Positions 1 through 58,491 of a DNA stretch of 58,491 bases are shown here, one piece after another. How positions within the stretch are numbered: the first letter of the stretch is position 1; each line of letters opens with the position of its first letter. This stretch comes from Aquificales bacterium (GTDB lineage: Bacteria; Aquificota; Aquificia; Aquificales; Aquificaceae): positions 37,923 through 96,413 of the forward strand of contig JALWBR010000018.1 in assembly GCA_027037055.1 (NCBI GenBank). The letters run 5' to 3'. The translations under genes and the position numbers were made by a program. The notes under the pieces are model-generated. The model was not told the origin of the DNA. It ran no database searches and saw nothing but the letters and a program-made list of their open reading frames with translations.

Positions 1-326
1 TGACCCACATCCCGACGGGTATAACCGTATCCTGTCAGCAAGAGAGGTCCCAGTATCAAAATAGAATGAAGGCTTTGGAGTTACTCAAAGCAAAGCTTTA
101 CCAACTTGAACTTCAAAAGCTTCAGGAAAAAAAGAAAGAGTATGAAGGGGAGAAAACGGAAATAGGTTGGGGGCATCAGATAAGGTCTTATGTTTTTCAC
201 CCTTACAGGATGGTGAAGGATTTAAGAACGGGATATGAAACGAGCAATATAGAAGCGGTTATGGACGGTGAGATAGATGAGTTTATTGAAGCATACCTTA
301 AGCAAAAGGCGGTAAAAACCGGTTAA
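1..326 (+). CDS. prfB: Peptide chain release factor 2, C-terminal part (truncated by window start)
   Basis: The frame is open from position 3. It begins [20 protein letters not shown], the segment that follows the GGQ loop in class I release factors, and continues with [12 protein letters not shown] and [10 protein letters not shown], which are typical of RF2 rather than RF1. RF2 reads UGA and UAA and triggers peptidyl-tRNA hydrolysis on the ribosome. About 107 C-terminal residues are present; the GGQ motif and codon-recognition domain lie before the window, so any programmed frameshift cannot be judged. The internal ATG at 66 is only a methionine codon within the gene. The TAA stop shares a base with the obgE start (TAATG), so the two genes are translationally linked. 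Confidence 0.95.
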
Positions 327-1333
327 TGTTGTTCGTTGATGTAGCAAGGATAAGGGTAAAGGCGGGAAAGGGAGGAGACGGGGCGGTAGCCTTCTTGAGG
401 GAGAAGTACAGACCCAAGGGAGGTCCAGCGGGTGGAGATGGAGGAAAGGGAGGAGATGTAATTATAGAGGCAACTACGAGGAAGACAACCCTTTACGATT
501 TTAAATACAAAAGGCATTTTAAGGCGGAAGACGGCAAAAGGGGAGGAGGTAAAAATCAGAAGGGTGCGGACGGAAAGGATCTGATCATATATGTTCCTGT
601 AGGAACCGTTATAAAGGATGCATATACGGGCAAAATTTTATGCGATCTTGTAAAAGACGGACAGAGGTGTGTAGTAGCAAGGGGAGGAAAGGGAGGAAGG
701 GGTAACGCAAGTTTTGCAACACCTACAAATCAAGCACCCACTTATGCGGAAAAGGGAAAACCCGGTGAAGAAAGGGAACTTATCCTTGAACTTAAGATAA
801 TAGCGGATGCGGGCATAATAGGTATGCCTAATGCAGGTAAATCAACACTGCTTTCCGTCCTTACATCCGCAAAACCCAAAATAGGCATGTATCCATTTAC
901 TACTTTATATCCCAACCTCGGTGTAATGGAGATAGATGAAGAGAGAAGGGTAATTCTGGCTGACATACCTGGGCTTATTGAAGGAGCTTCAAAGGGCGCA
1001 GGCCTCGGACACAGATTTCTCAGACATATAGAGAGGACAAAGTTCCTTATACATCTTATTGATATATCCGATTTCCGAGAACATGATCCGGAAAAAGCCT
1101 TTGAACTTGTCATGAATGAACTAAAAGAGTACAGCAAAGAGCTTGTAAAAAAACCGCAAATAGTTGTTGGGACAAAGATAGATATATTAAGTGATAGATC
1201 CATAATAGAAAAGCTCAGAGCATACTTTAAAGGGAAAGGTTATGAATTCATAACCATCTCCGCAGTTACCGGAGAAGGCATTAAAGAACTAAAGGAACTT
1301 ATATGGAAATACAAAGAGATGTTATACTATTAG
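326..1333 (+). CDS. obgE: Obg/CgtA family ribosome-assembly GTPase
   Basis: This 335-residue GTPase acts in late 50S assembly and stress signalling. Residues 1-160 form the glycine-rich Obg fold (AGKGGDGA, KGGPAGGDGGKGGD, ARGGKGGRGN). The G domain follows, with G1 GMPNAGKS at 166-173, switch II DIPGL at 213-217, G4 TKID and G5 ISA. It ends soon after the G domain, so the optional C-terminal OCT domain is absent, as in many short bacterial forms. The start ATG overlaps the prfB stop codon and a ferritin-like gene follows 6 bases after the stop. Family assignment is secure; its exact ribosomal role is from family knowledge. Confidence 0.97.
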   Translation: MLFVDVARIRVKAGKGGDGAVAFLREKYRPKGGPAGGDGGKGGDVIIEATTRKTTLYDFKYKRHFKAEDGKRGGGKNQKGADGKDLIIYVPVGTVIKDAYTGKILCDLVKDGQRCVVARGGKGGRGNASFATPTNQAPTYAEKGKPGEERELILELKIIADAGIIGMPNAGKSTLLSVLTSAKPKIGMYPFTTLYPNLGVMEIDEERRVILADIPGLIEGASKGAGLGHRFLRHIERTKFLIHLIDISDFREHDPEKAFELVMNELKEYSKELVKKPQIVVGTKIDILSDRSIIEKLRAYFKGKGYEFITISAVTGEGIKELKELIWKYKEMLYY

Positions 1334-1339
1334 CACCAG

Positions 1340-2131
1340 ATGAAAACGATAGATATTCTTAAAAAGAATGTATTTTTGGAGCATGTAGCAATACTCCAGT
1401 ACCTTATTCACATGTTTCTAATAAAAGACGAAAAGCTTAGAGGTGAAATTGAGGAGATAGCTAAGGAAGAGATGAAGCACATGCACATGTTCGCTTCAAG
1501 GGCTGTTTACTTGGGAAGTCAGGTTGATATAAAAAGTGTTGAAGATGACATAAAGGATTGCAATGATATAGTAAATCTTATAAAGGAAGATATAAAGGCG
1601 GAAGAGGAAGCAATAGAGATATACTCAGCCCAGATAGATCTTACCAAGGACGATATTACAAAAAAAATGCTTGAGCTTATAATTGAGGATGAGAAAAAAC
1701 ATAAGAAGATTTTTGAATACATTTCCGAAGAACTTGAAAAAGACAGGCAAGAAAATATAACAGAAAGTCCGGTAAAGGAGACGGTTGCTTTCATGAACTA
1801 CTTGCTTAGGGAAAGATACATAAAAATAGTTGAGATTGTGAAAGATTTCATAAATGATAGGGATACATCAAGAAAGGATTTTAACCTTTACAAAGCCATT
1901 GAGAGTATGAAACTGATGGGAAAGATAGGAGAAACCATGGCGGAAAAGGGCATACCCGTGTGCTTCAAATATATAAAGGAGAAATTAGGAAGAACTGACA
2001 CCAGTAACATGGATGATATAATGGCCGTACTAAATAAATTTGCAAAGAAAGAAAGGTTTATGGAAGCCTATGAAAAAGATATGGAAAAGGGAAAGGGCTT
2101 TACTATAGGCGATCTAACCTCCCAAGAATAG
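1340..2131 (+). CDS. Ferritin-like four-helix protein
   Basis: A 263-residue acidic, fully helical protein. Its N-terminal 145 residues carry the carboxylate/histidine pattern of ferritin-like diiron proteins: LEHVAILQY, EEMKHMHMF, AEEEAIEIY and EDEKKHKKIFEYI, that is paired E..H motifs on four helices. The C-terminal 110 residues are helical and I do not recognise them. It has no signal peptide, so it is probably cytosolic. Iron storage, peroxide or oxygen detoxification are all possible and the sequence does not decide between them. It lies 6 bases after obgE, and its last 29 bases overlap the convergent ybeY gene. Confidence 0.75.
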   Translation: MKTIDILKKNVFLEHVAILQYLIHMFLIKDEKLRGEIEEIAKEEMKHMHMFASRAVYLGSQVDIKSVEDDIKDCNDIVNLIKEDIKAEEEAIEIYSAQIDLTKDDITKKMLELIIEDEKKHKKIFEYISEELEKDRQENITESPVKETVAFMNYLLRERYIKIVEIVKDFINDRDTSRKDFNLYKAIESMKLMGKIGETMAEKGIPVCFKYIKEKLGRTDTSNMDDIMAVLNKFAKKERFMEAYEKDMEKGKGFTIGDLTSQE

Positions 2132-2546
2132 ATCTTTCTATCTTTTCAAACAAAATGGCTTCTTTCTCACCCAGTTCATGATCATAACCCATAAGGTGAA
2201 CGAATCCGTGAACCACCAATCTTTTTATCTCATCTTTAAGGTCTCCTTTTGCTTGCTCCTTAGCTCTGTCAATTGATATAACTATATCACCGCCTATCCA
2301 TATACCGTCAATGCGTTCATCAATGGGAAAAGATAGCACATCCGTAGGTTTATCTTTACCCCTGTACTCCCTGTTCAGTTTCCTTATTTCATCATCAGAT
2401 GTAAGTGTAATACCTATCTCCGCAGGAGCCCTCTCTGAAACAGCCAATATCTTATCAGCCAATTCTTTGAGAAATCTACGGTAGCCCCTTGGTGCAACAA
2501 TATTTATTTCATTCTTTACTCTTTTCCGCTTCTTCCCTTTCTTCAT
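2103..2546 (-). CDS. ybeY: YbeY endoribonuclease (rRNA maturation)
   Basis: The 147-residue product carries the UPF0054 zinc signature HGFVHLMGYDH, with metal ligands H113, H117 and H123, and the conserved segment KPTDVLSFP upstream. YbeY is a single-strand RNase involved in 16S 3'-end processing and 70S quality control. The ATG lies inside phoH (38-base overlap), the classic phoH-ybeY pairing, so both are expected on one mRNA. The first dozen residues are very basic; a slightly later start cannot be excluded. The 3' end overlaps the convergent ferritin-like gene. Confidence 0.95.
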   Translation of the reverse strand: MKKGKKRKRVKNEINIVAPRGYRRFLKELADKILAVSERAPAEIGITLTSDDEIRKLNREYRGKDKPTDVLSFPIDERIDGIWIGGDIVISIDRAKEQAKGDLKDEIKRLVVHGFVHLMGYDHELGEKEAILFEKIERSILGRLDRL

Positions 2547-3489
2547 AGGCTTTTATTATCTTTGCAACAATAGGATGTCTAACCACATCTTCCTCTTTGA
2601 ACCAAACAAAGCTTATACCCTCTATACCCTTAAGTATCTCAACCGCCTCAATAAGACCAGAATGTTCCTTTTTCGGCAAATCAATCTGTGTTATATCTCC
2701 TGTAATTACAACCTTTGAACCGAAACCTATCCTCGTAAGAAACATCTTCATCTGTTCCCTTGTTGAATTTTGAGCCTCATCAAGTATTATAAAAGCATCA
2801 TTCAATGTTCTACCCCGCATAAACGCAAGGGGCGCAATCTCTATAATGTTTCTTTCAATCATGTAGGCAACCTTGTCATAATCAACTATATCGTAAAGGG
2901 CATCGTAAAGAGGTCTGAGATAAGGATCCACCTTCTCCGCTATACCGCCGGGCAGATACCCCAACTTTTCACCCGCCTCAACCGCGGGTCTTGTCAATAT
3001 TATCTTGTTTATCTTATGTTCCTTGAGATAAGCTACAGCCATAGCCATAGCAAGATATGTCTTTCCCGTTCCCGCAGGACCTATACCAAAAACAATATCA
3101 TTCTCCTTTATTGCATCCACATATTTTTTCTGGGATGGTGTCTTAGGAACTATGGGTTTTCTTCTGTGGGTTACGACAACCACTTCCCTTTCACCGTTCT
3201 CCGACATCTCCGTAATTTCGTTTTCAAAAAATCTCTTTGCCCTCTCCCTTACCTCAATGATAGAGAGGGGATTCTTTTCAAATTCCTTCATCAAAGATCT
3301 TATAAATCTTGAGAGCTTTCCTACCTTTTCCTCTTCGCCTTTGAGGATTATCTCCGTACCCTTTGCTATTACCTTAACACCAAAGAGCTTTTGAAAATAC
3401 TTAAGATTTTCGTCACCATAACCTACTATGGCATTGAATCTCTCATCATATCTGCCCAGATCTATCCTTTCTTCAGTCAAACCCGTCAT
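2509..3489 (-). CDS. phoH: PhoH-like ATPase
   Basis: A 326-residue PhoH/YbeZ-type P-loop NTPase. Residues 1-70 form a KH-like N-terminal region. The ATPase core has Walker A GPAGTGKT at 137-144 and Walker B DEAQN at about 237-241. YbeZ proteins act with YbeY in rRNA processing, which fits the overlapping ybeY gene downstream. The upstream region (3490-3573) is AT-rich and shared with a divergent tRNA-Val. A weak SD (AAGGA) precedes the ATG, and a TATAAT on this strand at 3516-3521 would give a leader of about 20 bases. Confidence 0.95.
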   Translation of the reverse strand: MTGLTEERIDLGRYDERFNAIVGYGDENLKYFQKLFGVKVIAKGTEIILKGEEEKVGKLSRFIRSLMKEFEKNPLSIIEVRERAKRFFENEITEMSENGEREVVVVTHRRKPIVPKTPSQKKYVDAIKENDIVFGIGPAGTGKTYLAMAMAVAYLKEHKINKIILTRPAVEAGEKLGYLPGGIAEKVDPYLRPLYDALYDIVDYDKVAYMIERNIIEIAPLAFMRGRTLNDAFIILDEAQNSTREQMKMFLTRIGFGSKVVITGDITQIDLPKKEHSGLIEAVEILKGIEGISFVWFKEEDVVRHPIVAKIIKAYEEREEAEKSKE

Positions 3490-3533
3490 TATATCCTTAA
3501 TATTAATATTAACAAATTATAATATATTCCCTC

Positions 3534-3562
3534 TGAACACTTCCTAAAAGTGATGATATTAT
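3534..3562 (+). promoter_or_regulatory. Sigma-70-type promoter for tRNA-Val
   Basis: TGAACA (3534-3539), a 17-base spacer and TATTAT (3557-3562), ending 11 bases before the mature tRNA 5' end. Four of six -35 positions and five of six -10 positions match consensus. Inferred from sequence only. Confidence 0.5.
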
Positions 3563-3573
3563 TAAATACATCA

Positions 3574-3648
3574 GGGCGGTTAGCTCAGAGGGAGAGCGCC
3601 ATCCTCACAAGATGGAGGTCGGCGGTTCGAGTCCGCCACCGCCCACCA
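3574..3648 (+). tRNA. tRNA-Val (anticodon CAC)
   Basis: The acceptor strands GGGCGGT (3574-3580) and ACCGCCC (3638-3644) pair fully and are followed by A plus an encoded CCA (3646-3648). The anticodon stem CCATC/GATGG encloses the loop CTCACAA, giving anticodon CAC, which reads GUG valine codons. The T-arm GGCGG-TTCGAGT-CCGCC is canonical. The tRNA is followed after 14 bases by the stop codon of a convergent antitoxin gene. Confidence 0.96.
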
Positions 3649-3662
3649 TTAGGTTAGCCGCT

Positions 3663-3932
3663 TCACAGCTCTATCTTTATCTTTCCCTCTACATATTGCC
3701 TTACGAGAGTAGCTATGATAGTTTGATAAGGAACCCCTGTCTCAAGACTTTTTCTTTTAAGAAGCATTATGTCTCTCTCACTAAGACGAATACTTACAGG
3801 CTTTTTCCGAAGAATATCCTTAGCTCCCTCTTTTAAAATCTTCTCCAACCTGTCATAATCATCCGCTTTTTGCCATTCGCCTCTGTCAATTTCCCTATTT
3901 ATAAGCCTTTCTAATTTATCAAGCCTTTTCAT
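3663..3932 (-). CDS. BrnA/CopG-like ribbon-helix-helix antitoxin
   Basis: An 89-residue protein whose C-terminal half (PVSIRLSERDIMLLKRKSLE, then TGVPYQTIIATLVRQYVEG) matches the ribbon-helix-helix pattern of BrnA/CopG antitoxins: a short beta strand with alternating residues, then two helices split by a GVPYQT turn. The start is set at the ATG at 3932 because AGGAGG lies 7 bases upstream; a GTG at 3941 would sit inside that SD. It overlaps the preceding toxin gene by 14 bases. Such proteins neutralise the toxin and repress their own operon; here that is inferred from family and gene order. Confidence 0.78.
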   Translation of the reverse strand: MKRLDKLERLINREIDRGEWQKADDYDRLEKILKEGAKDILRKKPVSIRLSERDIMLLKRKSLETGVPYQTIIATLVRQYVEGKIKIEL

Positions 3933-4245
3933 CAACTTCACCTCCTAAGTATTTCTTTGTCATTTTTCTATTAGGAAAAATTGTAATTAACCTTATAATT
4001 CCTTCACGTTCTTCAAAAGGAACAACATACGCATAATTGTTTATATTCACTATTAGCAATCTCTGGTGTGGGTATTTGTCTTTATTTGAATGTTCAAGTA
4101 TGTCAAGTATCTTACCTTCATTAATTGCAATAATCACATCTTCAAAGCCAACTCCACGTTCCATCTTTAGCTTAAAGTTTTTCTCCTCATCCCAATCTAT
4201 AACCACCTCTATGTTTAATGTAATGTTTAGTATATACAAAGGCAA
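3919..4245 (-). CDS. BrnT-like toxin of a type II toxin-antitoxin pair
   Basis: About 100 residues with the BrnT-like layout: an IDWDEEKN opening, GVGFEDVIIAI, ILEHSNKDKYPHQRLLIVNI, and a closing LITIFPNRKMTKKYLGG. BrnT toxins are small RelE-fold ribonucleases encoded just before their BrnA antitoxin, the order seen here. The start is uncertain. The frame opens with TTG at 4245, no ATG occurs before the conserved IDWD, and a GTG at 4206 lies immediately before that motif. The pair sits between tRNA-Val and truA, a plausible insertion point. Toxicity is inferred only. Confidence 0.7.
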   Translation of the reverse strand: MPLYILNITLNIEVVIDWDEEKNFKLKMERGVGFEDVIIAINEGKILDILEHSNKDKYPHQRLLIVNINNYAYVVPFEEREGIIRLITIFPNRKMTKKYLGGEVDEKA

Positions 4246-4264
4246 CCCAAAACAATACCATCAT

Positions 4265-4993
4265 TCATAAATACACCTTCTCAAGAAAAAGACCGCGGGG
4301 AGGTGCATTATAGGGACATTTACTGCCGTTGAAGTAACCTTCTATATCCGCCTCTCCTATCTTACCCGTAGAAAAGTTAACAATAGCACCCACTATCCTT
4401 CTCACCATGTATCTTAAAAAGTATGGTGCCTTTATCCTTATCTCAATTAGGGAACCTTCCACTTTCAAATCAACCTCTTCAACATTTATTACAGTATTCT
4501 TTTCCTCATTAGAATCCAGCTTTGCAAAACCTCTGAAATCGTGAACACCTTTAAAGAGATTTAAAGCCTCCCTTATCTTATCAATATCTAACTCGTGGAG
4601 TATGGTCCAAGTAAACGGGTATAAAAAGGGATCCTTTGCCTTTGAATTCCATATTTTATAAAGATACCTCTTCCCTTTTACACTGAATCTTGCATTAAAT
4701 TTATCATCAACCTCCTCAATATTTTTCACTCCTATATCGTCGGGAAGAAGTGAATTAATAGATAAAAGAACTTTGTCAATATCCAATTCTTTCCTTGTCC
4801 TAAAATTGGCAACATACTCTAAGGCATGTACACCCGCATCCGTCCTTGAACATCCAATAATGTTTATTTCTTCCTTAGTGATTATCTTAAGGACCTCCTT
4901 AAGGGTACCCTGGACTGTGGGTAGATTTGGTTGAATTTGCCATCCCGCATACTTCGTTCCTATGAAGGAAAGGGTAATTTTATAATTGGGCAT
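4265..4993 (-). CDS. truA: tRNA pseudouridine(38-40) synthase TruA
   Basis: The 242-residue protein carries the TruA active-site motif GCSRTDAGVHA, with the catalytic aspartate at residue 52, and the family segment YAGWQIQP near the N-terminus. The motifs ISLLPDDI-like and RYLYKIWN follow in the expected order. It makes pseudouridine at positions 38-40 of the tRNA anticodon arm. It is last in a four-gene minus-strand operon (herA, amidase, diheme cytochrome, truA), starting 3 bases after the cytochrome stop. The motif and length are normal, so the call is secure. Confidence 0.96.
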   Translation of the reverse strand: MPNYKITLSFIGTKYAGWQIQPNLPTVQGTLKEVLKIITKEEINIIGCSRTDAGVHALEYVANFRTRKELDIDKVLLSINSLLPDDIGVKNIEEVDDKFNARFSVKGKRYLYKIWNSKAKDPFLYPFTWTILHELDIDKIREALNLFKGVHDFRGFAKLDSNEEKNTVINVEEVDLKVEGSLIEIRIKAPYFLRYMVRRIVGAIVNFSTGKIGEADIEGYFNGSKCPYNAPPRGLFLEKVYL

Positions 4994-4996
4994 ACA

Positions 4997-5959
4997 CTAC
5001 TCTGAGTAGCCTCTGATTTTTGTAAATTCTCTGTGGCAAGCTGTACAACTTAATCCAAAACTTTTTGCTATCCTCTGATGTCTGCTGTGGATATCCTCAC
5101 GCGGAACAAATTTCCTCACCCTCGGAATACCTATCCCCTGATGGCAACGATAACATGTTTTCATAGCCTCCTCCCATAAGGCTACCGCCTTTTCTTTATT
5201 ACCTTCCTCCAATGCTTCTGGTAATTTTCTGTACATTATTATATTTCTTTTTTTAACTATTTTCTTCATCTTTTCGCTCCACTTCCTTGTAACACCCATA
5301 CCCAAGGCTATGGACATATTTCTACCGCAGGCGGATATACCGCGGGGATTTCTTATTAGATCAATAGCTGCAGCAAACTCACCCCTTTCAATCATACCCC
5401 TCAACTTAACAAAGGAGAAAAAGGTAGAATACGCACCTCCCTTGAAAGCCAATCTTATATTTGCAAGATAATTAACAGCCTTTAAAGTTTCCTTAGTATC
5501 TCTACCACCGACAAACATAATGTATCTTAAACCATCCTTTATAACCTTTATGGTTGGCTTCTTAAAGGTCACTCCGTATTTTTTAACGAAGTTGTTTTTA
5601 TTACCTACAACTATGATATTCGTATTCTTTTTATCCTTAGCCTCATCATCTGTATAAATCATTCTGGGAAATCTCTTATCCCTGTAAACGGAAACATCTA
5701 CGTTTGCATCTTCAACCCAGTTGCCCATATAAAAGGTTATCATACTAACAGCCCTAATAACGGAAGGATCCTCTTCTCTTCCCACAACAATAATAAAGTT
5801 AGGAACCGCCACATCAGAGCTTGCTGCAGGGGTTCCCCTCCATACATCTTCGTATCTCACATAGGGAAACAGCCTGTCAGCAAAGGGTGGATCTATAAGG
5901 GGTTTTGAAAAGACGGGAAGAGTAGAAAAAAATAAAAATATTATCAAATAAAACATCAT
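4997..5959 (-). CDS. Exported diheme c-type cytochrome with unrecognised N-terminal domain
   Basis: A 320-residue protein with a signal peptide (hydrophobic residues 3-18, ending VFSKP), so it is periplasmic. Residues about 45-170 form two similar alpha/beta units (FIIVVGREEDPSVIRA and NIIVVGNKNNFVKKY), which I do not assign to a named family. The C-terminal third has two CXXCH heme c motifs, CYRCH and CTACH, in a helical setting like that of small cytochromes. Its ATG overlaps the amidase stop by 4 bases, and it precedes truA by 3. An electron-transfer role follows from the hemes; partners are unknown. Confidence 0.7.
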   Translation of the reverse strand: MMFYLIIFLFFSTLPVFSKPLIDPPFADRLFPYVRYEDVWRGTPAASSDVAVPNFIIVVGREEDPSVIRAVSMITFYMGNWVEDANVDVSVYRDKRFPRMIYTDDEAKDKKNTNIIVVGNKNNFVKKYGVTFKKPTIKVIKDGLRYIMFVGGRDTKETLKAVNYLANIRLAFKGGAYSTFFSFVKLRGMIERGEFAAAIDLIRNPRGISACGRNMSIALGMGVTRKWSEKMKKIVKKRNIIMYRKLPEALEEGNKEKAVALWEEAMKTCYRCHQGIGIPRVRKFVPREDIHSRHQRIAKSFGLSCTACHREFTKIRGYSE

Positions 5960-7074
5960 CCTTTCCTCGCAACCTTTCTATATTTCTCTTCACCGAAGAA
6001 GTATTTTACTATCGCCTTGTAAAGGGCATCGGCAAATTTATCCTGAAACTCCGGACTGGCAAGCTTGACCGCCTCCTTGGGGTTCGTTATAAATCCTACT
6101 TCAATAAGAACTGAAGGGATGCCAGGTGTTTTAAGCACCGCAAATCCCGCCCTTTTTATTCCTCTCCATTTTACCTCCCTTCCCATATTTTTTGCAATCT
6201 CCCTTGCGAGTATCCTACTAAATATTATACTCTCCGACATGGTAACATCTATAGCAATATCCGCAAGAATACGCCTTAAAGAAGCGGATTCAATATCCGC
6301 GCCGAAAACTAACCTCGCATAATTTTTGTCCCTTATTATCTGCCTCTTTTTTGCGTACGCAGCCCGTGATGATATGGCAAATATATGGGTACCCCTTGCA
6401 TAAGCTCTCCTATGCTTAGGTGCCGCGTCCGAGTGAATACTGATAAAAAGATCCGCTTTGTTTTTCAGAGCTATCTGCGCCCTTTTGTGCAGGGGTATAA
6501 ATCTATCATCCCTTCTCGTCAATATTACTTTAAACCTGCCATCCCTCTCCAACCTTTCTGCCACCTTCTTCGCTATTATAAGATTTACCGTTTTTTCCTT
6601 AAGTCCGAGAAATCCTATGGCTCCAGGATCATGTCCGCCATGACCCGCATCCACCACCACTATTTTTTTATCCGCATCATCATATATGATGTTGTGCGGA
6701 ATTGTTTCCTTCTTTATTCCAGATTTATAAACATCCACAACTATTCTGAAAGGATTCGGAAGGGAAAAAGATCTTATCCTTGATATAACAAAGGGTTGCT
6801 CAATAACAACCCTTATTCCCCAGTGATGTTTACCCACCCTGTACTTATAGTTCTTAGGAAGTTTAATATTTTTGATACTCTTCTCTCCATATATATCAAT
6901 AACAAGTCTGTCCGGGTTTCTGAGGGTAAATACTCTGAACTTCCGCTTATCTGTTAAATCAAACACTATTCTGTCCTTCTCCTTATACTCACCGAATCTT
7001 ATGTTAATAATATCCGCAAAGGATAAACTGATGAAAAGATTAAAAATTATGAAAATCTTCAGGTACAGCCACAT
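5956..7074 (-). CDS. N-acetylmuramoyl-L-alanine amidase (AmiC-type, AMIN + Amidase_3)
   Basis: A 372-residue periplasmic amidase that cleaves the peptide-glycan bond of murein. The start is placed at the ATG at 7074, preceded by GGAGGAAG and followed by a clear signal peptide (WLYLKIFIIFNLFISLSFA); an upstream in-frame start would prepend a charged tail. Residues 20-125 form an AMIN targeting domain. The catalytic domain shows the zinc ligands in DAGHGGHDPG (H145), LKEKTVNL (E160) and SIHSDA (H214), and the catalytic glutamate in LIEVGF. The first 35 bases overlap the end of herA, so the genes are co-transcribed. Confidence 0.92.
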   Translation of the reverse strand: MWLYLKIFIIFNLFISLSFADIINIRFGEYKEKDRIVFDLTDKRKFRVFTLRNPDRLVIDIYGEKSIKNIKLPKNYKYRVGKHHWGIRVVIEQPFVISRIRSFSLPNPFRIVVDVYKSGIKKETIPHNIIYDDADKKIVVVDAGHGGHDPGAIGFLGLKEKTVNLIIAKKVAERLERDGRFKVILTRRDDRFIPLHKRAQIALKNKADLFISIHSDAAPKHRRAYARGTHIFAISSRAAYAKKRQIIRDKNYARLVFGADIESASLRRILADIAIDVTMSESIIFSRILAREIAKNMGREVKWRGIKRAGFAVLKTPGIPSVLIEVGFITNPKEAVKLASPEFQDKFADALYKAIVKYFFGEEKYRKVARKG

Positions 7075-8695
7075 CTTCCTCCACCTCTTCCTTTCTCGTT
7101 GCCCACGGAGCAAAGGGAAAGTTTATCATAATCGGATTGGGTATATCTGGTTGGTAAAGTATCATTGAACCCTTCTTAAGCATCATTGCCCTCTGTCTAA
7201 AGTTACCCATTAAATATTCATACTCCTTATTCATAACCTCAGTACTGTCAAGCCTTCCCGTAACTTTTACCGCAGCGTTGGCTATTATTCTCTTTTCAAC
7301 CTCACTCGCAGTTTGTTGGGCACCTATTAAAATAACTCCCAAGCTTCTACCCCTTTCCGCTATGTCAAGCAAAATATCTTTAATCGGACTCCACCTATCC
7401 CTCGGGGCGTACTTATTTAATTCGTCAAGAACAACAAATATTTTAGGATAAGGATTACCGCTTTCCTCTTTCTCTTTGAAAATCCTCTTAAGTATTGAAC
7501 CCACAACGAACATCTTACCTATGCTGTGAAGATCGCTTATGTCAATAACGGTCAATCTCCTCTCCCTCCAGTCTATAGGATTATTTACATGACCGTGAAT
7601 AAGATTCCTCGTGTGGGTTACCGCATGATCCAATCTTCTTAGAAAGGCATAAACGGTTGAAAGGGAAGCGGTACCGAACCACTCCTTATATGTATCACCC
7701 CTATCCTTGGCGGTTTCTACATACTCCCTTAACCTTTCCCTTAAATCCGCAAGACTTTCTATATCCCTGCCAACCTCATCAATAAGTCTTCCTTGAGGGC
7801 TCTGTCTTGCCAAATGATAAAGTCTTTCCGTAACCCTGTCTATAACATAGTTGAGAGTAGAAACTCCCTCATCACCCTCCGCAAATAAAAATTTTAGTAA
7901 CCCTTCCTTGGCAAAATCATACATACTCCATCGGTAAACCTTGACATCCTCAAGCCTTTCCTTTACCGAAGGAACATTACTTCCTTCCTTTTCGGGGGGT
8001 GAATAAAATCCCACATCGGTAAAAGGATTCGGATCAAGCCCCATCCTTAAAAATTTTTCCTTGTCATCCTCACCGAAGTTCTTATTTCTCTTATCTATCC
8101 AGAAAAGATCCTTACCCTTAACATTGAATATAATTCCGTGGATATTTTTTCTATCATCCGCCTTTTTTAATATGGAGTACATCAAAAAGAGGGCGTAGGA
8201 GGTTTTTGTAGCCACCCCGGACATACCAGATATGGATATATGGGCACCTTCCCTACCGTTTACAAAATCATAGTTTATGTAAACCACATCTCCCGTCCTT
8301 GAAACACCCGCGGGTATCTTTCTCTTCATAGAATCATAGTACATGGCTTTTTCAAGGTCTTTACCTTTAGCCCTGAAGACGGGATCACCGGGTGAGGGAG
8401 GAATAAACACCTCTGGTTCTATTCTTGTAACCGCAACCCGGGCTATATAGGCGGTATTTGCAGGAATCATACCTTTTCCGACAAGTTGTGCATCATAAAC
8501 AAACTCAACACCTTCCAAGAACTTGGCAACCTCATGAACGATACCGTAAAACTTAACCTTTTCCCCATCCATATCTGTCTCGGTGAAGAGAACTTCATCA
8601 AGCTGAACGAAGTAACCCTCTTGAACCCCTACCCAGAATTCAAGGGGATTTGACGGTTTTATCCCTAAAATGATCCCTATTTTTTCCGTAGTCAT
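7040..8695 (-). CDS. HerA/HAS-barrel-type ATPase with atypical P-loop
   Basis: A 551-residue ATPase of the HerA/FtsK superfamily. Residues 1-100 resemble the HAS-barrel found at the N-terminus of HerA proteins. The Walker A region at 157-165 reads GMSGVATKT, with A-T in place of the usual G before the lysine. Walker B is KIFVVLDELNKY, and a C-terminal sensor segment VILIGAQQTASEV follows. HerA proteins pump DNA in hexamers, often in DNA-end processing, but the partner nuclease NurA is not nearby. It heads the operon with amidase, cytochrome and truA. No SD precedes the ATG; a TATATT lies 7 bases upstream. Confidence 0.8.
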   Translation of the reverse strand: MTTEKIGIILGIKPSNPLEFWVGVQEGYFVQLDEVLFTETDMDGEKVKFYGIVHEVAKFLEGVEFVYDAQLVGKGMIPANTAYIARVAVTRIEPEVFIPPSPGDPVFRAKGKDLEKAMYYDSMKRKIPAGVSRTGDVVYINYDFVNGREGAHISISGMSGVATKTSYALFLMYSILKKADDRKNIHGIIFNVKGKDLFWIDKRNKNFGEDDKEKFLRMGLDPNPFTDVGFYSPPEKEGSNVPSVKERLEDVKVYRWSMYDFAKEGLLKFLFAEGDEGVSTLNYVIDRVTERLYHLARQSPQGRLIDEVGRDIESLADLRERLREYVETAKDRGDTYKEWFGTASLSTVYAFLRRLDHAVTHTRNLIHGHVNNPIDWRERRLTVIDISDLHSIGKMFVVGSILKRIFKEKEESGNPYPKIFVVLDELNKYAPRDRWSPIKDILLDIAERGRSLGVILIGAQQTASEVEKRIIANAAVKVTGRLDSTEVMNKEYEYLMGNFRQRAMMLKKGSMILYQPDIPNPIMINFPFAPWATRKEEVEEDVAVPEDFHNF

Positions 8696-8702
8696 AATTT
8701 AA

Positions 8703-8708
8703 AATATA
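8703..8708 (-). promoter_or_regulatory. -10-like box just before the herA-type gene
   Basis: TATATT on the minus strand lies 7 bases before the ATG at 8695, which has no SD. This fits a leaderless or near-leaderless transcript. No convincing -35 is visible. Confidence 0.35.
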
Positions 8709-8735
8709 GCATTTAAAAAATAGATAAATACACCG

Positions 8736-8763
8736 TTGAAAATTAACAACAACATACTAAAAT
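8736..8763 (+). promoter_or_regulatory. Possible promoter of the dnaJ operon
   Basis: TTGAAA (8736-8741), a 16-base spacer and TAAAAT (8758-8763). It would give a leader of about 38 bases carrying the GGAGG ribosome site of dnaJ. No HAIR (CTTGAGT) or CIRCE palindrome is visible between 8696 and 8808. Confidence 0.4.
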
Positions 8764-8808
8764 TTATTATATAGATGTTATAAGATAAGTTGAGGAGGTT
8801 AATATAAA

Positions 8809-9960
8809 ATGTCTTCTGGAACGAAAAAGGACTATTATGAAATACTTGAGGTGCCGAGAAACGCCTCCGAGGAAGAAATAAAAAGGGCATACAGGAGGCT
8901 TGCAAGAAAGTATCATCCCGATCTTAATAAAGATCCTTCAGCTCAAGAGAAGTTTAAGGAGATAAACGAAGCATACCAAGTTCTATCCGATCCGGAGAAA
9001 AGAAGGTTATACGATATGTACGGTCATGCTGCATTCCAAGGAGCGGGAGGTCAACAAGGTGGAGAAGGGTACACCACAACGGGTGTAGGCTTCGGTGATA
9101 TAGAGGACCTCCTGAATGAATTTATGAAGGGTTTCGGTTTTGATACCATCTTTGAAAGGGCAACAAGAAGCAGAAAAAGGGAAAGGAGAAGACCTGTAAA
9201 AGGAGAGGATATATATCAAAATGTTGAGATAACACTTGAAGAAGCTTACAAAGGGACAACGGTAACCATACCCGTAAGCAGGGAAGTAAGATGTGAAGTA
9301 TGTAAAGGTTACGGTTATGATCCCTCAAGGGGAGAAAGGGTCTGTCATACTTGCGGAGGATCGGGACAAGTTATTCAAAGAAGTTTTATATTAACAATCT
9401 CCCAAACATGTCCCACATGTCACGGAGAAGGGGCAATAAGGGAACCATGTAGAGTGTGCAGGGGAAGGGGTACAGTATCCAAGAGGGAAGAGATTAAGGT
9501 AAGAATACCGCCGGGAGTTGACGATGGTTCTAAGCTCGTTGTTGAAGGTAAAGGAAATGCGGGTATATACGGTGGACCAGCAGGTAATCTGTACATTATA
9601 GTAAAGGTCAAACCACACAGGATATTTGAAAGAAGGGGTAAGGATCTTTATGTGGATGTAAATATAACTTATCCGGAAGCTGTACTCGGAACCACCCTTG
9701 AGGTACCCACTATTGAAGGTAAAAATATAAAAGTGAACATACCGCCCGGAACCTCTCACGGTTCCACTATAAAGGTTGAGGGATACGGTATGCCTTCACT
9801 TAAAGGAGATAAGAAGGGAGACCTTTATGTTAGGGTAAACATAGACATACCTAAGCTTTCCTTCTTAAACAAAGTGTTTAAAAATGGCAGAAAGATTGAA
9901 AAAATTTTGAAGGAACTTGAGGAGGAACTTCCAAAACCTGAAAGGATCAGAGAGAGGTGA
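8809..9960 (+). CDS. dnaJ: DnaJ-type Hsp40 co-chaperone
   Basis: A 383-residue class I J protein that stimulates DnaK ATPase and binds unfolded clients. The J domain (5-75) has the HPD motif at 36-38. A short Gly-rich linker follows (GGQQGGEG). The zinc-binding domain has four CXXCXGXG repeats, beginning [24 protein letters not shown] and CRVCRGRG. Two beta-barrel client domains complete it. A strong SD (GAGGAGG) precedes the ATG. It is followed after 6 bases by an HspR-type regulator gene, a pairing known in several phyla, so the operon is probably heat-regulated. Confidence 0.95.
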
Positions 9961-9966
9961 TTTATC

Positions 9967-10380
9967 ATGAAGAAGAGGAAGGGCTTTTATACAATAGGTG
10001 TGGTTGCAAAAATGTATGATATACACCCCCAGACCTTGAGACTGTATGAACGAGAAGGACTATTAAAACCTACAAGAACAGAAGGTAACACGAGGCTCTA
10101 TTCGGAAAAGGATCTTGAAAGGCTTGAATTTATTCTCGCACTGACGAGGGATCTCGGCGTCAATCTTGCGGGTGTTGACATTATTCTGAATATGAAAGAA
10201 CAGATGGAGGAGATGCAGAAACAGATAGACCAACTCGTTGAATTTATACAGAATGAGCTTTCAAAGATTCAAAAGGATGAAAATCCCAATACCATTGTAA
10301 AAGTACAAAAGGCAAAGGTAATCTGTCTTAGCGATATAATAAACAGGAAGAAGGAAAAATCAAAGGAAGGAAACTGGTAG
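9967..10380 (+). CDS. hspR: HspR-type MerR-family heat-shock regulator
   Basis: A 137-residue protein. Residues 1-75 form a MerR winged helix (TIGVVAKMYDIHPQTLRLYE, then LLKPTRTEGNTRLYSEKDL). It then has a coiled-coil helix rich in Glu, Gln and Met (about 80-110). The DIHPQTLRLYEREGLL segment is typical of HspR, which represses chaperone genes and uses DnaK as co-repressor. Position right after dnaJ supports this over other MerR members. It probably regulates its own operon, but I could not find its usual inverted repeat upstream of dnaJ, so the operator may differ or the target may lie elsewhere. Confidence 0.85.
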   Translation: MKKRKGFYTIGVVAKMYDIHPQTLRLYEREGLLKPTRTEGNTRLYSEKDLERLEFILALTRDLGVNLAGVDIILNMKEQMEEMQKQIDQLVEFIQNELSKIQKDENPNTIVKVQKAKVICLSDIINRKKEKSKEGNW

Positions 10381-10387
10381 AAGGCTT

Positions 10388-11635
10388 ATGAAGGAAAGGA
10401 TCCTTGTCCATATATGTTGCGCACCCGATCTGCTTTATTTTCTGAAAAGGCTAAAAGAAGATAATCCGGATAAGGAGATAATAGGCTTCTTTTATGATCC
10501 TAATATACATCCAAAGGAGGAGTATGATCTAAGGCTTACTGAGACAAAAAGGATATGTAAACTGCTCGGGATTGAGCTTATAGAAGGGGAGTACGATGTG
10601 GAAAACTGGCTTGAAGCGATAAAGGGATTGGAAGAGGAACCCGAAAGGGGCAAAAGGTGCCAAGTATGCTTTGATATTAGACTTAAAAGGTCCTTTGAAA
10701 AAGCAAAAGAGCTGAATTGTCAATATGTAACAACAACACTCTTGATGAGTCCCAAGAAGGATATAAATCAGCTGAAATTTTCCGGGGAAAATCTTGAATC
10801 AGAATACGATATAAAGTTTATAGCCCCTGACTACAGGAAAGGGGGAGGCACTCAAGAGATGTTTCGCCTTGCAAAGGACTACGAAATATACATGCAGGAT
10901 TACTGCGGGTGTATATACGGTATGATAAATCAGGGAAAGGACATGGTCGTATATACATCCCGCATAAAAGGAAGAAGACCTGGCTCAAGGGAGGAATTTC
11001 TTTTCATAAAGAGAATAAAATTCCTTGCGGAATCAAGGGAATTGACAACAAAAGAGATACCCTTTCCCTTCCTCGGATGGATACTTTTAAGCGGTAGTCT
11101 TCATGTCAACGATGAACCGGTTGAATCCGTCATAGAACCCTACTCAATGAGCATAAAGGGTATAGTAAAGGGTAAGGTTGAGAGAAAAACTGGTAATGTA
11201 CTGCATCTAAACCGGGGCTTCGTAAGGATAAAACTCAAAGAAAAAGTGGTGGAGGACATACCTGTAACATTTAATGGTTTGATAAATCCGACCTTTGTAG
11301 TTCATTCATCCCTTGAAAGAAAGCTTATGGAAGGTAAGATTAAAGCTACCCTTCAGTCAAGATTTGAAGAGATGAAAAGCATTGTACTTATAATAGGAAG
11401 TGAGAATGCGGAGTATCTTATAGGCGTTCCTGCGGATACTCCATCAACAGGTGAAGGTGTTAAACTTGAAGAAGTGGATGATCTTATAAAGCTTTACCAT
11501 GAAGATATATATAAAGGAAGGTTAGCCATAGTGGTGTTGGGGGCGGAGATAAACGGTAAGTTCGGTTCAAAGGTTTTTGAAAGTACCACGGGCAGAAAGA
11601 TAGACGGTACAATAAAAAGTCTGGTGAATGGATAA
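10388..11635 (+). CDS. queH: Epoxyqueuosine reductase QueH with a C-terminal extension
   Basis: The N-terminal 180 residues match QueH (DUF208), the last enzyme of queuosine synthesis, which reduces epoxyqueuosine in tRNA. Cysteine pairs C10-C11 (HICCAPD), C91-C94 (CQVC) and C173/C175 (DYCGC) supply the cluster and redox ligands. Residues about 185-415 form an extra region of roughly 230 residues that I do not recognise; it has a beta-rich middle and an alpha/beta end (SIVLIIGSENAEYLIGV). It follows hspR by 7 bases, and its end overlaps the exchanger gene by 8 bases. Function of the first domain is well supported; that of the second is unknown. Confidence 0.82.
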   Translation: MKERILVHICCAPDLLYFLKRLKEDNPDKEIIGFFYDPNIHPKEEYDLRLTETKRICKLLGIELIEGEYDVENWLEAIKGLEEEPERGKRCQVCFDIRLKRSFEKAKELNCQYVTTTLLMSPKKDINQLKFSGENLESEYDIKFIAPDYRKGGGTQEMFRLAKDYEIYMQDYCGCIYGMINQGKDMVVYTSRIKGRRPGSREEFLFIKRIKFLAESRELTTKEIPFPFLGWILLSGSLHVNDEPVESVIEPYSMSIKGIVKGKVERKTGNVLHLNRGFVRIKLKEKVVEDIPVTFNGLINPTFVVHSSLERKLMEGKIKATLQSRFEEMKSIVLIIGSENAEYLIGVPADTPSTGEGVKLEEVDDLIKLYHEDIYKGRLAIVVLGAEINGKFGSKVFESTTGRKIDGTIKSLVNG

Positions 11636-12602
11636 AGAATTCCTTATTAACCTTCTAAAATTAACCATAGGTATAGTATTTCTTGTTAAAGGTGCGGATA
11701 TATTCATATCGGGCGCCTTGGGTATAGCTAAGAGGATAGGTATTCCCGACTTTGTTATAGGTTTAACCTTGATAGCTTTCGGTACATCACTTCCAGAACT
11801 TATGGTAAACATCAAAGCAAGCCTTGAAGGTGCTACGGAAATGACGCTCGGTAATGTGGTGGGTTCAAACATAGCAAACATACTGCTCATACTGGGTATA
11901 GCGGGAATAATCAGACCCCTTTCAATCCACAAAACTTTTGTAAAAAAGGAAATACCCCTGAACTTCCTGAGTATACTTGTCCTGTTCGCAATGATAGGAG
12001 ACAAATTCCTTGACAGCACCGCTAAAGCACTCGTATCCCGCTCCGAGGGTCTTGTCCTTATAACCACCTTCATAGGCTATCTCTACTTTCTTGCCGCATT
12101 TATGGAAAAGGAAGAGGTTAACGATGAAGAATTAAAAATGGGTTATATCAAAGGATCCGCTTATGTACTTCTCGGTCTTGCAGGGCTAATACTTGGTTCA
12201 AGATGGTCGGTGGAAGGTGGCATAGGAATGGCACTTGTACTCGGAGTTAGTCAGGCGCTGATAGGGCTTTTCCTTATTGCGGTGGGAACTTCCCTGCCCG
12301 AACTTATAACATCCGCTGTCGCAGCTTATAGGGGCAATTCCGATATAGCCCTCGGTAATGTTGCTGGGTCAAATATATTTAATATCTCCCTCGTACTCGG
12401 TACAAGTTCACTAATCAACCCTATAGTAGTACCAGACAGAATACTGAAGGACATAATTCTTTTAGTAATTGCAACAACTATCCTGCTTATATCAAATTAC
12501 ACGGGAAGGAAATATACGGTTTCAAGATTAGAGGCGACAATTTTCCTCACGGTTTATATATTTTATGCATTATATTCTTGGTACTTTGAGCTTAATTACT
12601 AA
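11628..12602 (+). CDS. CaCA-family cation/Ca2+ exchanger (YrbG-like)
   Basis: A 324-residue inner-membrane protein with about ten hydrophobic helices and the two inverted alpha repeats of the CaCA superfamily: GTSLPEL...GNVVGSNIAN in the first half and GTSLPELITS...GNVAGSNIFN in the second. These acidic and asparagine residues form the ion-binding sites. The family exchanges Na+ or H+ for Ca2+; the coupling ion is not predictable here. It starts inside the end of queH and is followed 12 bases later by the decarboxylase gene, so it belongs to the same plus-strand run. Confidence 0.9.
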   Translation: MDKEFLINLLKLTIGIVFLVKGADIFISGALGIAKRIGIPDFVIGLTLIAFGTSLPELMVNIKASLEGATEMTLGNVVGSNIANILLILGIAGIIRPLSIHKTFVKKEIPLNFLSILVLFAMIGDKFLDSTAKALVSRSEGLVLITTFIGYLYFLAAFMEKEEVNDEELKMGYIKGSAYVLLGLAGLILGSRWSVEGGIGMALVLGVSQALIGLFLIAVGTSLPELITSAVAAYRGNSDIALGNVAGSNIFNISLVLGTSSLINPIVVPDRILKDIILLVIATTILLISNYTGRKYTVSRLEATIFLTVYIFYALYSWYFELNY

Positions 12603-12614
12603 AGGGAGGTTTTT

Positions 12615-13787
12615 ATGAAAACGGGCACCATTGATCATAAGCGGGTTGTTTTCAATTTTTCAAAGAGGCTTTATGAAAACTTTATATCAAAAAGGGAAGG
12701 ATTAAGGGAACTTCTTAAGCCTATGAACACTCCCCTTCTTATCTTGGATACAAAGGGTATAAAGGAGAGATACAGGGAAGCCAAAAGACACTTCAGTGAG
12801 TTTAATATATTTTATGCGGTCAAGGCTAACGATCATCCATCAATACTTAAAGTCCTTTCTGAGGAAGGAGCTGGTTTTGAGATAGCATCCTCCGCGGAGC
12901 TGGAGAAGGTTTTTGAGTATTGTAAAGAACCCACAAGGATAATCTCAAGTAATCCTGTAAAACCTATGGACTTCATCGCCTTTTCTTATCAAAAAGGTAT
13001 TGATCTCTTTGCGGTTGACTCCTTCACTGAGGTAGAAAAAATAGCGGACCTTGCACCGAGGTCGCGCATATATGTAAGACTTGCTGTACCTAATGAGGGA
13101 AGCGATTGGCCCCTTTCGGGAAAATTCGGTGTTGATCCCGAAACCGCCGTTGAGATCCTTGAATACGGAAGGAGTAAAGGCTTAATACCCTACGGCATAA
13201 CCTTTCATGTCGGCTCTCAATGTAACAATCTCAGAAATTGGTTTATAGCTATAAAGCTTTCTTCGGAGGCATGGAGCAGGGCAAGACAGAAGGGCATTAA
13301 GTTGAAACTCTTAAACATAGGAGGGGGCATACCGGTAACATATCTTTACAATGCCCTCTCCATGGAAGATATAGCCTACTATGTAAAAGGCTTATTGAGA
13401 AAATACATGATTGAACAACCTGCTGAACTTCACATGGAACCGGGCAGGGGTCTCGTCGGTGATCAGGGAATTATGATAACAAGGGTCATAGGTAAGGCGG
13501 TGCGGGATGGTACAAGGTGGATTTATGTTGACACGGGAGTATTCAACGGTCTTGCGGAATCCCTCGGAGGTATAAGATATCCCTTTTACTTGGATAGGGA
13601 CGGGGAACTGTACGAGTGGACGGTAGGGGGTATATCCTGTGACAGCATGGACATTATAGCAAGAAATGTACCCTTACCGGAACCCGAGGTGGGAGACTAT
13701 CTGTATATAATGTCCGCAGGTGCTTACACCACCGTATATGCTTCAAACTTTAACGGCTTCCCCGCACCTCAGATCCTAAGTCTATAA
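12615..13787 (+). CDS. PLP-dependent decarboxylase, ornithine decarboxylase-like (fold type III)
   Basis: A 390-residue alanine-racemase-fold decarboxylase. The Schiff-base lysine lies in FYAVKAN (K70). The family motifs FHVGSQ, NIGGGIP, EPGRGLV and GGISCDSMD follow, the last holding the catalytic cysteine contributed to the partner subunit. The pattern is that of ornithine/lysine decarboxylases of group IV and relatives such as carboxynorspermidine decarboxylase, so substrate is open. In thermophiles such enzymes feed polyamine synthesis. A good SD (AAGGGAGG) precedes the ATG. The last 38 bases overlap the convergent PilT-like gene. Confidence 0.85.
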   Translation: MKTGTIDHKRVVFNFSKRLYENFISKREGLRELLKPMNTPLLILDTKGIKERYREAKRHFSEFNIFYAVKANDHPSILKVLSEEGAGFEIASSAELEKVFEYCKEPTRIISSNPVKPMDFIAFSYQKGIDLFAVDSFTEVEKIADLAPRSRIYVRLAVPNEGSDWPLSGKFGVDPETAVEILEYGRSKGLIPYGITFHVGSQCNNLRNWFIAIKLSSEAWSRARQKGIKLKLLNIGGGIPVTYLYNALSMEDIAYYVKGLLRKYMIEQPAELHMEPGRGLVGDQGIMITRVIGKAVRDGTRWIYVDTGVFNGLAESLGGIRYPFYLDRDGELYEWTVGGISCDSMDIIARNVPLPEPEVGDYLYIMSAGAYTTVYASNFNGFPAPQILSL

Positions 13788-14625
13788 TGGAAACACCCAT
13801 CTTTGAATTTTGTGTATAGGAAACCTTTATAACCTTATCCAACACCTTCATAAATTCCTTACAATCCTCCTTAAGGTTCAACTCAAGCATTCTTACCAAG
13901 GCATTCTCATCGGAAACCGCTATGCTCACGAGAACTGGTATGCTGAGTTCCGCTATATGCATCAGGGCTATAAGATCTTCCTTACTGTTTACATCACTCG
14001 CATATATGAGATCCGGATTTATAAGCATAGCATCCTTTATACCTTCCTCAAAATTATCCACATCAATACCCACCTCCCTTTGGATGACTATTGAATTACC
14101 GTGTTTTAGAAGATAGGAGATAGGCCTTTCAATTATATAAATAACTTTCTGCTCTTCCTGATTAATGCTCTTTATTACTGAGTAGGCAAGCAAGTTATTC
14201 TTTATCTGGGATATTCCAACTATAACATATATACCACCCGATCCATTAAATATAACCTTTCTTATTTTCCTAAGATCTTCGGGGTTTTCAAGAATCTTTT
14301 CTGGCTCTGGTATATCAAAGGGTACCCTCGTTATACTTACAACATAACTTCCCCTCTGGGTTATGTAAGCAACCCTGAATCTCCCTATATTCGGAATACC
14401 GAAAGAGAAAAACCCTTCCCTACCCAGGGGACCAAGGGCAACAGGAGTATGGCTCCTTAAAGCAATAAGGGTATCCCTTATATCCTCGGGAGAGAAGGTA
14501 ACATCCATTACCTTCTTAAGGATATTACCAGTCCTTTCCATAGGTGAAGCCTTGGGAGCTATAATAACCTCCGTAAAATCTTGGGTGGAACTCAGATAAT
14601 TGAGAAGCTGGGGAGCATAATTCAT
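13750..14625 (-). CDS. PilT-like protein that has lost the ATP-binding motif
   Basis: This 291-residue protein follows the twitching ATPase PilT over most of its length: FSFGIPNIGRFRVAYITQRG, IERPISY (PilT: IEDPIEY), QREVGIDVDNFEEGI and NPDLIYASDV. At the Walker A site (137-144) it reads GISQIKNN instead of GPTGSGKS. The Walker B acid is shifted and the Asp-box aspartate is replaced. It can hardly hydrolyse ATP, so a structural or regulatory role beside true PilT/PilB is inferred. A strong SD (AAAGGAGGG) precedes the ATG and the frame is intact, so it is not decaying. Confidence 0.72.
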   Translation of the reverse strand: MNYAPQLLNYLSSTQDFTEVIIAPKASPMERTGNILKKVMDVTFSPEDIRDTLIALRSHTPVALGPLGREGFFSFGIPNIGRFRVAYITQRGSYVVSITRVPFDIPEPEKILENPEDLRKIRKVIFNGSGGIYVIVGISQIKNNLLAYSVIKSINQEEQKVIYIIERPISYLLKHGNSIVIQREVGIDVDNFEEGIKDAMLINPDLIYASDVNSKEDLIALMHIAELSIPVLVSIAVSDENALVRMLELNLKEDCKEFMKVLDKVIKVSYTQNSKMGVSIIDLGSEVRGSR

Positions 14626-14700
14626 TTCAGCCCTCCTTTGACCTGCACTGATGATTATTTTACCCCAAGCATTTACAGGTGTGTCCTGCCAGAGTGCGGT

Positions 14701-16190
<1,490 letters not shown>

Positions 16191-16192
16191 TT

Positions 16193-16891
16193 TTACATAT
16201 AAGGTCTGAGGGAAAACTCACCCCCTGCTATTTCCTTTATCCCTTCTGATGTCAACACCCTTAAATACCCTTCCGAAGATATACCCTCCAAAATGCCCAC
16301 GGTAGGAGGCTCCGAGTTAACAATTATCTCCGATCCCTTATAGAGCAACCTTTCTTCAATTTTCTTTCTGATATGTTCAAAACCTTCCTTTTCAAGTACA
16401 AAAAGACTTTTCTCTATAAAGTAGAGACTTTTAAGTAAAACCGTCCTTAAGTTAAAAGATCTTCCCTTAGCAATCTTCATGGATACAGCATCTATATCTT
16501 CCGGAAACCTCTCCTGATTAACATTTATACCCACACCTACAATAAGCCTTTCTCCGGCTTTCTCTATAAGAATACCAGATATCTTTTTCCCCCCGTGATA
16601 TACATCATTGGGCCATTTAACTGCGGTGGATATACCCTCATTTTCCAAAAAAGTAGACACACCATACCCTATAACAAGTGGTAGGCAATCTTGTCTTTTT
16701 ATTTCCTTATACCCCAACAAGAAGCTGAAATATAGTCCGCCCTCCGAAGATACCCACCTTCTGCCGAGCCTTCCTCTCCCCCTTATTTGACGGGATGCAA
16801 CAACCACAGTACCCTTAGGGAAATTAGCCCTTTTTAATAATTCTTGCGTAGATTCGGTCTCCGACAGCCATACAATACTACCCAACTTCAT
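16193..16891 (-). CDS. birA: Biotin-[acetyl-CoA-carboxylase] ligase
   Basis: A 232-residue biotin protein ligase that makes biotinyl-AMP and transfers biotin to carrier lysines. The motifs ESTQELL, GRGRLGRRWVSSEGGLYFS and VKWPNDV-(Y)HGGKKISGILIE form the biotin and ATP site. There is no N-terminal helix-turn-helix, so it is a pure enzyme and not the BirA repressor. A likely substrate in this window is the PycB/CfiA-type subunit with its AMKM motif near 24.15 kb. The ATG at 16891 lacks an SD and has TATGAT 8 bases upstream. Confidence 0.94.
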   Translation of the reverse strand: MKLGSIVWLSETESTQELLKRANFPKGTVVVASRQIRGRGRLGRRWVSSEGGLYFSFLLGYKEIKRQDCLPLVIGYGVSTFLENEGISTAVKWPNDVYHGGKKISGILIEKAGERLIVGVGINVNQERFPEDIDAVSMKIAKGRSFNLRTVLLKSLYFIEKSLFVLEKEGFEHIRKKIEERLLYKGSEIIVNSEPPTVGILEGISSEGYLRVLTSEGIKEIAGGEFSLRPYM

Positions 16892-16899
16892 GTTATATA

Positions 16900-16905
16900 A
16901 TCATA
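16900..16905 (-). promoter_or_regulatory. -10-like box just before birA
   Basis: TATGAT on the minus strand lies 8 bases before the birA ATG, which has no SD. This fits a leaderless start. No clear -35. Confidence 0.35.
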
Positions 16906-16924
16906 ATTAAAGGAGGATAAAAAG

Positions 16925-17134
16925 ATGGAAAAGAACATGGCTGGTTGGGACAGAACCCTTAGGGTTGTTCTTGCGGTGATATTCTTGGCATTAGCCTTCT
17001 CCCAAGGAGGGGCATGGTGGATACTTGGTATTTTGGGTATCATCTTTTTAATAACATCCCTTGTGGGATTCTGTCCTCTGTATAAGATAGTGGGACTAAA
17101 GACAAATAAGGAGGAAGGAACCACCTCCTCTTGA
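16925..17134 (+). CDS. Small DUF2892-type membrane protein
   Basis: A 69-residue protein with two hydrophobic helices (about 12-30 and 31-49). It has the family pattern MAGWDRTLRVVLAV at the start and GFCPLYKIVGLKT after the second helix, the GxCPLY element of the DUF2892/YgaP transmembrane domain. That domain is often linked to rhodanese-type sulfur proteins, but none adjoins here. A strong SD (AAAGGAGGAT) precedes the ATG. Its stop overlaps the TTG start of ruvX, so it heads that operon. Function unknown. Confidence 0.75.
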   Translation: MEKNMAGWDRTLRVVLAVIFLALAFSQGGAWWILGILGIIFLITSLVGFCPLYKIVGLKTNKEEGTTSS

Positions 17135-17529
17135 AGATACTGGCTATAGATTATGGAACAAAAAGGGTGGGGGTTGCCATAGGAGACAGCGAGCTTAAAA
17201 TAGCAAAGCCTTTGTGTGTGTTAAAAAATGACAAGCATGTTTTAGATCATATTAAAAGACTTATCAAAGAATATTCTATAGAAAGGATTGTTATAGGGAA
17301 CCCCCTGAAACCTTCGGGGGGTAAAAGTAAGATGTCCGAAGCTGTAGAGGAATTCGCGGATTATCTGAGGAAGGAGATGAAAGGTATTGATATAATTCTA
17401 TGGGATGAAAGGTATACATCGGAGGAGGCGGAAGAGTACCTTAGGGGTTTGTCTCCCAAAAAGAAGAGGGAGTTAAAGGATAAGATAAGTGCATTCATAA
17501 TACTTAAAGACTATATGGGGGCAATATGA
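17131..17529 (+). CDS. ruvX: RuvX/YqgF-type Holliday-junction resolvase-like nuclease
   Basis: A 132-residue RNase H-fold protein with the opening LAIDYGTKRVGVAIGD (metal-binding Asp), VIGNPLKPSGG in the middle and DERYTSEEAEEYL near the end. Family members process the 5' end of 16S pre-rRNA, and some resolve junctions. It starts with TTG at 17131, inside the stop of the upstream gene and preceded by GGAGGAAGGAA. Its stop overlaps the mltG start. Length and motifs are normal. Confidence 0.93.
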   Translation: MKILAIDYGTKRVGVAIGDSELKIAKPLCVLKNDKHVLDHIKRLIKEYSIERIVIGNPLKPSGGKSKMSEAVEEFADYLRKEMKGIDIILWDERYTSEEAEEYLRGLSPKKKRELKDKISAFIILKDYMGAI

Positions 17530-18524
17530 TGGGGAAGAAGGGCAAGCTTTTGACAGCAGTGGGGGTTTTAGTTTTTTTATTAATATCTTTTCTTTTCACA
17601 CCCGTTTATATCAGAGACAGTGTTCTCGTTGACATCCCTTACGGTACAAGCACCTGGAAAATATCATATATTCTCTACGAAAAGGGCGTTATAAGGAATC
17701 CCCTTTCCTTTATACTTTTACACGCAATCAAAAAGGAAAAGCTTGAAGCTGGAGAATACGAGTTTACTGGTTATGTAAGTGTATGGGAAGCCTACGGGAA
17801 AATCGCACGGGGTGAGCATAAACTTTACAGAATAGTAATACCCGAAGGGTCGGACATATACGATATAGCAAATATACTTGAGGAAAAGGGTATATGCAAA
17901 GGTGAAGATTTTATAAAATATGCAACCTCATACGAGGTTGTCAGAAAATACGGTATATATTCCCATTCAATGGAAGGCTTCCTTTTCCCCGATACCTACT
18001 ATTTTTCAAAAAATACCCACCCTTTAAAGATAATTGATGTTATGTTTACAAACTTTATGGAAAAGACCGCGAGCCTCAGACCGCTCCTTAAGGAAAAGGG
18101 ATTAAGCCTTGAAACATGGGTAATAATAGCCTCAATGATTGAAAAGGAAACATACAGAGACAGGGAAAGGCCTCTTATATCAGCTGTTATATACAACCGT
18201 TTGAAGAGAAAGATGAAACTACAGATAGACCCGACCGTTATTTATGCACTGAAAAGAAACGGGAAATGGAGGGGTGTACTTCTAAGATCAGACATGGATA
18301 TAGATGACCCTTACAACACATACAAATACTTCGGTCTGCCTCCCTCACCTATAGCCAACCCGGGTCTTGCCTCCCTTGAGGCTGCTCTTAATCCCGCACC
18401 TGTCAATTATCTCTACTTTGTTGCAACACCAGGTGGAAGGCATGTATTCAGCTCTTCCTACAGAAAACATGTTAACCATATAATTAAGATAAGGAAGTAT
18501 AAAAAGAGGCAAAGATCCTCCTGA
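17526..18524 (+). CDS. mltG: Endolytic murein transglycosylase MltG (YceG-like)
   Basis: A 332-residue protein anchored in the inner membrane by one N-terminal helix (about 8-26), with its active domain in the periplasm. It cuts nascent glycan strands. The LysM-like N-terminal part is followed by GFLFPDTYYF and the catalytic region IASMIEKETYRDRERPLISA...YNRL, with the conserved glutamate in IEKE. The final part has LPPSPIANPGLASLEAALNP. Its ATG overlaps the ruvX stop by 4 bases, a common pairing. The last 41 bases overlap the convergent selU gene. Confidence 0.95.
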   Translation: MMGKKGKLLTAVGVLVFLLISFLFTPVYIRDSVLVDIPYGTSTWKISYILYEKGVIRNPLSFILLHAIKKEKLEAGEYEFTGYVSVWEAYGKIARGEHKLYRIVIPEGSDIYDIANILEEKGICKGEDFIKYATSYEVVRKYGIYSHSMEGFLFPDTYYFSKNTHPLKIIDVMFTNFMEKTASLRPLLKEKGLSLETWVIIASMIEKETYRDRERPLISAVIYNRLKRKMKLQIDPTVIYALKRNGKWRGVLLRSDMDIDDPYNTYKYFGLPPSPIANPGLASLEAALNPAPVNYLYFVATPGGRHVFSSSYRKHVNHIIKIRKYKKRQRSS

Positions 18525-19518
18525 GCTCCCTTTTTACAAACTCTTTTGTTCTAAAAAAAATATATGTATCACTGTCCCTTACCCTTTTATATGTTTTATC
18601 ATAGTAGTTTTCTATGAGAAACCTTATCGCTTCCCTCAACCTTCCTTCCTTCATAAGATGTAAAACATGCTCTGTACCTTCTTTCCCTAAGTACTTATTT
18701 ATCTTATAAACCGCCTCCATTATATCACCAACATCCGCATTTTTAAGATACTCTTCCTCTATATTCCTTATCCTCCCCTCCAGGGTCGTATTCAGTTCAA
18801 CCCTGAAACCATTAACGATACTCCTGTAAAGATCCTCTGGCAAATGTATGTTACCTATCCTCCTGCTTTCATCTTCTATAAATAAAACAGTATCTTTAAT
18901 ATTTCTGAGAGTAAAATAAAGATGGGCATCAAACATCTTCTGGGTCGTGTTTTCTCTTATTCCCACCTTTCCGAAAGCGGATCCTCTGTCCTTAGCCAGT
19001 TTTTCAAGATCAACAATAGGAAAACCTTCCCTTTCCATATCCCTCAGTAAAGCGGTTTTCCCCACACCTGTTTTGCCCGTCAACACGATAAACTTCTTTT
19101 CTTTAATAATCCTCTTCATATCCTCAAGAATATATCTTCTGAATCCACGATAACCGCCTTCAAGCCTCATCACTTTTATGCCAGTTCCGGACAGGAAGGA
19201 ACACATAGCTTTACTTCTCATCCCTCCCCTCCAACAATAGATAACGATTTGTTTTCCTCTATTCTCAAGTTCTTTAAACCTTCTATAAAAATGGTATAAC
19301 TTAGGAGAAATAAGCTTTATACCTTCCTCCTTGGCGGTCTCCTGACCTTTTAATCTGTAAACCTCTCCTATGAATCTCTTCTCCTCGTCATCAAACAGAG
19401 GTATGTTTACAGCACCGGGTATGTGAAATTCTTCATATTCGGAAGGGCTTCTTATATCAACGAGCAAAAAATTCTCAAAATCACTAATAAGCTCTTCAGG
19501 GGTTATTTCCCTGAACAT
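18484..19518 (-). CDS. selU: tRNA 2-selenouridine synthase (SelU/MnmH)
   Basis: A 344-residue fusion of a rhodanese domain (about 1-130) and a P-loop domain. The rhodanese active-site cysteine lies in YCWRGGMRS (C95) and the P-loop is GKTGVGKT (148-155). SelU replaces sulfur by selenium at wobble 2-thiouridine via a geranylated intermediate. This implies that the organism makes selenophosphate, although selD is not in the window. It follows the CcmI-like lipoprotein gene with no gap, and its end overlaps mltG. Confidence 0.93.
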   Translation of the reverse strand: MFREITPEELISDFENFLLVDIRSPSEYEEFHIPGAVNIPLFDDEEKRFIGEVYRLKGQETAKEEGIKLISPKLYHFYRRFKELENRGKQIVIYCWRGGMRSKAMCSFLSGTGIKVMRLEGGYRGFRRYILEDMKRIIKEKKFIVLTGKTGVGKTALLRDMEREGFPIVDLEKLAKDRGSAFGKVGIRENTTQKMFDAHLYFTLRNIKDTVLFIEDESRRIGNIHLPEDLYRSIVNGFRVELNTTLEGRIRNIEEEYLKNADVGDIMEAVYKINKYLGKEGTEHVLHLMKEGRLREAIRFLIENYYDKTYKRVRDSDTYIFFRTKEFVKRELRRIFASFYTSLS

Positions 19519-19950
19519 TTACCTTATTATCTGATTCAAAACAACCCTCACTCCCTTAGTACCCGCAACCACATTCACCTGCCCTACAATATCTCCTTTT
19601 TGACTTTCCGCGAACCTGCTTTTACTCAATCTTGCCTTCAATATAAGCATACCCCTTATCATCCTCGTTTCATCTATCTTATGCTTTTCGGATATTCTGA
19701 ACTTGTAAGGAAGCTCGGGATCCTCTACATTAAGAACTGCTATAGGCATAGGTATATTGGGGTCGCTGAGACTTATTATCAGGTATTTTTTGCCTTCGGG
19801 AACCTTGTCCTTGAGGTTATCATCAATTACAACAACACCTTCAACAAACTGATTCTTATATTGTTCTATATTTATACCGGGAGGTAGTTTTTGACATCCA
19901 AAAATACCGACTATAAAAATAAGAAAAGCCCTTAAGAGTATTCTTTTCAT
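19519..19950 (-). CDS. Lipoprotein with a CcmI/CycH C-terminal-like domain
   Basis: A 143-residue protein with a lipoprotein signal (hydrophobic stretch ending VGIFGC; predicted lipid on Cys19). The rest resembles the beta-sandwich periplasmic domain at the end of CcmI/CycH: isolated LIISLSDPNIPMPIAVL, PYKFRISEKHKIDE and LSKSRFAESQKGDIVGQV. CcmI guides apocytochrome c during heme attachment, attractive in a window with so many c-type cytochromes, but the link is by similarity of pattern only. It adjoins selU directly. A TATAAT lies 8 bases before the ATG. Confidence 0.6.
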   Translation of the reverse strand: MKRILLRAFLIFIVGIFGCQKLPPGINIEQYKNQFVEGVVVIDDNLKDKVPEGKKYLIISLSDPNIPMPIAVLNVEDPELPYKFRISEKHKIDETRMIRGMLILKARLSKSRFAESQKGDIVGQVNVVAGTKGVRVVLNQIIR

Positions 19951-19972
19951 GATCCTATATTATACCTATAAT
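19944..19972 (+). promoter_or_regulatory. Possible promoter of tRNA-Gly
   Basis: TTTTCA (19944-19949), a 17-base spacer and TATAAT (19967-19972), ending 16 bases before the tRNA. The -35 overlaps the start of the divergent lipoprotein gene. Confidence 0.45.
19959..19964 (-). promoter_or_regulatory. -10 box just before the CcmI-like lipoprotein gene
   Basis: TATAAT on the minus strand, 8 bases before the ATG at 19950. Only a weak AGGA sits between, too close for a normal SD. It lies within the spacer of the opposing tRNA-Gly promoter, so the two promoters overlap. Confidence 0.4.
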
Positions 19973-19988
19973 AATATTTTAAGGCACA

Positions 19989-20060
19989 GCGGGCGTAGCT
20001 CAGAGGTGGAGCGCCTGCTTCCCAAGCAGGAGGTCGCGGGTTCAAGTCCCGTCGCCCGCT
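19989..20060 (+). tRNA. tRNA-Gly (anticodon CCC)
   Basis: The acceptor strands GCGGGCG (19989-19995) and CGCCCGC (20053-20059) pair fully, with discriminator T at 20060. The anticodon stem CCTGC/GCAGG encloses TTCCCAA, giving anticodon CCC for GGG glycine codons. The T-arm is GCGGG-TTCAAGT-CCCGT. CCA is not encoded, unlike the tRNA-Val of this window, so it must be added by the nucleotidyltransferase. Confidence 0.96.
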
Positions 20061-20146
20061 CTATGATAAAATTCTTTGAATTTAACATAAAAATTGGTTA
20101 TATTTAATATTAAGTAAAAGGTAAGCTTTATCGGAGATATGTGAAG

Positions 20147-22351
20147 ATGGGAAAGCTGAGGTTAGCTTTCCTTATCGGATCTTTGCTACTTGTAGCTTCA
20201 TGCGGATCCAAAAGTAAAAGCGGTGAGTCGGCTGAAAAAACTCTAAATTCAAACAACGCTCCTGTAATAGAAAGTTTTTATGTAGATCCTTCAGAGGGAT
20301 CAGCTCCCCTGAATGTGAAATTTATATGGTCAGTAAAGGATGCGGATAGGGATTCCCTAACATGCTACATAGATGTGAACGGAGACGGAAACCCGGAGTA
20401 TAGGGTTGTTGAGTGTGAGAATAAATCATCCCAGACTCATACCTATAAGGTATTAGGTCAATACAAGGTTATATTTTCCGTAAGTGATGGAAAAACAAAA
20501 GTAGAGAAAACATCACAGGTTAATGTTAAAAACGATCCTCCCCTAATAGAGAACTTTACCGCATCACCATCTTCTGGATCCGCACCCCTCACCGTTACCT
20601 TCTCATGGAAAGTATCAAACAGGGACGGAGATCCTCTGACCTGCTATTTAGATGTTGATGGTGACGGAAATAACGAATACAAAATAAATGATTGTGATAA
20701 AAATACATCCATAAACCACACTTATACCGGGAAGGGAAGTTTTAATGCAAAACTGTCTGTGAGCGATGGAATGGATATAACCGCAAGCCTTATCACCATT
20801 AACATAAACAACTATCTACCCGTTATAAGCAGTTTCTCCGCATCCCCGAACACGGGCCCTGTACCTCTTGATGTAACCTTCTCATGGTCGGTCAGCGACC
20901 TGGACGGAGACCCAGTAATATGCTATATAGATGTTGATGGGGACAACACCGACGATTATACGGTAAATGATTGTACCGTAACAAGCTCCCAACTACACAC
21001 TTATCTTAACGAAGGAATTTACCAGGTTAAGCTAACCGCTTATGATGGTACAGATTACAATACAGCGTACCTCAATATACAAGCGTCTCCCTCATGGATC
21101 CTCAATGTAGGAAGCGGTAATTTGGAAGTATTAAGGGATGTAGCCCAGCTACCCAACGGCGATTTTGTTATAACGGGTTATTATTCAAAATCAAGGGGCG
21201 CCTATGAGATGATTGTCGGAAAAATAAATCCGGATGGCACGGTGGCATGGATAAAACAGATAGGTGACGGTACAAGTAACGAAGATAGCGGATGGAGAAT
21301 CTTACCTACACAAGACGGAGGATTTATAGTAGCAGGTGTAACAAGAAGGCACCGAGGCGTAGCGGATATATGGATCGTGAAGTTTGATTCATCAGGCAAC
21401 ATTATATGGGAAAACTCCTACGGTGGTCAATATGCGGACTATGGATTTCATATAATAGAAACCTCCGACGGCGGTTTCCTTGTTACAGGCAGCAGTATTT
21501 CTTATTCTAACAGTGAAGATATATGGATACTTAAGCTCAACGGAGACGGAACGGTAAACTGGCAGAAAGTTATCGGAGGCGCCGGTACGGATAAGGCTTA
21601 CTCCGCGGTTGAAGATTCTGGGGGCAACTATGTCATAACAGGGTATTACAGCACATCCCAAGGAAGCGAAATATGGGTATTAAAGCTTTCCACAAACGGC
21701 AATATAATATGGCAAAAAATTTTCGGAGATAACTCAACAGGTATGGAAGTGGGAAGATCGGTCACAGCCACATCAGACGGAGGTTACCTAATAGCAGGTA
21801 CAACAGATTCATACGGTAACGGATCTAAGGATTTACTGATTATAAAACTTGATAAAAACGGAAATCTTATGTGGAGCAAAGTTTACGGAGGTGCAGGCTC
21901 AGAGAATGCCTATACGGTGATTGAAACATCTGACGGTGGGTACATTGTTGCAGGTGCAACCGATTCCTTCGGTGCAGGATTGAATGATGGATGGCTGATC
22001 AAAATAGATAATAACGGCACAATAGTTTGGGAAAAAACCTACGGGGGAAGCGCAAATGATATCCTCTGGTCAGTAAAAGAAACACAGGACGGAGGATTTG
22101 TGGCAACCGGTTACAGCGTATCTTTCAGCGGTAATCTTGACATGCTTATAATAAAAGCGGGAAGGGATGGAAGGGTGAAAAGCTGTACCGCCGTGGGTAC
22201 AGGGTCATCCAATACCATTGATATAACCCAAAACCTGCAAGTTAGTATACCAACTATAACCGTAAACTCATCAAATACAACACCTCTAAATGAGACTTCC
22301 AATTCCGCACCTCTATCTCTTAACCCCGTTACCATCTGCCCTGCTATTTAG
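20147..22351 (+). CDS. Surface lipoprotein with three PKD-like domains and a seven-bladed beta-propeller
   Basis: A 734-residue exported lipoprotein; the lipobox LLVASC follows a hydrophobic signal. Three PKD-like domains (about 38-305) each carry CYxDVxGDG, a calcium-type DxDGDG turn, and a later cysteine that could form a disulfide. Seven repeats of about 50 residues then follow, each with a TSDGGYIVAG-type strand, an I-V-K-L-D-x-x-G-N turn and W. These predict a seven-bladed propeller. Start at ATG 20147 is preferred over GTG 20141 because GGAGA is better spaced. Binding to other surfaces or proteins is possible; no enzymatic site is seen. Confidence 0.8.
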   Translation: MGKLRLAFLIGSLLLVASCGSKSKSGESAEKTLNSNNAPVIESFYVDPSEGSAPLNVKFIWSVKDADRDSLTCYIDVNGDGNPEYRVVECENKSSQTHTYKVLGQYKVIFSVSDGKTKVEKTSQVNVKNDPPLIENFTASPSSGSAPLTVTFSWKVSNRDGDPLTCYLDVDGDGNNEYKINDCDKNTSINHTYTGKGSFNAKLSVSDGMDITASLITININNYLPVISSFSASPNTGPVPLDVTFSWSVSDLDGDPVICYIDVDGDNTDDYTVNDCTVTSSQLHTYLNEGIYQVKLTAYDGTDYNTAYLNIQASPSWILNVGSGNLEVLRDVAQLPNGDFVITGYYSKSRGAYEMIVGKINPDGTVAWIKQIGDGTSNEDSGWRILPTQDGGFIVAGVTRRHRGVADIWIVKFDSSGNIIWENSYGGQYADYGFHIIETSDGGFLVTGSSISYSNSEDIWILKLNGDGTVNWQKVIGGAGTDKAYSAVEDSGGNYVITGYYSTSQGSEIWVLKLSTNGNIIWQKIFGDNSTGMEVGRSVTATSDGGYLIAGTTDSYGNGSKDLLIIKLDKNGNLMWSKVYGGAGSENAYTVIETSDGGYIVAGATDSFGAGLNDGWLIKIDNNGTIVWEKTYGGSANDILWSVKETQDGGFVATGYSVSFSGNLDMLIIKAGRDGRVKSCTAVGTGSSNTIDITQNLQVSIPTITVNSSNTTPLNETSNSAPLSLNPVTICPAI

Positions 22352-22413
22352 GACAACTTATTGCAACCTATCTCTTTTTGTAAGATAATAAGATAGATTT
22401 TCTGGGGTACACT

Positions 22414-24273
22414 ATGGGAAAAAGAAAAATACATATAACGGATGTGTCCTTAAGGGACGGCATACAAAGTCTTTTAGCTACAAGAGTCAGAACGGAAGAT
22501 ATGATTGAAGTACTGAAGATTTTAGATAAGTGCGGTTTTTGGTCCCTTGAGGTGTGGGGAGGAGCCACCTTTGATGTTTGTCTCAGATATCTAAAGGAAG
22601 ATCCGTGGCATAGACTCAGAAGATTTAAGGACACTGTCAAAAATACAAAATTGGAGATGCTTCTGAGGGGTCAAAATATAGTAGGCTACAAGCACTACCC
22701 GGATGATGTGGTTGAAGCTTTTGTAAAAAAGGCTATTGAAAACGGTATAGAAGTCTTCAGAATATTTGATGCCCTTAATGATGTAAGGAATATGAAAAAA
22801 TCCATTGAGGTAGCCAAGAAAGAAGGAGCGATAGTAAAAGGCGTTTTATCTTACGCCATAAGCCCAGTACATACGATTGAATATTATGTTAAGGTTGCAA
22901 GAGAACTGGTGGATCTGGGGGTTGATATAATTTCAATAAAGGATCAAGCGGGTCTGCTGTCTCCAAAGGTTTCATACGATCTTGTTTCCGCCTTAAAATC
23001 AGAGTTTAACCTTCCCGTTCACCTGCATACCCAAACTACAGCGGATCTTGCTGAGATGGCTCAACTTAAGGGAGTTGAAGCGGGAGCGGATATGATAGAT
23101 ACATGCTTCTATTCTCTATCATGTCAAACCTCCCATCCCCCAGGTGAAACCATGATTTATATCCTGAAGGAATTCGGCTATGAAGTTGACATAGACGAAA
23201 AGCTTTATAAAGAGGCGGGGGATATTATGAAATCTATAAGAGGTAAATATAAAAAATACGATGTACTTCCTCCCTATCCGGATGTAAATGTCTTAATACA
23301 TCAAATACCCGGAGGAATGATAACAAACTTTATAAATCAACTGAAGGAACAAAATCTTGAGGATAAGCTTGAAGAGGTACTTGAAGAAGTCACAAGGGTA
23401 AGGGAAGATCTTGGCTATCCTCCCCTTGTAACTCCAACAAGTCAAATAGTCGGTACGCAGGCCTTTTTAAATGTTATACACGGTGAAAGATACAAGGTTG
23501 TAACACGGGAGACAAAGGATTATGTAAGGGGGCTTTATGGTAAGCCACCCGCTCCCATAAAGGAGGAGATAATAAGGAAAATCCTCGGAGATGAAGAAAC
23601 CATATATGATAAAAGGCCCGCGGATCTACTTGAACCCTGTATGGATAAAATAAAGGAGGAAGCTGTTGAGGCAGGGGCAAAAACGGAGGAAGACATTATA
23701 ACTTATGCCATACTTCCCGTTGTTGCAAGGGAATTCTTTGAGTGGAGGGAAAAGGCGGAAAAGGGAGAGGTGCCTTCCGTTCCTGTTGAGGAAAGTGTAA
23801 CGGAAGAGTGTAATGAAAAGGCACCCGTTGAATTCACCATAACTGTTCACGGGGAACAATACCATGTTCAGATAGCGGGAAGGGGAGAGGCAACACCCGA
23901 GGGAAGGACCTTCTTTATAAGGCTTGACGGTCAACTTGAAGAGGTTATGTTACAACCCATAAGAGAAATAGAAAGTAAGGGAGCGCCTTTCGGAACATTG
24001 CCGGAAGGTTCCCTCGTAAAGCCCAAGAGACCTAAACCCCGTACACTCGGCGATGTAGCATCTCCTATCTCCGGCAAAGTGGTAAACATAAAGGTATCAA
24101 GGGGTCAAAAGGTTAAGGAGGGTGATGTCCTGTTAGTTGTGGAAGCAATGAAGATGGAAAATGAAATCCACAGCCCTGTTGACGGAGAAGTTGAGGATAT
24201 ACTTGTAAATGTGGGAGAATCCGTAAATCCCGATGAAGTTCTGATAAGGATAAAACCGGAATTTGATAAATGA
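22414..24273 (+). CDS. Biotin-carrying carboxylase/decarboxylase subunit (PycB / CfiA / OadA family)
   Basis: A 619-residue protein with a carboxyltransferase TIM barrel (TDVSLRDGIQSL at the start, FRIFDALND, SIKDQAGLL, HLHTQTT), a conserved PYC_OADA middle region, and a C-terminal biotinyl domain with EAMKMEN (biotin on K580). In Aquificales this family includes pyruvate carboxylase subunit B and 2-oxoglutarate carboxylase CfiA, the latter serving the reductive TCA cycle. Sequence alone does not tell me which. The partner biotin carboxylase subunit is not in the window. Its stop overlaps the hisG start (ATGA). Confidence 0.88.
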   Translation: MGKRKIHITDVSLRDGIQSLLATRVRTEDMIEVLKILDKCGFWSLEVWGGATFDVCLRYLKEDPWHRLRRFKDTVKNTKLEMLLRGQNIVGYKHYPDDVVEAFVKKAIENGIEVFRIFDALNDVRNMKKSIEVAKKEGAIVKGVLSYAISPVHTIEYYVKVARELVDLGVDIISIKDQAGLLSPKVSYDLVSALKSEFNLPVHLHTQTTADLAEMAQLKGVEAGADMIDTCFYSLSCQTSHPPGETMIYILKEFGYEVDIDEKLYKEAGDIMKSIRGKYKKYDVLPPYPDVNVLIHQIPGGMITNFINQLKEQNLEDKLEEVLEEVTRVREDLGYPPLVTPTSQIVGTQAFLNVIHGERYKVVTRETKDYVRGLYGKPPAPIKEEIIRKILGDEETIYDKRPADLLEPCMDKIKEEAVEAGAKTEEDIITYAILPVVAREFFEWREKAEKGEVPSVPVEESVTEECNEKAPVEFTITVHGEQYHVQIAGRGEATPEGRTFFIRLDGQLEEVMLQPIREIESKGAPFGTLPEGSLVKPKRPKPRTLGDVASPISGKVVNIKVSRGQKVKEGDVLLVVEAMKMENEIHSPVDGEVEDILVNVGESVNPDEVLIRIKPEFDK

Positions 24274-24884
24274 AGGTAACATTGGCACTTCCGAAAGGAA
24301 GGCTGTTTGAGGAATCCGTAGATCTTCTCATAGGTAAAGGTATTATTAAGGAGAGAATAGAAGAGGGCAGAAAGCTTATAATTGAAAAGGATAAATTAAA
24401 GATAATACTTGCAAAGCCCTTTGATGTTCCCGTATATGTTGAAGAAGGTGTTGCGGATATAGGTATAGTAGGCAGGGATGTTTTACTTGAAAAAAAACCA
24501 AAAGTTTATGAGTTCGGGGATCTCGGAATAGGAAGGTGTAAAATAGTTGTAGCGGGAAAGGAAAATGATAAGGAAAAATATAAAATATCCCCATATATAA
24601 GGGTAGCTACGAAATATCCTAATTTGACAAAATCCTTCTTTGAAAAAAAGAATGTAAAGGCGGGTATCATACACCTGAATGGGTCCGTTGAGCTTGCACC
24701 CATATTGGGACTTTCTGATTTTATAGTTGATCTCGTTCAAACGGGAAAAACCTTACGAGAAAATAATCTAATCATTATTGAAGAAATAAGTGAATCAACG
24801 GGTGTACTTATAGGAAACAGGGTTTCCTTTATAGCAAAGAGGGAGTTAATTGTAGATATCATCCGTAAGATCTTTTCCATTTAA
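24270..24884 (+). CDS. hisG: ATP phosphoribosyltransferase, short form
   Basis: The first enzyme of histidine synthesis, 204 residues. It opens with VTLALPKGRLFEES and has GIVGRDVLLE and the PRPP-binding segment HLNGSVELAPILGLSDFIVDLVQTG. The length shows it is the short form, which lacks the regulatory domain and needs HisZ as a partner; hisZ is not in the window. Coupled to the upstream biotin-subunit gene by a 4-base overlap, an arrangement without an obvious pathway reason. The last 26 bases overlap carA. Confidence 0.96.
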   Translation: MKVTLALPKGRLFEESVDLLIGKGIIKERIEEGRKLIIEKDKLKIILAKPFDVPVYVEEGVADIGIVGRDVLLEKKPKVYEFGDLGIGRCKIVVAGKENDKEKYKISPYIRVATKYPNLTKSFFEKKNVKAGIIHLNGSVELAPILGLSDFIVDLVQTGKTLRENNLIIIEEISESTGVLIGNRVSFIAKRELIVDIIRKIFSI

Positions 24885-25962
24885 GTGTTATATTTATAAA
24901 CTCATTGAAGATATGATAAGAGTCGTGGGGTCCGGGAGAATTCTCTGGATGAAACTGCACCGAATAAATAGGCATGGTTTTGTGTCTTATACCTTCAACG
25001 GTTTCATCCAAAAGATTTATGTGGGTTATTTCTATATCGTTTCCTATACTGCCAGGATCAATAGCATAGTTGTGATTTTGAGCGGTTATCTCTATACTGC
25101 CGGTAAGCAAGTTTTTTACTGGGTGATTACCGCCGTGATGCCCGAATTTAAGCTTGTATGTTCTACACCCCAAAGCTATACCGATAATCTGATGTCCGAG
25201 ACATATACCGAGTATGGGTATTTTCCCCGCATATCTGTTAACAATATCTATTCCCTCCTTTACCCTTTCTGGATCACCAGGTCCGTTTGACATAAGAAGG
25301 GCATCAGGCTTAAATTTTTCAATTAATTCAAAAGCCTTAAAATAAGGTATTATCACCACCTCAGCACCGTGATCCCTGAGTTTCCTTTCAATGTTCTTTT
25401 TATATCCGAAATCAACTATACCTATAAGAGGTCCTTTGCCAGCTTTAGTACTCTGAAAATCATACCTTTCTGGAACAACTTCCCTGACAAGATCAAGCTC
25501 GGAGATGGAAGGTATCCTCTTAGCTTTGTTGACAACCTTTACGGGATCCAGCTCCTTTGTGGATATTACACCCCTTACAACCCCTTTATCCCTTATCCTC
25601 TTTACCAATGCCCTCGTATCTATACCCTCAATACCTACTACTCCGTACTCTTTAAGGAACTCATGAAGACTTTTTTTAGCACGCCAGTTGCTATAAAACC
25701 CGAAAGCTTCCCTTACCACAAAGCCCCTAACATGAACGGACAACGATTCAAAGTCCTCCTCATTTATACCGTAATTACCTATCTGGGTATAAGTCATAAC
25801 GACTATCTGACCCCTGTATGAGGGATCGGTAAGAATCTCCTGATAACCCGTCATTGATGTATTAAAGATCAGCTCACCTTCCGTTTCACCTTCCGCTCCG
25901 AAGGATCTTCCTATGAAGTAAGTTCCGTCCTCAAGACCGAGTATAGCCCTCTTACCCGACAC
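24859..25962 (-). CDS. carA: Carbamoyl-phosphate synthase small (glutaminase) subunit
   Basis: A 367-residue glutaminase subunit that delivers ammonia to CarB for arginine and pyrimidine synthesis. It opens AILGLEDGTYFIGRSFG. The class I amidotransferase domain has the nucleophile in GICLGHQI and the HPENSPGPHD segment near the end. The start is GTG at 25962; the frame extends 29 codons upstream, but that extension does not look like CarA. TATAAT lies 6 bases before the GTG with no SD, consistent with a leaderless mRNA and supporting this start. carB is not in the window. Confidence 0.93.
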   Translation of the reverse strand: MSGKRAILGLEDGTYFIGRSFGAEGETEGELIFNTSMTGYQEILTDPSYRGQIVVMTYTQIGNYGINEEDFESLSVHVRGFVVREAFGFYSNWRAKKSLHEFLKEYGVVGIEGIDTRALVKRIRDKGVVRGVISTKELDPVKVVNKAKRIPSISELDLVREVVPERYDFQSTKAGKGPLIGIVDFGYKKNIERKLRDHGAEVVIIPYFKAFELIEKFKPDALLMSNGPGDPERVKEGIDIVNRYAGKIPILGICLGHQIIGIALGCRTYKLKFGHHGGNHPVKNLLTGSIEITAQNHNYAIDPGSIGNDIEITHINLLDETVEGIRHKTMPIYSVQFHPENSPGPHDSYHIFNEFINITLKWKRSYG

Positions 25963-25968
25963 AATTAG

Positions 25969-25974
25969 ATTATA
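25969..25974 (-). promoter_or_regulatory. Extended -10 box directly before carA
   Basis: TATAAT on the minus strand, preceded by TGT (an extended -10), 6 bases before the GTG start. Transcription would begin at or next to the GTG. Confidence 0.5.
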
Positions 25975-26007
25975 ACAAGTTTTTATAAAAAAACTAAAAA
26001 ACCGATT

Positions 26008-26013
26008 TATATT
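26008..26013 (+). promoter_or_regulatory. -10-like box just before the EAL-HDOD gene
   Basis: TATATT, 7 bases before the ATG at 26021, with no SD. It lies 34 bases from the opposing carA -10 box in an AT-rich divergent region. Confidence 0.4.
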
Positions 26014-26020
26014 TCTTGAT

Positions 26021-27253
26021 ATGCGGGTAAAATTGAGTAAGCAATCCATCTTTAATACCCAAGGAAACAGAGTTGGAGCTGAAGTTTTTCTTCACTCCAC
26101 AGATAAGCCTCATAACGGTGTTTCATCAAACAGACTTATATTCATCATGATAAAGAGTATAGCGGAATACGGAGTCACGAGGATTGACGATGGAAGGAAG
26201 ATATTTATAAGGATACCCTTAGACAGCCTGCTAATGAAAATATTTGACCTCATAAACCCCTTCTCCGTAATATATAAGCTCTACCCGCCCTCCGTAAGCA
26301 ACAGTACCATAGTGCTATCAAAGGTCATAGGCGTTATAAAAAAGCTAAAGGCGGAAGGTGCGGATTTCATAATACCTTTCCAGATGTACGAATCAAGTCC
26401 GGAGCTCGGGGAAGCCATTGATATCATTGAATTCACTCCCTCAGAACTCAACATTGAAAGGGTAAGTACAGTAAAAGCAAACAAGAAAAAAATACTTGTT
26501 ACAAACATCAAAAATAAAGAAGACCTGCAACTCGCTCTTAAAATGGGAGACTTTGTTTCCGGTCCAGCGGTTGAAGAACCAAGGCTTCTTAAAGAAATAA
26601 AGCTTTCCCCCTTTCTCAGAAGCACCTTACTGCGCCTGCTTACCCTCCTAAATACATCGGAAGACATAAAAGAGTATGCGAAGGTAATAGAAACGGATGC
26701 GGGTATGTCAGCAAAACTCTTAAGATTCGTAAATTCCGCTTACTTTTCAATACAATCTCAGATAAAGAGTATTGAACAGGCAGCAGCATTCTTCGGTTTG
26801 AAACAGCTCAGGAACTTTATACTCGTAATATCCATAAACGATTATGCAAGTGTAGGTGATACGAAGGTGTGGAAGAAATCCCTGATAAGGGCAAAGATAA
26901 TGGAAGGTCTTGCAAAAAAGAAATATCTTCAACTCGCAGCGGAAGCATACCTTGCGGGATTATTTTCCCTCATTGATGAACTTATTGAGGAGGATAAAAT
27001 CTCTTTCCTTAGGAGGGTTAATGTAGGAGAAAATATAATCTCCGCTTATACGGATAAAACATCCCCTTTGGGTATTCTGCTTCACTATGCGGAGATATTG
27101 GAGAACAACAGTACGAGGATTGTAGCGGATGAATATGATACAAGTCTTCCCGTCTTGGATGAGATTACGGAAAGATTTGGTATTTCCAAGGATGAAATTA
27201 TAAATATAGTAAAACTGAGTTATATTATGGCTGATACGGTTATTCATCTTTAA
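26021..27253 (+). CDS. Degenerate EAL + HDOD signalling protein (YuxH-like)
   Basis: A 410-residue cytosolic protein. Residues 1-195 follow the outline of an EAL phosphodiesterase domain (QSIFNTQGNRVGAEVFLH at the start, FVSGPAVEEP at the end) but lack the EAL and DDFG catalytic motifs. Residues 200-400 form an HDOD domain (LLRLLTLLNT, LKLLRFVNSAYFS-like, IEQAAAFFGLKQLRNFI). Such fusions act as c-di-GMP-linked regulators without catalysis. It converges with a PAS-GGDEF-EAL gene, overlapping its end by 14 bases. Its own role is inferred from architecture. Confidence 0.8.
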   Translation: MRVKLSKQSIFNTQGNRVGAEVFLHSTDKPHNGVSSNRLIFIMIKSIAEYGVTRIDDGRKIFIRIPLDSLLMKIFDLINPFSVIYKLYPPSVSNSTIVLSKVIGVIKKLKAEGADFIIPFQMYESSPELGEAIDIIEFTPSELNIERVSTVKANKKKILVTNIKNKEDLQLALKMGDFVSGPAVEEPRLLKEIKLSPFLRSTLLRLLTLLNTSEDIKEYAKVIETDAGMSAKLLRFVNSAYFSIQSQIKSIEQAAAFFGLKQLRNFILVISINDYASVGDTKVWKKSLIRAKIMEGLAKKKYLQLAAEAYLAGLFSLIDELIEEDKISFLRRVNVGENIISAYTDKTSPLGILLHYAEILENNSTRIVADEYDTSLPVLDEITERFGISKDEIINIVKLSYIMADTVIHL

Positions 27254-28979
27254 CAGGTAACAGATTGTTTTTTAATCTCTCCACCACATCCTTAAAAGGA
27301 AGGGGAGGGCTGAAAAAGTAACCTTGAGCCTCGTCACACTGCCACAGCTTCAAAAAAGTAAGCTGTTCCTCCGTTTCAACTCCCTCCGCAGTCGCCTTAA
27401 GTCCGAGATTGTGAGCTATGGCTATTATTGTCGTTGTAATGGCAACATCATTGGGGTCGGAAATTATATCACCTATAAAGGACCTGTCTATCTTAAGCTT
27501 ATCAACGGGGAAATATTTAAGATAATTGAGGGATGAATAGCTCGTACCGAAATCATCCACCGCTATGGTAATACCCATTGATTTCAGTCTGTTAAGAACC
27601 CTCATAGCTTCCTTTTTATTCTTTATCAATGTGCTTTCTGTTATCTCAAACTCCAAAAGATCGGGAGAAAATCCAGTTTCCGTAAGGATGTATTCAACCT
27701 TTTTATCAAAATCGGGAGAGGACAGCTGATTTGATGATATGTTAACCGCTATCCTAAGTCTGTAACCCATATCTTCAAGGATCTTGCCGTGGGAACATGC
27801 CTGTCTTATAACCCACTCACCCAAACTTTCTATAAGATCCGATTCCTCCGCAACCGTTATAAATTTACCAGGCAAAAGCAAACCGCTCTCGGGATTATAC
27901 CATCTAAGCAAAGCCTCAAAGCCCACAAGTTTATCATCCTCCAAACTGAACTGGGGTTGGTAGTGAAGGTAAAGTTCATTTTTGACTATAGCTTCTCTAA
28001 GTTTGCCCTCAATATAAAACCTTTCGCTCACCCTTATATTCAATTCACTCGTATAAAACTGGTAGGTATTCCTACCTATTTCCTTCGCGTGATGCATAGC
28101 CATATCCGCATTTTTGAGAAGGATATCCGGATCAACCCCGTCAATAGGGAATACGCTTATGCCTATTGTTACCGTTATATAAAGTTTCTTGTTCTCTACA
28201 AAAAAGGGCTGGGAGATCCTCTCTATTATACTTTCCGCTATTAACTTTATAGAATCAATGTCCTTTAATCCACCCTTAACCATAACAAACTCATCACTTC
28301 CGAATCTGGCTACCATTGAATCGTTATTTACAGAAGAAGCTAACCTTTCCGCAAACAGCTTCAATAATCTGTCTCCGAGCTCATGGCCCATTGATTCGTT
28401 GACTATTTTAAAGTTATCTATATCAATAAAAAGAACTGCTACCTTCTCATTCTTAATTTTTGCATTGTAAAGCATCTGGGCAAGATGGTTGTAAAGCAAA
28501 GCCCTGTTCGGTAATCCAGTCAACAGATCATAGTAAGAGAGGGATCTGAGGTTGGATTCCAAGCTTCTTTTCTCCGTTATATCCTGAACAACAAATATAT
28601 ATCCTATGGTTTCCCCATCAGCCATAACCTTGGAGAGGATGGCATCGCATGTGTACATATAACCGTTAGGATGAATACCCACAACCTCACCCACCCACAA
28701 TCCCTGGTTATTCACAATCTCCCATACCTCTTTAAAAGTGGGTAATCCTTCCCATTTAAGATCAATATTTTCCAGCTTATTCCTTATAAGCTTCTCATAA
28801 GACAACCCAGTTATCTCATAAAAGGCTTTGTTCACCCCTTCTATGCAACCTTCACTATTGAGAATGACAACTCCTTCCTTCATACATTCAAGTATCTTTG
28901 ACATAAAGTATGTCTTCCTTTTGAGACTGTTTATTATTTTTTCATACTCTTCCATGGGATTTATATAATCGGACAACAT
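27240..28979 (-). CDS. PAS-GGDEF-EAL cyclic-di-GMP enzyme
   Basis: A 579-residue protein without membrane helices. A PAS domain (about 20-135, with a PAC end FVVQDITEKR) leads into a GGDEF domain with DNFKIVNESMGHELGD and active-site signature GSDEF in place of GGDEF. The EAL domain then has FEALLRWYNP, NISSNQL, EITES and DDFGTSYSSL, all residues for c-di-GMP hydrolysis. Phosphodiesterase activity is likely; cyclase activity is possible but weakened by the Gly-to-Ser change. It starts 13 bases after the large surface-protein gene and is probably co-transcribed. Confidence 0.9.
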   Translation of the reverse strand: MLSDYINPMEEYEKIINSLKRKTYFMSKILECMKEGVVILNSEGCIEGVNKAFYEITGLSYEKLIRNKLENIDLKWEGLPTFKEVWEIVNNQGLWVGEVVGIHPNGYMYTCDAILSKVMADGETIGYIFVVQDITEKRSLESNLRSLSYYDLLTGLPNRALLYNHLAQMLYNAKIKNEKVAVLFIDIDNFKIVNESMGHELGDRLLKLFAERLASSVNNDSMVARFGSDEFVMVKGGLKDIDSIKLIAESIIERISQPFFVENKKLYITVTIGISVFPIDGVDPDILLKNADMAMHHAKEIGRNTYQFYTSELNIRVSERFYIEGKLREAIVKNELYLHYQPQFSLEDDKLVGFEALLRWYNPESGLLLPGKFITVAEESDLIESLGEWVIRQACSHGKILEDMGYRLRIAVNISSNQLSSPDFDKKVEYILTETGFSPDLLEFEITESTLIKNKKEAMRVLNRLKSMGITIAVDDFGTSYSSLNYLKYFPVDKLKIDRSFIGDIISDPNDVAITTTIIAIAHNLGLKATAEGVETEEQLTFLKLWQCDEAQGYFFSPPLPFKDVVERLKNNLLPVKDE

Positions 28980-28992
28980 AAAAACTGTTTAA

Positions 28993-31731
28993 TCAAAGGA
29001 TTTCCTTGAATCTTCTAAGAATAACCGTAACTAACAACATGAAAATGATTAAGGGAGCGCCGAGGGTGTAACATCCCTTTTCAACCTTTTTAACTACAGT
29101 AGGTTTCTCAACACCGTGAGTTCCCCTTAGTTTTAACTTAATATCAGTATTAAAAGGTGTTTTTATCCTTATAATCATATTTCCCTCATAGTAACCGGAA
29201 ACCGTAGGTTTAAACTCCACAACCACACTGCAGGTTTCTCCTGATTTTAAATATTTTCCGCAGTCGCTGTTTGATATAACAAAGTGTTTTCCATCATCCG
29301 TACTAATACCTTCAATCTCAATATCGGATGATATATTATTGGTAACCTTCACGGTTGAAGAACCCTTGGTTTCAAAGGTAACCTCGGGAGGGTCAAAGGA
29401 AAGAATTGGGTTTTCATCTCCTACTCCCGTCAAATTGACTCTCACAATGGGGTTATCTGGATCACTGGACGGTATGTAAAGGACATCATCCAAAACCCCG
29501 CCCTCGGAAGGTTCAAAAACTACCCATATATTGCATGTTTCTCCAAAATACAACATCTTCCCCGAACATTCATCCCTTATTATCTTAAAATTAACACCCT
29601 GTTCAAATACTATTAGTCCTATGGAAAGATAATAGGTACCCTTATTTGATACTGTAAACACTGCAGGTTCTGAAGGAAATCCTATCTTTTCACTACCGAA
29701 ATTGTAATTTACAGGTATAACCTCAATCTTTTCAGGATTGGATGAACCGGTATACCCTTCCGCCAAAATCCTTACAATGTATGGATTTTCATCGGGATCG
29801 TTAGATTCAATCACAAAATTAAAGAACTGAACCTTTTCCGCCTTTGGATTGAATACAATGAATATTTGACATGCCTCACCAGGAGATAATATAATGGGGG
29901 GGTATCCGCACATTTTCCCTGAAACCTTTTCATACAATATCCGAAATTCTCCGAGGGAATCACCTTCTATTCTAATGTCCGTTATCCTGAGATTTTCCTT
30001 TCCGACATTTGCAATGGTTACAGTCCGCTGAACCTCGCCTCCTATAAATGTACTTAAGTTATAAATATCACTCACATCAATATCGGGTTCCATCACATCC
30101 ACAATCCCCGCAAGTGGTATAAGCATTGGGCTTTTATCCGCATCATTACTTTCAATAACAAGATTTCCAGCATAGTTACCGGAAGTTGCGGACGAAAAGG
30201 TTATACTCACAGCACATCCTTGTCCCTTGGACAGGTTGCTACAGCTATGACTCACCGAAAAGGAGGAATTGTCCGTTGATATATTTGTGAAGGAAAGATT
30301 CCCTTCACCCAGATTATAAACCGTAAGATTATAGGTGATTGAATCTCCGGGGAAAACTGTTCCTAAATAAATCTCGCTCGTTTCAGTATGTATGTAAGGG
30401 AAAGGAGTATTCACATATTCATAAGCACCAATGTCTGGTGATACCCTCTCGTTACCCTCAATATCCTCCGACGGTATTTCCGGATCACTGGATAAACCCG
30501 CATCTACAAGGGGTGATGTGCCTTGAAGAGAGAAATCTTCAGCCAAAGGATCTACAAACAAGGGATCTTCCTTTAAATTGTTAGCATGATTGTAGTTTGA
30601 AGTATCAGTTATAACAAGATCCCCTGAAGTAGGATTGGAAAAATCCGCATTCACTCCGAGATTGTTGTTAAACAGAGATATCTCGGAACCTCCACCTTCT
30701 ATATAAAGATCGTTTCCGTCGTTCGTAGCGGAGTTATTCCACAGTATATTGTTATAGATCCTCAGTATTGCATCGCTACCTTTAAGCTTAATATAAGCTC
30801 CTCCCCCCTTATTACTTGAGTTGCCATAAATTGTATTGTTAACAAGTATCAATGTACCCGTTTCCGTTTCCATATACATTCCACCGCCCAGGTTTCCATT
30901 ATTACCGTATAAGAGATTGTTTACAGCCCTTACACTTCCGTCCTTATTACTTATATATAAACCCGCACCACTACTATTTTTAACCCTGTTGCCCCTTAAG
31001 ATTAAAGACCCGTATAAAGATTCTATCCTTATTCCGATACCACCACCGTTTGAAACAACATTATCAGAAACATATACATTACCGCCTGGTACTCCTATAT
31101 AAATAATTTCCGAAGATGAAGGAATATTGTTGAGATCAACTTTGTTAATTCTAATCTCCACATCCCCACTAACACTCTTAATACTTAAAAAGCTTGAGGA
31201 GTATGTACCGCCGCTTAGTACATTGTTGTTAAAAACAATACTTCCGTTGTCACTTATAAGCTCAACTCCCTTATCTCCCACACCGTTTCTGAATTCACAC
31301 CCCGTTACCTTAATATCTCCCCCGAAGGTTCTGATAAACAAAAAGGCGGGTACTCCTCCTGTGGATATACCGCCTTCAAATATTATGTCCTTTATCTCAA
31401 CTATGGAGTTTGTATCTTCACCGCCCAAATATATATAAAACAGGTGTGTATTTCCCGCTCCGCTCAGTACCGGTTTATTCGTCGGGTCTTCCGCTCTGAG
31501 AATAAGACTCCCAGATACCGCAGGTATATACTCAAGAGGTTCACTGAGATTGTATGTACCTGGTCTCAAAAGTATTATAAATTCACCGCCCCTTTCCTCC
31601 GCCAAGATTAAAGCCATACTTAAGCTACACAAACCGTCGGAACAGTCACTGTCTCCTCCCGGCTCAACCCTTATAACATCCGCTAAAGATAAAGCAAAGG
31701 AAAACAACAAAAGTAAAAATATCTTCCCCAT
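28993..31731 (-). CDS. Large exported protein: beta-helix, four choice-of-anchor D domains, C-terminal anchor
   Basis: A 912-residue protein with a signal peptide (FLLLLFSFALSLADV). Residues 20-440 hold repeats of the right-handed parallel beta-helix type (NNVLSGG, DNVVSNGG, GNRVKNSSG, NNLLYGNNG, NNTIYGNSS). Four choice-of-anchor D (ASPM/SPD-2/Hydin-like) domains follow, each with a pair of cysteines (SKGQGC, SPGEAC, YFGETC, KSGETC). The C-terminus has GCYTLG, a hydrophobic helix and RRF, the three-part form of a CTERM-type sorting tag. Surface attachment is likely; ligand or substrate is unknown. It lies between a small membrane-protein gene and a GGDEF-EAL gene on the same strand. Confidence 0.78.
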   Translation of the reverse strand: MGKIFLLLLFSFALSLADVIRVEPGGDSDCSDGLCSLSMALILAEERGGEFIILLRPGTYNLSEPLEYIPAVSGSLILRAEDPTNKPVLSGAGNTHLFYIYLGGEDTNSIVEIKDIIFEGGISTGGVPAFLFIRTFGGDIKVTGCEFRNGVGDKGVELISDNGSIVFNNNVLSGGTYSSSFLSIKSVSGDVEIRINKVDLNNIPSSSEIIYIGVPGGNVYVSDNVVSNGGGIGIRIESLYGSLILRGNRVKNSSGAGLYISNKDGSVRAVNNLLYGNNGNLGGGMYMETETGTLILVNNTIYGNSSNKGGGAYIKLKGSDAILRIYNNILWNNSATNDGNDLYIEGGGSEISLFNNNLGVNADFSNPTSGDLVITDTSNYNHANNLKEDPLFVDPLAEDFSLQGTSPLVDAGLSSDPEIPSEDIEGNERVSPDIGAYEYVNTPFPYIHTETSEIYLGTVFPGDSITYNLTVYNLGEGNLSFTNISTDNSSFSVSHSCSNLSKGQGCAVSITFSSATSGNYAGNLVIESNDADKSPMLIPLAGIVDVMEPDIDVSDIYNLSTFIGGEVQRTVTIANVGKENLRITDIRIEGDSLGEFRILYEKVSGKMCGYPPIILSPGEACQIFIVFNPKAEKVQFFNFVIESNDPDENPYIVRILAEGYTGSSNPEKIEVIPVNYNFGSEKIGFPSEPAVFTVSNKGTYYLSIGLIVFEQGVNFKIIRDECSGKMLYFGETCNIWVVFEPSEGGVLDDVLYIPSSDPDNPIVRVNLTGVGDENPILSFDPPEVTFETKGSSTVKVTNNISSDIEIEGISTDDGKHFVISNSDCGKYLKSGETCSVVVEFKPTVSGYYEGNMIIRIKTPFNTDIKLKLRGTHGVEKPTVVKKVEKGCYTLGAPLIIFMLLVTVILRRFKEIL

Positions 31732-31744
31732 CGTTTCCCTCTGT

Positions 31745-32149
31745 TTATTTCATTTTTAGTTCCACCTCATAAACTCCCTCTCCGGTGTTATCAACAGCCC
31801 TCATCTGCCTTATCTCAATACCTTCCCTCTCCAATCTATAAATTATATCGGTCAGCTTAAATATATTAACCGATTTTATATTAACCATAAAAATATCTTC
31901 AATACCGGAGATTGATTTTACCTCCACACCCGCATTCTTAAAAAATTGATTAAGAAAAACCTCATCCACTTCCCTCCTTTTCTGATTACCAAAATTCTTT
32001 ATAAGGAAGGAAATTTCTTTATATCTTGCATACTCCCTATTTATCGCATTTCTTATTTCAGAGTAATTAAGATAAACAACGAAGTAACCGCCTATCAGTA
32101 TCAATATAAAAACAACATTTACAATCCGCTTATTTAGATAAAACTCCAT
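31745..32149 (-). CDS. Small bitopic membrane protein, GspM/PilO-like layout
   Basis: A 134-residue protein with one N-terminal transmembrane helix (about 10-28), a helical stalk (IRNAINREYARYKEISFLIK), and a C-terminal alpha/beta part ending VYEVELKMK. This layout and the pattern LTDIIYRLEREGIEIRQMRA resemble the periplasmic ferredoxin-like domains of type II secretion GspM or pilus PilO, but I cannot assign it firmly. It is first in a three-gene minus-strand unit with the surface protein. Only 18 bases separate its ATG from that of the divergent archease gene. Confidence 0.45.
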   Translation of the reverse strand: MEFYLNKRIVNVVFILILIGGYFVVYLNYSEIRNAINREYARYKEISFLIKNFGNQKRREVDEVFLNQFFKNAGVEVKSISGIEDIFMVNIKSVNIFKLTDIIYRLEREGIEIRQMRAVDNTGEGVYEVELKMK

Positions 32150-32152
32150 ATA

Positions 32153-32158
32153 TATAAT
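32153..32158 (+). promoter_or_regulatory. -10 box directly before the archease gene
   Basis: TATAAT, 9 bases before the ATG at 32168, no SD. The whole divergent spacer is 18 bases, so any -35 must lie inside the opposing gene. Confidence 0.45.
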
Positions 32159-32162
32159 ATTA
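32157..32162 (-). promoter_or_regulatory. -10-like box before the small membrane-protein gene
   Basis: TAATAT on the minus strand, 7 bases before the ATG at 32149. It overlaps the opposing -10 box at 32153-32158, so the two promoters would compete. Confidence 0.3.
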
Positions 32163-32167
32163 ATTGC

Positions 32168-32581
32168 ATGTTCTACGAAACGATAGATGACATCACCGCG
32201 GATGCGGGTATCCGTGTAAGGGCTAAAAACCTTAGTGAGCTTATATGTAAATCCATAATTGCCACCTTTAATGAGATAACGGATGTGGAAGACATAGATA
32301 CGGATAAAGAATACACAATTGAGGTATCTTCACCCCTGCCCTACGCCCTTGCGGATATAATAAATGAAGCCCTCATAATACACGAAACAGAAAACTTTAT
32401 TGCAAAGGAATGTAAAGTGCTTGAGTTAGTAGAAAATAAAATAAAAGTTTTGCTTAAAGGGGGTAGGTTTGATCCCGAAAGGCACAAATCAAAGCTTGTT
32501 ATAAAGGCTGCAACCTATCACAGATTAAAGGTTGAAAAGATAAACGGAGAATACATAGGAGAAGTCATATTTGATATATGA
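32168..32581 (+). CDS. Archease (RtcB ligase activator family)
   Basis: A 137-residue protein with the archease pattern: TIDDITADAGIRV at the start (the family HTADVGI region), PLPYALADIINEALIIHETENF in the middle, and IKAATYHRLKVEK near the end. The Asp and His residues that bind metal are present. Archease speeds guanylylation of the RNA ligase RtcB in tRNA splicing or RNA repair. No rtcB is in the window. It is first in a tightly overlapping unit with ubiA, cstA and a small gene. Its stop overlaps the ubiA ATG. Confidence 0.88.
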   Translation: MFYETIDDITADAGIRVRAKNLSELICKSIIATFNEITDVEDIDTDKEYTIEVSSPLPYALADIINEALIIHETENFIAKECKVLELVENKIKVLLKGGRFDPERHKSKLVIKAATYHRLKVEKINGEYIGEVIFDI

Positions 32582-33420
32582 TGGGAAGGATAAGGGCATA
32601 CCTTGAGCTTGTCAGATTTGAACATACAGTATTTGCCCTGCCTTTCGGACTTTCAAGTCTTATACTTCTAACGGAAAGCATGCCGAGTTTAAGAGAAATC
32701 ATCCTAATAATACTAGCCCTCATATTTGCAAGGACAGCGGGAATGGCTATAAACCGGATAGTGGATGAACCTTATGACAGACTAAACCCGCGAACAAGCT
32801 CATGGCCCCTTGTTTCTGGCAAAGTAACCAAGAAGGAAGCTTATTTTATAGCAGGGCTATCATCAATTCTTTTTATGATCACAGCATACTTTCTTAATAA
32901 GCTCGCTTTTCTTCTTTCACCTGTTGTTATAGGTCTTTTAATTCTTTACCCCTACGGTAAAAGGTTTACCCATCTGCCCCACTTTATCCTCGGAGCGGTT
33001 TACTTCCTGATACCAATCGCAATAGATGTGGCATTGAATACCCGTATATCTTTATTGTCCGTTGTAATGGGAGTAGGTATGGCTTTCTGGGTTGCAGGTT
33101 TTGACATACTTTATGCCTTACAGGACTATGAATTTGATAGAAAAGTGGGTCTTAAATCCATTCCCGTAAAGATAGGAATAAAGAAAGCGCTACATGTGTC
33201 CGGACTTTGCCATACTATAACCTTTTTTTCTCTACTTTTGGTAGGTGTTATTGACAATCGTCTCGGTGCTTTTTACTTCTTCAGTATGTTCATTTTTCTT
33301 CTTCTTTTTATATATCAACGGAAACATCTCAAAGGGGAAGTATTCTTTACAGTAAACGGTTATATAAGTATCATTTATCTTTGTGTTGTAATTATTGATG
33401 TTTTTCTTCTAAGGGGTTAA
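32578..33420 (+). CDS. UbiA-family prenyltransferase (quinone biosynthesis)
   Basis: A 280-residue integral membrane protein with about eight helices and the two aspartate-rich motifs of the UbiA superfamily: [15 protein letters not shown] and [13 protein letters not shown]. These bind prenyl diphosphate through Mg2+. It probably prenylates a hydroxybenzoate or naphthoate ring for the respiratory quinone. 'UbiA-like prenyltransferase of the menaquinone futalosine route' is an alternative. It overlaps archease by 4 bases, and cstA starts 2 bases after its stop. The family is sure, the substrate is not. Confidence 0.9.
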
Positions 33421-33422
33421 AA

Positions 33423-35093
33423 ATGGGAAGTATTTTTCTCGTTGTATTTGGCATATTAATGTACCTCTTGGGTTACTTTGTTTATGCAAAATACTTAGCG
33501 GAAAAGATATTTAAGCTTGATGATAATAATAAAACCCCAGCGGTTGAATACAGGGACGGTGTGGATTATGTACCCACCAACAAATACATACTGCTCGGTC
33601 ATCACTTTACATCCATAGCGGGCGCGGGACCCATCGTAGGACCAGCCATAGCACTTATATGGGGATGGTTACCAGCCCTCCTGTGGGTTGTCCTCGGTGC
33701 TGTTTTTATGGGAGCTGTTCACGACTTCGGAGCATTGGTTACCTCAATAAGGAACAAGGGGCAATCAATAGGAACCATAATAGGATATTTTGTTAACGAA
33801 AGGGCAAGATTACTGTTTATGTTCATAATTCTCGCCCTCGCCATTCTCGTTAACGCAGTTTTCGCCTTCGTAATAGCAAAACTGCTCGTATCTTATCCGT
33901 CCGCAGTACTACCCGCATGGATAATAATACCTATAGCAATATTCTTTGGTTATTCCATTTACAAAGGTAAATTTAATTTTCTAATTCTCAGTATTTTCAG
34001 TGTACTGTTACTGTACCTTACCATATTCATAGGCACTTACATACCTATTGATATAACACCTGTTGCAAATGTATTAGGAATGGAACCTTTGATGCTATGG
34101 ATAATAATGCTTTTTATTTACACCTTCTTTGCTTCTTCCCTTCCCGTGTGGTTACTTCTACAGCCGAGAGACTTTTTAAATGGCATACAGCTTATAATAA
34201 TACTCATCCTTTTATACAGCGGTGCGGTTATAGGAAACCCGCCCATTGTTCTCAATGCTGTAAACCTCAGCCCAGAAGGAGCTCCCTCCCTTTTTCCATT
34301 CCTATTTATAACAATAGCCTGCGGTGCTTTAAGCGGTTTTCATTCCTTAGTATCCTCAGGTACCACATCAAAGCAACTATCCCGTGAAAGGGATGCAAGA
34401 TTTGTAGGTTACCTCGGATTCTTAGGTGAAAGTTCCCTTGCCCTTGCGGTTATAATAGCATGCTCCGCAGGTTTTGCATTAACCTCATCAGAAAAACTTC
34501 AAGTCATTTACTCCTCATGGGCTCAAGCAAGTTCAAGTGCAAATGCCCTCTCCGCGGTAGTTGAAGGAGGAGCCAACTTGTTTACATTCCTCGGGATAGA
34601 CAGAAATATCGGGATTGTTATGATAACAACTATGATTATCTTATTTGCAGCTACAACTATGGACACAAGCGTTAGGATACAGAGATATATAATAAATGAG
34701 CTCGGTAACATATACGATATAAACCCGCTTAAAAACCCTTGGATCGCTTCATTTATAGCTGTTTTTACCTCAATGCTACTTGTACTCTCAAAGGAAGGTG
34801 GTAAAGGGGGACTTATCTTCTGGCCCGTCTTCGGAGCTTCTAATCAGCTATTGGCAGGGCTGGCATTTTTGGTCATCCTGCTTTATATCAAAAAGACTGG
34901 CTCAAAGACTACATTCATACTTATCCCCATGATATTCGTGTTTATTACAACGACCGTAGCCCTTACTATGAATGCTTACTCCTTCTTTCTCAAAGGAGAC
35001 ATGCTCTTAGTATTCACAAGTCTTATTATTCTCCTTTTAGCCCTCTGGCTTATTTTTGAATCCGTTTTATCTTTATACAGGAAAAATGCTTGA
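33423..35093 (+). CDS. cstA: CstA-family transporter (carbon starvation protein)
   Basis: A 556-residue membrane protein with some 14 to 16 hydrophobic helices. Family features are [20 protein letters not shown], then [19 protein letters not shown] and the C-terminal [15 protein letters not shown]. CstA-type carriers import pyruvate or peptides in E. coli; the substrate here is unknown. It is shorter than the E. coli protein (701 residues), the short type being common. Its stop lies within the start of the small downstream gene. Confidence 0.93.
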
Positions 35094-35325
35094 GAATATC
35101 CTGAAAGAAATTTACAGGGTAAAGTTAGGCAGTAGCTTCGCAAGGGAAGTATCAAAACAAGAAGAGATATTCGTAGCCTTCCTACTTATGGATTTTTACG
35201 GATTACCCAACCCAGTTAAATCACTTGCTGTTGAATACATTCCCTTAATGATGGAATCCTTCCACCGCTGGCATAAATCACTGGGTATGGAAAAATCTCC
35301 CCTTGAATGGCTCAGGTGTTGCTAA
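35086..35325 (+). CDS. Small cstA-linked protein ending in Cys-Cys-stop
   Basis: A 79-residue protein starting at ATG 35086 within the last 8 bases of cstA. The longer frame from 35056 would start deeper inside cstA, without support. It is helical, contains GLPNPVKS and [17 protein letters not shown], and ends LRCC followed by the stop. I believe this matches the small family called cory-CC-star, whose members end in CC next to CstA. That name is from memory. A CstA accessory role is inferred from the overlap. Its end overlaps the convergent pepA by 14 bases. Confidence 0.7.
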
Positions 35326-36751
35326 GTAAATATTCAAGGCAAAGCCTTACACCAAAACCCGTAGCTCCCTTCTGATAGTAAAAGAAGTCCTCCTTGCTGT
35401 AAGCGGGTCCCGCTATATCAAGATGAGCCCATTTAATACCTTCTCCTACAAACTCTTGAAGAAACATGGCTGCAGTTATTGCCCCACCGTATCTACCTCC
35501 GGAGTTGACAACATCAGCCACATTTGACTTTATCTTCTTTCTTAACCTTTCATCATCCAGAGGTAATCTCCATATCCTCTCTCCCGTTTTCCTTGAAGCC
35601 TCCTCAAGGGATCTTGCAAGTTCATCATCGTTGGAGAAAAGTCCAGCGGTGTACTCTCCGAGGGCTACCATACAGGCACCCGTAAGTGTTGCCATGTCTA
35701 TTATAAGATCCGGTTTCAAATCGGAAGCGTACGATAAAACATCTGCAAGGGTTACCCTTCCCTCCGCATCCGTATTGTCTATCTCTATTGTTTTACCGTT
35801 CTTCGCCCTTATTATATCGTCAGGTCTGTAAGCACTGCCTCCAGGCATGTTCTCCGCAGCACCTATAAGCCCGTGAACCTCCACATCAGGTTTGAGCTCC
35901 GCCACCGCCTTCATGATGCCAAGTACCGCACAAGCCCCCGATTTATCTATCTTCATAGTCCTCATGTAGTCCCCGGGTTTTATATTCAACCCTCCGCTGT
36001 CAAAGGTCAAACCCTTACCTACAAAAACAATCTTTTTCTTAGGTTTTTCCGGCTTATAGATAATATGTATAAAGCGAGGAGGTGTTGAGGATCCCTTTCC
36101 CACACTGTACAGGGCTAACATACCCATTTCTTGAATATCCTTTTCATCATAAACTTTACATTCAAGACCCTTTTCTTCCGCAAGTTTCTTGGCAATCTCC
36201 GAAAGGGTAACGGGATTTATTACATTTCCTGGTTCGTTAACCAAATTCCTCGCATAAATCTGGGCTTCTGCAAATATCTTTCCCAGTCTTATATTTTCCT
36301 CATCACCCTCATATAACCCCACCTCTTCCACACCTTTTTTGTTTTCATTATCCTTCTTCGTTTTATATTTATCAAATTCATAGTTTCCAAGAAGTACACC
36401 CTCCACAACCGCCCTTTCCTTATCAACTCCTATAAAAAGCCCCCTTCTATACTTATCCTTCTTCATCTGCCTTACTCCTATGGCGGAGGCCCTTCTGTAT
36501 ATCTCTTCATCAACCGATTCCTTCTTTCCCACACCCACCAAGTAAACGGATTTTACTTTATCCCCTAAGGGAATCTTTAAAAGCTTATCCTTTTCTCCTT
36601 TAAAATTTTCTGCTTCTATAATTCTTTTTAAAATTTTCTTATTATCTTCCCGCAACAAATCAAGGACTGAAAAATCACCTTCTGGAACAAAAAATACAAG
36701 GCAGTCACCTTCATACTCATTTATACCGCCTTTATAAGAAACAACATCCAT
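35312..36751 (-). CDS. pepA: Leucyl aminopeptidase (M17)
   Basis: A 479-residue cytosolic two-zinc aminopeptidase. The catalytic domain has GKGLTFDSGGLNIKPG, DKSGACAVLG, the M17 signature NTDAEGRVTLADVL, and ATLTGACMVALGEY. Conserved lysine, aspartate and glutamate ligands are all present. The start is ATG 36751, with AAGGAGG 9 bases upstream; the TTG at 36760 would abut the SD. It follows trm1 by 35 bases on the same strand and may be read from the hemE promoter or from its own. Its end overlaps the small cstA-linked gene. Confidence 0.95.
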   Translation of the reverse strand: MDVVSYKGGINEYEGDCLVFFVPEGDFSVLDLLREDNKKILKRIIEAENFKGEKDKLLKIPLGDKVKSVYLVGVGKKESVDEEIYRRASAIGVRQMKKDKYRRGLFIGVDKERAVVEGVLLGNYEFDKYKTKKDNENKKGVEEVGLYEGDEENIRLGKIFAEAQIYARNLVNEPGNVINPVTLSEIAKKLAEEKGLECKVYDEKDIQEMGMLALYSVGKGSSTPPRFIHIIYKPEKPKKKIVFVGKGLTFDSGGLNIKPGDYMRTMKIDKSGACAVLGIMKAVAELKPDVEVHGLIGAAENMPGGSAYRPDDIIRAKNGKTIEIDNTDAEGRVTLADVLSYASDLKPDLIIDMATLTGACMVALGEYTAGLFSNDDELARSLEEASRKTGERIWRLPLDDERLRKKIKSNVADVVNSGGRYGGAITAAMFLQEFVGEGIKWAHLDIAGPAYSKEDFFYYQKGATGFGVRLCLEYLLSNT

Positions 36752-36786
36752 TCCCTTCAACCTCCTTAAACTGAGGGACTGGTAAT

Positions 36787-37914
36787 CTATAATACACTAA
36801 ATTTTTCCCTCAATTCTTTATAATCCATCCGTGTCCTGAAACCCTCCCCGGAAAAGTGGGTCCTTACACCTTCTACCTCCTTTAAAACCCTATCTAATGA
36901 CGGAACCTTGTTTTTCTTCAACACCTTAGCCAGTGAAGAAAGGGTATAAAAAAAGGGGACATTTACTTTTGACTCTTCTTTAATTAAATTAAAAATCTTC
37001 TTTGTTTCCTTTGAAACATTTACATAACCTATATCTTTAGCAAAATAATCCACAACATCTTTACTGGAAATTGGACCTATCCAAAGGGGTCCTGCATAAT
37101 CAAGCATCTCTCCGCATAAAGGACACATAAGCATACTACACCTGTCCCTCAAACAAGCCCTGTACAGACAAGCGTGACAGAATACAATATAGCCCGTATT
37201 CTCACGGACATTTCTATTAGTCAGTTTTGCCCCTTTATCCTTAACAAGGAAAACCCTAAAGTGATGAAGGTAGCTGTAAGAAAAAACAGGAATGAGGGAA
37301 AAGTCAAACTGAGCACCCTGGGAAAAAATCTTGTATATAAGTATCCTTACGCCTATCTCATGGTAAAATTCGCTTTTAAGAGGCTTTGACCCGTACCTCC
37401 TTATACATACATCCGGATATGTGCCGGAAAGGGGTGCGGTGTCTGTAGCTGTTACACCGAGTACACCTCCCCTTTTCAGTGACAAAATTGCCGATTCAAT
37501 AAATCCTACAGGACTTCCGAAGGGATCTATATCAATATAGTCAAACTTCCCTTCCCTTCTCAGAAATATATTTGCATCTTCCTGAAATACCCTGTATCTA
37601 TCCTCCTCTATATCATTTTCTTTGAAATTCATCTTTATATTCTCAACAGCCCTGCTGTCCCTATCGTTGACGCAAGCAATATCAACTCCTTCCGCTTCCT
37701 TAATTATCCTTATTGCCCTAACACCGCTACCAGCTAAGGGATCCGCTACCCTAAGACCCCTACCCAAAACCTTTGCAAGATATCTGACCATAAGAACGGT
37801 AAAATCCCTGTTTATCCTCATCTTCGGATTGTAGAAAACGGGCATGTCAGAGCTTACACTTTCAGGAAGAGAAGGCAACAGGATCTTGACTGTCCCTTCT
37901 GTAATAACTTTCAT
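36787..37914 (-). CDS. trm1: tRNA (guanine-26/27,N2)-dimethyltransferase Trm1
   Basis: A 375-residue Trm1-family methyltransferase. It has the start VKILLPSLPESVSSDMPVFY-like substrate region (reads TEGTVKILLP), a SAM-binding site VADPLAGSGVRAIR, and the catalytic motif DIDPFGSP. A zinc-finger-like cluster CHACLYRACLRDRC...CPLCG follows. Trm1 is typical of archaea and eukaryotes; among bacteria it is best known from Aquifex, where it modifies G26 and G27. It overlaps the end of hemE by 4 bases. This gene is one of the better taxonomic markers of the window. Confidence 0.93.
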   Translation of the reverse strand: MKVITEGTVKILLPSLPESVSSDMPVFYNPKMRINRDFTVLMVRYLAKVLGRGLRVADPLAGSGVRAIRIIKEAEGVDIACVNDRDSRAVENIKMNFKENDIEEDRYRVFQEDANIFLRREGKFDYIDIDPFGSPVGFIESAILSLKRGGVLGVTATDTAPLSGTYPDVCIRRYGSKPLKSEFYHEIGVRILIYKIFSQGAQFDFSLIPVFSYSYLHHFRVFLVKDKGAKLTNRNVRENTGYIVFCHACLYRACLRDRCSMLMCPLCGEMLDYAGPLWIGPISSKDVVDYFAKDIGYVNVSKETKKIFNLIKEESKVNVPFFYTLSSLAKVLKKNKVPSLDRVLKEVEGVRTHFSGEGFRTRMDYKELREKFSVL

Positions 37915-38924
37915 AATCTGAAGGATTTGACCGTATCAACGAGAAACTTTACCTTTTCCTGAGACATATCTGGGGCAAGTCCGTGACCAAGATTAAATAT
38001 ATATCCGGTTTTCCTCGGCAAACCGTTAAGGAAATCTCTTACTTTTTTCTCTATTACTTCTGTCTTTGCATACAAAAGAGACGGATCAAGATTCCCCTGC
38101 AATGTAATTTCCGTTTTTCTCATAATTTCTACCATATCTACAGACCAATCAACTGATAGAACATCACAGGGAATACCTTTAAGCTTTTCAAGGAATGAGG
38201 AAGACCCCCTGAAAAAGTATATAAGAGGAGTGTCATAATTCCCTTTGAGGTAAGAAAATAGCTCAATCAAATAGGGTTTAACCATACTTTCAAATTCAAC
38301 AACGGGTAAAGAATCCAACCAGCTATCAAAAATTTGTATGACATCAGCCCCAGCTTTTATCTGATTTTCAATATAAACCTTTAGTGTCTCCGTTATAATC
38401 TCCATAGTCTTTTTAAAGTCTTCCTCCCTTTCCCACATATAGGTTTTTGCCTTTCTAAAATTTTTACTTCCATGTCCCTCAATAGCGTAGGCTGTTAAGG
38501 TGTAAGGTGCACCTGCAAAGCCTATTACAGGAACCTCATCCTGCTCCCTTTTAACCCCTTTTATAATTTCATATACGAATTCCGTTTCCTTAGCATCAAA
38601 CTTCTTTAAACTCTCGGGTTTACTATCCCACTCAAGGACCGGACCCTTTTCCTCCAAAAACCTCACCTTTATCCCTATAGCCTCAAGGGGTACAAGTATA
38701 TCCGAGAATATGATTATTGCATCAACATCAAGTATCTCAAGAGGAAGGAGAGAAACCTTTATTGCAAGATCCACATTTTTACAAAAGCTCAAGAAGTCCT
38801 TTTCCCGCTCCCTTAGTTCCCTGTAGGCTTGCATATATCTTCCTGCCTGTCTCATAAGCCAGATAGGGTATCTTTCTATCTTCTCTTGTCGGATACTTTT
38901 AAGCAGAAGATCTCTCCTTGCCAT
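37911..38924 (-). CDS. hemE: Uroporphyrinogen decarboxylase
   Basis: A 337-residue enzyme that decarboxylates uroporphyrinogen III to coproporphyrinogen III in heme synthesis. It has the signature PIWLMRQAGRYMQAYRE near the start and the conserved FSDILVPLEAIG and GFAGAPYTLTAY segments, plus GNLDPSLLYA and NLGHGLAPDMS near the end. It diverges from the cytochrome cluster, with 72 bases between the starts. Heme supply and the cytochromes thus sit back to back. TAAAAT lies 10 bases before the ATG, with no SD. Confidence 0.97.
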   Translation of the reverse strand: MARRDLLLKSIRQEKIERYPIWLMRQAGRYMQAYRELREREKDFLSFCKNVDLAIKVSLLPLEILDVDAIIIFSDILVPLEAIGIKVRFLEEKGPVLEWDSKPESLKKFDAKETEFVYEIIKGVKREQDEVPVIGFAGAPYTLTAYAIEGHGSKNFRKAKTYMWEREEDFKKTMEIITETLKVYIENQIKAGADVIQIFDSWLDSLPVVEFESMVKPYLIELFSYLKGNYDTPLIYFFRGSSSFLEKLKGIPCDVLSVDWSVDMVEIMRKTEITLQGNLDPSLLYAKTEVIEKKVRDFLNGLPRKTGYIFNLGHGLAPDMSQEKVKFLVDTVKSFRL

Positions 38925-38934
38925 GGGCGGTAAG

Positions 38935-38940
38935 ATTTTA
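38935..38940 (-). promoter_or_regulatory. -10-like box just before hemE
   Basis: TAAAAT on the minus strand, 10 bases before the hemE ATG. No SD is present, so the leader would be about 3 bases. Confidence 0.35.
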
Positions 38941-38996
38941 GCACACTTTCCATCTTTTATTGTGTAGAATATTTTGGCTGTAAAGGAGGTCGGGAA

Positions 38997-39326
38997 ATGG
39001 TAAAAATTTCAGTCTATGCAATAGCTCTTCTTCTTACAATGCCCATGTTTTCTTTTACCAAGGATTTTAAACATGATGTGATCATATTCAAGAGGGAGGT
39101 TAAAAGCAGATCAAAAGTGGGAATGAAACCTGTGGTGTTTCCCCACAAGCTCCATGCTGAATCAATGAAATGCAACTCCTGTCACAACCAGCTTTTCAAA
39201 CCAAAATTGGGAGCTAATAAGATAACGATGAAAAAGATAATGGAAGGTCAAGCCTGTGGAGCATGTCATAACGGTGTTAAAGCTTGGCCCGCCTTCCATT
39301 GTGATAGGTGTCACAGGGGTAAATAG
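38997..39326 (+). CDS. Periplasmic triheme c7-type cytochrome
   Basis: A 109-residue exported protein (signal peptide about 1-20) with three heme motifs, CNSCH, CGACH and CDRCH. They lie in the c7-type triheme pattern: VVFPHKLH, then CNSCHNQLFKPKLGANKIT, an ACGACHNGVKAW segment, and the last CXXCH. The FPHxxH histidines would be distal ligands. It probably shuttles electrons in the periplasm. A strong SD (AAAGGAGGT) precedes the ATG. It opens the cluster of four cytochrome genes and one barrel gene, followed by a separate promoter at 39347. Confidence 0.9.
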   Translation: MVKISVYAIALLLTMPMFSFTKDFKHDVIIFKREVKSRSKVGMKPVVFPHKLHAESMKCNSCHNQLFKPKLGANKITMKKIMEGQACGACHNGVKAWPAFHCDRCHRGK

Positions 39327-39346
39327 TCGGTTGTTAAAATCCGATA

Positions 39347-39375
39347 TTGACATAAAGGATGCTAATCTGTATCAT
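39347..39375 (+). promoter_or_regulatory. Sigma-70 promoter of the first hexaheme cytochrome gene
   Basis: TTGACA (39347-39352), a 17-base spacer and TATCAT (39370-39375). The -35 is perfect and the -10 matches five of six. The start site would fall near 39382, giving a leader of about 28 bases with the SD GGAGGTGG. This is the best sigma-70 promoter in the window. Confidence 0.7.
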
Positions 39376-39409
39376 AAAAAGGATCATTTTTGAACGGAGG
39401 TGGTAGGAG

Positions 39410-40327
39410 ATGAAATTGGGGAAATCAATGATATTTTTTGTAATAATCCTTGGAACGCTCATAGTAGGTACATTTACTTTTGTCGGCAGTACGGATCTTG
39501 AATACGGTGACCTTGTTTTGGACAGCAAGATAGAAAGCATGAAAAAGGCGGGTGTAAAGCCCGTAGTGTTCCCGCACTGGTTCCATAGGATAAGGTTCAA
39601 GTGTAAGGTGTGCCACGAAGAGATATTTATTCTCAAAAAGGGAGCAAACGATATAACCATGAAAGCAATAATGGAAGGGGAGTTCTGCGGTAAATGTCAC
39701 AACGGTGTAATAGCGTGGGAACCCATCTACTGTGACAGGTGTCACAGATATGAACCCCCCGGTGAAGATAACAAAGTTGTAAAGATAGAAAAAGGTAAGA
39801 AATATGACCCGAATGACCCAAATAATCCCATATACCTCAGCGGTTTAACTAAGAAACTCGCAGGTACGGGTGATCCCAACAAGCCCGCGAGTCAATATTA
39901 CGAAGAAGGGCAAGACTGGCACCCTCAGGTGTTAAGGGAAGCGGGACTTCCCGTTGATAAATACGGTCTCGTTGACTGGGCAAAGGCGGTAAAAGAGGGT
40001 TATATAAATCCGAAGGGAACCCTTGATCCCAACGAGGAAGAGTTCCCCATAATGGATCTTGATATAGTTATTGAAGCAAAAAGTGATTATGTTAACGATG
40101 TAGTATTTCCTCATTGGATACATACTTACTGGCTGAGATGTGATGTTTGTCATCCCAAGATTTTTGTACCCGAAAGGGGTAAGAATCCTATGACAATGGT
40201 AGAGATAGCCCAAGGAAAGTGGTGCGGAAGATGCCACGGAAAGGTCGCATTTCCCCTCACTGAGTGTACAAGATGTCATGTGAAGCCCAAGGAAACCTCC
40301 GCTGCTGAAAACAAAACTCAGGAATAA
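39410..40327 (+). CDS. Hexaheme cytochrome with two c7-type triheme domains
   Basis: A 305-residue protein with an N-terminal hydrophobic signal (IFFVIILGTLIVGTFTF), so it is periplasmic or membrane-tethered. Domain one (about 50-120) has VVFPHWFH, CKVCH, CGKCH and CDRCH. Domain two (about 220-290) has VVFPHWIH, CDVCH, CGRCH and CTRCH. A linker of some 100 residues with DWAKAVKEGYINPKG separates them. It is a close paralogue of the next gene. It probably carries electrons between inner-membrane quinone oxidoreductases and the outer-membrane conduit encoded downstream. Its TAATGG end overlaps the next start. Confidence 0.9.
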   Translation: MKLGKSMIFFVIILGTLIVGTFTFVGSTDLEYGDLVLDSKIESMKKAGVKPVVFPHWFHRIRFKCKVCHEEIFILKKGANDITMKAIMEGEFCGKCHNGVIAWEPIYCDRCHRYEPPGEDNKVVKIEKGKKYDPNDPNNPIYLSGLTKKLAGTGDPNKPASQYYEEGQDWHPQVLREAGLPVDKYGLVDWAKAVKEGYINPKGTLDPNEEEFPIMDLDIVIEAKSDYVNDVVFPHWIHTYWLRCDVCHPKIFVPERGKNPMTMVEIAQGKWCGRCHGKVAFPLTECTRCHVKPKETSAAENKTQE

Positions 40328-41136
40328 TGGTTAGAAAGCTGGGGGTCCTTGTAGCGGGACCCCTCTTATTACTTACTGTTCTAATTTCTTTTGCACCGGG
40401 GGAGGAAGATATATGGGATGTTTATTACAATATCCTGAAGGCTAAAAAAGCTGACCTTCCCCCAGAATACGGTGACATAATAATGAAAAACAAAATAGAA
40501 AGTATGAAAAAAGCAGGTGTCCAACCGGTTATATTCCCTCACTGGTTTCACAGGATAAGGTTTAAATGTAAGGTTTGTCACGAAGACATATTTATTATGA
40601 AGAAGGGAGCTAACGATATAAATATGAAAAAGATAATGGAAGGTCAGTATTGCGGTAAATGTCACAACGGTGTCGTAGCTTGGGAACCCATTTACTGTGA
40701 CAGATGCCACAGATATGATTCTAAAAAAGCACAAAAAGAGCAATATGAAGCCTTAAAAATCCTGCCGAGGGACAAGCTCGGATTTATTGACTGGGCAAAA
40801 GCTGCAAAGGAGGGTCTTATAAAGCCAAAAGGCAAAATATATCCTACTGATCAAGAAGCCATACCGGAACAACCCTTTGACTTGGATGTGGTAATAGTAG
40901 CAAAGGCTGATTTCATGAAAGATGTCGTCTTCCCTCACTGGATACATACCTTCTGGCTCGGTTGTGCCAACTGCCATCCAAAAATATTCATACCTTCCGC
41001 AGGGGCAAACCCCATTTCTATGGTGGAGATATGGCAGGGAAAGTGGTGCGGAAGATGTCACGGAAAGGTCGCATTTCCTACATTTGATTGCACAAGATGT
41101 CATGTAAAGCCGAAAGAAAAAAAGAATAAAAATTAA
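40327..41136 (+). CDS. Hexaheme cytochrome, paralogue of the preceding gene
   Basis: A 269-residue exported protein with the same plan: a signal peptide, triheme domain one (VIFPHWFH, CKVCH, CGKCH, CDRCH), a shorter linker containing DWAKAAKEGLIKPKG, and triheme domain two (VVFPHWIH, CANCH, CGRCH, CTRCH). Near-identity of the heme-bearing segments with the preceding protein shows a tandem duplication. The start ATG shares a base with the upstream TAA stop. Keeping two copies suggests different partners or increased dosage; that is inference. Confidence 0.9.
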   Translation: MVRKLGVLVAGPLLLLTVLISFAPGEEDIWDVYYNILKAKKADLPPEYGDIIMKNKIESMKKAGVQPVIFPHWFHRIRFKCKVCHEDIFIMKKGANDINMKKIMEGQYCGKCHNGVVAWEPIYCDRCHRYDSKKAQKEQYEALKILPRDKLGFIDWAKAAKEGLIKPKGKIYPTDQEAIPEQPFDLDVVIVAKADFMKDVVFPHWIHTFWLGCANCHPKIFIPSAGANPISMVEIWQGKWCGRCHGKVAFPTFDCTRCHVKPKEKKNKN

Positions 41137-41199
41137 AACCATGAGGGTAAAGGAAAGGTTATATAATTATGGTGACAAACAAAAAAGGGGAGCAGGAAA

Positions 41200-42291
41200 A
41201 TGAAAAAATTTGCTTTAATGATAATACCTTTGGCAGGGGCAGTCATATATATCCTGCTTATTAACAATAACAGCATAGCCCAAGACCTTGAAGTTGCTCC
41301 CGATGGACTACCTATAATTAAGGATCTCGGTATGGTTTTCTCCTTTCAAGGAGATGCCCACTTGGCAGCGGAGGTGTGTGCTAATTGCCATCCTGATAGA
41401 TATAAAGAGTATATAAAAAGTCCCCACTTTAACAGGGAAGATCCGAGAGCTCCCATGGCAAAGTTTGATTGTGAAACATGCCACTTTCCGGGAAAAACGG
41501 GTAAACCCCATGTAGCAGCAGGCGGAGGAAGGGGTATAGGCGGTGTTATAAATCCCGCTGCGGAATCCCCCATCCCTGTGGAGGTGAAAAACGAAGTTTG
41601 TCTCCAGTGCCATGCAAGGTTTCCCTTGAGATTACCAAGGATAATGTGGCACGGTAGCATACATGAACAGAAGGGTTTAGCCTGTACAAACTGCCACAGG
41701 ATTCACTACGACGGTCAAGACAATCCCAAGCATCTTAAATTCCCAACCATACCCCAAGTATGCTTTCAATGTCACAAGCAAATAAAAGCACAGGTGGCAA
41801 AACCCTCCCACCATCCCATAAGGGAAGGAAAAGTGGTATGTACGGACTGTCATAACCCCCACGGTGCGGTCTCAGATAGGCTGTTAAATGCCAACCGTAT
41901 AAATGAAAAATGTTACCAATGTCACGCGGAGAAAAGAGGTCCCTTCCTTTGGGAACATCCGCCCGTTGTTGAAAAATGTATAAACTGCCACACACCCCAC
42001 GGATCAAATCACGACAAGTTACTTATAGCAAAAGTACCTTACCTGTGTCAAAGGTGTCATGCAACCGATATTATCCCAAAGAGATGTTCAGATTGCCACG
42101 CAAACAATATAGGTGGCGCACCCAACTTTGATCTTGAACACCCGACGAGACCTTACGGTATTCCTCAAGATAAACTACACCAGTCCATATATGCACATTC
42201 AAACAACAGAATGTTTTATCGTTCCTGTCTAAACTGTCACAATCAGATTCACGGCAGTAACCATCCATCGGGTAAATTCTTCCAGCGTTAA
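41200..42291 (+). CDS. MtrA/DmsE-type multiheme cytochrome with eleven CXXCH motifs
   Basis: A 363-residue periplasmic protein (signal about 1-28). CXXCH motifs start at residues 60, 91, 134, 162, 188, 214, 238, 260, 283, 296 and 343. The order, the paired CTDCHNPHG and CINCHTPHG repeats, and the end CLNCHNQIHGSNHPSGKFF mark the MtrA/PioA/DmsE family, which usually has ten hemes. These proteins form the heme wire inside an outer-membrane barrel. The barrel gene follows after 11 bases. A TATAAT at 41162-41167 may provide an extra promoter, but no -35 is evident. Confidence 0.92.
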   Translation: MKKFALMIIPLAGAVIYILLINNNSIAQDLEVAPDGLPIIKDLGMVFSFQGDAHLAAEVCANCHPDRYKEYIKSPHFNREDPRAPMAKFDCETCHFPGKTGKPHVAAGGGRGIGGVINPAAESPIPVEVKNEVCLQCHARFPLRLPRIMWHGSIHEQKGLACTNCHRIHYDGQDNPKHLKFPTIPQVCFQCHKQIKAQVAKPSHHPIREGKVVCTDCHNPHGAVSDRLLNANRINEKCYQCHAEKRGPFLWEHPPVVEKCINCHTPHGSNHDKLLIAKVPYLCQRCHATDIIPKRCSDCHANNIGGAPNFDLEHPTRPYGIPQDKLHQSIYAHSNNRMFYRSCLNCHNQIHGSNHPSGKFFQR

Positions 42292-42302
42292 GGAGGGATG
42301 GA

Positions 42303-44435
42303 ATGAAAAAAAGCATACTTATGTCCGCCCTACTGAGCTTGGGGGCAGGTGTAGTATTGGCACAGGACAGTACCCTGGATGGCAGTGTAGGAGTTGAGTA
42401 CAGAAATCTTTCGGGAAAGGGAGAAAAGGATTCCGCAAAATTCAATGAATACAGGGATTTAAAGGACGGATTTACCGGCGAGGTAAAGATGAAGTTTAGG
42501 TGGAAAGAAAAAATAGATGTAAGGCTTGATGCTACAAACATAGGTTTAAATGATCAGAAGATCCATCTTCTTTTTAATAAGATAGGACAGTTCAAACTTG
42601 AGGTTATATACGATAAAGTGCCTCATTTATTTTCCAAAAATGTAAGGTTCGGCTTCAGGGGTGTAGGAACAGGTGACCTTAAATGGAACAACGGAAGGAC
42701 ATCTTACATAGATATGGGTTTAATGAGGGATTGGTTAAAGGTTTACTTTGATATCGTTGCCTTTGATCCTCTCCTTAACTTCAGAATAGAATTTATAAAT
42801 GAAAAGAGAAAAGGTACAAGACCCTTTGGAGTTCTTTCTTACTTCGGCGTTGATCCTGTTCAGACAAGCGGTATAAGACACAGCGTAATAGAGGTCCCAG
42901 AACCCATAGACTACGATATTACAGATATAAGATTTATTACTGTCTTCAATTGGAGAAATTTTCAACTATACAGCAGTTATTACTACTCTGAATTCAAGAA
43001 TAACATTCAAGAGCTGAAGTGGGACAACCCCGAACCCAATGGAGCACCAAGGGGACTGCTTGATGTATATCCGAATACAACCCACAATAACATATCCTTT
43101 ACTGGAAACCTCTGGAAATTACCCCTTAACACAAAAATAACGGCGGTTTTCTCTAAGGGGGAATTCGTTCAAAATGATAAACTGCTTCCTTACACAATAA
43201 ACCAAAACGCGTATTCAGGTACACAATATGAGAATAATCCTCCCGATCCACCCGATCCTGGTAAGATGAAGGTGGAATCTACAGTTTATGATTTTACAAT
43301 GGTTTCAACACCGTTAAAGCGATTTGATATTAAATTCCGTCACCGATTTTACGACTGGAACAATAAAACAGCCATAGTTGTATTTCCGGGATATGTTAAG
43401 GTAGATGTCAGATGGCACGAAATACCGGCAATTAACCTCCCACTCAGTTTTAACACAAATACAACATGGCTTGACATGGGATACAGGATAAGCGATTCCA
43501 TGAAGTTATCCCTCGGATATACGATTGATAGAAAGGATAGAAAAATTTATGAGGTAGTTGATCCATCTTATTACTATAAACCTACCGTAAGGGCTGTAAC
43601 ACAATCTGTTGATAGGATATATACCGTTAATTTGGACATAAAACCCATACCTTGGAAGTGGCTTGATATAAGATCTTCCTATATAAGATCGGTTCAGAGG
43701 GGCAGATACAGGGTTGACGATCCTATAGTTTATAAATACTGGAAGTACGATGAAGCGGACAGGGACAGAGACAGATTGCAACTTATAGTAACAATGTTCC
43801 CCATGAAATATCTCGGAATGGCAACCGGTAAGGAAGGATCCTATGAAAAACCCCTCATAATTACGACCCATATAATAGTAGGTAAGGATTCCTTTGTAAA
43901 CTCCCCGGTGGGTCTTCTTGAAGACTCACATATAATCTACGGTATAGATATAGACTATGTTCCCGTAAAAAGGGTAACCCTAAACGCCTATTACCTACAC
44001 GAGGAATTTAAAAACAAGCAAAAAGGTTGGGAGGAACAAGATCCGAATAAGGCTTGGATAGTAGAAGGGATTGACAAGGACAGCACCCTCGGAGTCGGTA
44101 TAAACTTTAAAGTCATACCACAAAAGCTTGATATGGATCTCAAATATGCCTATGCAATGACGGATGGTACAATAAAGCCCTCCGGCTTCGCGGTCCTATC
44201 AATGGTTGATGATTCGGAAAGGCATACCTTAAACCTTAATTTCAAATACAAGGTAAGAAAGTTCTTACATGTAGATCTCGGAGTATTCTGGGAATCCTTC
44301 CGATTCAAGGATTACAATAAAGAAGGATTTGAAAATTATGCTTATGGACAAGACGGTAACTACTTTACGGGCGGAGCACTGATTCAGGATTATAATGTTA
44401 CCATGATATACAGCAAGCTTACCTATAAGTTTTGA
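42303..44435 (+). CDS. MtrB/PioB-type outer-membrane beta-barrel
   Basis: A 710-residue protein with a signal peptide (LLSLGAGVVLAQ) and a long run of alternating amphipathic strands ending in YSKLTYKF, the terminal aromatic of outer-membrane barrels. The opening GSVGVEYRNLSGKGEKDSAKFNEYRDLKDG resembles the MtrB/PioB start, with the family's EYRD-type segment. Such barrels sheathe an MtrA-type heme wire and let electrons cross the outer membrane. No N-terminal CXXC of the Shewanella MtrB kind is present. The SD AAGGAGG precedes the ATG. The last 13 bases overlap the convergent regulator gene. Confidence 0.85.
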   Translation: MKKSILMSALLSLGAGVVLAQDSTLDGSVGVEYRNLSGKGEKDSAKFNEYRDLKDGFTGEVKMKFRWKEKIDVRLDATNIGLNDQKIHLLFNKIGQFKLEVIYDKVPHLFSKNVRFGFRGVGTGDLKWNNGRTSYIDMGLMRDWLKVYFDIVAFDPLLNFRIEFINEKRKGTRPFGVLSYFGVDPVQTSGIRHSVIEVPEPIDYDITDIRFITVFNWRNFQLYSSYYYSEFKNNIQELKWDNPEPNGAPRGLLDVYPNTTHNNISFTGNLWKLPLNTKITAVFSKGEFVQNDKLLPYTINQNAYSGTQYENNPPDPPDPGKMKVESTVYDFTMVSTPLKRFDIKFRHRFYDWNNKTAIVVFPGYVKVDVRWHEIPAINLPLSFNTNTTWLDMGYRISDSMKLSLGYTIDRKDRKIYEVVDPSYYYKPTVRAVTQSVDRIYTVNLDIKPIPWKWLDIRSSYIRSVQRGRYRVDDPIVYKYWKYDEADRDRDRLQLIVTMFPMKYLGMATGKEGSYEKPLIITTHIIVGKDSFVNSPVGLLEDSHIIYGIDIDYVPVKRVTLNAYYLHEEFKNKQKGWEEQDPNKAWIVEGIDKDSTLGVGINFKVIPQKLDMDLKYAYAMTDGTIKPSGFAVLSMVDDSERHTLNLNFKYKVRKFLHVDLGVFWESFRFKDYNKEGFENYAYGQDGNYFTGGALIQDYNVTMIYSKLTYKF

Positions 44436-45772
44436 TGGATGGTTTCCAATTTTCTCCTAAGTGTAAGGCGATTTATACCCAAAAGTTTTGATGCCCTAAG
44501 CTGATTATTACCAGAAAATCTGAAAGCTTCTTCTATAAGTAATTTTTCAACCTCAGCCATCACCTTATCATATATATCCTCCTCACCCATTGAAAGTCTC
44601 ACTTTTATTTCTTCCCTTAAAGTGTCTTTCCAACCCCTCGCTTCCTTAAAGGAATAATGAATCTCCTTAAGATCTGGAATATCCTTAGCGGAAAGTATAT
44701 TCTTTGAAGATAACGCAATAGCCCTTTTAACCACATTCTCAAGTTCTCTAACATTCCCGGGCCAATTATATTCAAGAAGTGTTTCCAAAAACCCCTTAGT
44801 GTAGCCTTTTATCCTTTTGCCGTATTCCTTTGAAAACTTTTTTATCATGCACTCAAGCAATACGGGTATGTCCTCCTTTCTATCCCTCAGGGGAGGCAAA
44901 TATATATGTATAACATTAAGCCTGAAGAATAGATCCTCCCTAAATTTTCCTTCCCTTACCATCGCTTCAAGATCCCTATTGGTAGCTCCTATCACCCTTA
45001 CATCAACAGGAATCTCCTCCTTTCCTCCTATTCTCCTTATCTTCTTCTCTTGCAAAACCCTTAAAAGTTTCGTTTGCACTGATAAGGGCATATCTCCGAG
45101 CTCATCAAGGAAAAGGATACCGTGATTGGCTTCTTCAATTAACCCTTTTTTCCGTGATACAGCCCCGGTAAAAGCACCCTTTTCATATCCGAAAAGTTCC
45201 GCCTCAAAGAGATTCTCCGGTATTGTTGAACAACTTATTGCAACAAAGGGTCCTTGCCATCTCTTTGATAATTTCCATATTGCCCTTGCAAAAAGCTCTT
45301 TACCCGTACCGCTTTCCCCCGTTATAAGAACGGGAACATCAAGGGATGCTGCCTTACCCGCAAGCCTTATTGCTTCTGCCATATTCTTAGGATTTCCGAC
45401 TATGGAACAAAGCTCTTCACACAGATAGCCCTTCGGTATCTCCTCAGAAGAGATCAATGTGTACACCCTTGTTTCCTCAAGAATCCTTAAAGCTTCTTTT
45501 ACCTTCTCATAGACTTCTTCTTCATCAGCAGGAAGATTTATAACATCAAAGAATCCAATACTCATTAACTTCATCGTATAACCCGGAAGTTGAATACCAG
45601 TAAGGGCTATAACAATATTGTCCTCAATAATATCTGGTACAGAAGATAAGCCGAGGGTGTCAACATCAAGCAAGATAACATGTTCACTTATGTCTTCGGG
45701 CACTTCACTGTATTTTTTAATATCCTTTATCTCTAAATCATCAGAAGCACTGCATAAGATAACCCTTTCCAT
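44423..45772 (-). CDS. Sigma-54-dependent transcriptional activator with degenerate receiver
   Basis: A 449-residue NtrC-type activator. Residues 1-115 have a receiver-like layout (ILLDVDTLGL, IVIALTGIQLPGYTM) but no complete acidic pocket, so phosphorylation is doubtful. The AAA+ domain has Walker A GESGTGKE, the sigma-54 contact loop GAFTGA, and Walker B GILFLDELGD. A Fis-type helix-turn-helix (NNQLRASKLLGINRLTLRRK) ends it. The start at ATG 45772 keeps the receiver fold; a TTG at 45793 is an alternative. The gene diverges from the sulfur operon, whose promoter is sigma-54 type, so that operon is the probable target. Confidence 0.9.
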   Translation of the reverse strand: MERVILCSASDDLEIKDIKKYSEVPEDISEHVILLDVDTLGLSSVPDIIEDNIVIALTGIQLPGYTMKLMSIGFFDVINLPADEEEVYEKVKEALRILEETRVYTLISSEEIPKGYLCEELCSIVGNPKNMAEAIRLAGKAASLDVPVLITGESGTGKELFARAIWKLSKRWQGPFVAISCSTIPENLFEAELFGYEKGAFTGAVSRKKGLIEEANHGILFLDELGDMPLSVQTKLLRVLQEKKIRRIGGKEEIPVDVRVIGATNRDLEAMVREGKFREDLFFRLNVIHIYLPPLRDRKEDIPVLLECMIKKFSKEYGKRIKGYTKGFLETLLEYNWPGNVRELENVVKRAIALSSKNILSAKDIPDLKEIHYSFKEARGWKDTLREEIKVRLSMGEEDIYDKVMAEVEKLLIEEAFRFSGNNQLRASKLLGINRLTLRRKLETIHQNL

Positions 45773-45793
45773 CTCCCGAATATGTATATGCAA

Positions 45794-45809
45794 TAAACAA
45801 ATATGTTTA
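45794..45809. promoter_or_regulatory. Palindrome TAAAC-N6-GTTTA, possible activator site
   Basis: Arms TAAAC (45794-45798) and GTTTA (45805-45809), about 66-81 bases upstream of the -24 element of the sulfur-operon promoter. That distance suits an enhancer site for the divergently encoded activator. Assigned by position and symmetry only. Confidence 0.35.
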
Positions 45810-45831
45810 AAGGATATACATCATAAAAATC

Positions 45832-45868
45832 CCCTTGTTTATGTAAGTGTTTGATAACAGGACAAGGG
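45832..45868. repeat. Inverted repeat CCCTTGT / ACAAGGG before the sigma-54 promoter
   Basis: Seven-base arms at 45832-45838 and 45862-45868 with 23 bases between. It ends 6 bases before the -24 element. It may bind a second regulator or the activator; as it is upstream of transcription, an RNA role for the operon is unlikely. Confidence 0.35.
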
Positions 45869-45874
45869 AATAAT

Positions 45875-45890
45875 TGGCATGTTAAATGCA
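45875..45890 (+). promoter_or_regulatory. Sigma-54 (-24/-12) promoter of the sulfur operon
   Basis: TGGCATGTTAAATGCA matches the consensus TGGCACGNNNNTTGCA with the invariant GG and GC at the correct spacing and only two departures. Transcription would start near 45902. The reading frame beginning at ATG 45886 lies inside the -12 box, which argues that translation begins at 45916 instead, where GGAGGTG precedes the ATG. Confidence 0.75.
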
Positions 45891-45915
45891 ATATCTCAAA
45901 TACGGAGGTGATTCC

Positions 45916-48117
45916 ATGAAGGGCAGGTTATTAAACGCTTCTTGGATTGAAGATGTTGAATACATAAAAAAGCTTGTAGATGGATACATTAAGGGTGAAA
46001 TAGATGAACATCAATTCAAGAAGGAGAGATTAAAAAACGGTATATACGGTCAAAGGCAGAAGGGTTTCTTTATGGTAAGGGTGAAAGTACCCGGAGGTGA
46101 AATAACACCAGAACAGCTTAAAACACTCGCAGAGATAGGAGACAGGTATTCAAACGGTATATTACATATAACAACAAGACAGGATATACAATACCACTGG
46201 GTAAAGCTTGAGGATATACCCCAAGTTGTAGAAATTATAAACGAGTGCGGATTAACAACAAAGGACGCTTGCGGTGATACGGTAAGGAATGTTACCTCAT
46301 GTTACCTTTCTGGAATATGCCCCCTTGAATTAATAAACGCGGGTCAATGTGCAAGGATAACAACGGAGACATTCCTCGGCATATACAGAAACCTACCACG
46401 GAAGTTTAAGATAACCTTCTCCGGTTGTGAAAAGGATTGTGCTTATGCAAGATTCAACGATGTGGGATTAATCGCAACTGTTAAAGAAAATAAACACGGC
46501 TTTAGAGTATATGTAGGAGGAGGGCAGGGAGATACACCGTATATAGGTAATCTCCTGATAGACTTTGTAGAGCCTGAATACATCCCGAGTATAATAAAAG
46601 CGGTACTTGAGGTTTTTAACAAACACGGAGATAGGAAGAACAAAAGGAGAAACAGGCTAAAGTTCCTTATAGAAAGGATAGGATTTGAAGAATTTAAAAA
46701 CCTCTTCTGGGAAGAATACAATAAAATAGCGGAGGAGGTAAAAGACTTTTCTCCAGAAGTTTTCACCCCTCGCGGAGATTTTCCTTTCGGAAATCCCATA
46801 ATTCAAAAGGACGGCAGATATGCCTTAAATATACTTTTAAGAAAGGGCAACATAACCTCACCCGAGGTTGAAACAATTGCGGATATAGGTATAAGGTACT
46901 CCCTAAGCATAAGATTGACCCAGGATCAAAATATACTCCTTTATAACATACCCGAGGAGTATGTTAGTGAAATAAGGAATACACTTACAGCACACGGTTT
47001 TGATCTTGAAGGAGCGGGAAGTATAAGGGATATAGTATGTTGTCCAGGTTCGGAGACATGCAGTCTCGGGATAACTTCTTCACGCGGGGTTACGGAAGCC
47101 ATAGAGAAAATAGTAGATAAATTTTCCCACCTACCCGTAAGGATAAAGATAAGCGGTTGTCCAAACTCATGCGGTCATCACCATATAGCGGATATAGGTC
47201 TTCACGGAGTTGCCAAAAAGATAAACGGAAAACTCGCCCCCCACTATGTTTTTCACTTCGGAGGAACACCCACAAAGATAGGAGAAAGATCCCTCAAGAT
47301 ACCTGCTAAGAATGTGCCTACAGCGATAGAGGATATCCTTAGCTATTATGAAGCACTGAAAAGGGAAGGTGAAACATTTACAGAATTCCTAAGCAGGGTG
47401 GGTGAGAAAGATCTCAGGGGGATCCTTCAAAAGCATCTGCACCTTAGGGAAGGCGTTGACTACTTTAAGGATTTCGGTTCCGATAAGGAGTTCTCCTTAG
47501 AGGAAGTAGGAGTAGGTGAATGTATGGGCATAGTTGCTGATATGGTTGAAACATCAATAAGTGAAGCGGAAAGGATAGTCTCTCAAGCAAAGGCACATAT
47601 TCAGCAAGGATTTGAAGAAGATGCATATGTACACCTTAAAGAAGCCCTTATAGTATTGTGCAAAGGAATGCTTGTACCCTTCGGTGTAAAAGCGGAAGGA
47701 GAGGAAGCCATATTTAAATTTGCTGAACATGTTATAGGAAGAAGGTATATAGATGAAAAATTTTTGAATTTGTTGAAAAAGGAAAATCCATCAGTCGGGG
47801 AGGTTGAAGAGTTCATAAGTGCTTGCAGAAAAGCCTATGAGCTTCTTAAAAGGCAAACAAAAGAGAAATTGGAAAAAGGCATAAAGGATAAAGCAAGAAA
47901 AGAGATAATGGATCTCAGAAATGAAGAATGCCCGTACAACTTCATACTTGCAAAACAAAAAATAGAATCAATGGAGATAGGTTCCGTCCTTGTTGTACTG
48001 CTTAAAGACGAAGAATCAGTAATGAGTGTTTCCGCAAGTATGAGGGATCATGGCCATGAAGTTATAGATGTAGATAAAGAAAATTCCCATTATGTATTGA
48101 CAATAAGGAGGAGGTAG
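45916..48117 (+). CDS. Sulfite (nitrite) reductase with two complete Cys motifs, fused to a TusA-like domain
   Basis: A 733-residue protein. Residues 1-500 are a NirA/Sir-type sirohaem reductase built of two similar halves. The N-terminal half has C129-x5-C135 (CYLSGIC) and C171-x3-C175 (GCEKDC); the C-terminal half has C376-x5-C382 (CPGSETC) and C415-x3-C419 (GCPNSC). Usual enzymes keep the motif only in the second half. Residues about 505-655 are helical. Residues 664-733 match TusA (MDLRNEECP, with C672, then SMEIGSVLVVLL and DHGHEVIDVD). Sulfite is the likely substrate, as APS reductase and ATP sulfurylase genes follow. The ATG at 45916 is supported by its SD and the sigma-54 promoter. 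Confidence 0.88.
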   Translation: MKGRLLNASWIEDVEYIKKLVDGYIKGEIDEHQFKKERLKNGIYGQRQKGFFMVRVKVPGGEITPEQLKTLAEIGDRYSNGILHITTRQDIQYHWVKLEDIPQVVEIINECGLTTKDACGDTVRNVTSCYLSGICPLELINAGQCARITTETFLGIYRNLPRKFKITFSGCEKDCAYARFNDVGLIATVKENKHGFRVYVGGGQGDTPYIGNLLIDFVEPEYIPSIIKAVLEVFNKHGDRKNKRRNRLKFLIERIGFEEFKNLFWEEYNKIAEEVKDFSPEVFTPRGDFPFGNPIIQKDGRYALNILLRKGNITSPEVETIADIGIRYSLSIRLTQDQNILLYNIPEEYVSEIRNTLTAHGFDLEGAGSIRDIVCCPGSETCSLGITSSRGVTEAIEKIVDKFSHLPVRIKISGCPNSCGHHHIADIGLHGVAKKINGKLAPHYVFHFGGTPTKIGERSLKIPAKNVPTAIEDILSYYEALKREGETFTEFLSRVGEKDLRGILQKHLHLREGVDYFKDFGSDKEFSLEEVGVGECMGIVADMVETSISEAERIVSQAKAHIQQGFEEDAYVHLKEALIVLCKGMLVPFGVKAEGEEAIFKFAEHVIGRRYIDEKFLNLLKKENPSVGEVEEFISACRKAYELLKRQTKEKLEKGIKDKARKEIMDLRNEECPYNFILAKQKIESMEIGSVLVVLLKDEESVMSVSASMRDHGHEVIDVDKENSHYVLTIRRR

Positions 48118-48771
48118 ATGGAAGTTAAAGAGATATTAAAAAAGTATATTGAAAAGTTCGGAGAAAAGTCATGTTTCACATGCAGTTTTCAGGTTGAAGA
48201 TGTTGTTATACTTCACATGCTACTTGATATAAAAAGGGATATCCCCGTACTCTTCATAGATACAGGTTATCACTTTGAAGAAGTATATAGGTTTGTTGAT
48301 AGACTTTTAAATGATTGGAACTTTAATCTAAAAGTAATAAAACCTGAGCTGGAAGTAGCGGAATTTGAAAAAAAGTACGGAAAACTTTACAAAAGCAATC
48401 CTGACATGTGTTGTAAATTAAGAAAGGTAGAGCCTTTATTCAAAGAGCTAAGAAACTACAACCTATGGATAACAGGCTTAAGGAGGGAACAATCACCTAC
48501 AAGGGCAAATCTTGAGATAGTTGAAAGGGTAGTCCTGCCAGGCGGTAAAGAAATTGTGAAATTAAATCCGTTGGCTTACTGGACATGGAAAGAGGTATGG
48601 GATTATACTGTTAGAGAAGGGTTACCGTATCTGAGCCTTTACGACGAGGGTTACACAAGTATAGGGTGTGAACCCTGTACTGCACTTCCGGTGAAGAAGG
48701 ACGATCCGAGATCGGGCAGATGGGGAGGTAAGAAGTTAGAATGCGGAATACATACCTTCTATAAGGAATGA
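48118..48771 (+). CDS. cysH: APS reductase (CysH, iron-sulfur type)
   Basis: A 217-residue thioredoxin-dependent reductase that makes sulfite from adenylyl sulfate. The cluster ligands are the CC of DMCCKLRKVEPL and the CxxC of GCEPCTALP, so it is the [4Fe-4S] APS type rather than the PAPS type. WITGLRREQSPTRA binds substrate, and the catalytic cysteine lies in LECGIH at the end. The ATG follows the reductase stop without a gap. Product sulfite would be used by the enzyme encoded just upstream. Confidence 0.94.
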   Translation: MEVKEILKKYIEKFGEKSCFTCSFQVEDVVILHMLLDIKRDIPVLFIDTGYHFEEVYRFVDRLLNDWNFNLKVIKPELEVAEFEKKYGKLYKSNPDMCCKLRKVEPLFKELRNYNLWITGLRREQSPTRANLEIVERVVLPGGKEIVKLNPLAYWTWKEVWDYTVREGLPYLSLYDEGYTSIGCEPCTALPVKKDDPRSGRWGGKKLECGIHTFYKE

Positions 48772-48775
48772 AACC

Positions 48776-49540
48776 ATGGAAATTATCGCAGGCTTGATAA
48801 TAGGCTTACTTATAGGATTAACGGGCATAGGTGCAGGGACAATTACAGCCCCTCTCCTTATAATGGTATGGAATATTGATCCCCCGATCGCTGTGGGAAC
48901 GGCACTCTTTTTTTCAACTGTAGTAAAAGCTGTATCATCCCTCACCTATCTCAAGGCGGGGAATATTGATAAGAAATACATAACAATAATGGCGGGGGGC
49001 GGGATACCAGGCGTGATAGGAGGGTCGTGGCTGATAAATGTTATGGATAAAGATTTCAGATCCTTGGTACTTTTGATTGTGGGACTTATAGTATTAATTT
49101 CATCACTTATCAACATATTTACATGTCTATTCCCCTACAAAGAATACTTCAGTAAATTCGGAGACAAACCGCCCCTTTTTCTGTTGCCCCTAAGTGCCCT
49201 TATAGGATTGGAGGTAGGCTTTACATCCGCAGGTGCGGGCGCCTTAGGAACAGCATTTTTACTCCTATTCACAAAGATGAACATATCAAAGATAATAGGA
49301 ACAGACCTTTCCTTCGGACTTATAATCTCTTTCGTAGGAGCACTGTTACACAGCGGTTACGGAAATATAGAATGGGGCATACTAAAGCTTATGCTGATCG
49401 GCGGTGTTGTAGGCGCACTTATAGGATCCTTCTTAGGAAACAGGTATCCCCGAAATAAACTAAAGCTCGTAGTTTCCCTTATGCTTCTTATTATTGCATC
49501 AAATCTAATCTATAAATCAATAGAAGGAGGTATGATATGA
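48776..49540 (+). CDS. TauE/SafE-family transporter
   Basis: A 254-residue integral membrane protein with about eight hydrophobic helices arranged as two repeats. Family signs are GLTGIGAGTITAPLL near the start and GFTSAGAGALGTAFLLL in the second half. TauE/SafE proteins export sulfite or sulfoacetate, and some import sulfate-type anions. Location between cysH and sat points to a sulfite or sulfate role, but direction is not decidable. It starts 4 bases after cysH and overlaps sat by 4 bases. Confidence 0.9.
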   Translation: MEIIAGLIIGLLIGLTGIGAGTITAPLLIMVWNIDPPIAVGTALFFSTVVKAVSSLTYLKAGNIDKKYITIMAGGGIPGVIGGSWLINVMDKDFRSLVLLIVGLIVLISSLINIFTCLFPYKEYFSKFGDKPPLFLLPLSALIGLEVGFTSAGAGALGTAFLLLFTKMNISKIIGTDLSFGLIISFVGALLHSGYGNIEWGILKLMLIGGVVGALIGSFLGNRYPRNKLKLVVSLMLLIIASNLIYKSIEGGMI

Positions 49541-50697
49541 TTGCGGAGCCTCACGGAGGGAAACTTGTACTCAGAAAAATACCAGACAGTTTCAAGGAAA
49601 CATTTATGGAAGAGGCAACATCTCTTCCCTCAATAACGGTTGATGTTGATACTATACTTGACATGGAAAACATAGCCAAGGGTGTATTTTCCCCACTTGA
49701 AGGTTTTATGACCAGAGAGGAACTTGAGGAAGTAGCCCATAAGATGATGCTCCCGTCCGGAGAAGTATGGACCATACCAATCCTGCTTCAATTGAAGGAA
49801 AAGCCATCATTTTCAAAGGGAGAACGCATAGCCATAAGGGATACCAATCTGAAGATAATAGGTGTCATGGATATTGAGGATGTTTTCAAGATAGATCTTG
49901 AAAGGATCGCCAAAGCGGTATGGGGTACGGATAGCAGGGAACATCCCGGTGTAAGCCTGTTCTATTCAAAGGGTGAGTGGGCTATAGGAGGCAAGATATG
50001 GCTCGTGGAAGAGGCTGACTTTCCCCTCAGAGACTGGGAACTTGAACCTTCAGAGACAAGAAAGATATTTTCATACAGAGGCTGGAAAAAGATAGTCGGT
50101 TTTCAAACGAGGAATGCCCCCCACAGGGCACATGAATATTTACAGAGGCTCGCCCTTGAAATAGGAGACGGCTTATTTATAAACCCCATAATAGGCAGAA
50201 AGAAAAAGGACGATTTTGATTCCGGTTTGATAATAAGGGCTTATGAATTGTTGATAGAAAAATTCTTCCCGAAAGAAAGGGTTATCATGGGAGGACTTGC
50301 AACCTCAATGAGGTATGCGGGACCAAGAGAGGCAGTATTCCACGCCATAATAAGAAAGAATTTCGGATGTACCCACTTCATAGTAGGTAGGGATCACGCG
50401 GGTGTGGGCAACTTTTACGATCCCTTTGAAGCCCACAGGATTTTTGACAAGCTTCCCCAGGACATAGGTATAGAGATAATAAAGGTAGGCAATGTCTTTT
50501 ATTGCTCCGTTTGTGGAGGAATCGCATCCGACAAAACATGCGGACACGGAGATAAATACAGAACTTATGTAAGTATGACAAAGGTAAGAAAGATGCTGAT
50601 GGAAGGAACCATGCCCCCCTTGGAAATGGTAAGACTTGAGATAGCAAAACTTCTTGTAGAATATACGCATAGTAAGATCAAAAGGATGGTTGAATGA
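49537..50697 (+). CDS. sat: ATP sulfurylase (sulfate adenylyltransferase)
   Basis: A 386-residue homo-oligomeric type ATP sulfurylase. The PUA-like N-terminal region is followed by the catalytic part with GFQTRNAPHRAHEYLQ (QTRNxxHxxH), IIGRKKKDDFDSG, GGLATSMRYAGPREAVFHA and FIVGRDHAGVGNFY. A C-terminal cysteine/histidine group (YCSVCGGIASDKTCGHG) may bind zinc, as in bacterial forms of the dissimilatory kind. It makes APS for the upstream reductase, or ATP from APS if run backwards. Its ATG overlaps the transporter stop and its stop overlaps cobO. Confidence 0.95.
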   Translation: MIAEPHGGKLVLRKIPDSFKETFMEEATSLPSITVDVDTILDMENIAKGVFSPLEGFMTREELEEVAHKMMLPSGEVWTIPILLQLKEKPSFSKGERIAIRDTNLKIIGVMDIEDVFKIDLERIAKAVWGTDSREHPGVSLFYSKGEWAIGGKIWLVEEADFPLRDWELEPSETRKIFSYRGWKKIVGFQTRNAPHRAHEYLQRLALEIGDGLFINPIIGRKKKDDFDSGLIIRAYELLIEKFFPKERVIMGGLATSMRYAGPREAVFHAIIRKNFGCTHFIVGRDHAGVGNFYDPFEAHRIFDKLPQDIGIEIIKVGNVFYCSVCGGIASDKTCGHGDKYRTYVSMTKVRKMLMEGTMPPLEMVRLEIAKLLVEYTHSKIKRMVE

Positions 50698-51206
50698 TTC
50701 TCGTTTATACAGGAGACGGGAAAGGTAAGACAGAGGCAGCCTTCGGACTTGCCTTAAGGGCAATAGGCGCGGGATTGAAGGTTGCGGTTGTCCAGTTTAT
50801 AAAGAATGAGGATTGGTTCTCGGGAGAAAGGGAAGCAATAAAAAAATTCAACATTCCTATAGATATATATGTAATGGGTGCAGGCTTTTCGTGGGAAGCT
50901 CCAAAGGGCTTCCCCTCTCACAAAAGGGCGGTGGAAGAGGCATGGGAAAAAAGTAAAGATTTGATGAACTCAGAGGCAGATCTCATTATATGTGACGAAA
51001 TAAATGTCGCTATGTCTCTTAACATGCTTCCGGTTGATGAGGTAGTAGAGTTTATAAAAAATAAAAGAGAAGAGAAACATATATGTTTGACGGGCAGAAA
51101 TGCACCCCAAGAGATAATAAAGATGGCTGATTATGTTACAGATTTCGTTGAAATAAAACACCCGTTTAAGAAAGGTCTAAAGGCTATAAAAGGTATAGAC
51201 TTCTGA
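50694..51206 (+). CDS. cobO: Cob(I)alamin/corrinoid adenosyltransferase (CobO/BtuR)
   Basis: A 170-residue P-loop enzyme that adenosylates corrinoids. It has YTGDGKGKTEAAFGLALRA (P-loop), VVQFIKNEDWFSGE, ICDEINVAM and CLTGRNAPQEII, the standard CobA/BtuR order. It overlaps sat by 4 bases and so shares the sigma-54 operon. A cobalamin gene in a sulfur operon is odd. A shared tetrapyrrole precursor with siroheme, used by the reductase, is one possible reason, although this enzyme works after that branch point. Confidence 0.93.
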   Translation: MILVYTGDGKGKTEAAFGLALRAIGAGLKVAVVQFIKNEDWFSGEREAIKKFNIPIDIYVMGAGFSWEAPKGFPSHKRAVEEAWEKSKDLMNSEADLIICDEINVAMSLNMLPVDEVVEFIKNKREEKHICLTGRNAPQEIIKMADYVTDFVEIKHPFKKGLKAIKGIDF

Positions 51207-51214
51207 GTTTGAAG

Positions 51215-51220
51215 TAAAAT
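51215..51220 (+). promoter_or_regulatory. -10-like box just before proB
   Basis: TAAAAT, 9 bases before the ATG at 51230, with no SD. proB may thus have its own near-leaderless transcript besides read-through from cobO. Confidence 0.35.
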
Positions 51221-51229
51221 TTACCCCTA

Positions 51230-52300
51230 ATGGGAGTCAAGAAAATAGTTATAAAGGTTGGTTCAAATCTTCTAAGCACCCCTGAGGGCTACATTGATCT
51301 TTCCTTTATATCAAGACTATCGTACAGGATAAAAAAAATAATGGACAGTAATATTAAAGTACTTCTTGTATCTTCTGGAGCGGTCTTATGCGGAGCTAAC
51401 AAGCTTGGAATAAAGGAAAAACCGAAAGATCTTATAGAAAAACAGGCTCTGTCTTCCGTAGGTCAAGCCTATTTGATGCATATATACGATCAAATATTTT
51501 CAAATTACGATATTAAGGTAGGTCAAATACTCCTCACCCTTGATATATTCAAAGACACTGACAAGTTTAACAATGCAAAGAAAACCATAGAAAACCTTTT
51601 TATAAAGGGAGTACTTCCCATCGTAAACGAAAACGACACGGTAGCGGTAAGCGAACTGATATTCGGAGATAACGACTTTTTGGCTGTATATACAGCCTAT
51701 ATGATAGAGGCGGATATGATAATTATGCTTTCAACAGCGGGCGGTTTGCTTAATGATAAAAACGAGATTATAAAGGATGTCAAAAATGTGGATGAGGTTT
51801 TCAAATATGTAAAAGGAGTAAGCAGTACCTTTGGAACTGGGGGTATGAGAAGTAAGCTTGAAGCATCCCGTATAGCTTCGCTTATGGGAATACCCGTCAT
51901 AATAACCCACAGGGACGAAAATCTTGAGGACACTATAAATATGAATACAAAAGGAACAATAATATATCCGTCCGAAAAGCCCATAAAAAGCAGGAAAAGG
52001 ATAGTAACCTTTATAAGCCAACCTAAGGGCATAGTTTATATAGACGAAGGAGCTGTAAAGGCTATTAAGGGAAGAAAGAGTCTTTTACCCGCGGGTGTAA
52101 TTTATGTTGAAGGTAACTTTAACAAGGGAGACATAGTGAATATAGCGGACAGGGAAGGTAATATAGTGGGGAGAGGAAAAGTTCAATTTTCATCCGATGA
52201 ATTAAAAATTGTAAAAGGTAAAAAGAGTAAGGATGTTAAAAAATTAATCAAGAATGCACAGGAAGAGGTAATACATGCGGATAATATAATAGTTTACTGA
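51230..52300 (+). CDS. proB: Glutamate 5-kinase with PUA domain
   Basis: A 356-residue enzyme for the first step of proline synthesis. The amino-acid-kinase domain (1-260) has VIKVGSNLL, VSSGAV, QALSSVGQA, VNENDTVAV and TGGMRSKLEA. A C-terminal PUA domain follows (GIVYIDEGAVKAI, RKSLLPAGV, VGRGKV). It starts 23 bases after cobO, in a spacer with a -10-like box but no SD. proA is not adjacent. Confidence 0.95.
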   Translation: MGVKKIVIKVGSNLLSTPEGYIDLSFISRLSYRIKKIMDSNIKVLLVSSGAVLCGANKLGIKEKPKDLIEKQALSSVGQAYLMHIYDQIFSNYDIKVGQILLTLDIFKDTDKFNNAKKTIENLFIKGVLPIVNENDTVAVSELIFGDNDFLAVYTAYMIEADMIIMLSTAGGLLNDKNEIIKDVKNVDEVFKYVKGVSSTFGTGGMRSKLEASRIASLMGIPVIITHRDENLEDTINMNTKGTIIYPSEKPIKSRKRIVTFISQPKGIVYIDEGAVKAIKGRKSLLPAGVIYVEGNFNKGDIVNIADREGNIVGRGKVQFSSDELKIVKGKKSKDVKKLIKNAQEEVIHADNIIVY

Positions 52301-52337
52301 TGTTCAAATCAGTTAAATTTAACTCTTGAAAAAAGTA

Positions 52338-52367
52338 TTTACATTCCGTTAATTATAAAAATAGTAT
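52338..52367 (+). promoter_or_regulatory. Sigma-70-type promoter of the Cyc2-like gene
   Basis: TTTACA (52338-52343), an 18-base spacer and TAGTAT (52362-52367). The start would fall near 52374, giving a leader of about 45 bases with SD AAGGGAGGTG. The next 21 bases form a palindrome. Confidence 0.55.
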
Positions 52368-52368
52368 G

Positions 52369-52389
52369 GGTGTAAATCTTTTTTACACC
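52369..52389. promoter_or_regulatory. Palindrome across the start point of the Cyc2-like gene, likely operator
   Basis: Perfect 8-base arms GGTGTAAA (52369-52376) and TTTACACC (52382-52389) with a 5-base TCTTT centre. It begins 1 base after the -10 box and covers the expected start site, a usual repressor position. As RNA it could also form a 5' hairpin. It is unlikely to be the proB terminator, since no U tract follows. Confidence 0.5.
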
Positions 52390-52418
52390 TGTTCAAATTT
52401 CCTTAAGGGAGGTGCAAA

Positions 52419-53708
52419 ATGGAAAAGCTTAGGTTCCTTCTGAGTTTGGTTGCGCTAACCACACTTTTCATATTTTATGATCTGTCTTACGGCGTTCCGT
52501 CTTTTGCGAGGCAAACGGGTTTCTCCTGCAGTACATGTCATACCATACCCCCGAGGCTGAACAAATTCGGAACCCTTTATAAGATAAGCGGTTATACATC
52601 GGGTGTTAATATAAAACAGATTGATATAGGCGACGGTAAAACATTAAATAATTTCAATCCAATTGCAATAAGGGTTATTTCCCTGCTATCCGAAAAGAAA
52701 TCCTACAAAGATGAAGCAGAAACCCTCAAAGTAGAAAATGTTCTTATATACTTTGCGGGTAAGGTAAGTGATGATGTAGGAGCATTCATAGTCCCGAATC
52801 TTGAAGCTTCTGGAGATCACGGCTATGAGGCGGGCGTTCATGTTGCAAGATTGGCTTTTGTAAAAGACACTGGAGCCAATGTATTCGGTATAGTGGGCGG
52901 TATAACAAGCCCCGCAGGTGTTGATCCATTCAACACCCTTGATCCCATGAGAACAGAAATGTTCCCCGTTCAAGCGCCGATGCCCTACTTTATGTCCATG
53001 GATGCAAACGGTGACGGGCAGGCTGAACAAATGGATATGGGTTCTATGATGCTCTTCCCCTCTTTGTATGGTCACGACCAAAAGGGTATTTCAGCTTATG
53101 CACTTATAAAGAGTATGGTCTATGTTAATGCGGGTATATATACAGGTGGTGGTGGAACCGTTATGGAAAACATGAAGGCGGAAGAGCTTGCGGGAGGCGA
53201 TTTTGACTTTTACGGAAGGATAGCCTTCATGCCGAATTTGAAGGTGGCTGATGTCAATGTTGGTATATTCGGTTATTCGGGAAGGGATAAGATCCATGAT
53301 TCTGGAGAAAATAAAAATGTCAGCTCCTACGGAATTGATATAGGAGTGCAGGCACCGATAACTTCTTCCCTGATGGCTGAGCTTCTTGCAAACTATACAA
53401 CAGGAAAAATAGGAGAGGATGAAGCAAGCGGTTATCAGTTATGGGGAACCCTTTACTTCAAAAGAATGATTGCCCTGACCCTCGGCTACGGTGCAAGTGA
53501 TAGCACCCTTATGAATATGAACGCTATGGGTAGCAATCCCGAAATGAGAATGGGAGGTAAACAAAGCGGTATAACCGCCCATATCTCCTATGCATTCAGA
53601 CCGAATGTTAGATTCGGTGTTGAATACTCCTCCGTAAATACGGAGTTCAGCGGAACAGATTACGAAAACATAAACTCCACAGCCCTACTCCTTGATCTTG
53701 ATTTCTAA
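52419..53708 (+). CDS. Cyc2-like fused monoheme cytochrome / outer-membrane porin
   Basis: A 429-residue protein with a signal peptide (about 1-25) followed at once by a heme motif, FSCSTCH (C37, C40, H41), in the context FARQTGFSCSTCH...LNKFGTLYKISGY. This is very like the N-terminus of Cyc2 iron oxidases, where FARQTG, CXXCH and FG..FK..GY are conserved. The remaining 370 residues form a beta-barrel ending LLLDLDF. Cyc2 takes electrons from Fe(II) at the cell surface. Two Met-rich loops (MDMGSMM; MNMNAMG...MRMGG) and a calcium-like DANGDGQAE are unusual. Function by similarity, not proven. Confidence 0.75.
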   Translation: MEKLRFLLSLVALTTLFIFYDLSYGVPSFARQTGFSCSTCHTIPPRLNKFGTLYKISGYTSGVNIKQIDIGDGKTLNNFNPIAIRVISLLSEKKSYKDEAETLKVENVLIYFAGKVSDDVGAFIVPNLEASGDHGYEAGVHVARLAFVKDTGANVFGIVGGITSPAGVDPFNTLDPMRTEMFPVQAPMPYFMSMDANGDGQAEQMDMGSMMLFPSLYGHDQKGISAYALIKSMVYVNAGIYTGGGGTVMENMKAEELAGGDFDFYGRIAFMPNLKVADVNVGIFGYSGRDKIHDSGENKNVSSYGIDIGVQAPITSSLMAELLANYTTGKIGEDEASGYQLWGTLYFKRMIALTLGYGASDSTLMNMNAMGSNPEMRMGGKQSGITAHISYAFRPNVRFGVEYSSVNTEFSGTDYENINSTALLLDLDF

Positions 53709-53713
53709 CAAGT

Positions 53714-53735
53714 AAGCACCCCTTCCGGGGTGCTT
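53714..53735 (+). terminator. Hairpin terminator of the Cyc2-like gene
   Basis: A 9-base-pair stem AAGCACCCC / GGGGTGCTT with TTCC loop, starting 5 bases after the stop codon and followed by TTCTG and a later T-rich stretch. It isolates this gene from the downstream ppx. Confidence 0.75.
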
Positions 53736-53740
53736 TCTGC

Positions 53741-53746
53741 TAAACT
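53741..53746 (+). promoter_or_regulatory. -10-like box just before the ppx gene
   Basis: TAAACT, 6 bases before the ATG at 53753, no SD. As a terminator lies just upstream, ppx needs its own promoter, and this is the only candidate seen. Confidence 0.4.
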
Positions 53747-53752
53747 CTTTTT

Positions 53753-54646
53753 ATGCGTATAGCTACCATAGATATAGGATCCTATTCTGTAAGATTAAGC
53801 ATAGGAGAGATTAAAGACAACAAACTCAAAATAATTTATGAGAAGGGAGTTATAACCGGATTAGGAAAGGGCGTTAACAGTAACGGATTCCTTGACAAAA
53901 AAGCTGTTGAGGAAACAATAGAAGTTCTAAAGGAGTATAAGAATATAATAAATGAACACGGAGCAGATAAAATCATAGCTGTGGCAACGGAAGCCCTCAG
54001 AAGAGCAAAGAATACGAAGGAATTTATAAATAGAGTCAAGGAGACTACAGGAATTGATATAAGAGTAATAACACCTGAAGAGGAAGGAAAGCTATCTTAT
54101 AAAGCTGTTTGTTATTCCCTAAAACCAAGGGGAAGAACTGTTGTGGTAGATCAGGGAGGAGGCTCAACGGAGTTTATATACGGTAAATCTTGTGATATAG
54201 AAAAGGTTATATCATTACCCATAGGTATAGTAAACCTCACGGAGAGATTTATAAAACACGATCCCCCTTTAAAGGAAGAATTGAAAAGCATGAAGGAATT
54301 TATAGACAATAACTTGAAAAAACTTGAAATTGAAGTTGATAACATAGTAGGACTCGGGGGAACAATAACAACCCTATCCGCCCTTGAATATAACATTTAT
54401 CCCTATGATCCCTCAAAGATACACGGCAGTAAATTAAAAAAGAAGTCCATAAAAAGGTGGTTTGATAAGCTTGCAAATATGAAAATTTCAGAAAGAAAGA
54501 ATATACCCCAAATTGAGGACAGAAGGGCAGAAGCTATAGTCTCTGGAATTTTAATGTTTGAAAGAATTCTTGAGCATTTTAAAAAGGATGAAATCATAGT
54601 AAGCGACTGGGGGCTTAAACACGGACTGATGGTGAGTGTTATTTAA
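53753..54646 (+). CDS. Ppx/GppA-family phosphatase
   Basis: A 297-residue ASKHA-fold enzyme of the exopolyphosphatase / pppGpp phosphohydrolase family. It shows IATIDIGSYSVRLSIGE (phosphate 1), VATEALRRAKN, the catalytic DQGGGSTEFIYG and VGLGGTITTLSAL. It has no C-terminal HD domain, as in the short Aquifex enzyme, which is a well-studied member. It may act on polyphosphate, pppGpp or both. The start abuts a T-rich region without SD. Its last 8 bases overlap the next gene on the other strand. Confidence 0.92.
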   Translation: MRIATIDIGSYSVRLSIGEIKDNKLKIIYEKGVITGLGKGVNSNGFLDKKAVEETIEVLKEYKNIINEHGADKIIAVATEALRRAKNTKEFINRVKETTGIDIRVITPEEEGKLSYKAVCYSLKPRGRTVVVDQGGGSTEFIYGKSCDIEKVISLPIGIVNLTERFIKHDPPLKEELKSMKEFIDNNLKKLEIEVDNIVGLGGTITTLSALEYNIYPYDPSKIHGSKLKKKSIKRWFDKLANMKISERKNIPQIEDRRAEAIVSGILMFERILEHFKKDEIIVSDWGLKHGLMVSVI

Positions 54647-55844
54647 CAACCTTTTGCCCAGAAAGGATGCTTTTAATAGCATATTTTAAAGACACATTCT
54701 TTTTCCTGTATTCCTCTATAACCGAGACAACCTTTTCCTTTGAAGAGGTATAAATAACATTCCTGTAGGTTGCTTCACACGGAAGGGCAAGCTGGAATAC
54801 AACAACAGGTTTTCTGTAGGAATCAAGCATATTAAAGGTCAGATCCGCAGGAATAACAACAGCATCCGAAAATTCAAATACCTCCATTATTTGATCCTCT
54901 ACTAAGAAAATCCTTTTACCTATCAAATCCCTGAATTTGTATAAGGTATAGTCCCTTGCTGTATCAAAATCTATAAACCCCCTCCTGTTTATATGCTTAG
55001 AGGCATTTATCAATACTTTAACATTCTCAAGCTTTAAAAGTGCATCAACTATCTCTATAATATCCCTTCTGTGGCTGAAAAGATGGGTTGAACCCACAAT
55101 AAAATCTTCATCATCAAAACCCATCTGCTTCCTCCAACGGGACCCTTTCAGCCAATAGTTGATGATATGAGGACCAGATGTCCTTGACCATAAAACGGTA
55201 TATTTTTCCCGCATTACAAATATTCTTTCCTCAGGAATATCTATGCTGAGTAAAAACTCCTTATCAGTGGGTGTATTAACAAGAAAATAATCGTAACTGT
55301 TATAAAGGTGAACGAAGTTTCTATCAATTATGGGGGCGTATTGAAATCCTACCACTGGTATGCCCATACGCCTTGCATTGTATATAAAATTGCCGAGGAA
55401 AAGATCATCGGGGAAAGTAGAATTAATAACGGAGTTTATGGGCATGAGTATAAGAGAAGGATTTGCATCCTTAAGCGCTTCCTCTATTTTATACCCGATA
55501 CCTTGCAGTGACCCGAGGTATTCATCATAAACTATAGATTTCCAATAAGGATAATTGCTTTCTGGGAACCTTAAATCCTCCAAAAGCCCTCTGAATCTGT
55601 GAGCGATATCTTCCTTATCTTGACGGTCAAGTGTATAATAGCCAGCACTTATCACATATAGCTTTCTCATAGATGTTTGAGCTTTCCACTTTTTCACCTC
55701 CTCTAAGTTTACAGGACTTTCTTTGTCATAGTTAACAGCAACAGATACGGGTGATATTTCCGAAAGCTTATTGACAAGCTGTTCTTTCATAAAGCTTGAT
55801 CCTTTGGTGTTAAGAATAAAGGAAGGGATAACAAGCAGTATCAT
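54639..55844 (-). CDS. Unassigned GT-B-like protein, possible glycosyltransferase
   Basis: A 401-residue cytosolic protein that I do not recognise with certainty. It has alternating strands and helices in two halves, with LVIPSFILNTKG at the start, SLILMPINSVIN, GIPVVGFQYAPII, DYFLVNTPTDKEFL, and in the second half FIVGSTHLF, VKVLINASKHI, FEFSDAVVIPAD and RKPVVVF. This second half resembles the nucleotide-sugar domain of GT-B glycosyltransferases or CDP-glycerol transferases. It overlaps the YkgJ-type gene upstream by 4 bases, and they form one unit. Target unknown. Confidence 0.5.
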   Translation of the reverse strand: MILLVIPSFILNTKGSSFMKEQLVNKLSEISPVSVAVNYDKESPVNLEEVKKWKAQTSMRKLYVISAGYYTLDRQDKEDIAHRFRGLLEDLRFPESNYPYWKSIVYDEYLGSLQGIGYKIEEALKDANPSLILMPINSVINSTFPDDLFLGNFIYNARRMGIPVVGFQYAPIIDRNFVHLYNSYDYFLVNTPTDKEFLLSIDIPEERIFVMREKYTVLWSRTSGPHIINYWLKGSRWRKQMGFDDEDFIVGSTHLFSHRRDIIEIVDALLKLENVKVLINASKHINRRGFIDFDTARDYTLYKFRDLIGKRIFLVEDQIMEVFEFSDAVVIPADLTFNMLDSYRKPVVVFQLALPCEATYRNVIYTSSKEKVVSVIEEYRKKNVSLKYAIKSILSGQKVVK

Positions 55845-56572
55845 AGCACCACCAAATCCTCATCTCCCCCTTCCATATCCGCAACCCTTCTTGCAAGCTT
55901 GTCAACATTCTTAAAAGAGTTAAGATGGGCGTATATGGCCCTCATGTAGCCTTTATTAATAGCTTCCTCCATTGTATCCTTATCAAGATCCAAAAGCCTG
56001 CTTTCATTCACTAAGTTTACCTGTACCGATTTACCCCTTATCTCTATATTTCCCGAAACCAAAAGATCATTATCAACCAAAAATTTTGTAAACTCTCTCA
56101 TCTTTAAAACATCTTCAACCAGCTGTATTCCGTAAACTATATATTCCCTCTTTATTTCCTCAGATATTGAATTGTCTTCGTATATAACGGTGCCATCAGC
56201 CTCGGAGAAGCCAGGACAGGCGGGATCTATTATAAGCCTGCTCGTATCGGGATGAACAAAAAAGGGATACGATTTACAAAAAAGAGGTCTATCATCACCG
56301 AGCATACATCCTACACCGTCTCTTAAGAAAACACATCCAGTCTTGCTCTCTATAAATCCCACAAGTGCATTACCTATGAACCTTCCGTTCACCGAATCAT
56401 AGGGAAAGTGTATAACAAAGTATCTTGATAGGGAAAATATTTCATCAAAACCTATCTCCACAGTGTGAAAATTCTTACAGCACGAATTGGTACAATCCTT
56501 ATACATGCATCTGAACTTTAAAGCACCGTCTTTAATGGTATCAAACAGTCTCATCCCTTTCAGGTGTTCCAT
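55841..56572 (-). CDS. YkgJ-type cysteine-cluster protein
   Basis: A 243-residue protein of the zinc- or iron-chelating YkgJ family. Cysteines lie in CMYKDCTNSCCKNF near the start, then CVFLRDGVGCMLGDDRPLFC and the later DPACPGF. These ligands bind zinc or an iron-sulfur centre; the function of the family is not known. The ATG at 56572 has no SD but TATAAT lies 7 bases upstream, which supports that start. It overlaps the GT-B-like gene by 4 bases. Confidence 0.8.
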   Translation of the reverse strand: MEHLKGMRLFDTIKDGALKFRCMYKDCTNSCCKNFHTVEIGFDEIFSLSRYFVIHFPYDSVNGRFIGNALVGFIESKTGCVFLRDGVGCMLGDDRPLFCKSYPFFVHPDTSRLIIDPACPGFSEADGTVIYEDNSISEEIKREYIVYGIQLVEDVLKMREFTKFLVDNDLLVSGNIEIRGKSVQVNLVNESRLLDLDKDTMEEAINKGYMRAIYAHLNSFKNVDKLARRVADMEGGDEDLVVL

Positions 56573-56579
56573 GGTTGCT

Positions 56580-56585
56580 ATTATA
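56580..56585 (-). promoter_or_regulatory. -10 box directly before the YkgJ-type gene
   Basis: TATAAT on the minus strand, 7 bases before the ATG at 56572. It overlaps the plus-strand -10 box of thrC in the palindromic ATTATAAT, so the two promoters face away from a shared core. Confidence 0.45.
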
Positions 56586-56587
56586 AT
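56582..56587 (+). promoter_or_regulatory. -10 box of the thrC operon
   Basis: TATAAT, 14 bases before the thrC ATG; the leader would be about 7 bases and has no usable SD. Overlaps the divergent -10 box at 56580-56585. Confidence 0.45.
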
Positions 56588-56601
56588 ATACAGGGTTAAT
56601 C

Positions 56602-57675
56602 ATGCAGAAAGAAATTGACAAGCGGTGGCCAGGTATCATAATAAAATATAAAGAATTCCTTCCTGTGACAGACAAAACTCCCGTAATTACCCTCAGAGAA
56701 GGAAACACACCCTTAATTGAAGCATCCAACTTAGCAAAGTTTTTAAACTTTAAAGGTGAAATTTTCCTTAAATATGAGGGGCTTAATCCAACGGGTTCTT
56801 TTAAAGACAGGGGGATGACCCTCGCTATATCAAAAGCTGTTGAGGAAGGTAAGAAAGCTGTAATATGCGCATCAACAGGAAACACCTCCGCATCCGCATC
56901 AGCTTATGCGGCAAGGGCGGGACTTAAGGCTTATGTTCTTTTGCCCCGCGGTGCGGTCGCGGTAGGAAAACTTTCACAGGCTATGATATACGGCGCAAAG
57001 GTGATGGCTGTAAAGGGCAACTTTGATGATGCCTTTTTCTTAGTCAGAAAGATAGGGGAACTGTATCCTGTTGAAATAGTAAATTCTGTAAATCCTTACA
57101 GAATAGAGGGTCAGAAGACAGCAGCCTTTGAGATATGCGATGCACTCGGTGACGCCCCCGATTACCATTTCATCCCGGTGGGTAATGCAGGCAATATAAC
57201 AGCATATTGGAAAGGCTACAAGGAGTACTATAACAGTGGTATTGTTAAAAGATTGCCAAAAATGATGGGATGGCAAGCGGAAGGCGCCGCTCCCATAGTA
57301 AAGGGTTACCCTATAAAGAATCCGAAAACGGTGGCAACCGCCATAAGGATAGGAAATCCTTACAGCTGGCACAGTGCCCTTAAGGCTGTTAATGAATCTG
57401 GCGGTCTTATTGATGCTGTCAGCGATACGGAAATACTCTATGCTTACAAACTTGTTGCTTCCCTTGAGGGTGTATTTTGCGAACCAGCCTCCGCTGCCTG
57501 CGTTGCGGGTCTAATAAAGCTCGTAAGAGAAGGTAAGATAAAGGAAGGTAGGGTAGTTTGTACCCTTACGGGTAACGGACTGAAGGATCCTGATACAGCA
57601 ATATCCGTGTGTGAAGAGCCCATTGAAGTTCCTCCTGTCCTTGAAAAGGTCGTGGAGGAAATGGGAATTGGATAG
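56602..57675 (+). CDS. thrC: Threonine synthase
   Basis: A 357-residue PLP enzyme that converts O-phosphohomoserine to threonine. The PLP lysine lies in [11 protein letters not shown], and the phosphate loop is [11 protein letters not shown]. The segments [35 protein letters not shown] and [12 protein letters not shown] are characteristic. It is the short, class without the long N-terminal extension. It starts divergently from the YkgJ-type gene with 29 bases between. An aldolase gene overlaps its end by 8 bases. Confidence 0.95.
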
Positions 57676-58234
57676 GATAATAAATAAGATAATAGAAGTG
57701 GGAAAAGCCCTCCACAAGGAAGGTTTGGTTGATAGCCACTCAGGTAATATAAGTTTTAAGTTCATGAAATATCTCTTTATAACAAGAAAAAATGCAATGC
57801 TCGGTAATATAAACAGGGAAGATATAGTTAAACTGGAAATAGGAAAACGCACACCCATAAAGGAAAGGGCTTCATCGGAGGTAGATGTTCATCTCAGGAT
57901 AATAGAAAAAACTGGAAAAAGGGCTGTCGTCCATGCCCATCCTCCTTACACGGTCGCTCTATCCCTTCATTTAAGAAAAATAGAACCTATTGACTGGGAA
58001 GGAAAGGAGATAGTGGGCAATATACCTGTAATTGATATTGAAAAACCTTCAGCCTCCGAAGAACTCGCCTCAACGCTGGGGGATATTCTTACTAAAACAC
58101 CCATTGCCATTGTAAAAGGACACGGTGTCTTCTCATCCGCGGACGATTTGTTTGAAGCCTACAAATTTATATCCGTTTTGGAACATTCGTGCAGGATAAT
58201 ATCCTTGGAGGTTAAAAATGGAAAAGCTACATGA
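57668..58234 (+). CDS. Class II aldolase family protein (fuculose-1-phosphate aldolase-like)
   Basis: A 188-residue protein with the class II aldolase/adducin fold. SHSGNIS binds phosphate, the acid lies in [11 protein letters not shown], and the metal histidines lie in [11 protein letters not shown] and KGHGVFSS. The family includes fuculose and rhamnulose phosphate aldolases and methylthioribulose dehydratase; I cannot choose. Start is TTG at 57668, with GGAGG 10 bases upstream; the frame runs further upstream inside thrC but without a family-like sequence. It overlaps the gcvH-like start by 17 bases. Confidence 0.82.
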
Positions 58235-58491
58235 ATATAAAGGATGCAAGTTCTATGAAGATCTTTACTACGACATAGACAATCAGGTGTGGTTTAGGAT
58301 AGAGGATGACGGGACTGTTACCGTAGGAGCAACCCACATAGGTCAGGCAAGGGCTGGTAAGATAATAAACATAAGGATAAAACCTCCTGGCAAACATGTT
58401 AAAAAGGGTAAACCAGTTGCATCCCTTGAAAGCGGTAAGTGGACGGGACCGATACCTGCAGTAATAGAAGGGGAAGTGGTTGAAAGGAACG
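58218..58491 (+). CDS. GcvH-like lipoyl carrier protein, truncated by window end
   Basis: The frame from ATG 58218 (SD GGAGG 6 bases upstream) stays open to the window end, 91 residues. It reads EDLYYDIDNQVWFRIEDDGT, then VTVGATHIGQARAGKI, the GcvH pattern. A lipoylable lysine lies in ASLESGKWTGPIPA, where glycine-cleavage GcvH has ESVKA. The variation around the lysine hints at one of the GcvH paralogues, some of which (LbpA) serve sulfur oxidation by the sHdr system, but that is only a possibility. Co-transcribed with thrC and the aldolase. Confidence 0.85.
   Translation, partial: MEKLHEYKGCKFYEDLYYDIDNQVWFRIEDDGTVTVGATHIGQARAGKIINIRIKPPGKHVKKGKPVASLESGKWTGPIPAVIEGEVVERN

Follow-up and report, generated by a model that had tools for sequence, protein, structure and literature searches.

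The window, by which we mean the whole stretch of 58,491 nucleotides analysed here, comes from a heat-loving vent bacterium and contains the gene of a two-half siroheme sulfite reductase (SiR) extended by a HEPN-like region and a TusA domain (Table 1). The reading frame begins with the ATG at 45916, preceded by a Shine-Dalgarno sequence, GGAGGTG, at 45904. The Pfam families NIR_SIR and NIR_SIR_ferr each match the protein twice, in A-B-A-B order and above their cut-offs (205.8 and 131.1 bits for the two reductase domains, two stretches each), and the protein belongs to the two-half assimilatory nitrite/sulfite reductase superfamily. An initial annotation had assigned positions 45916–47440 to a sulfite reductase, which covers the reductase core, but the reading frame runs on to 48117, with the HEPN-like region and TusA lying beyond the core. 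Counted from the ATG, all eight cysteines that it had read as a siroheme/[4Fe-4S] motif in each half are at the residues it gave, and the distances agree as well, with 36 residues from C135 to C171 and 33 from C382 to C415.

The SiR gene heads an operon of the order SiR-cysH-TauE-sat, followed by cobO/btuR, in which the genes run in the same direction and mostly overlap or abut; sat, cysH and SiR are adjacent on one strand, as in an operon for assimilatory sulfate reduction. On a plasmid of Thermus oshimai a similar run, with genes for making siroheme, consists of SiR, hemD-like, cysG-like, cysH, TauE, cobA and sat, and in a second Aquificota family SiR lies near cysH and TauE, in one case also near sat and cobA. 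Elsewhere in its own genome the bacterium encodes a uroporphyrinogen-III methyltransferase (SUMT) and a Met8-like protein. A search for cysJ gave no match in this genome while control genomes gave matches, so the enzyme does not conform to an NADPH-dependent CysIJ system. The operon points to sulfite rather than nitrite as the substrate, and apart from SiR the genome also encodes a NirB-like protein in which the N half lacks such a set of cysteines. The enzyme probably serves to reduce sulfite for assimilation, drawing on a small electron carrier.

The putative sigma-54 promoter of the SiR gene has its GG-N10-GC core at the same place in two congeners (L005 and L007) and in the second-family orthologues L075 and L077; the element is missing upstream of SiR in the third congener (L006) and in L076 and L079, two relatives in which SiR directly follows sat. 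The divergent neighbour encodes an NtrC-type activator, in which no receiver domain was found, and a sigma-54 activator gene is also near SiR in L075 and L077, both of which have the site. Rfam gave no element near the SiR gene. Just upstream, at 39410–44435, are two genes for cytochromes of the multihaem c7 type, one for a cytochrome with about 11 CxxCH motifs and one for an MtrB/PioB porin (E 3e-71); together they may form a conduit for electrons across the outer membrane. An open reading frame at 52419–53708 encodes 429 residues with one CxxCH near the N terminus and no Pfam match.

Table 1. Features at the sulfite reductase locus; positions are those of the window.
Feature	Position	Strand	Basis or remark
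NtrC-family sigma-54 activator, divergent neighbour of SiR	44423..45793	-	Pfam Sigma54_activat + HTH_8
Putative sigma-54 promoter, TTGGCATGTTAAATGCAA	45874..45891	+	40 nt 5' of the SiR ATG
Two-half siroheme sulfite reductase + HEPN-like region + TusA	45916..48117	+	733 aa ORF
N-terminal half, residues 38-270, with predicted sulfite-contacting R88/R124/K163/K165	46027..46725	+	hhalign N vs C half; panel conservation
N-half C129-x5-C135 (CYLSGIC)	46300..46320	+	
N-half C171-x3-C175 (CEKDC)	46426..46440	+	
N-half Cys codons	C129 46300-46302; C135 46318-46320; C171 46426-46428; C175 46438-46440		
C-terminal half, residues 288-505, canonical siroheme-coupled [4Fe-4S] site	46777..47430	+	Pfam, hhalign
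C-half C376-x5-C382 (CPGSETC)	47041..47061	+	Cys in 100/100 panel proteins
C-half C415-x3-C419 (CPNSC)	47158..47172	+	Cys in 100/100 panel proteins
C-half Cys codons	C376 47041-47043; C382 47059-47061; C415 47158-47160; C419 47170-47172		
Cys536 in GEC(A/M/G) tail after the core	47521..47523	+	16/19 tetrad proteins
HEPN-like helical region, about residues 540-655	47533..47880	+	weak Pfam HEPN
TusA sulfur-carrier domain, residues 665-732	47908..48111	+	Pfam PF01206 E 4.6e-17
cysH, APS/PAPS reductase, both CC pairs, APS type by motif	48118..48771	+	PF01507 E 7e-51; NCBIfam PRK02090 + cysH above cut-off
TauE/SafE-type exporter	48776..49540	+	PF01925 E 9e-44
sat, ATP sulfurylase	49537..50697	+	PF01747 + PF14306; NCBIfam PRK04149 above cut-off
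cobO/btuR corrinoid adenosyltransferase, overlaps the operon end	50694..51206	+	PF02572 E 3e-59

When the profiles of the two halves of SiR are aligned with each other by hhalign (probability 99.9, E 2.2e-31), C129 pairs with C376, C135 with C382, C171 with C415 and C175 with C419. All four are in register, which settles in favour of the initial annotation the objection it had itself raised, namely that the N-half cysteines might be displaced from the cluster site. Given the cysteine frequency of the protein (16/733), the chance of finding cysteine at four given sites is about 2e-7, and on these sequence comparisons a chance origin of the N-half tetrad is excluded. After the C-half tetrad, the columns richest in cysteine among the 464 core columns of 101 relatives are 171, 175, 129 and 135, together with 119.

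In the alignments R88, R124, K163 and K165 of the N half are the equivalents of the sulfite-contacting residues of E. coli CysI (1AOP), which we take to be R83, R153, K215 and K217. R88 and R124 are present in all 101 proteins of the panel described below, and K163 in 100 of them. AlphaFold2, given five sequences (the window SiR, three congeners and one contig of a viral collection), returned a pLDDT of 55.5 for the full length and 58.3 for the core only, lowest in the cysteine loops and too low for usable models; a scan of the viral collection for further alignable SiR relatives found none.

The NirA/Sir-type enzymes (M. tuberculosis NirA, 1zj8; spinach NiR, 2akj; maize SiR, 5h8v; E. coli CysI, 1aop) have the same A-B-A-B order and share with the window SiR the C-half CX5CXnCX3C motif and the N-half R/R/K/K catalytic set, and phmmer relates it to 1zj8 with E 5e-49 and to 1aop with E 2e-24. 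By residue counting, C119 (in an ACG motif) and Y44 presumably correspond to the Cys161-Tyr69 pair of NirA. Unlike the window SiR, however, these enzymes lack C129, C135, C171 and C175 as well as the HEPN-like region and TusA. Because its NCBIfam scores all fall below the cut-offs (PRK09567, 243 of 523 bits; PRK09566, 238 of 594; PRK13504, 231 of 457; TIGR02041, 166 of 757; TIGR02042, 171 of 732), the window SiR lies outside the named NirA, CysI and Sir equivalogs, and its N half bears the cluster cysteines that are absent from the characterised single-cluster subset.

DsrAB is similar in layout, not in membership: there too the cluster motif is found in both homologous halves, that of DsrB in the form CXnCCX3C. 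But DsrAB consists of two chains with inserted ferredoxin domains (CMFC/CMHC-type inserts in the DsrA/B pairs compared), whereas the window SiR is one chain in an assimilatory operon, has no Pfam Fer4 match, and scores below the Dsr cut-offs (dsrA 75.6 of 393 bits, dsrB 90 of 342 bits). As judged from these features it is an assimilatory two-half enzyme, not a Dsr. The idea that it bridges assimilatory and dissimilatory enzymes survives only as an analogy with DsrA and DsrB, since sequence, operon and the missing ferredoxin insert are all assimilatory. Fsr (F420-dependent sulfite reductase) and AsrC have the same fold and the same CX5CXnCX3C motif, Fsr having one SiR unit per chain together with ferredoxin and F420 modules.

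Full-length orthologues of the window SiR occur in four species of its genus (87–95% identical over the full length), and a fragment from one other Aquificota genus (54% identical) has the complete N-half tetrad. Orthologues of the same architecture in a second Aquificota family, the Hydrogenothermaceae-like family f2 (L038–L047; SiR plus TusA, 45–50% identical, adjoining cysH-TauE), keep C135, C170 and C171, with S129 and S175; the three cysteines are invariant there, and the N half resembles the CXnCC of DsrB minus its last cysteine. Our first searches suggested that the tetrad was unique to the window's genus or to Aquificota. This was overturned by a wider sample of 391 genomes across bacteria, in which 14 other genomes from 13 further family groups each added a full-tetrad protein; in two of the 14 the second N-half pair takes the variant form Cx2C. 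The final panel comprises 101 two-half proteins with scorable N halves, 100 of which cover the C half. In this panel, a convenience sample with biased plasmid records, the full N-half tetrad is found in 19 proteins from about 15 families, C129, C171 and C175 alone in 32, one, two or an odd set of N-half cysteines in 22 and none in 28, while the C-half tetrad is invariant. The rule, invoked in the initial annotation, that known monomeric enzymes retain only the C-terminal set thus holds for the solved and characterised ones (in our alignments the N-half cysteines are missing from both E. coli CysI and M. tuberculosis NirA), but the double set is no peculiarity of this protein. According to a 2023 structural paper, assimilatory SiRs kept just one siroheme-[4Fe-4S] site (PMC10229431), and as a generalisation about loss of the N-half site this is contradicted by the predicted double-set proteins. 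A search of the open-access literature, to which it was confined, found no report of fused SiRs with two cluster sites.

The three-cysteine group includes haloarchaea, Planctomyces, Nonomuraea and Aquificaceae fusions. Its haloarchaeal member from Haloferax mediterranei, the Fd-NiR, is a two-half enzyme with D at position 135; it is described as a siroheme and Fe-S enzyme in a review that does not give the stoichiometry (PMC2483277). We considered C119 as a stand-in fourth ligand in this group and rejected it: it also occurs in proteins without the other cysteines, and it matches the position of the NirA Cys-Tyr pair.

The N-half cysteines tend to be kept or lost together. In raw counts that ignore kinship, C175 accompanies C129 in 52 of 54 proteins but occurs in just 5 of the 48 that lack C129, and 19 tetrads are seen against 6.4 expected from the column frequencies if the positions were independent. 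On a tree of 85 proteins, built without the cysteine columns under test, C129 and C175 change in the same way in an average of 7.5 of 8 independent pairs and never in opposite ways (median p 0.008); on a smaller, more careful tree of 53 proteins they change together in 5.1 of 6 pairs (p 0.06). Between the window and three congeners, moreover, the codons of C129, C171 and C175 differ only synonymously. Joint loss and synonymous-only change are what a shared ligand role would predict.

All tetrad proteins of the 53-protein tree fall in one clade of 37 proteins (support 100/99), where several separate branches bear the tetrad, and where it is wholly or partly lost in rhizobial/Acinetobacter-type, Bacteroidota, Thermus and second-family Aquificota proteins. 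The root of this tree was not inferred, and counting alone does not separate gain from loss. However, retention is the simpler reading because the same four cysteine positions are found in DsrA and in single units of the Fsr type. The tetrad therefore looks ancestral in the clade and repeatedly lost, and the "ancestral-like form" of the initial annotation is borne out to this extent, with the tetrad at the base of the clade and several separate losses above it.

The reading we hold to be probable, if only with modest confidence, is an assimilatory enzyme with one catalytic siroheme, served by the C-half cluster, and a further [4Fe-4S] cluster, in the N half, that takes no part in catalysis. 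Sat would make APS, from which CysH would free sulfite, and SiR would reduce this sulfite in the last step of sulfate assimilation with electrons probably from ferredoxin. Catalysis would take place at one classical site, a siroheme coupled to the cluster of C376, C382, C415 and C419, with the sulfite held by R88, R124, K163 and K165 if these act as their counterparts in E. coli CysI do. The N half would bind its cluster through C129, C135, C171 and C175, presumably inherited from the duplicated ancestral gene. Such a cluster may be structural or relay electrons, and most likely has no working siroheme of its own. We know of no characterised precedent for a siroheme-free cluster at the N-half position.

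In two-half enzymes the halves cooperate by a pseudo-twofold logic, the C-half cluster working with N-half residues, all of which are present. A catalytic N-half cluster would in turn have to work with C-half residues, and these are half missing. The half-versus-half alignment gives D337, R371, P407 and R409 as the counterparts of R88, R124, K163 and K165, and no position of the four is conserved among the tetrad proteins: D, R, E, N, Q, P and S are all seen at 337, Arg occupies 371 in 6 of the 19, and Lys never occurs at 407. Catalysis at two siroheme sites in each chain, the "two functional sites" of the initial annotation, is thus poorly supported and in our view very improbable, even though each half has its full cysteine set and R371 occupies the E. 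coli R153 position in three of four congeners. R371 was also considered as proof of a second active site in its own right and rejected, as it is Lys in one congener, varies among the tetrad proteins and is present in relatives without N-half cysteines. The main rival to a siroheme-free N-half cluster is an arrangement like that of DsrA within one chain: a complete siroheme-[4Fe-4S], or sirohydrochlorin, would sit in the N half without taking part in catalysis, which would be left to the C half. None of the four ligand positions has been lost and their spacing matches, R371 and R409 provide two of the four basic equivalents in the window's genus, and DsrA bears a structural siroheme despite being inactive (PMC10229431). 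Nevertheless, this arrangement is disfavoured and seems rather unlikely, because a three-residue deletion removes the C-half equivalent of the LPRK clamp, whereas both an R (TSRNN) and an LPxK element can still be recognised in DsrB; the R83 equivalent is an aspartate, D337, and neither feature is conserved in the tetrad class.

The N-half cysteines might also bind no cluster, as a decaying relic or in another role (disulfide, zinc or redox sensing). Many relatives indeed lack one to four of them and remain in the enzyme class, and the sister orthologues keep just C135 and C171, plus C170. But a decaying set would hardly give the observed excess of complete tetrads, the joint loss on the tree, or residues preserved under synonymous codon change between congeners, and we regard this explanation as unlikely. 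A siroheme-free, non-catalytic N-half cluster beside a single catalytic site remains the reading that we prefer.

Beyond the core, the chain of several shorter relatives, including that of Thermus, stops one or two residues past the GEC cysteine. A GECA tail like that of the window SiR was noted in L050, L086, L113 and L116 and recalls the C-terminal arm of DsrC. The HEPN match is below the cut-off in the window SiR (E 0.024) and clearer in relatives, down to E 4e-7. TusA scores 62 bits against a cut-off of 28.6, with its N-terminal Cys672 in CPYN instead of CPxP, and is found in 14 of 28 scanned class members, the window SiR included; the open-access literature that was searched reports no SiR-TusA fusion. 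Other fusions were seen as well: L014, L026 and related Aquificaceae loci encode SiR, ThiS and CysH in a single chain of about 890 residues with three N-half cysteines, and L100 (1135 aa) joins a tetrad SiR to a pyridine-nucleotide oxidoreductase that bears Fer4 domains and may supply the enzyme with electrons.

The GEC tail and the fused TusA invite the speculation that sulfur is handed over internally in a manner reminiscent of DsrC. The sulfur formed, be it sulfide or sulfane sulfur, might conceivably pass to Cys536 and Cys672. Taken further, the widespread class could be a single-chain counterpart of DsrAB-DsrC, with a DsrA-type N-half site, a catalytic C half, and the GEC cysteine and sulfur-carrier domain (here TusA) drawing partly reduced sulfur from the siroheme so that no free sulfide is released; we judge this quite unlikely. 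According to a 2026 paper, what assimilatory SiRs directly produce is zero-valent sulfur (PMC13188885), and the recurrent sulfur-carrier fusions, TusA here and ThiS with CysH in the Aquificaceae relatives, bear on that claim.

In the accepted view assimilatory SiRs arose by duplication and fusion, and the N-half cluster was lost (PMC10229431). Present-day enzymes of many bacterial families nevertheless keep both cysteine sets, and such double-set SiRs allow the role of the second site and the origin of the asymmetric modern active site to be tested. The class is of clear interest to specialists, and its predicted second cluster is directly testable.

Follow-up and report, generated by a model that had tools for sequence, protein, structure and literature searches.

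The window, by which we mean the whole 58,491-nucleotide stretch of DNA analysed here, belongs to a 1.67 Mb Aquificota genome assembly. It encodes, with a glutamate-5-kinase-like gene and a Ppx/GppA gene as neighbours, a protein (MEKLRFLLSLVALTTLFIFYDLSYG / VPSFARQTGFSCSTCHTIPPRLNKFGTLYKISGYT, ending in LLLDLDF) in which a putative signal peptide precedes a single c-type heme site; the sequence FGTLYKISGYT follows the PRL motif and leads into a long C-terminal part with a terminal Phe. The features of this gene, together with those of an MtrAB-like cluster in the same window, are collected in Table 1.

Table 1. Features of the window discussed in the text (positions of the whole stretch)
Feature	Coordinates	Strand	Details and basis
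Clade-A Cyc2-like cytochrome-porin	52419..53708	+	429 aa, ATG start
Putative signal peptide, residues 1-25	52419..52493	+	Cleavage after SYG; by inspection of MEKLRFLLSLVALTTLFIFYDLSYG
PSFARQT motif of Cyc2 heme domain, residues 27-33	52497..52517	+	Invariant in clade A; published motif (PMC8406198)
Heme c site CSTCH, residues 37-41	52527..52541	+	Sequence; sole CXXCH of the protein
PRL motif 3′ of heme site, residues 45-47	52551..52559	+	Clade-A alignment and published motif
Met-rich insert with EF-hand-like loop DANGDGQAEQMD, residues 188-211	52980..53051	+	Alignment and Met count; only in the window's genus
Second Met-rich stretch MNMNAMGSNPEMRM, residues 365-378	53511..53552	+	Alignment and Met count
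Ribosome-binding site GGGAGG	52407..52412	+	Sequence; conserved in genus
Inverted repeat GTGTAAA-N5-TTTACAC, possible operator	52370..52388	+	49 to 31 bp before start codon
DmsE-family decaheme cytochrome (MtrA-like)	41200..42291	+	TIGR03508 254.6 bits, cut-off 192.2
MtrB/PioB-type barrel	42303..44435	+	PF11854 241 bits, cut-off 23

Orthologues of the window gene are present in three other genomes of the same genus at 93–94% identity, with dN/dS values of 0.03–0.07 (dS 0.46–0.75). Given this conservation and these ratios, the open reading frame is no chance ORF but a genuine gene on which purifying selection acts strongly. The heme region is nearly invariant in more distant relatives within the Aquificota.

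Cyc2 proteins have been defined by Keffer et al. (PMC8406198) by an AXPXFAR[QK][TY] motif (screened for as PXFAR[QK][TY]), CXXCH, PXL, a length of at least 365 residues and a fused 16-strand porin. The window protein carries VPSFARQT directly before its heme site, a single CXXCH followed by the PXL motif (CSTCH-TIP-PRL) and, as judged by inspection, an N-terminal signal peptide; at 429 residues it also exceeds the length limit. The outermost A of AXPXFAR is replaced by G in the window's genus and is retained in the other genera of the group to which the protein belongs (clade A, below). With A. ferrooxidans Cyc2, Mariprofundus Cyc2PV-1 and Leptospirillum Cyt572 it has in common the signal peptide, PXFAR[QK][TY], one CXXCH, PXL, a length above 365 residues and a fused barrel-type domain; it differs from them in its separate Aquificota clade, in the A to G change, in the copper-cluster neighbourhood of its relatives, and in the Met-rich loops and EF-hand-like insert found in its genus.

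The C-terminal part was examined with profiles built only from the region after the heme domain and compared by hhalign. The clade-A barrel profile matched that of the proteobacterial cytochrome-porins with 97.6% probability (E 4.5e-12, 293 columns), whereas the MtrB of the window and a TolC-type protein, used as controls, gave no match, which argues for a homologous cytochrome-porin beyond a shared heme motif. Over the full length, clade A matched plasmid-borne proteobacterial Cyc2-like proteins at 99.8%. A barrel-type C-terminal domain is therefore predicted, based on the homology of the barrel part and the C-terminal Phe. Structure prediction was of little help, with an AlphaFold model made from three sequences only reaching a pLDDT of 27, and a crude strand scan giving 10 weak peaks, which at the lowest threshold did not exceed those of shuffled sequences. 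Sequence and profile searches of Pfam, NCBIfam and the PDB with the window protein returned nothing useful, no Pfam or NCBIfam model covering it, and no relatives were found among viral contigs. Judged by motif and profile, the window protein is a cytochrome-porin of the Cyc2 type and belongs, as a divergent member, to the Cyc2 family in its broad sense.

Across the 136 Aquificota genomes searched, several kinds of Cyc2-like protein are present. The window type, which we call clade A and which bears the signature SC[SNA]TCHTIPPRLN, occurs in four genera (g1, the window's, and g3, g11 and g12). In a tree of 29 sequences, in which the proteobacterial homologues are six from plasmids, Cyc2 of the A. 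ferrooxidans chromosome and its counterparts in Mariprofundus and Leptospirillum lying outside the set, clade A forms one group (support 99/99) within which g1 is sister to the remainder (97/98), and the plasmid homologues form a clade of their own (100/99) apart from it. The N-termini of clade-A proteins outside the window's genus (L009, L011, L012, L013, L014 and L016) share, after the hydrophobic stretch and ahead of the heme domain, a conserved N[EQK]Y[FYI][NR]SxCPEL[PS]KE whose Cys is invariant; this element is absent from the window's genus.

The plasmid-borne genes, annotated 'cytochrome C' (Caballeronia, Ideonella, Methylocystis, Acidiphilium and the At. ferrooxidans plasmid CP084173), encode proteins of the same architecture as the window protein but differ in their surroundings: in most of the plasmids small c-type cytochromes lie downstream of them, in one a HiPIP gene lies upstream, and none is accompanied by copper genes. 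The copies on the Acidithiobacillus ferrooxidans plasmid and on Acidiphilium pACRY03 (L063 and L064) have equal scores over one and the same query region, and their neighbours and replicon types match, a likeness that we ascribe to recent plasmid sharing or contamination.

A sequence-only reading of the locus had described a signal peptide, FARQTG, a single CXXCH and FG..K..GY ahead of a barrel, as in the Cyc2 iron oxidase. This plan is found exactly as described, and the assignment to Cyc2-like cytochrome-porins stands on motif, length and full-length profile homology; the function of iron oxidase, by comparison, is not established. The same reading had named a position outside Cyc2, with porins of a different role, as the result that would speak against it, and this has come about in part, in that clade A stands apart (99/99) from the proteobacterial Cyc2-like proteins retrieved and that in nine of the ten genomes outside g1 its members lie beside copper-efflux genes. 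We accordingly keep the cytochrome-porin and place it on a copper-linked branch of the family, with a role in iron unproven.

The neighbourhoods of clade-A genes were read as far as the contigs extend. Copper-efflux genes adjoin the clade-A gene in nine of the ten genomes outside the window's genus: in eight a gene for a CopB-type copper ATPase lies 0.3–1.5 kb away, in the ninth a CusB gene lies at 1.4 kb, and only in G018 is there no copper link. The one ATPase scanned scores well above the cut-off of TIGR01511. In both G062, where the contig ends in a fragment of the ATPase, and G068, one or more genes lie between the ATPase and clade-A genes. The best-resolved cluster contains, besides CusA and CusB, an outer-membrane factor of the OEP type, NosL, DUF411 and DUF2231 proteins and a Met-rich protein; genes of these kinds, small Met-rich proteins included, surround the clade-A gene where the contig extends far enough. 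Across the phylum, clade A is found in 12/37 genomes with a strong CopB match and in 2/99 without (Fisher 2e-6, ignoring phylogeny). Five genomes share a conserved intergenic region between divergently transcribed CopB-type ATPase and clade-A genes, with TTTAACGTTAAATAAAC in its middle, and four of the five have an FNR-like TGAT-N4-ATCA about 30 bp before the cytochrome start. In the G062 locus (L037:1928-6389, minus strand) cox2, cox1, SCO1 and the clade-A gene follow one another in that order and on the same strand. This arrangement supports a flow of electrons to oxygen and recalls the rus operon, in which cyc2 is found with oxidase genes.

In literature searches we found no title or abstract claiming a link between Cyc2 and copper; one paper, in its copper passages, raises the possibility that PcoAB is a porin-MCO system. 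For CopG-like proteins, which have genetic links to copA and cusCBA, a role as Cu(I) oxidisers has been proposed (PMC7558416). Because the DUF411 neighbour in one of the clusters resembles these proteins, in our reading, a Cu(I)-oxidising function may already exist there. Multicopper oxidases occur beside cusB in some copper clusters that have no clade-A gene, and no Cu-oxidase_3 multicopper oxidase was found in the window genome; strict mutual exclusion of clade A and multicopper oxidases per genome was considered and rejected, as several genomes have both.

In the window's genus itself, no copper-efflux genes adjoin the clade-A gene, which has either moved away from them or never joined them. 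The window genome has its own cusC-cusB-Met-rich-nosL-copB-cusA cluster on another contig, with no clade-A gene in it, and no operator of at least 10 bases is common to this cluster and the window gene. The inverted repeat upstream of the window gene is the single match in the window; its arms are kept in all four genomes of the genus, with differing spacers, and the same repeat, with one changed outer base, lies upstream of the clade-A gene of G018, which is of another genus and not copper-linked. Elsewhere in the genome there are 23 matches with up to two mismatches, against 15 for a reversed control, most of them near chance. One copy with one mismatch is located about 30 bp before a gene (L078:128-2698, minus strand; contig C39:14127-16697) for an 857-residue lipoprotein-like cytochrome with about seven CXXCH sites.

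The clade-A proteins of the window's genus are distinguished by their methionine content. Each of the four has 19–20 Met and four MxM motifs, compared with 1–9 Met and no MxM in their clade relatives; as a proportion this is 4.9%, against 0.3–2.2% in the relatives and 2.1% in the proteins of the window, and among the members examined only these four are Met-rich. The insert specific to the genus (MPYFMSMDANGDGQAEQMDMGSMM) contains the EF-hand-like loop. Met-rich motifs of the MxM kind are usual Cu(I) ligands, and the loops of the window protein have the look of copper-binding sites of that type. The copper neighbourhood of the relatives and the Met composition of the window-genus proteins point independently in the same direction.

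The sequence-only reading had also placed the gene close to an MtrAB-like cluster, which is indeed present 8 kb upstream, both its decaheme cytochrome and its barrel scoring above cut-off (TIGR03508 and PF11854, respectively). The MtrB-type protein scores 190 with TIGR03509, below the cut-off of 240; the pairing of a decaheme cytochrome with an MtrB/PioB barrel is that of an MtrAB/PioAB conduit. Three cytochrome c7-type proteins are encoded in front, the whole cluster spanning 38997-44435. MtrAB, PioAB and MtoAB are outer-membrane electron conduits, as is proposed for the window protein, but they consist of a separate decaheme protein and barrel, and the barrel is not homologous by profile to that of the window protein. 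MtrB is present in all four genomes of the window's genus and otherwise gives one weak match among the 136 Aquificota genomes, a distribution that suggests lateral gain. Between this cluster and the window gene, a 743-residue sulfite/nitrite reductase-like protein with a C-terminal TusA domain (45886-48117), which scores below all NCBIfam equivalog cut-offs, is followed by PAPS reductase-like, permease-like and sulfate adenylyltransferase genes.

Two outer-membrane electron routes had been proposed for this DNA. Both are present, but the genome has three, a second, divergent Cyc2-like gene having been missed; it lies elsewhere (L004:1477-2709; contig C33:20335-21567) and encodes 411 residues (FARQMNTSCNTCHSPHSFPSLN). 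Its product, assigned to clade B, has the same plan as the window protein and differs in FARQMNTSCNTCH, with two extra residues before FP, in its clade, in its low identity (about 24%) and in the lack of a copper link, not being near copper genes. Conserved within the genus, the gene also has relatives in two other genera; each of the four genomes of the window's genus carries MtrB and both Cyc2-like genes. With MtrB/PioB and the second Cyc2-like gene genus-wide, and a DmsE-family decaheme cytochrome as partner of the MtrB of the window, extracellular electron transfer is plausible in this genus, which seems to have the equipment for it; iron or minerals would fit.

Taking these observations together, we favour a reading, with a probability of roughly 0.45, in which the window protein acts as an outer-membrane, one-electron oxidase of metals at the cell surface, its substrate more likely being Cu(I) than Fe(II); the membrane position, the direction of electron flow and the substrate are what we infer. 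A reduced metal ion would reach the heme inside the barrel or at its mouth, and the heme would pass the electron to c-type cytochromes of the periplasm, from which an aa3-type oxidase would receive it; in the window genome a c-type cytochrome gene adjoins the aa3-type oxidase operon. In the window's genus, the Met-rich loops and the EF-hand-like calcium loop may gather soft metal. The protein might thereby serve as an outer-membrane cuprous oxidase, or as a copper-handling redox porin, complementing export by CopB and CusCBA. The narrower proposal that it is a heme-based outer-membrane cuprous oxidase, representing a branch of Cyc2 with Cu(I) in place of Fe(II) as its substrate, we regard as possible but doubtful. 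Under this proposal the cytochrome and the respiratory chain would do what CueO does with copper centres and oxygen; the window protein would share the oxidation of Cu(I), and its clade relatives the position in copper clusters, with the multicopper cuprous oxidases CueO and PcoA, although the latter are unrelated, use copper centres rather than heme, and act in the periplasm rather than the outer membrane.

Several points weigh against copper: in the window's genus the gene lies away from copper genes, a high Met content can arise for other reasons, the copper neighbours of the relatives could reflect a common habitat or induction and not the substrate, and a DUF411 (CopG-like) protein or multicopper oxidases could already oxidise Cu(I) in several of these genomes. 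To our knowledge, moreover, all biochemically tested members of the Cyc2 family were tested with iron. Genus-wide MtrAB points to general extracellular electron transfer, and the presence of MtrB, almost absent from the rest of the phylum, and of the second Cyc2-like gene in 4/4 genomes of the genus is likewise in keeping with a Cyc2 iron oxidase, which would oxidise dissolved Fe(II) at the cell surface and pass the electrons into respiration. The published motif and length rules and the full-length profile match to Cyc2-like proteins, one of them on an Acidithiobacillus ferrooxidans plasmid, agree with this assignment, and the occurrence of Aquificae cyc2 genes in vent chimneys is on record (PMC11333457). 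We nonetheless judge it on balance unlikely, considering the separate clade, the sister genera that hold the gene with copper efflux, the Met-rich loops and the lack of an iron gene adjoining the window gene; outside cluster 1 of the three published clusters, moreover, the function of Cyc2 has been called less certain (PMC8406198).

The copper-efflux neighbours of the relatives and the MtrAB of the window's genus could also be accommodated if the electrons came from metal-sulfide minerals or other solids, such as the Cu-Fe sulfides of chimneys, with the copper genes of the relatives handling the copper released. A link between cyc2 genes and the oxidation of sulfide minerals in chimneys has been described (PMC7329443); for barrels with a single heme, however, dissolved and not solid donors are predicted (PMC8406198), and we consider this origin of the electrons distinctly improbable. 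More improbable again is a redox-active outer-membrane pore for the passage or sensing of metal, for example in copper export, in which the heme would be a gate or sensor with no respiratory role. The barrel domain, the single heme, and the P-type ATPase and RND pump among the copper-cluster neighbours would suit such a pore; the better-resolved clusters, however, already contain CusC-type outer-membrane factors, and the clade-A gene of G062 lies after genes for a terminal oxidase.

Metagenome studies, those of vents among them, take Cyc2 as a marker gene of microbial iron oxidation. A copper-tied clade that passes the Cyc2 motif test would mean that motif-based 'iron oxidiser' calls can be wrong, and would make the choice of substrate in the Cyc2 family testable with thermostable proteins. 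If the role is in copper, Cu(I) detoxification would gain a heme-based route in addition to those of the multicopper and CopG proteins; on this view, what the window protein oxidises at the surface of this thermophilic vent bacterium may be copper and not iron.
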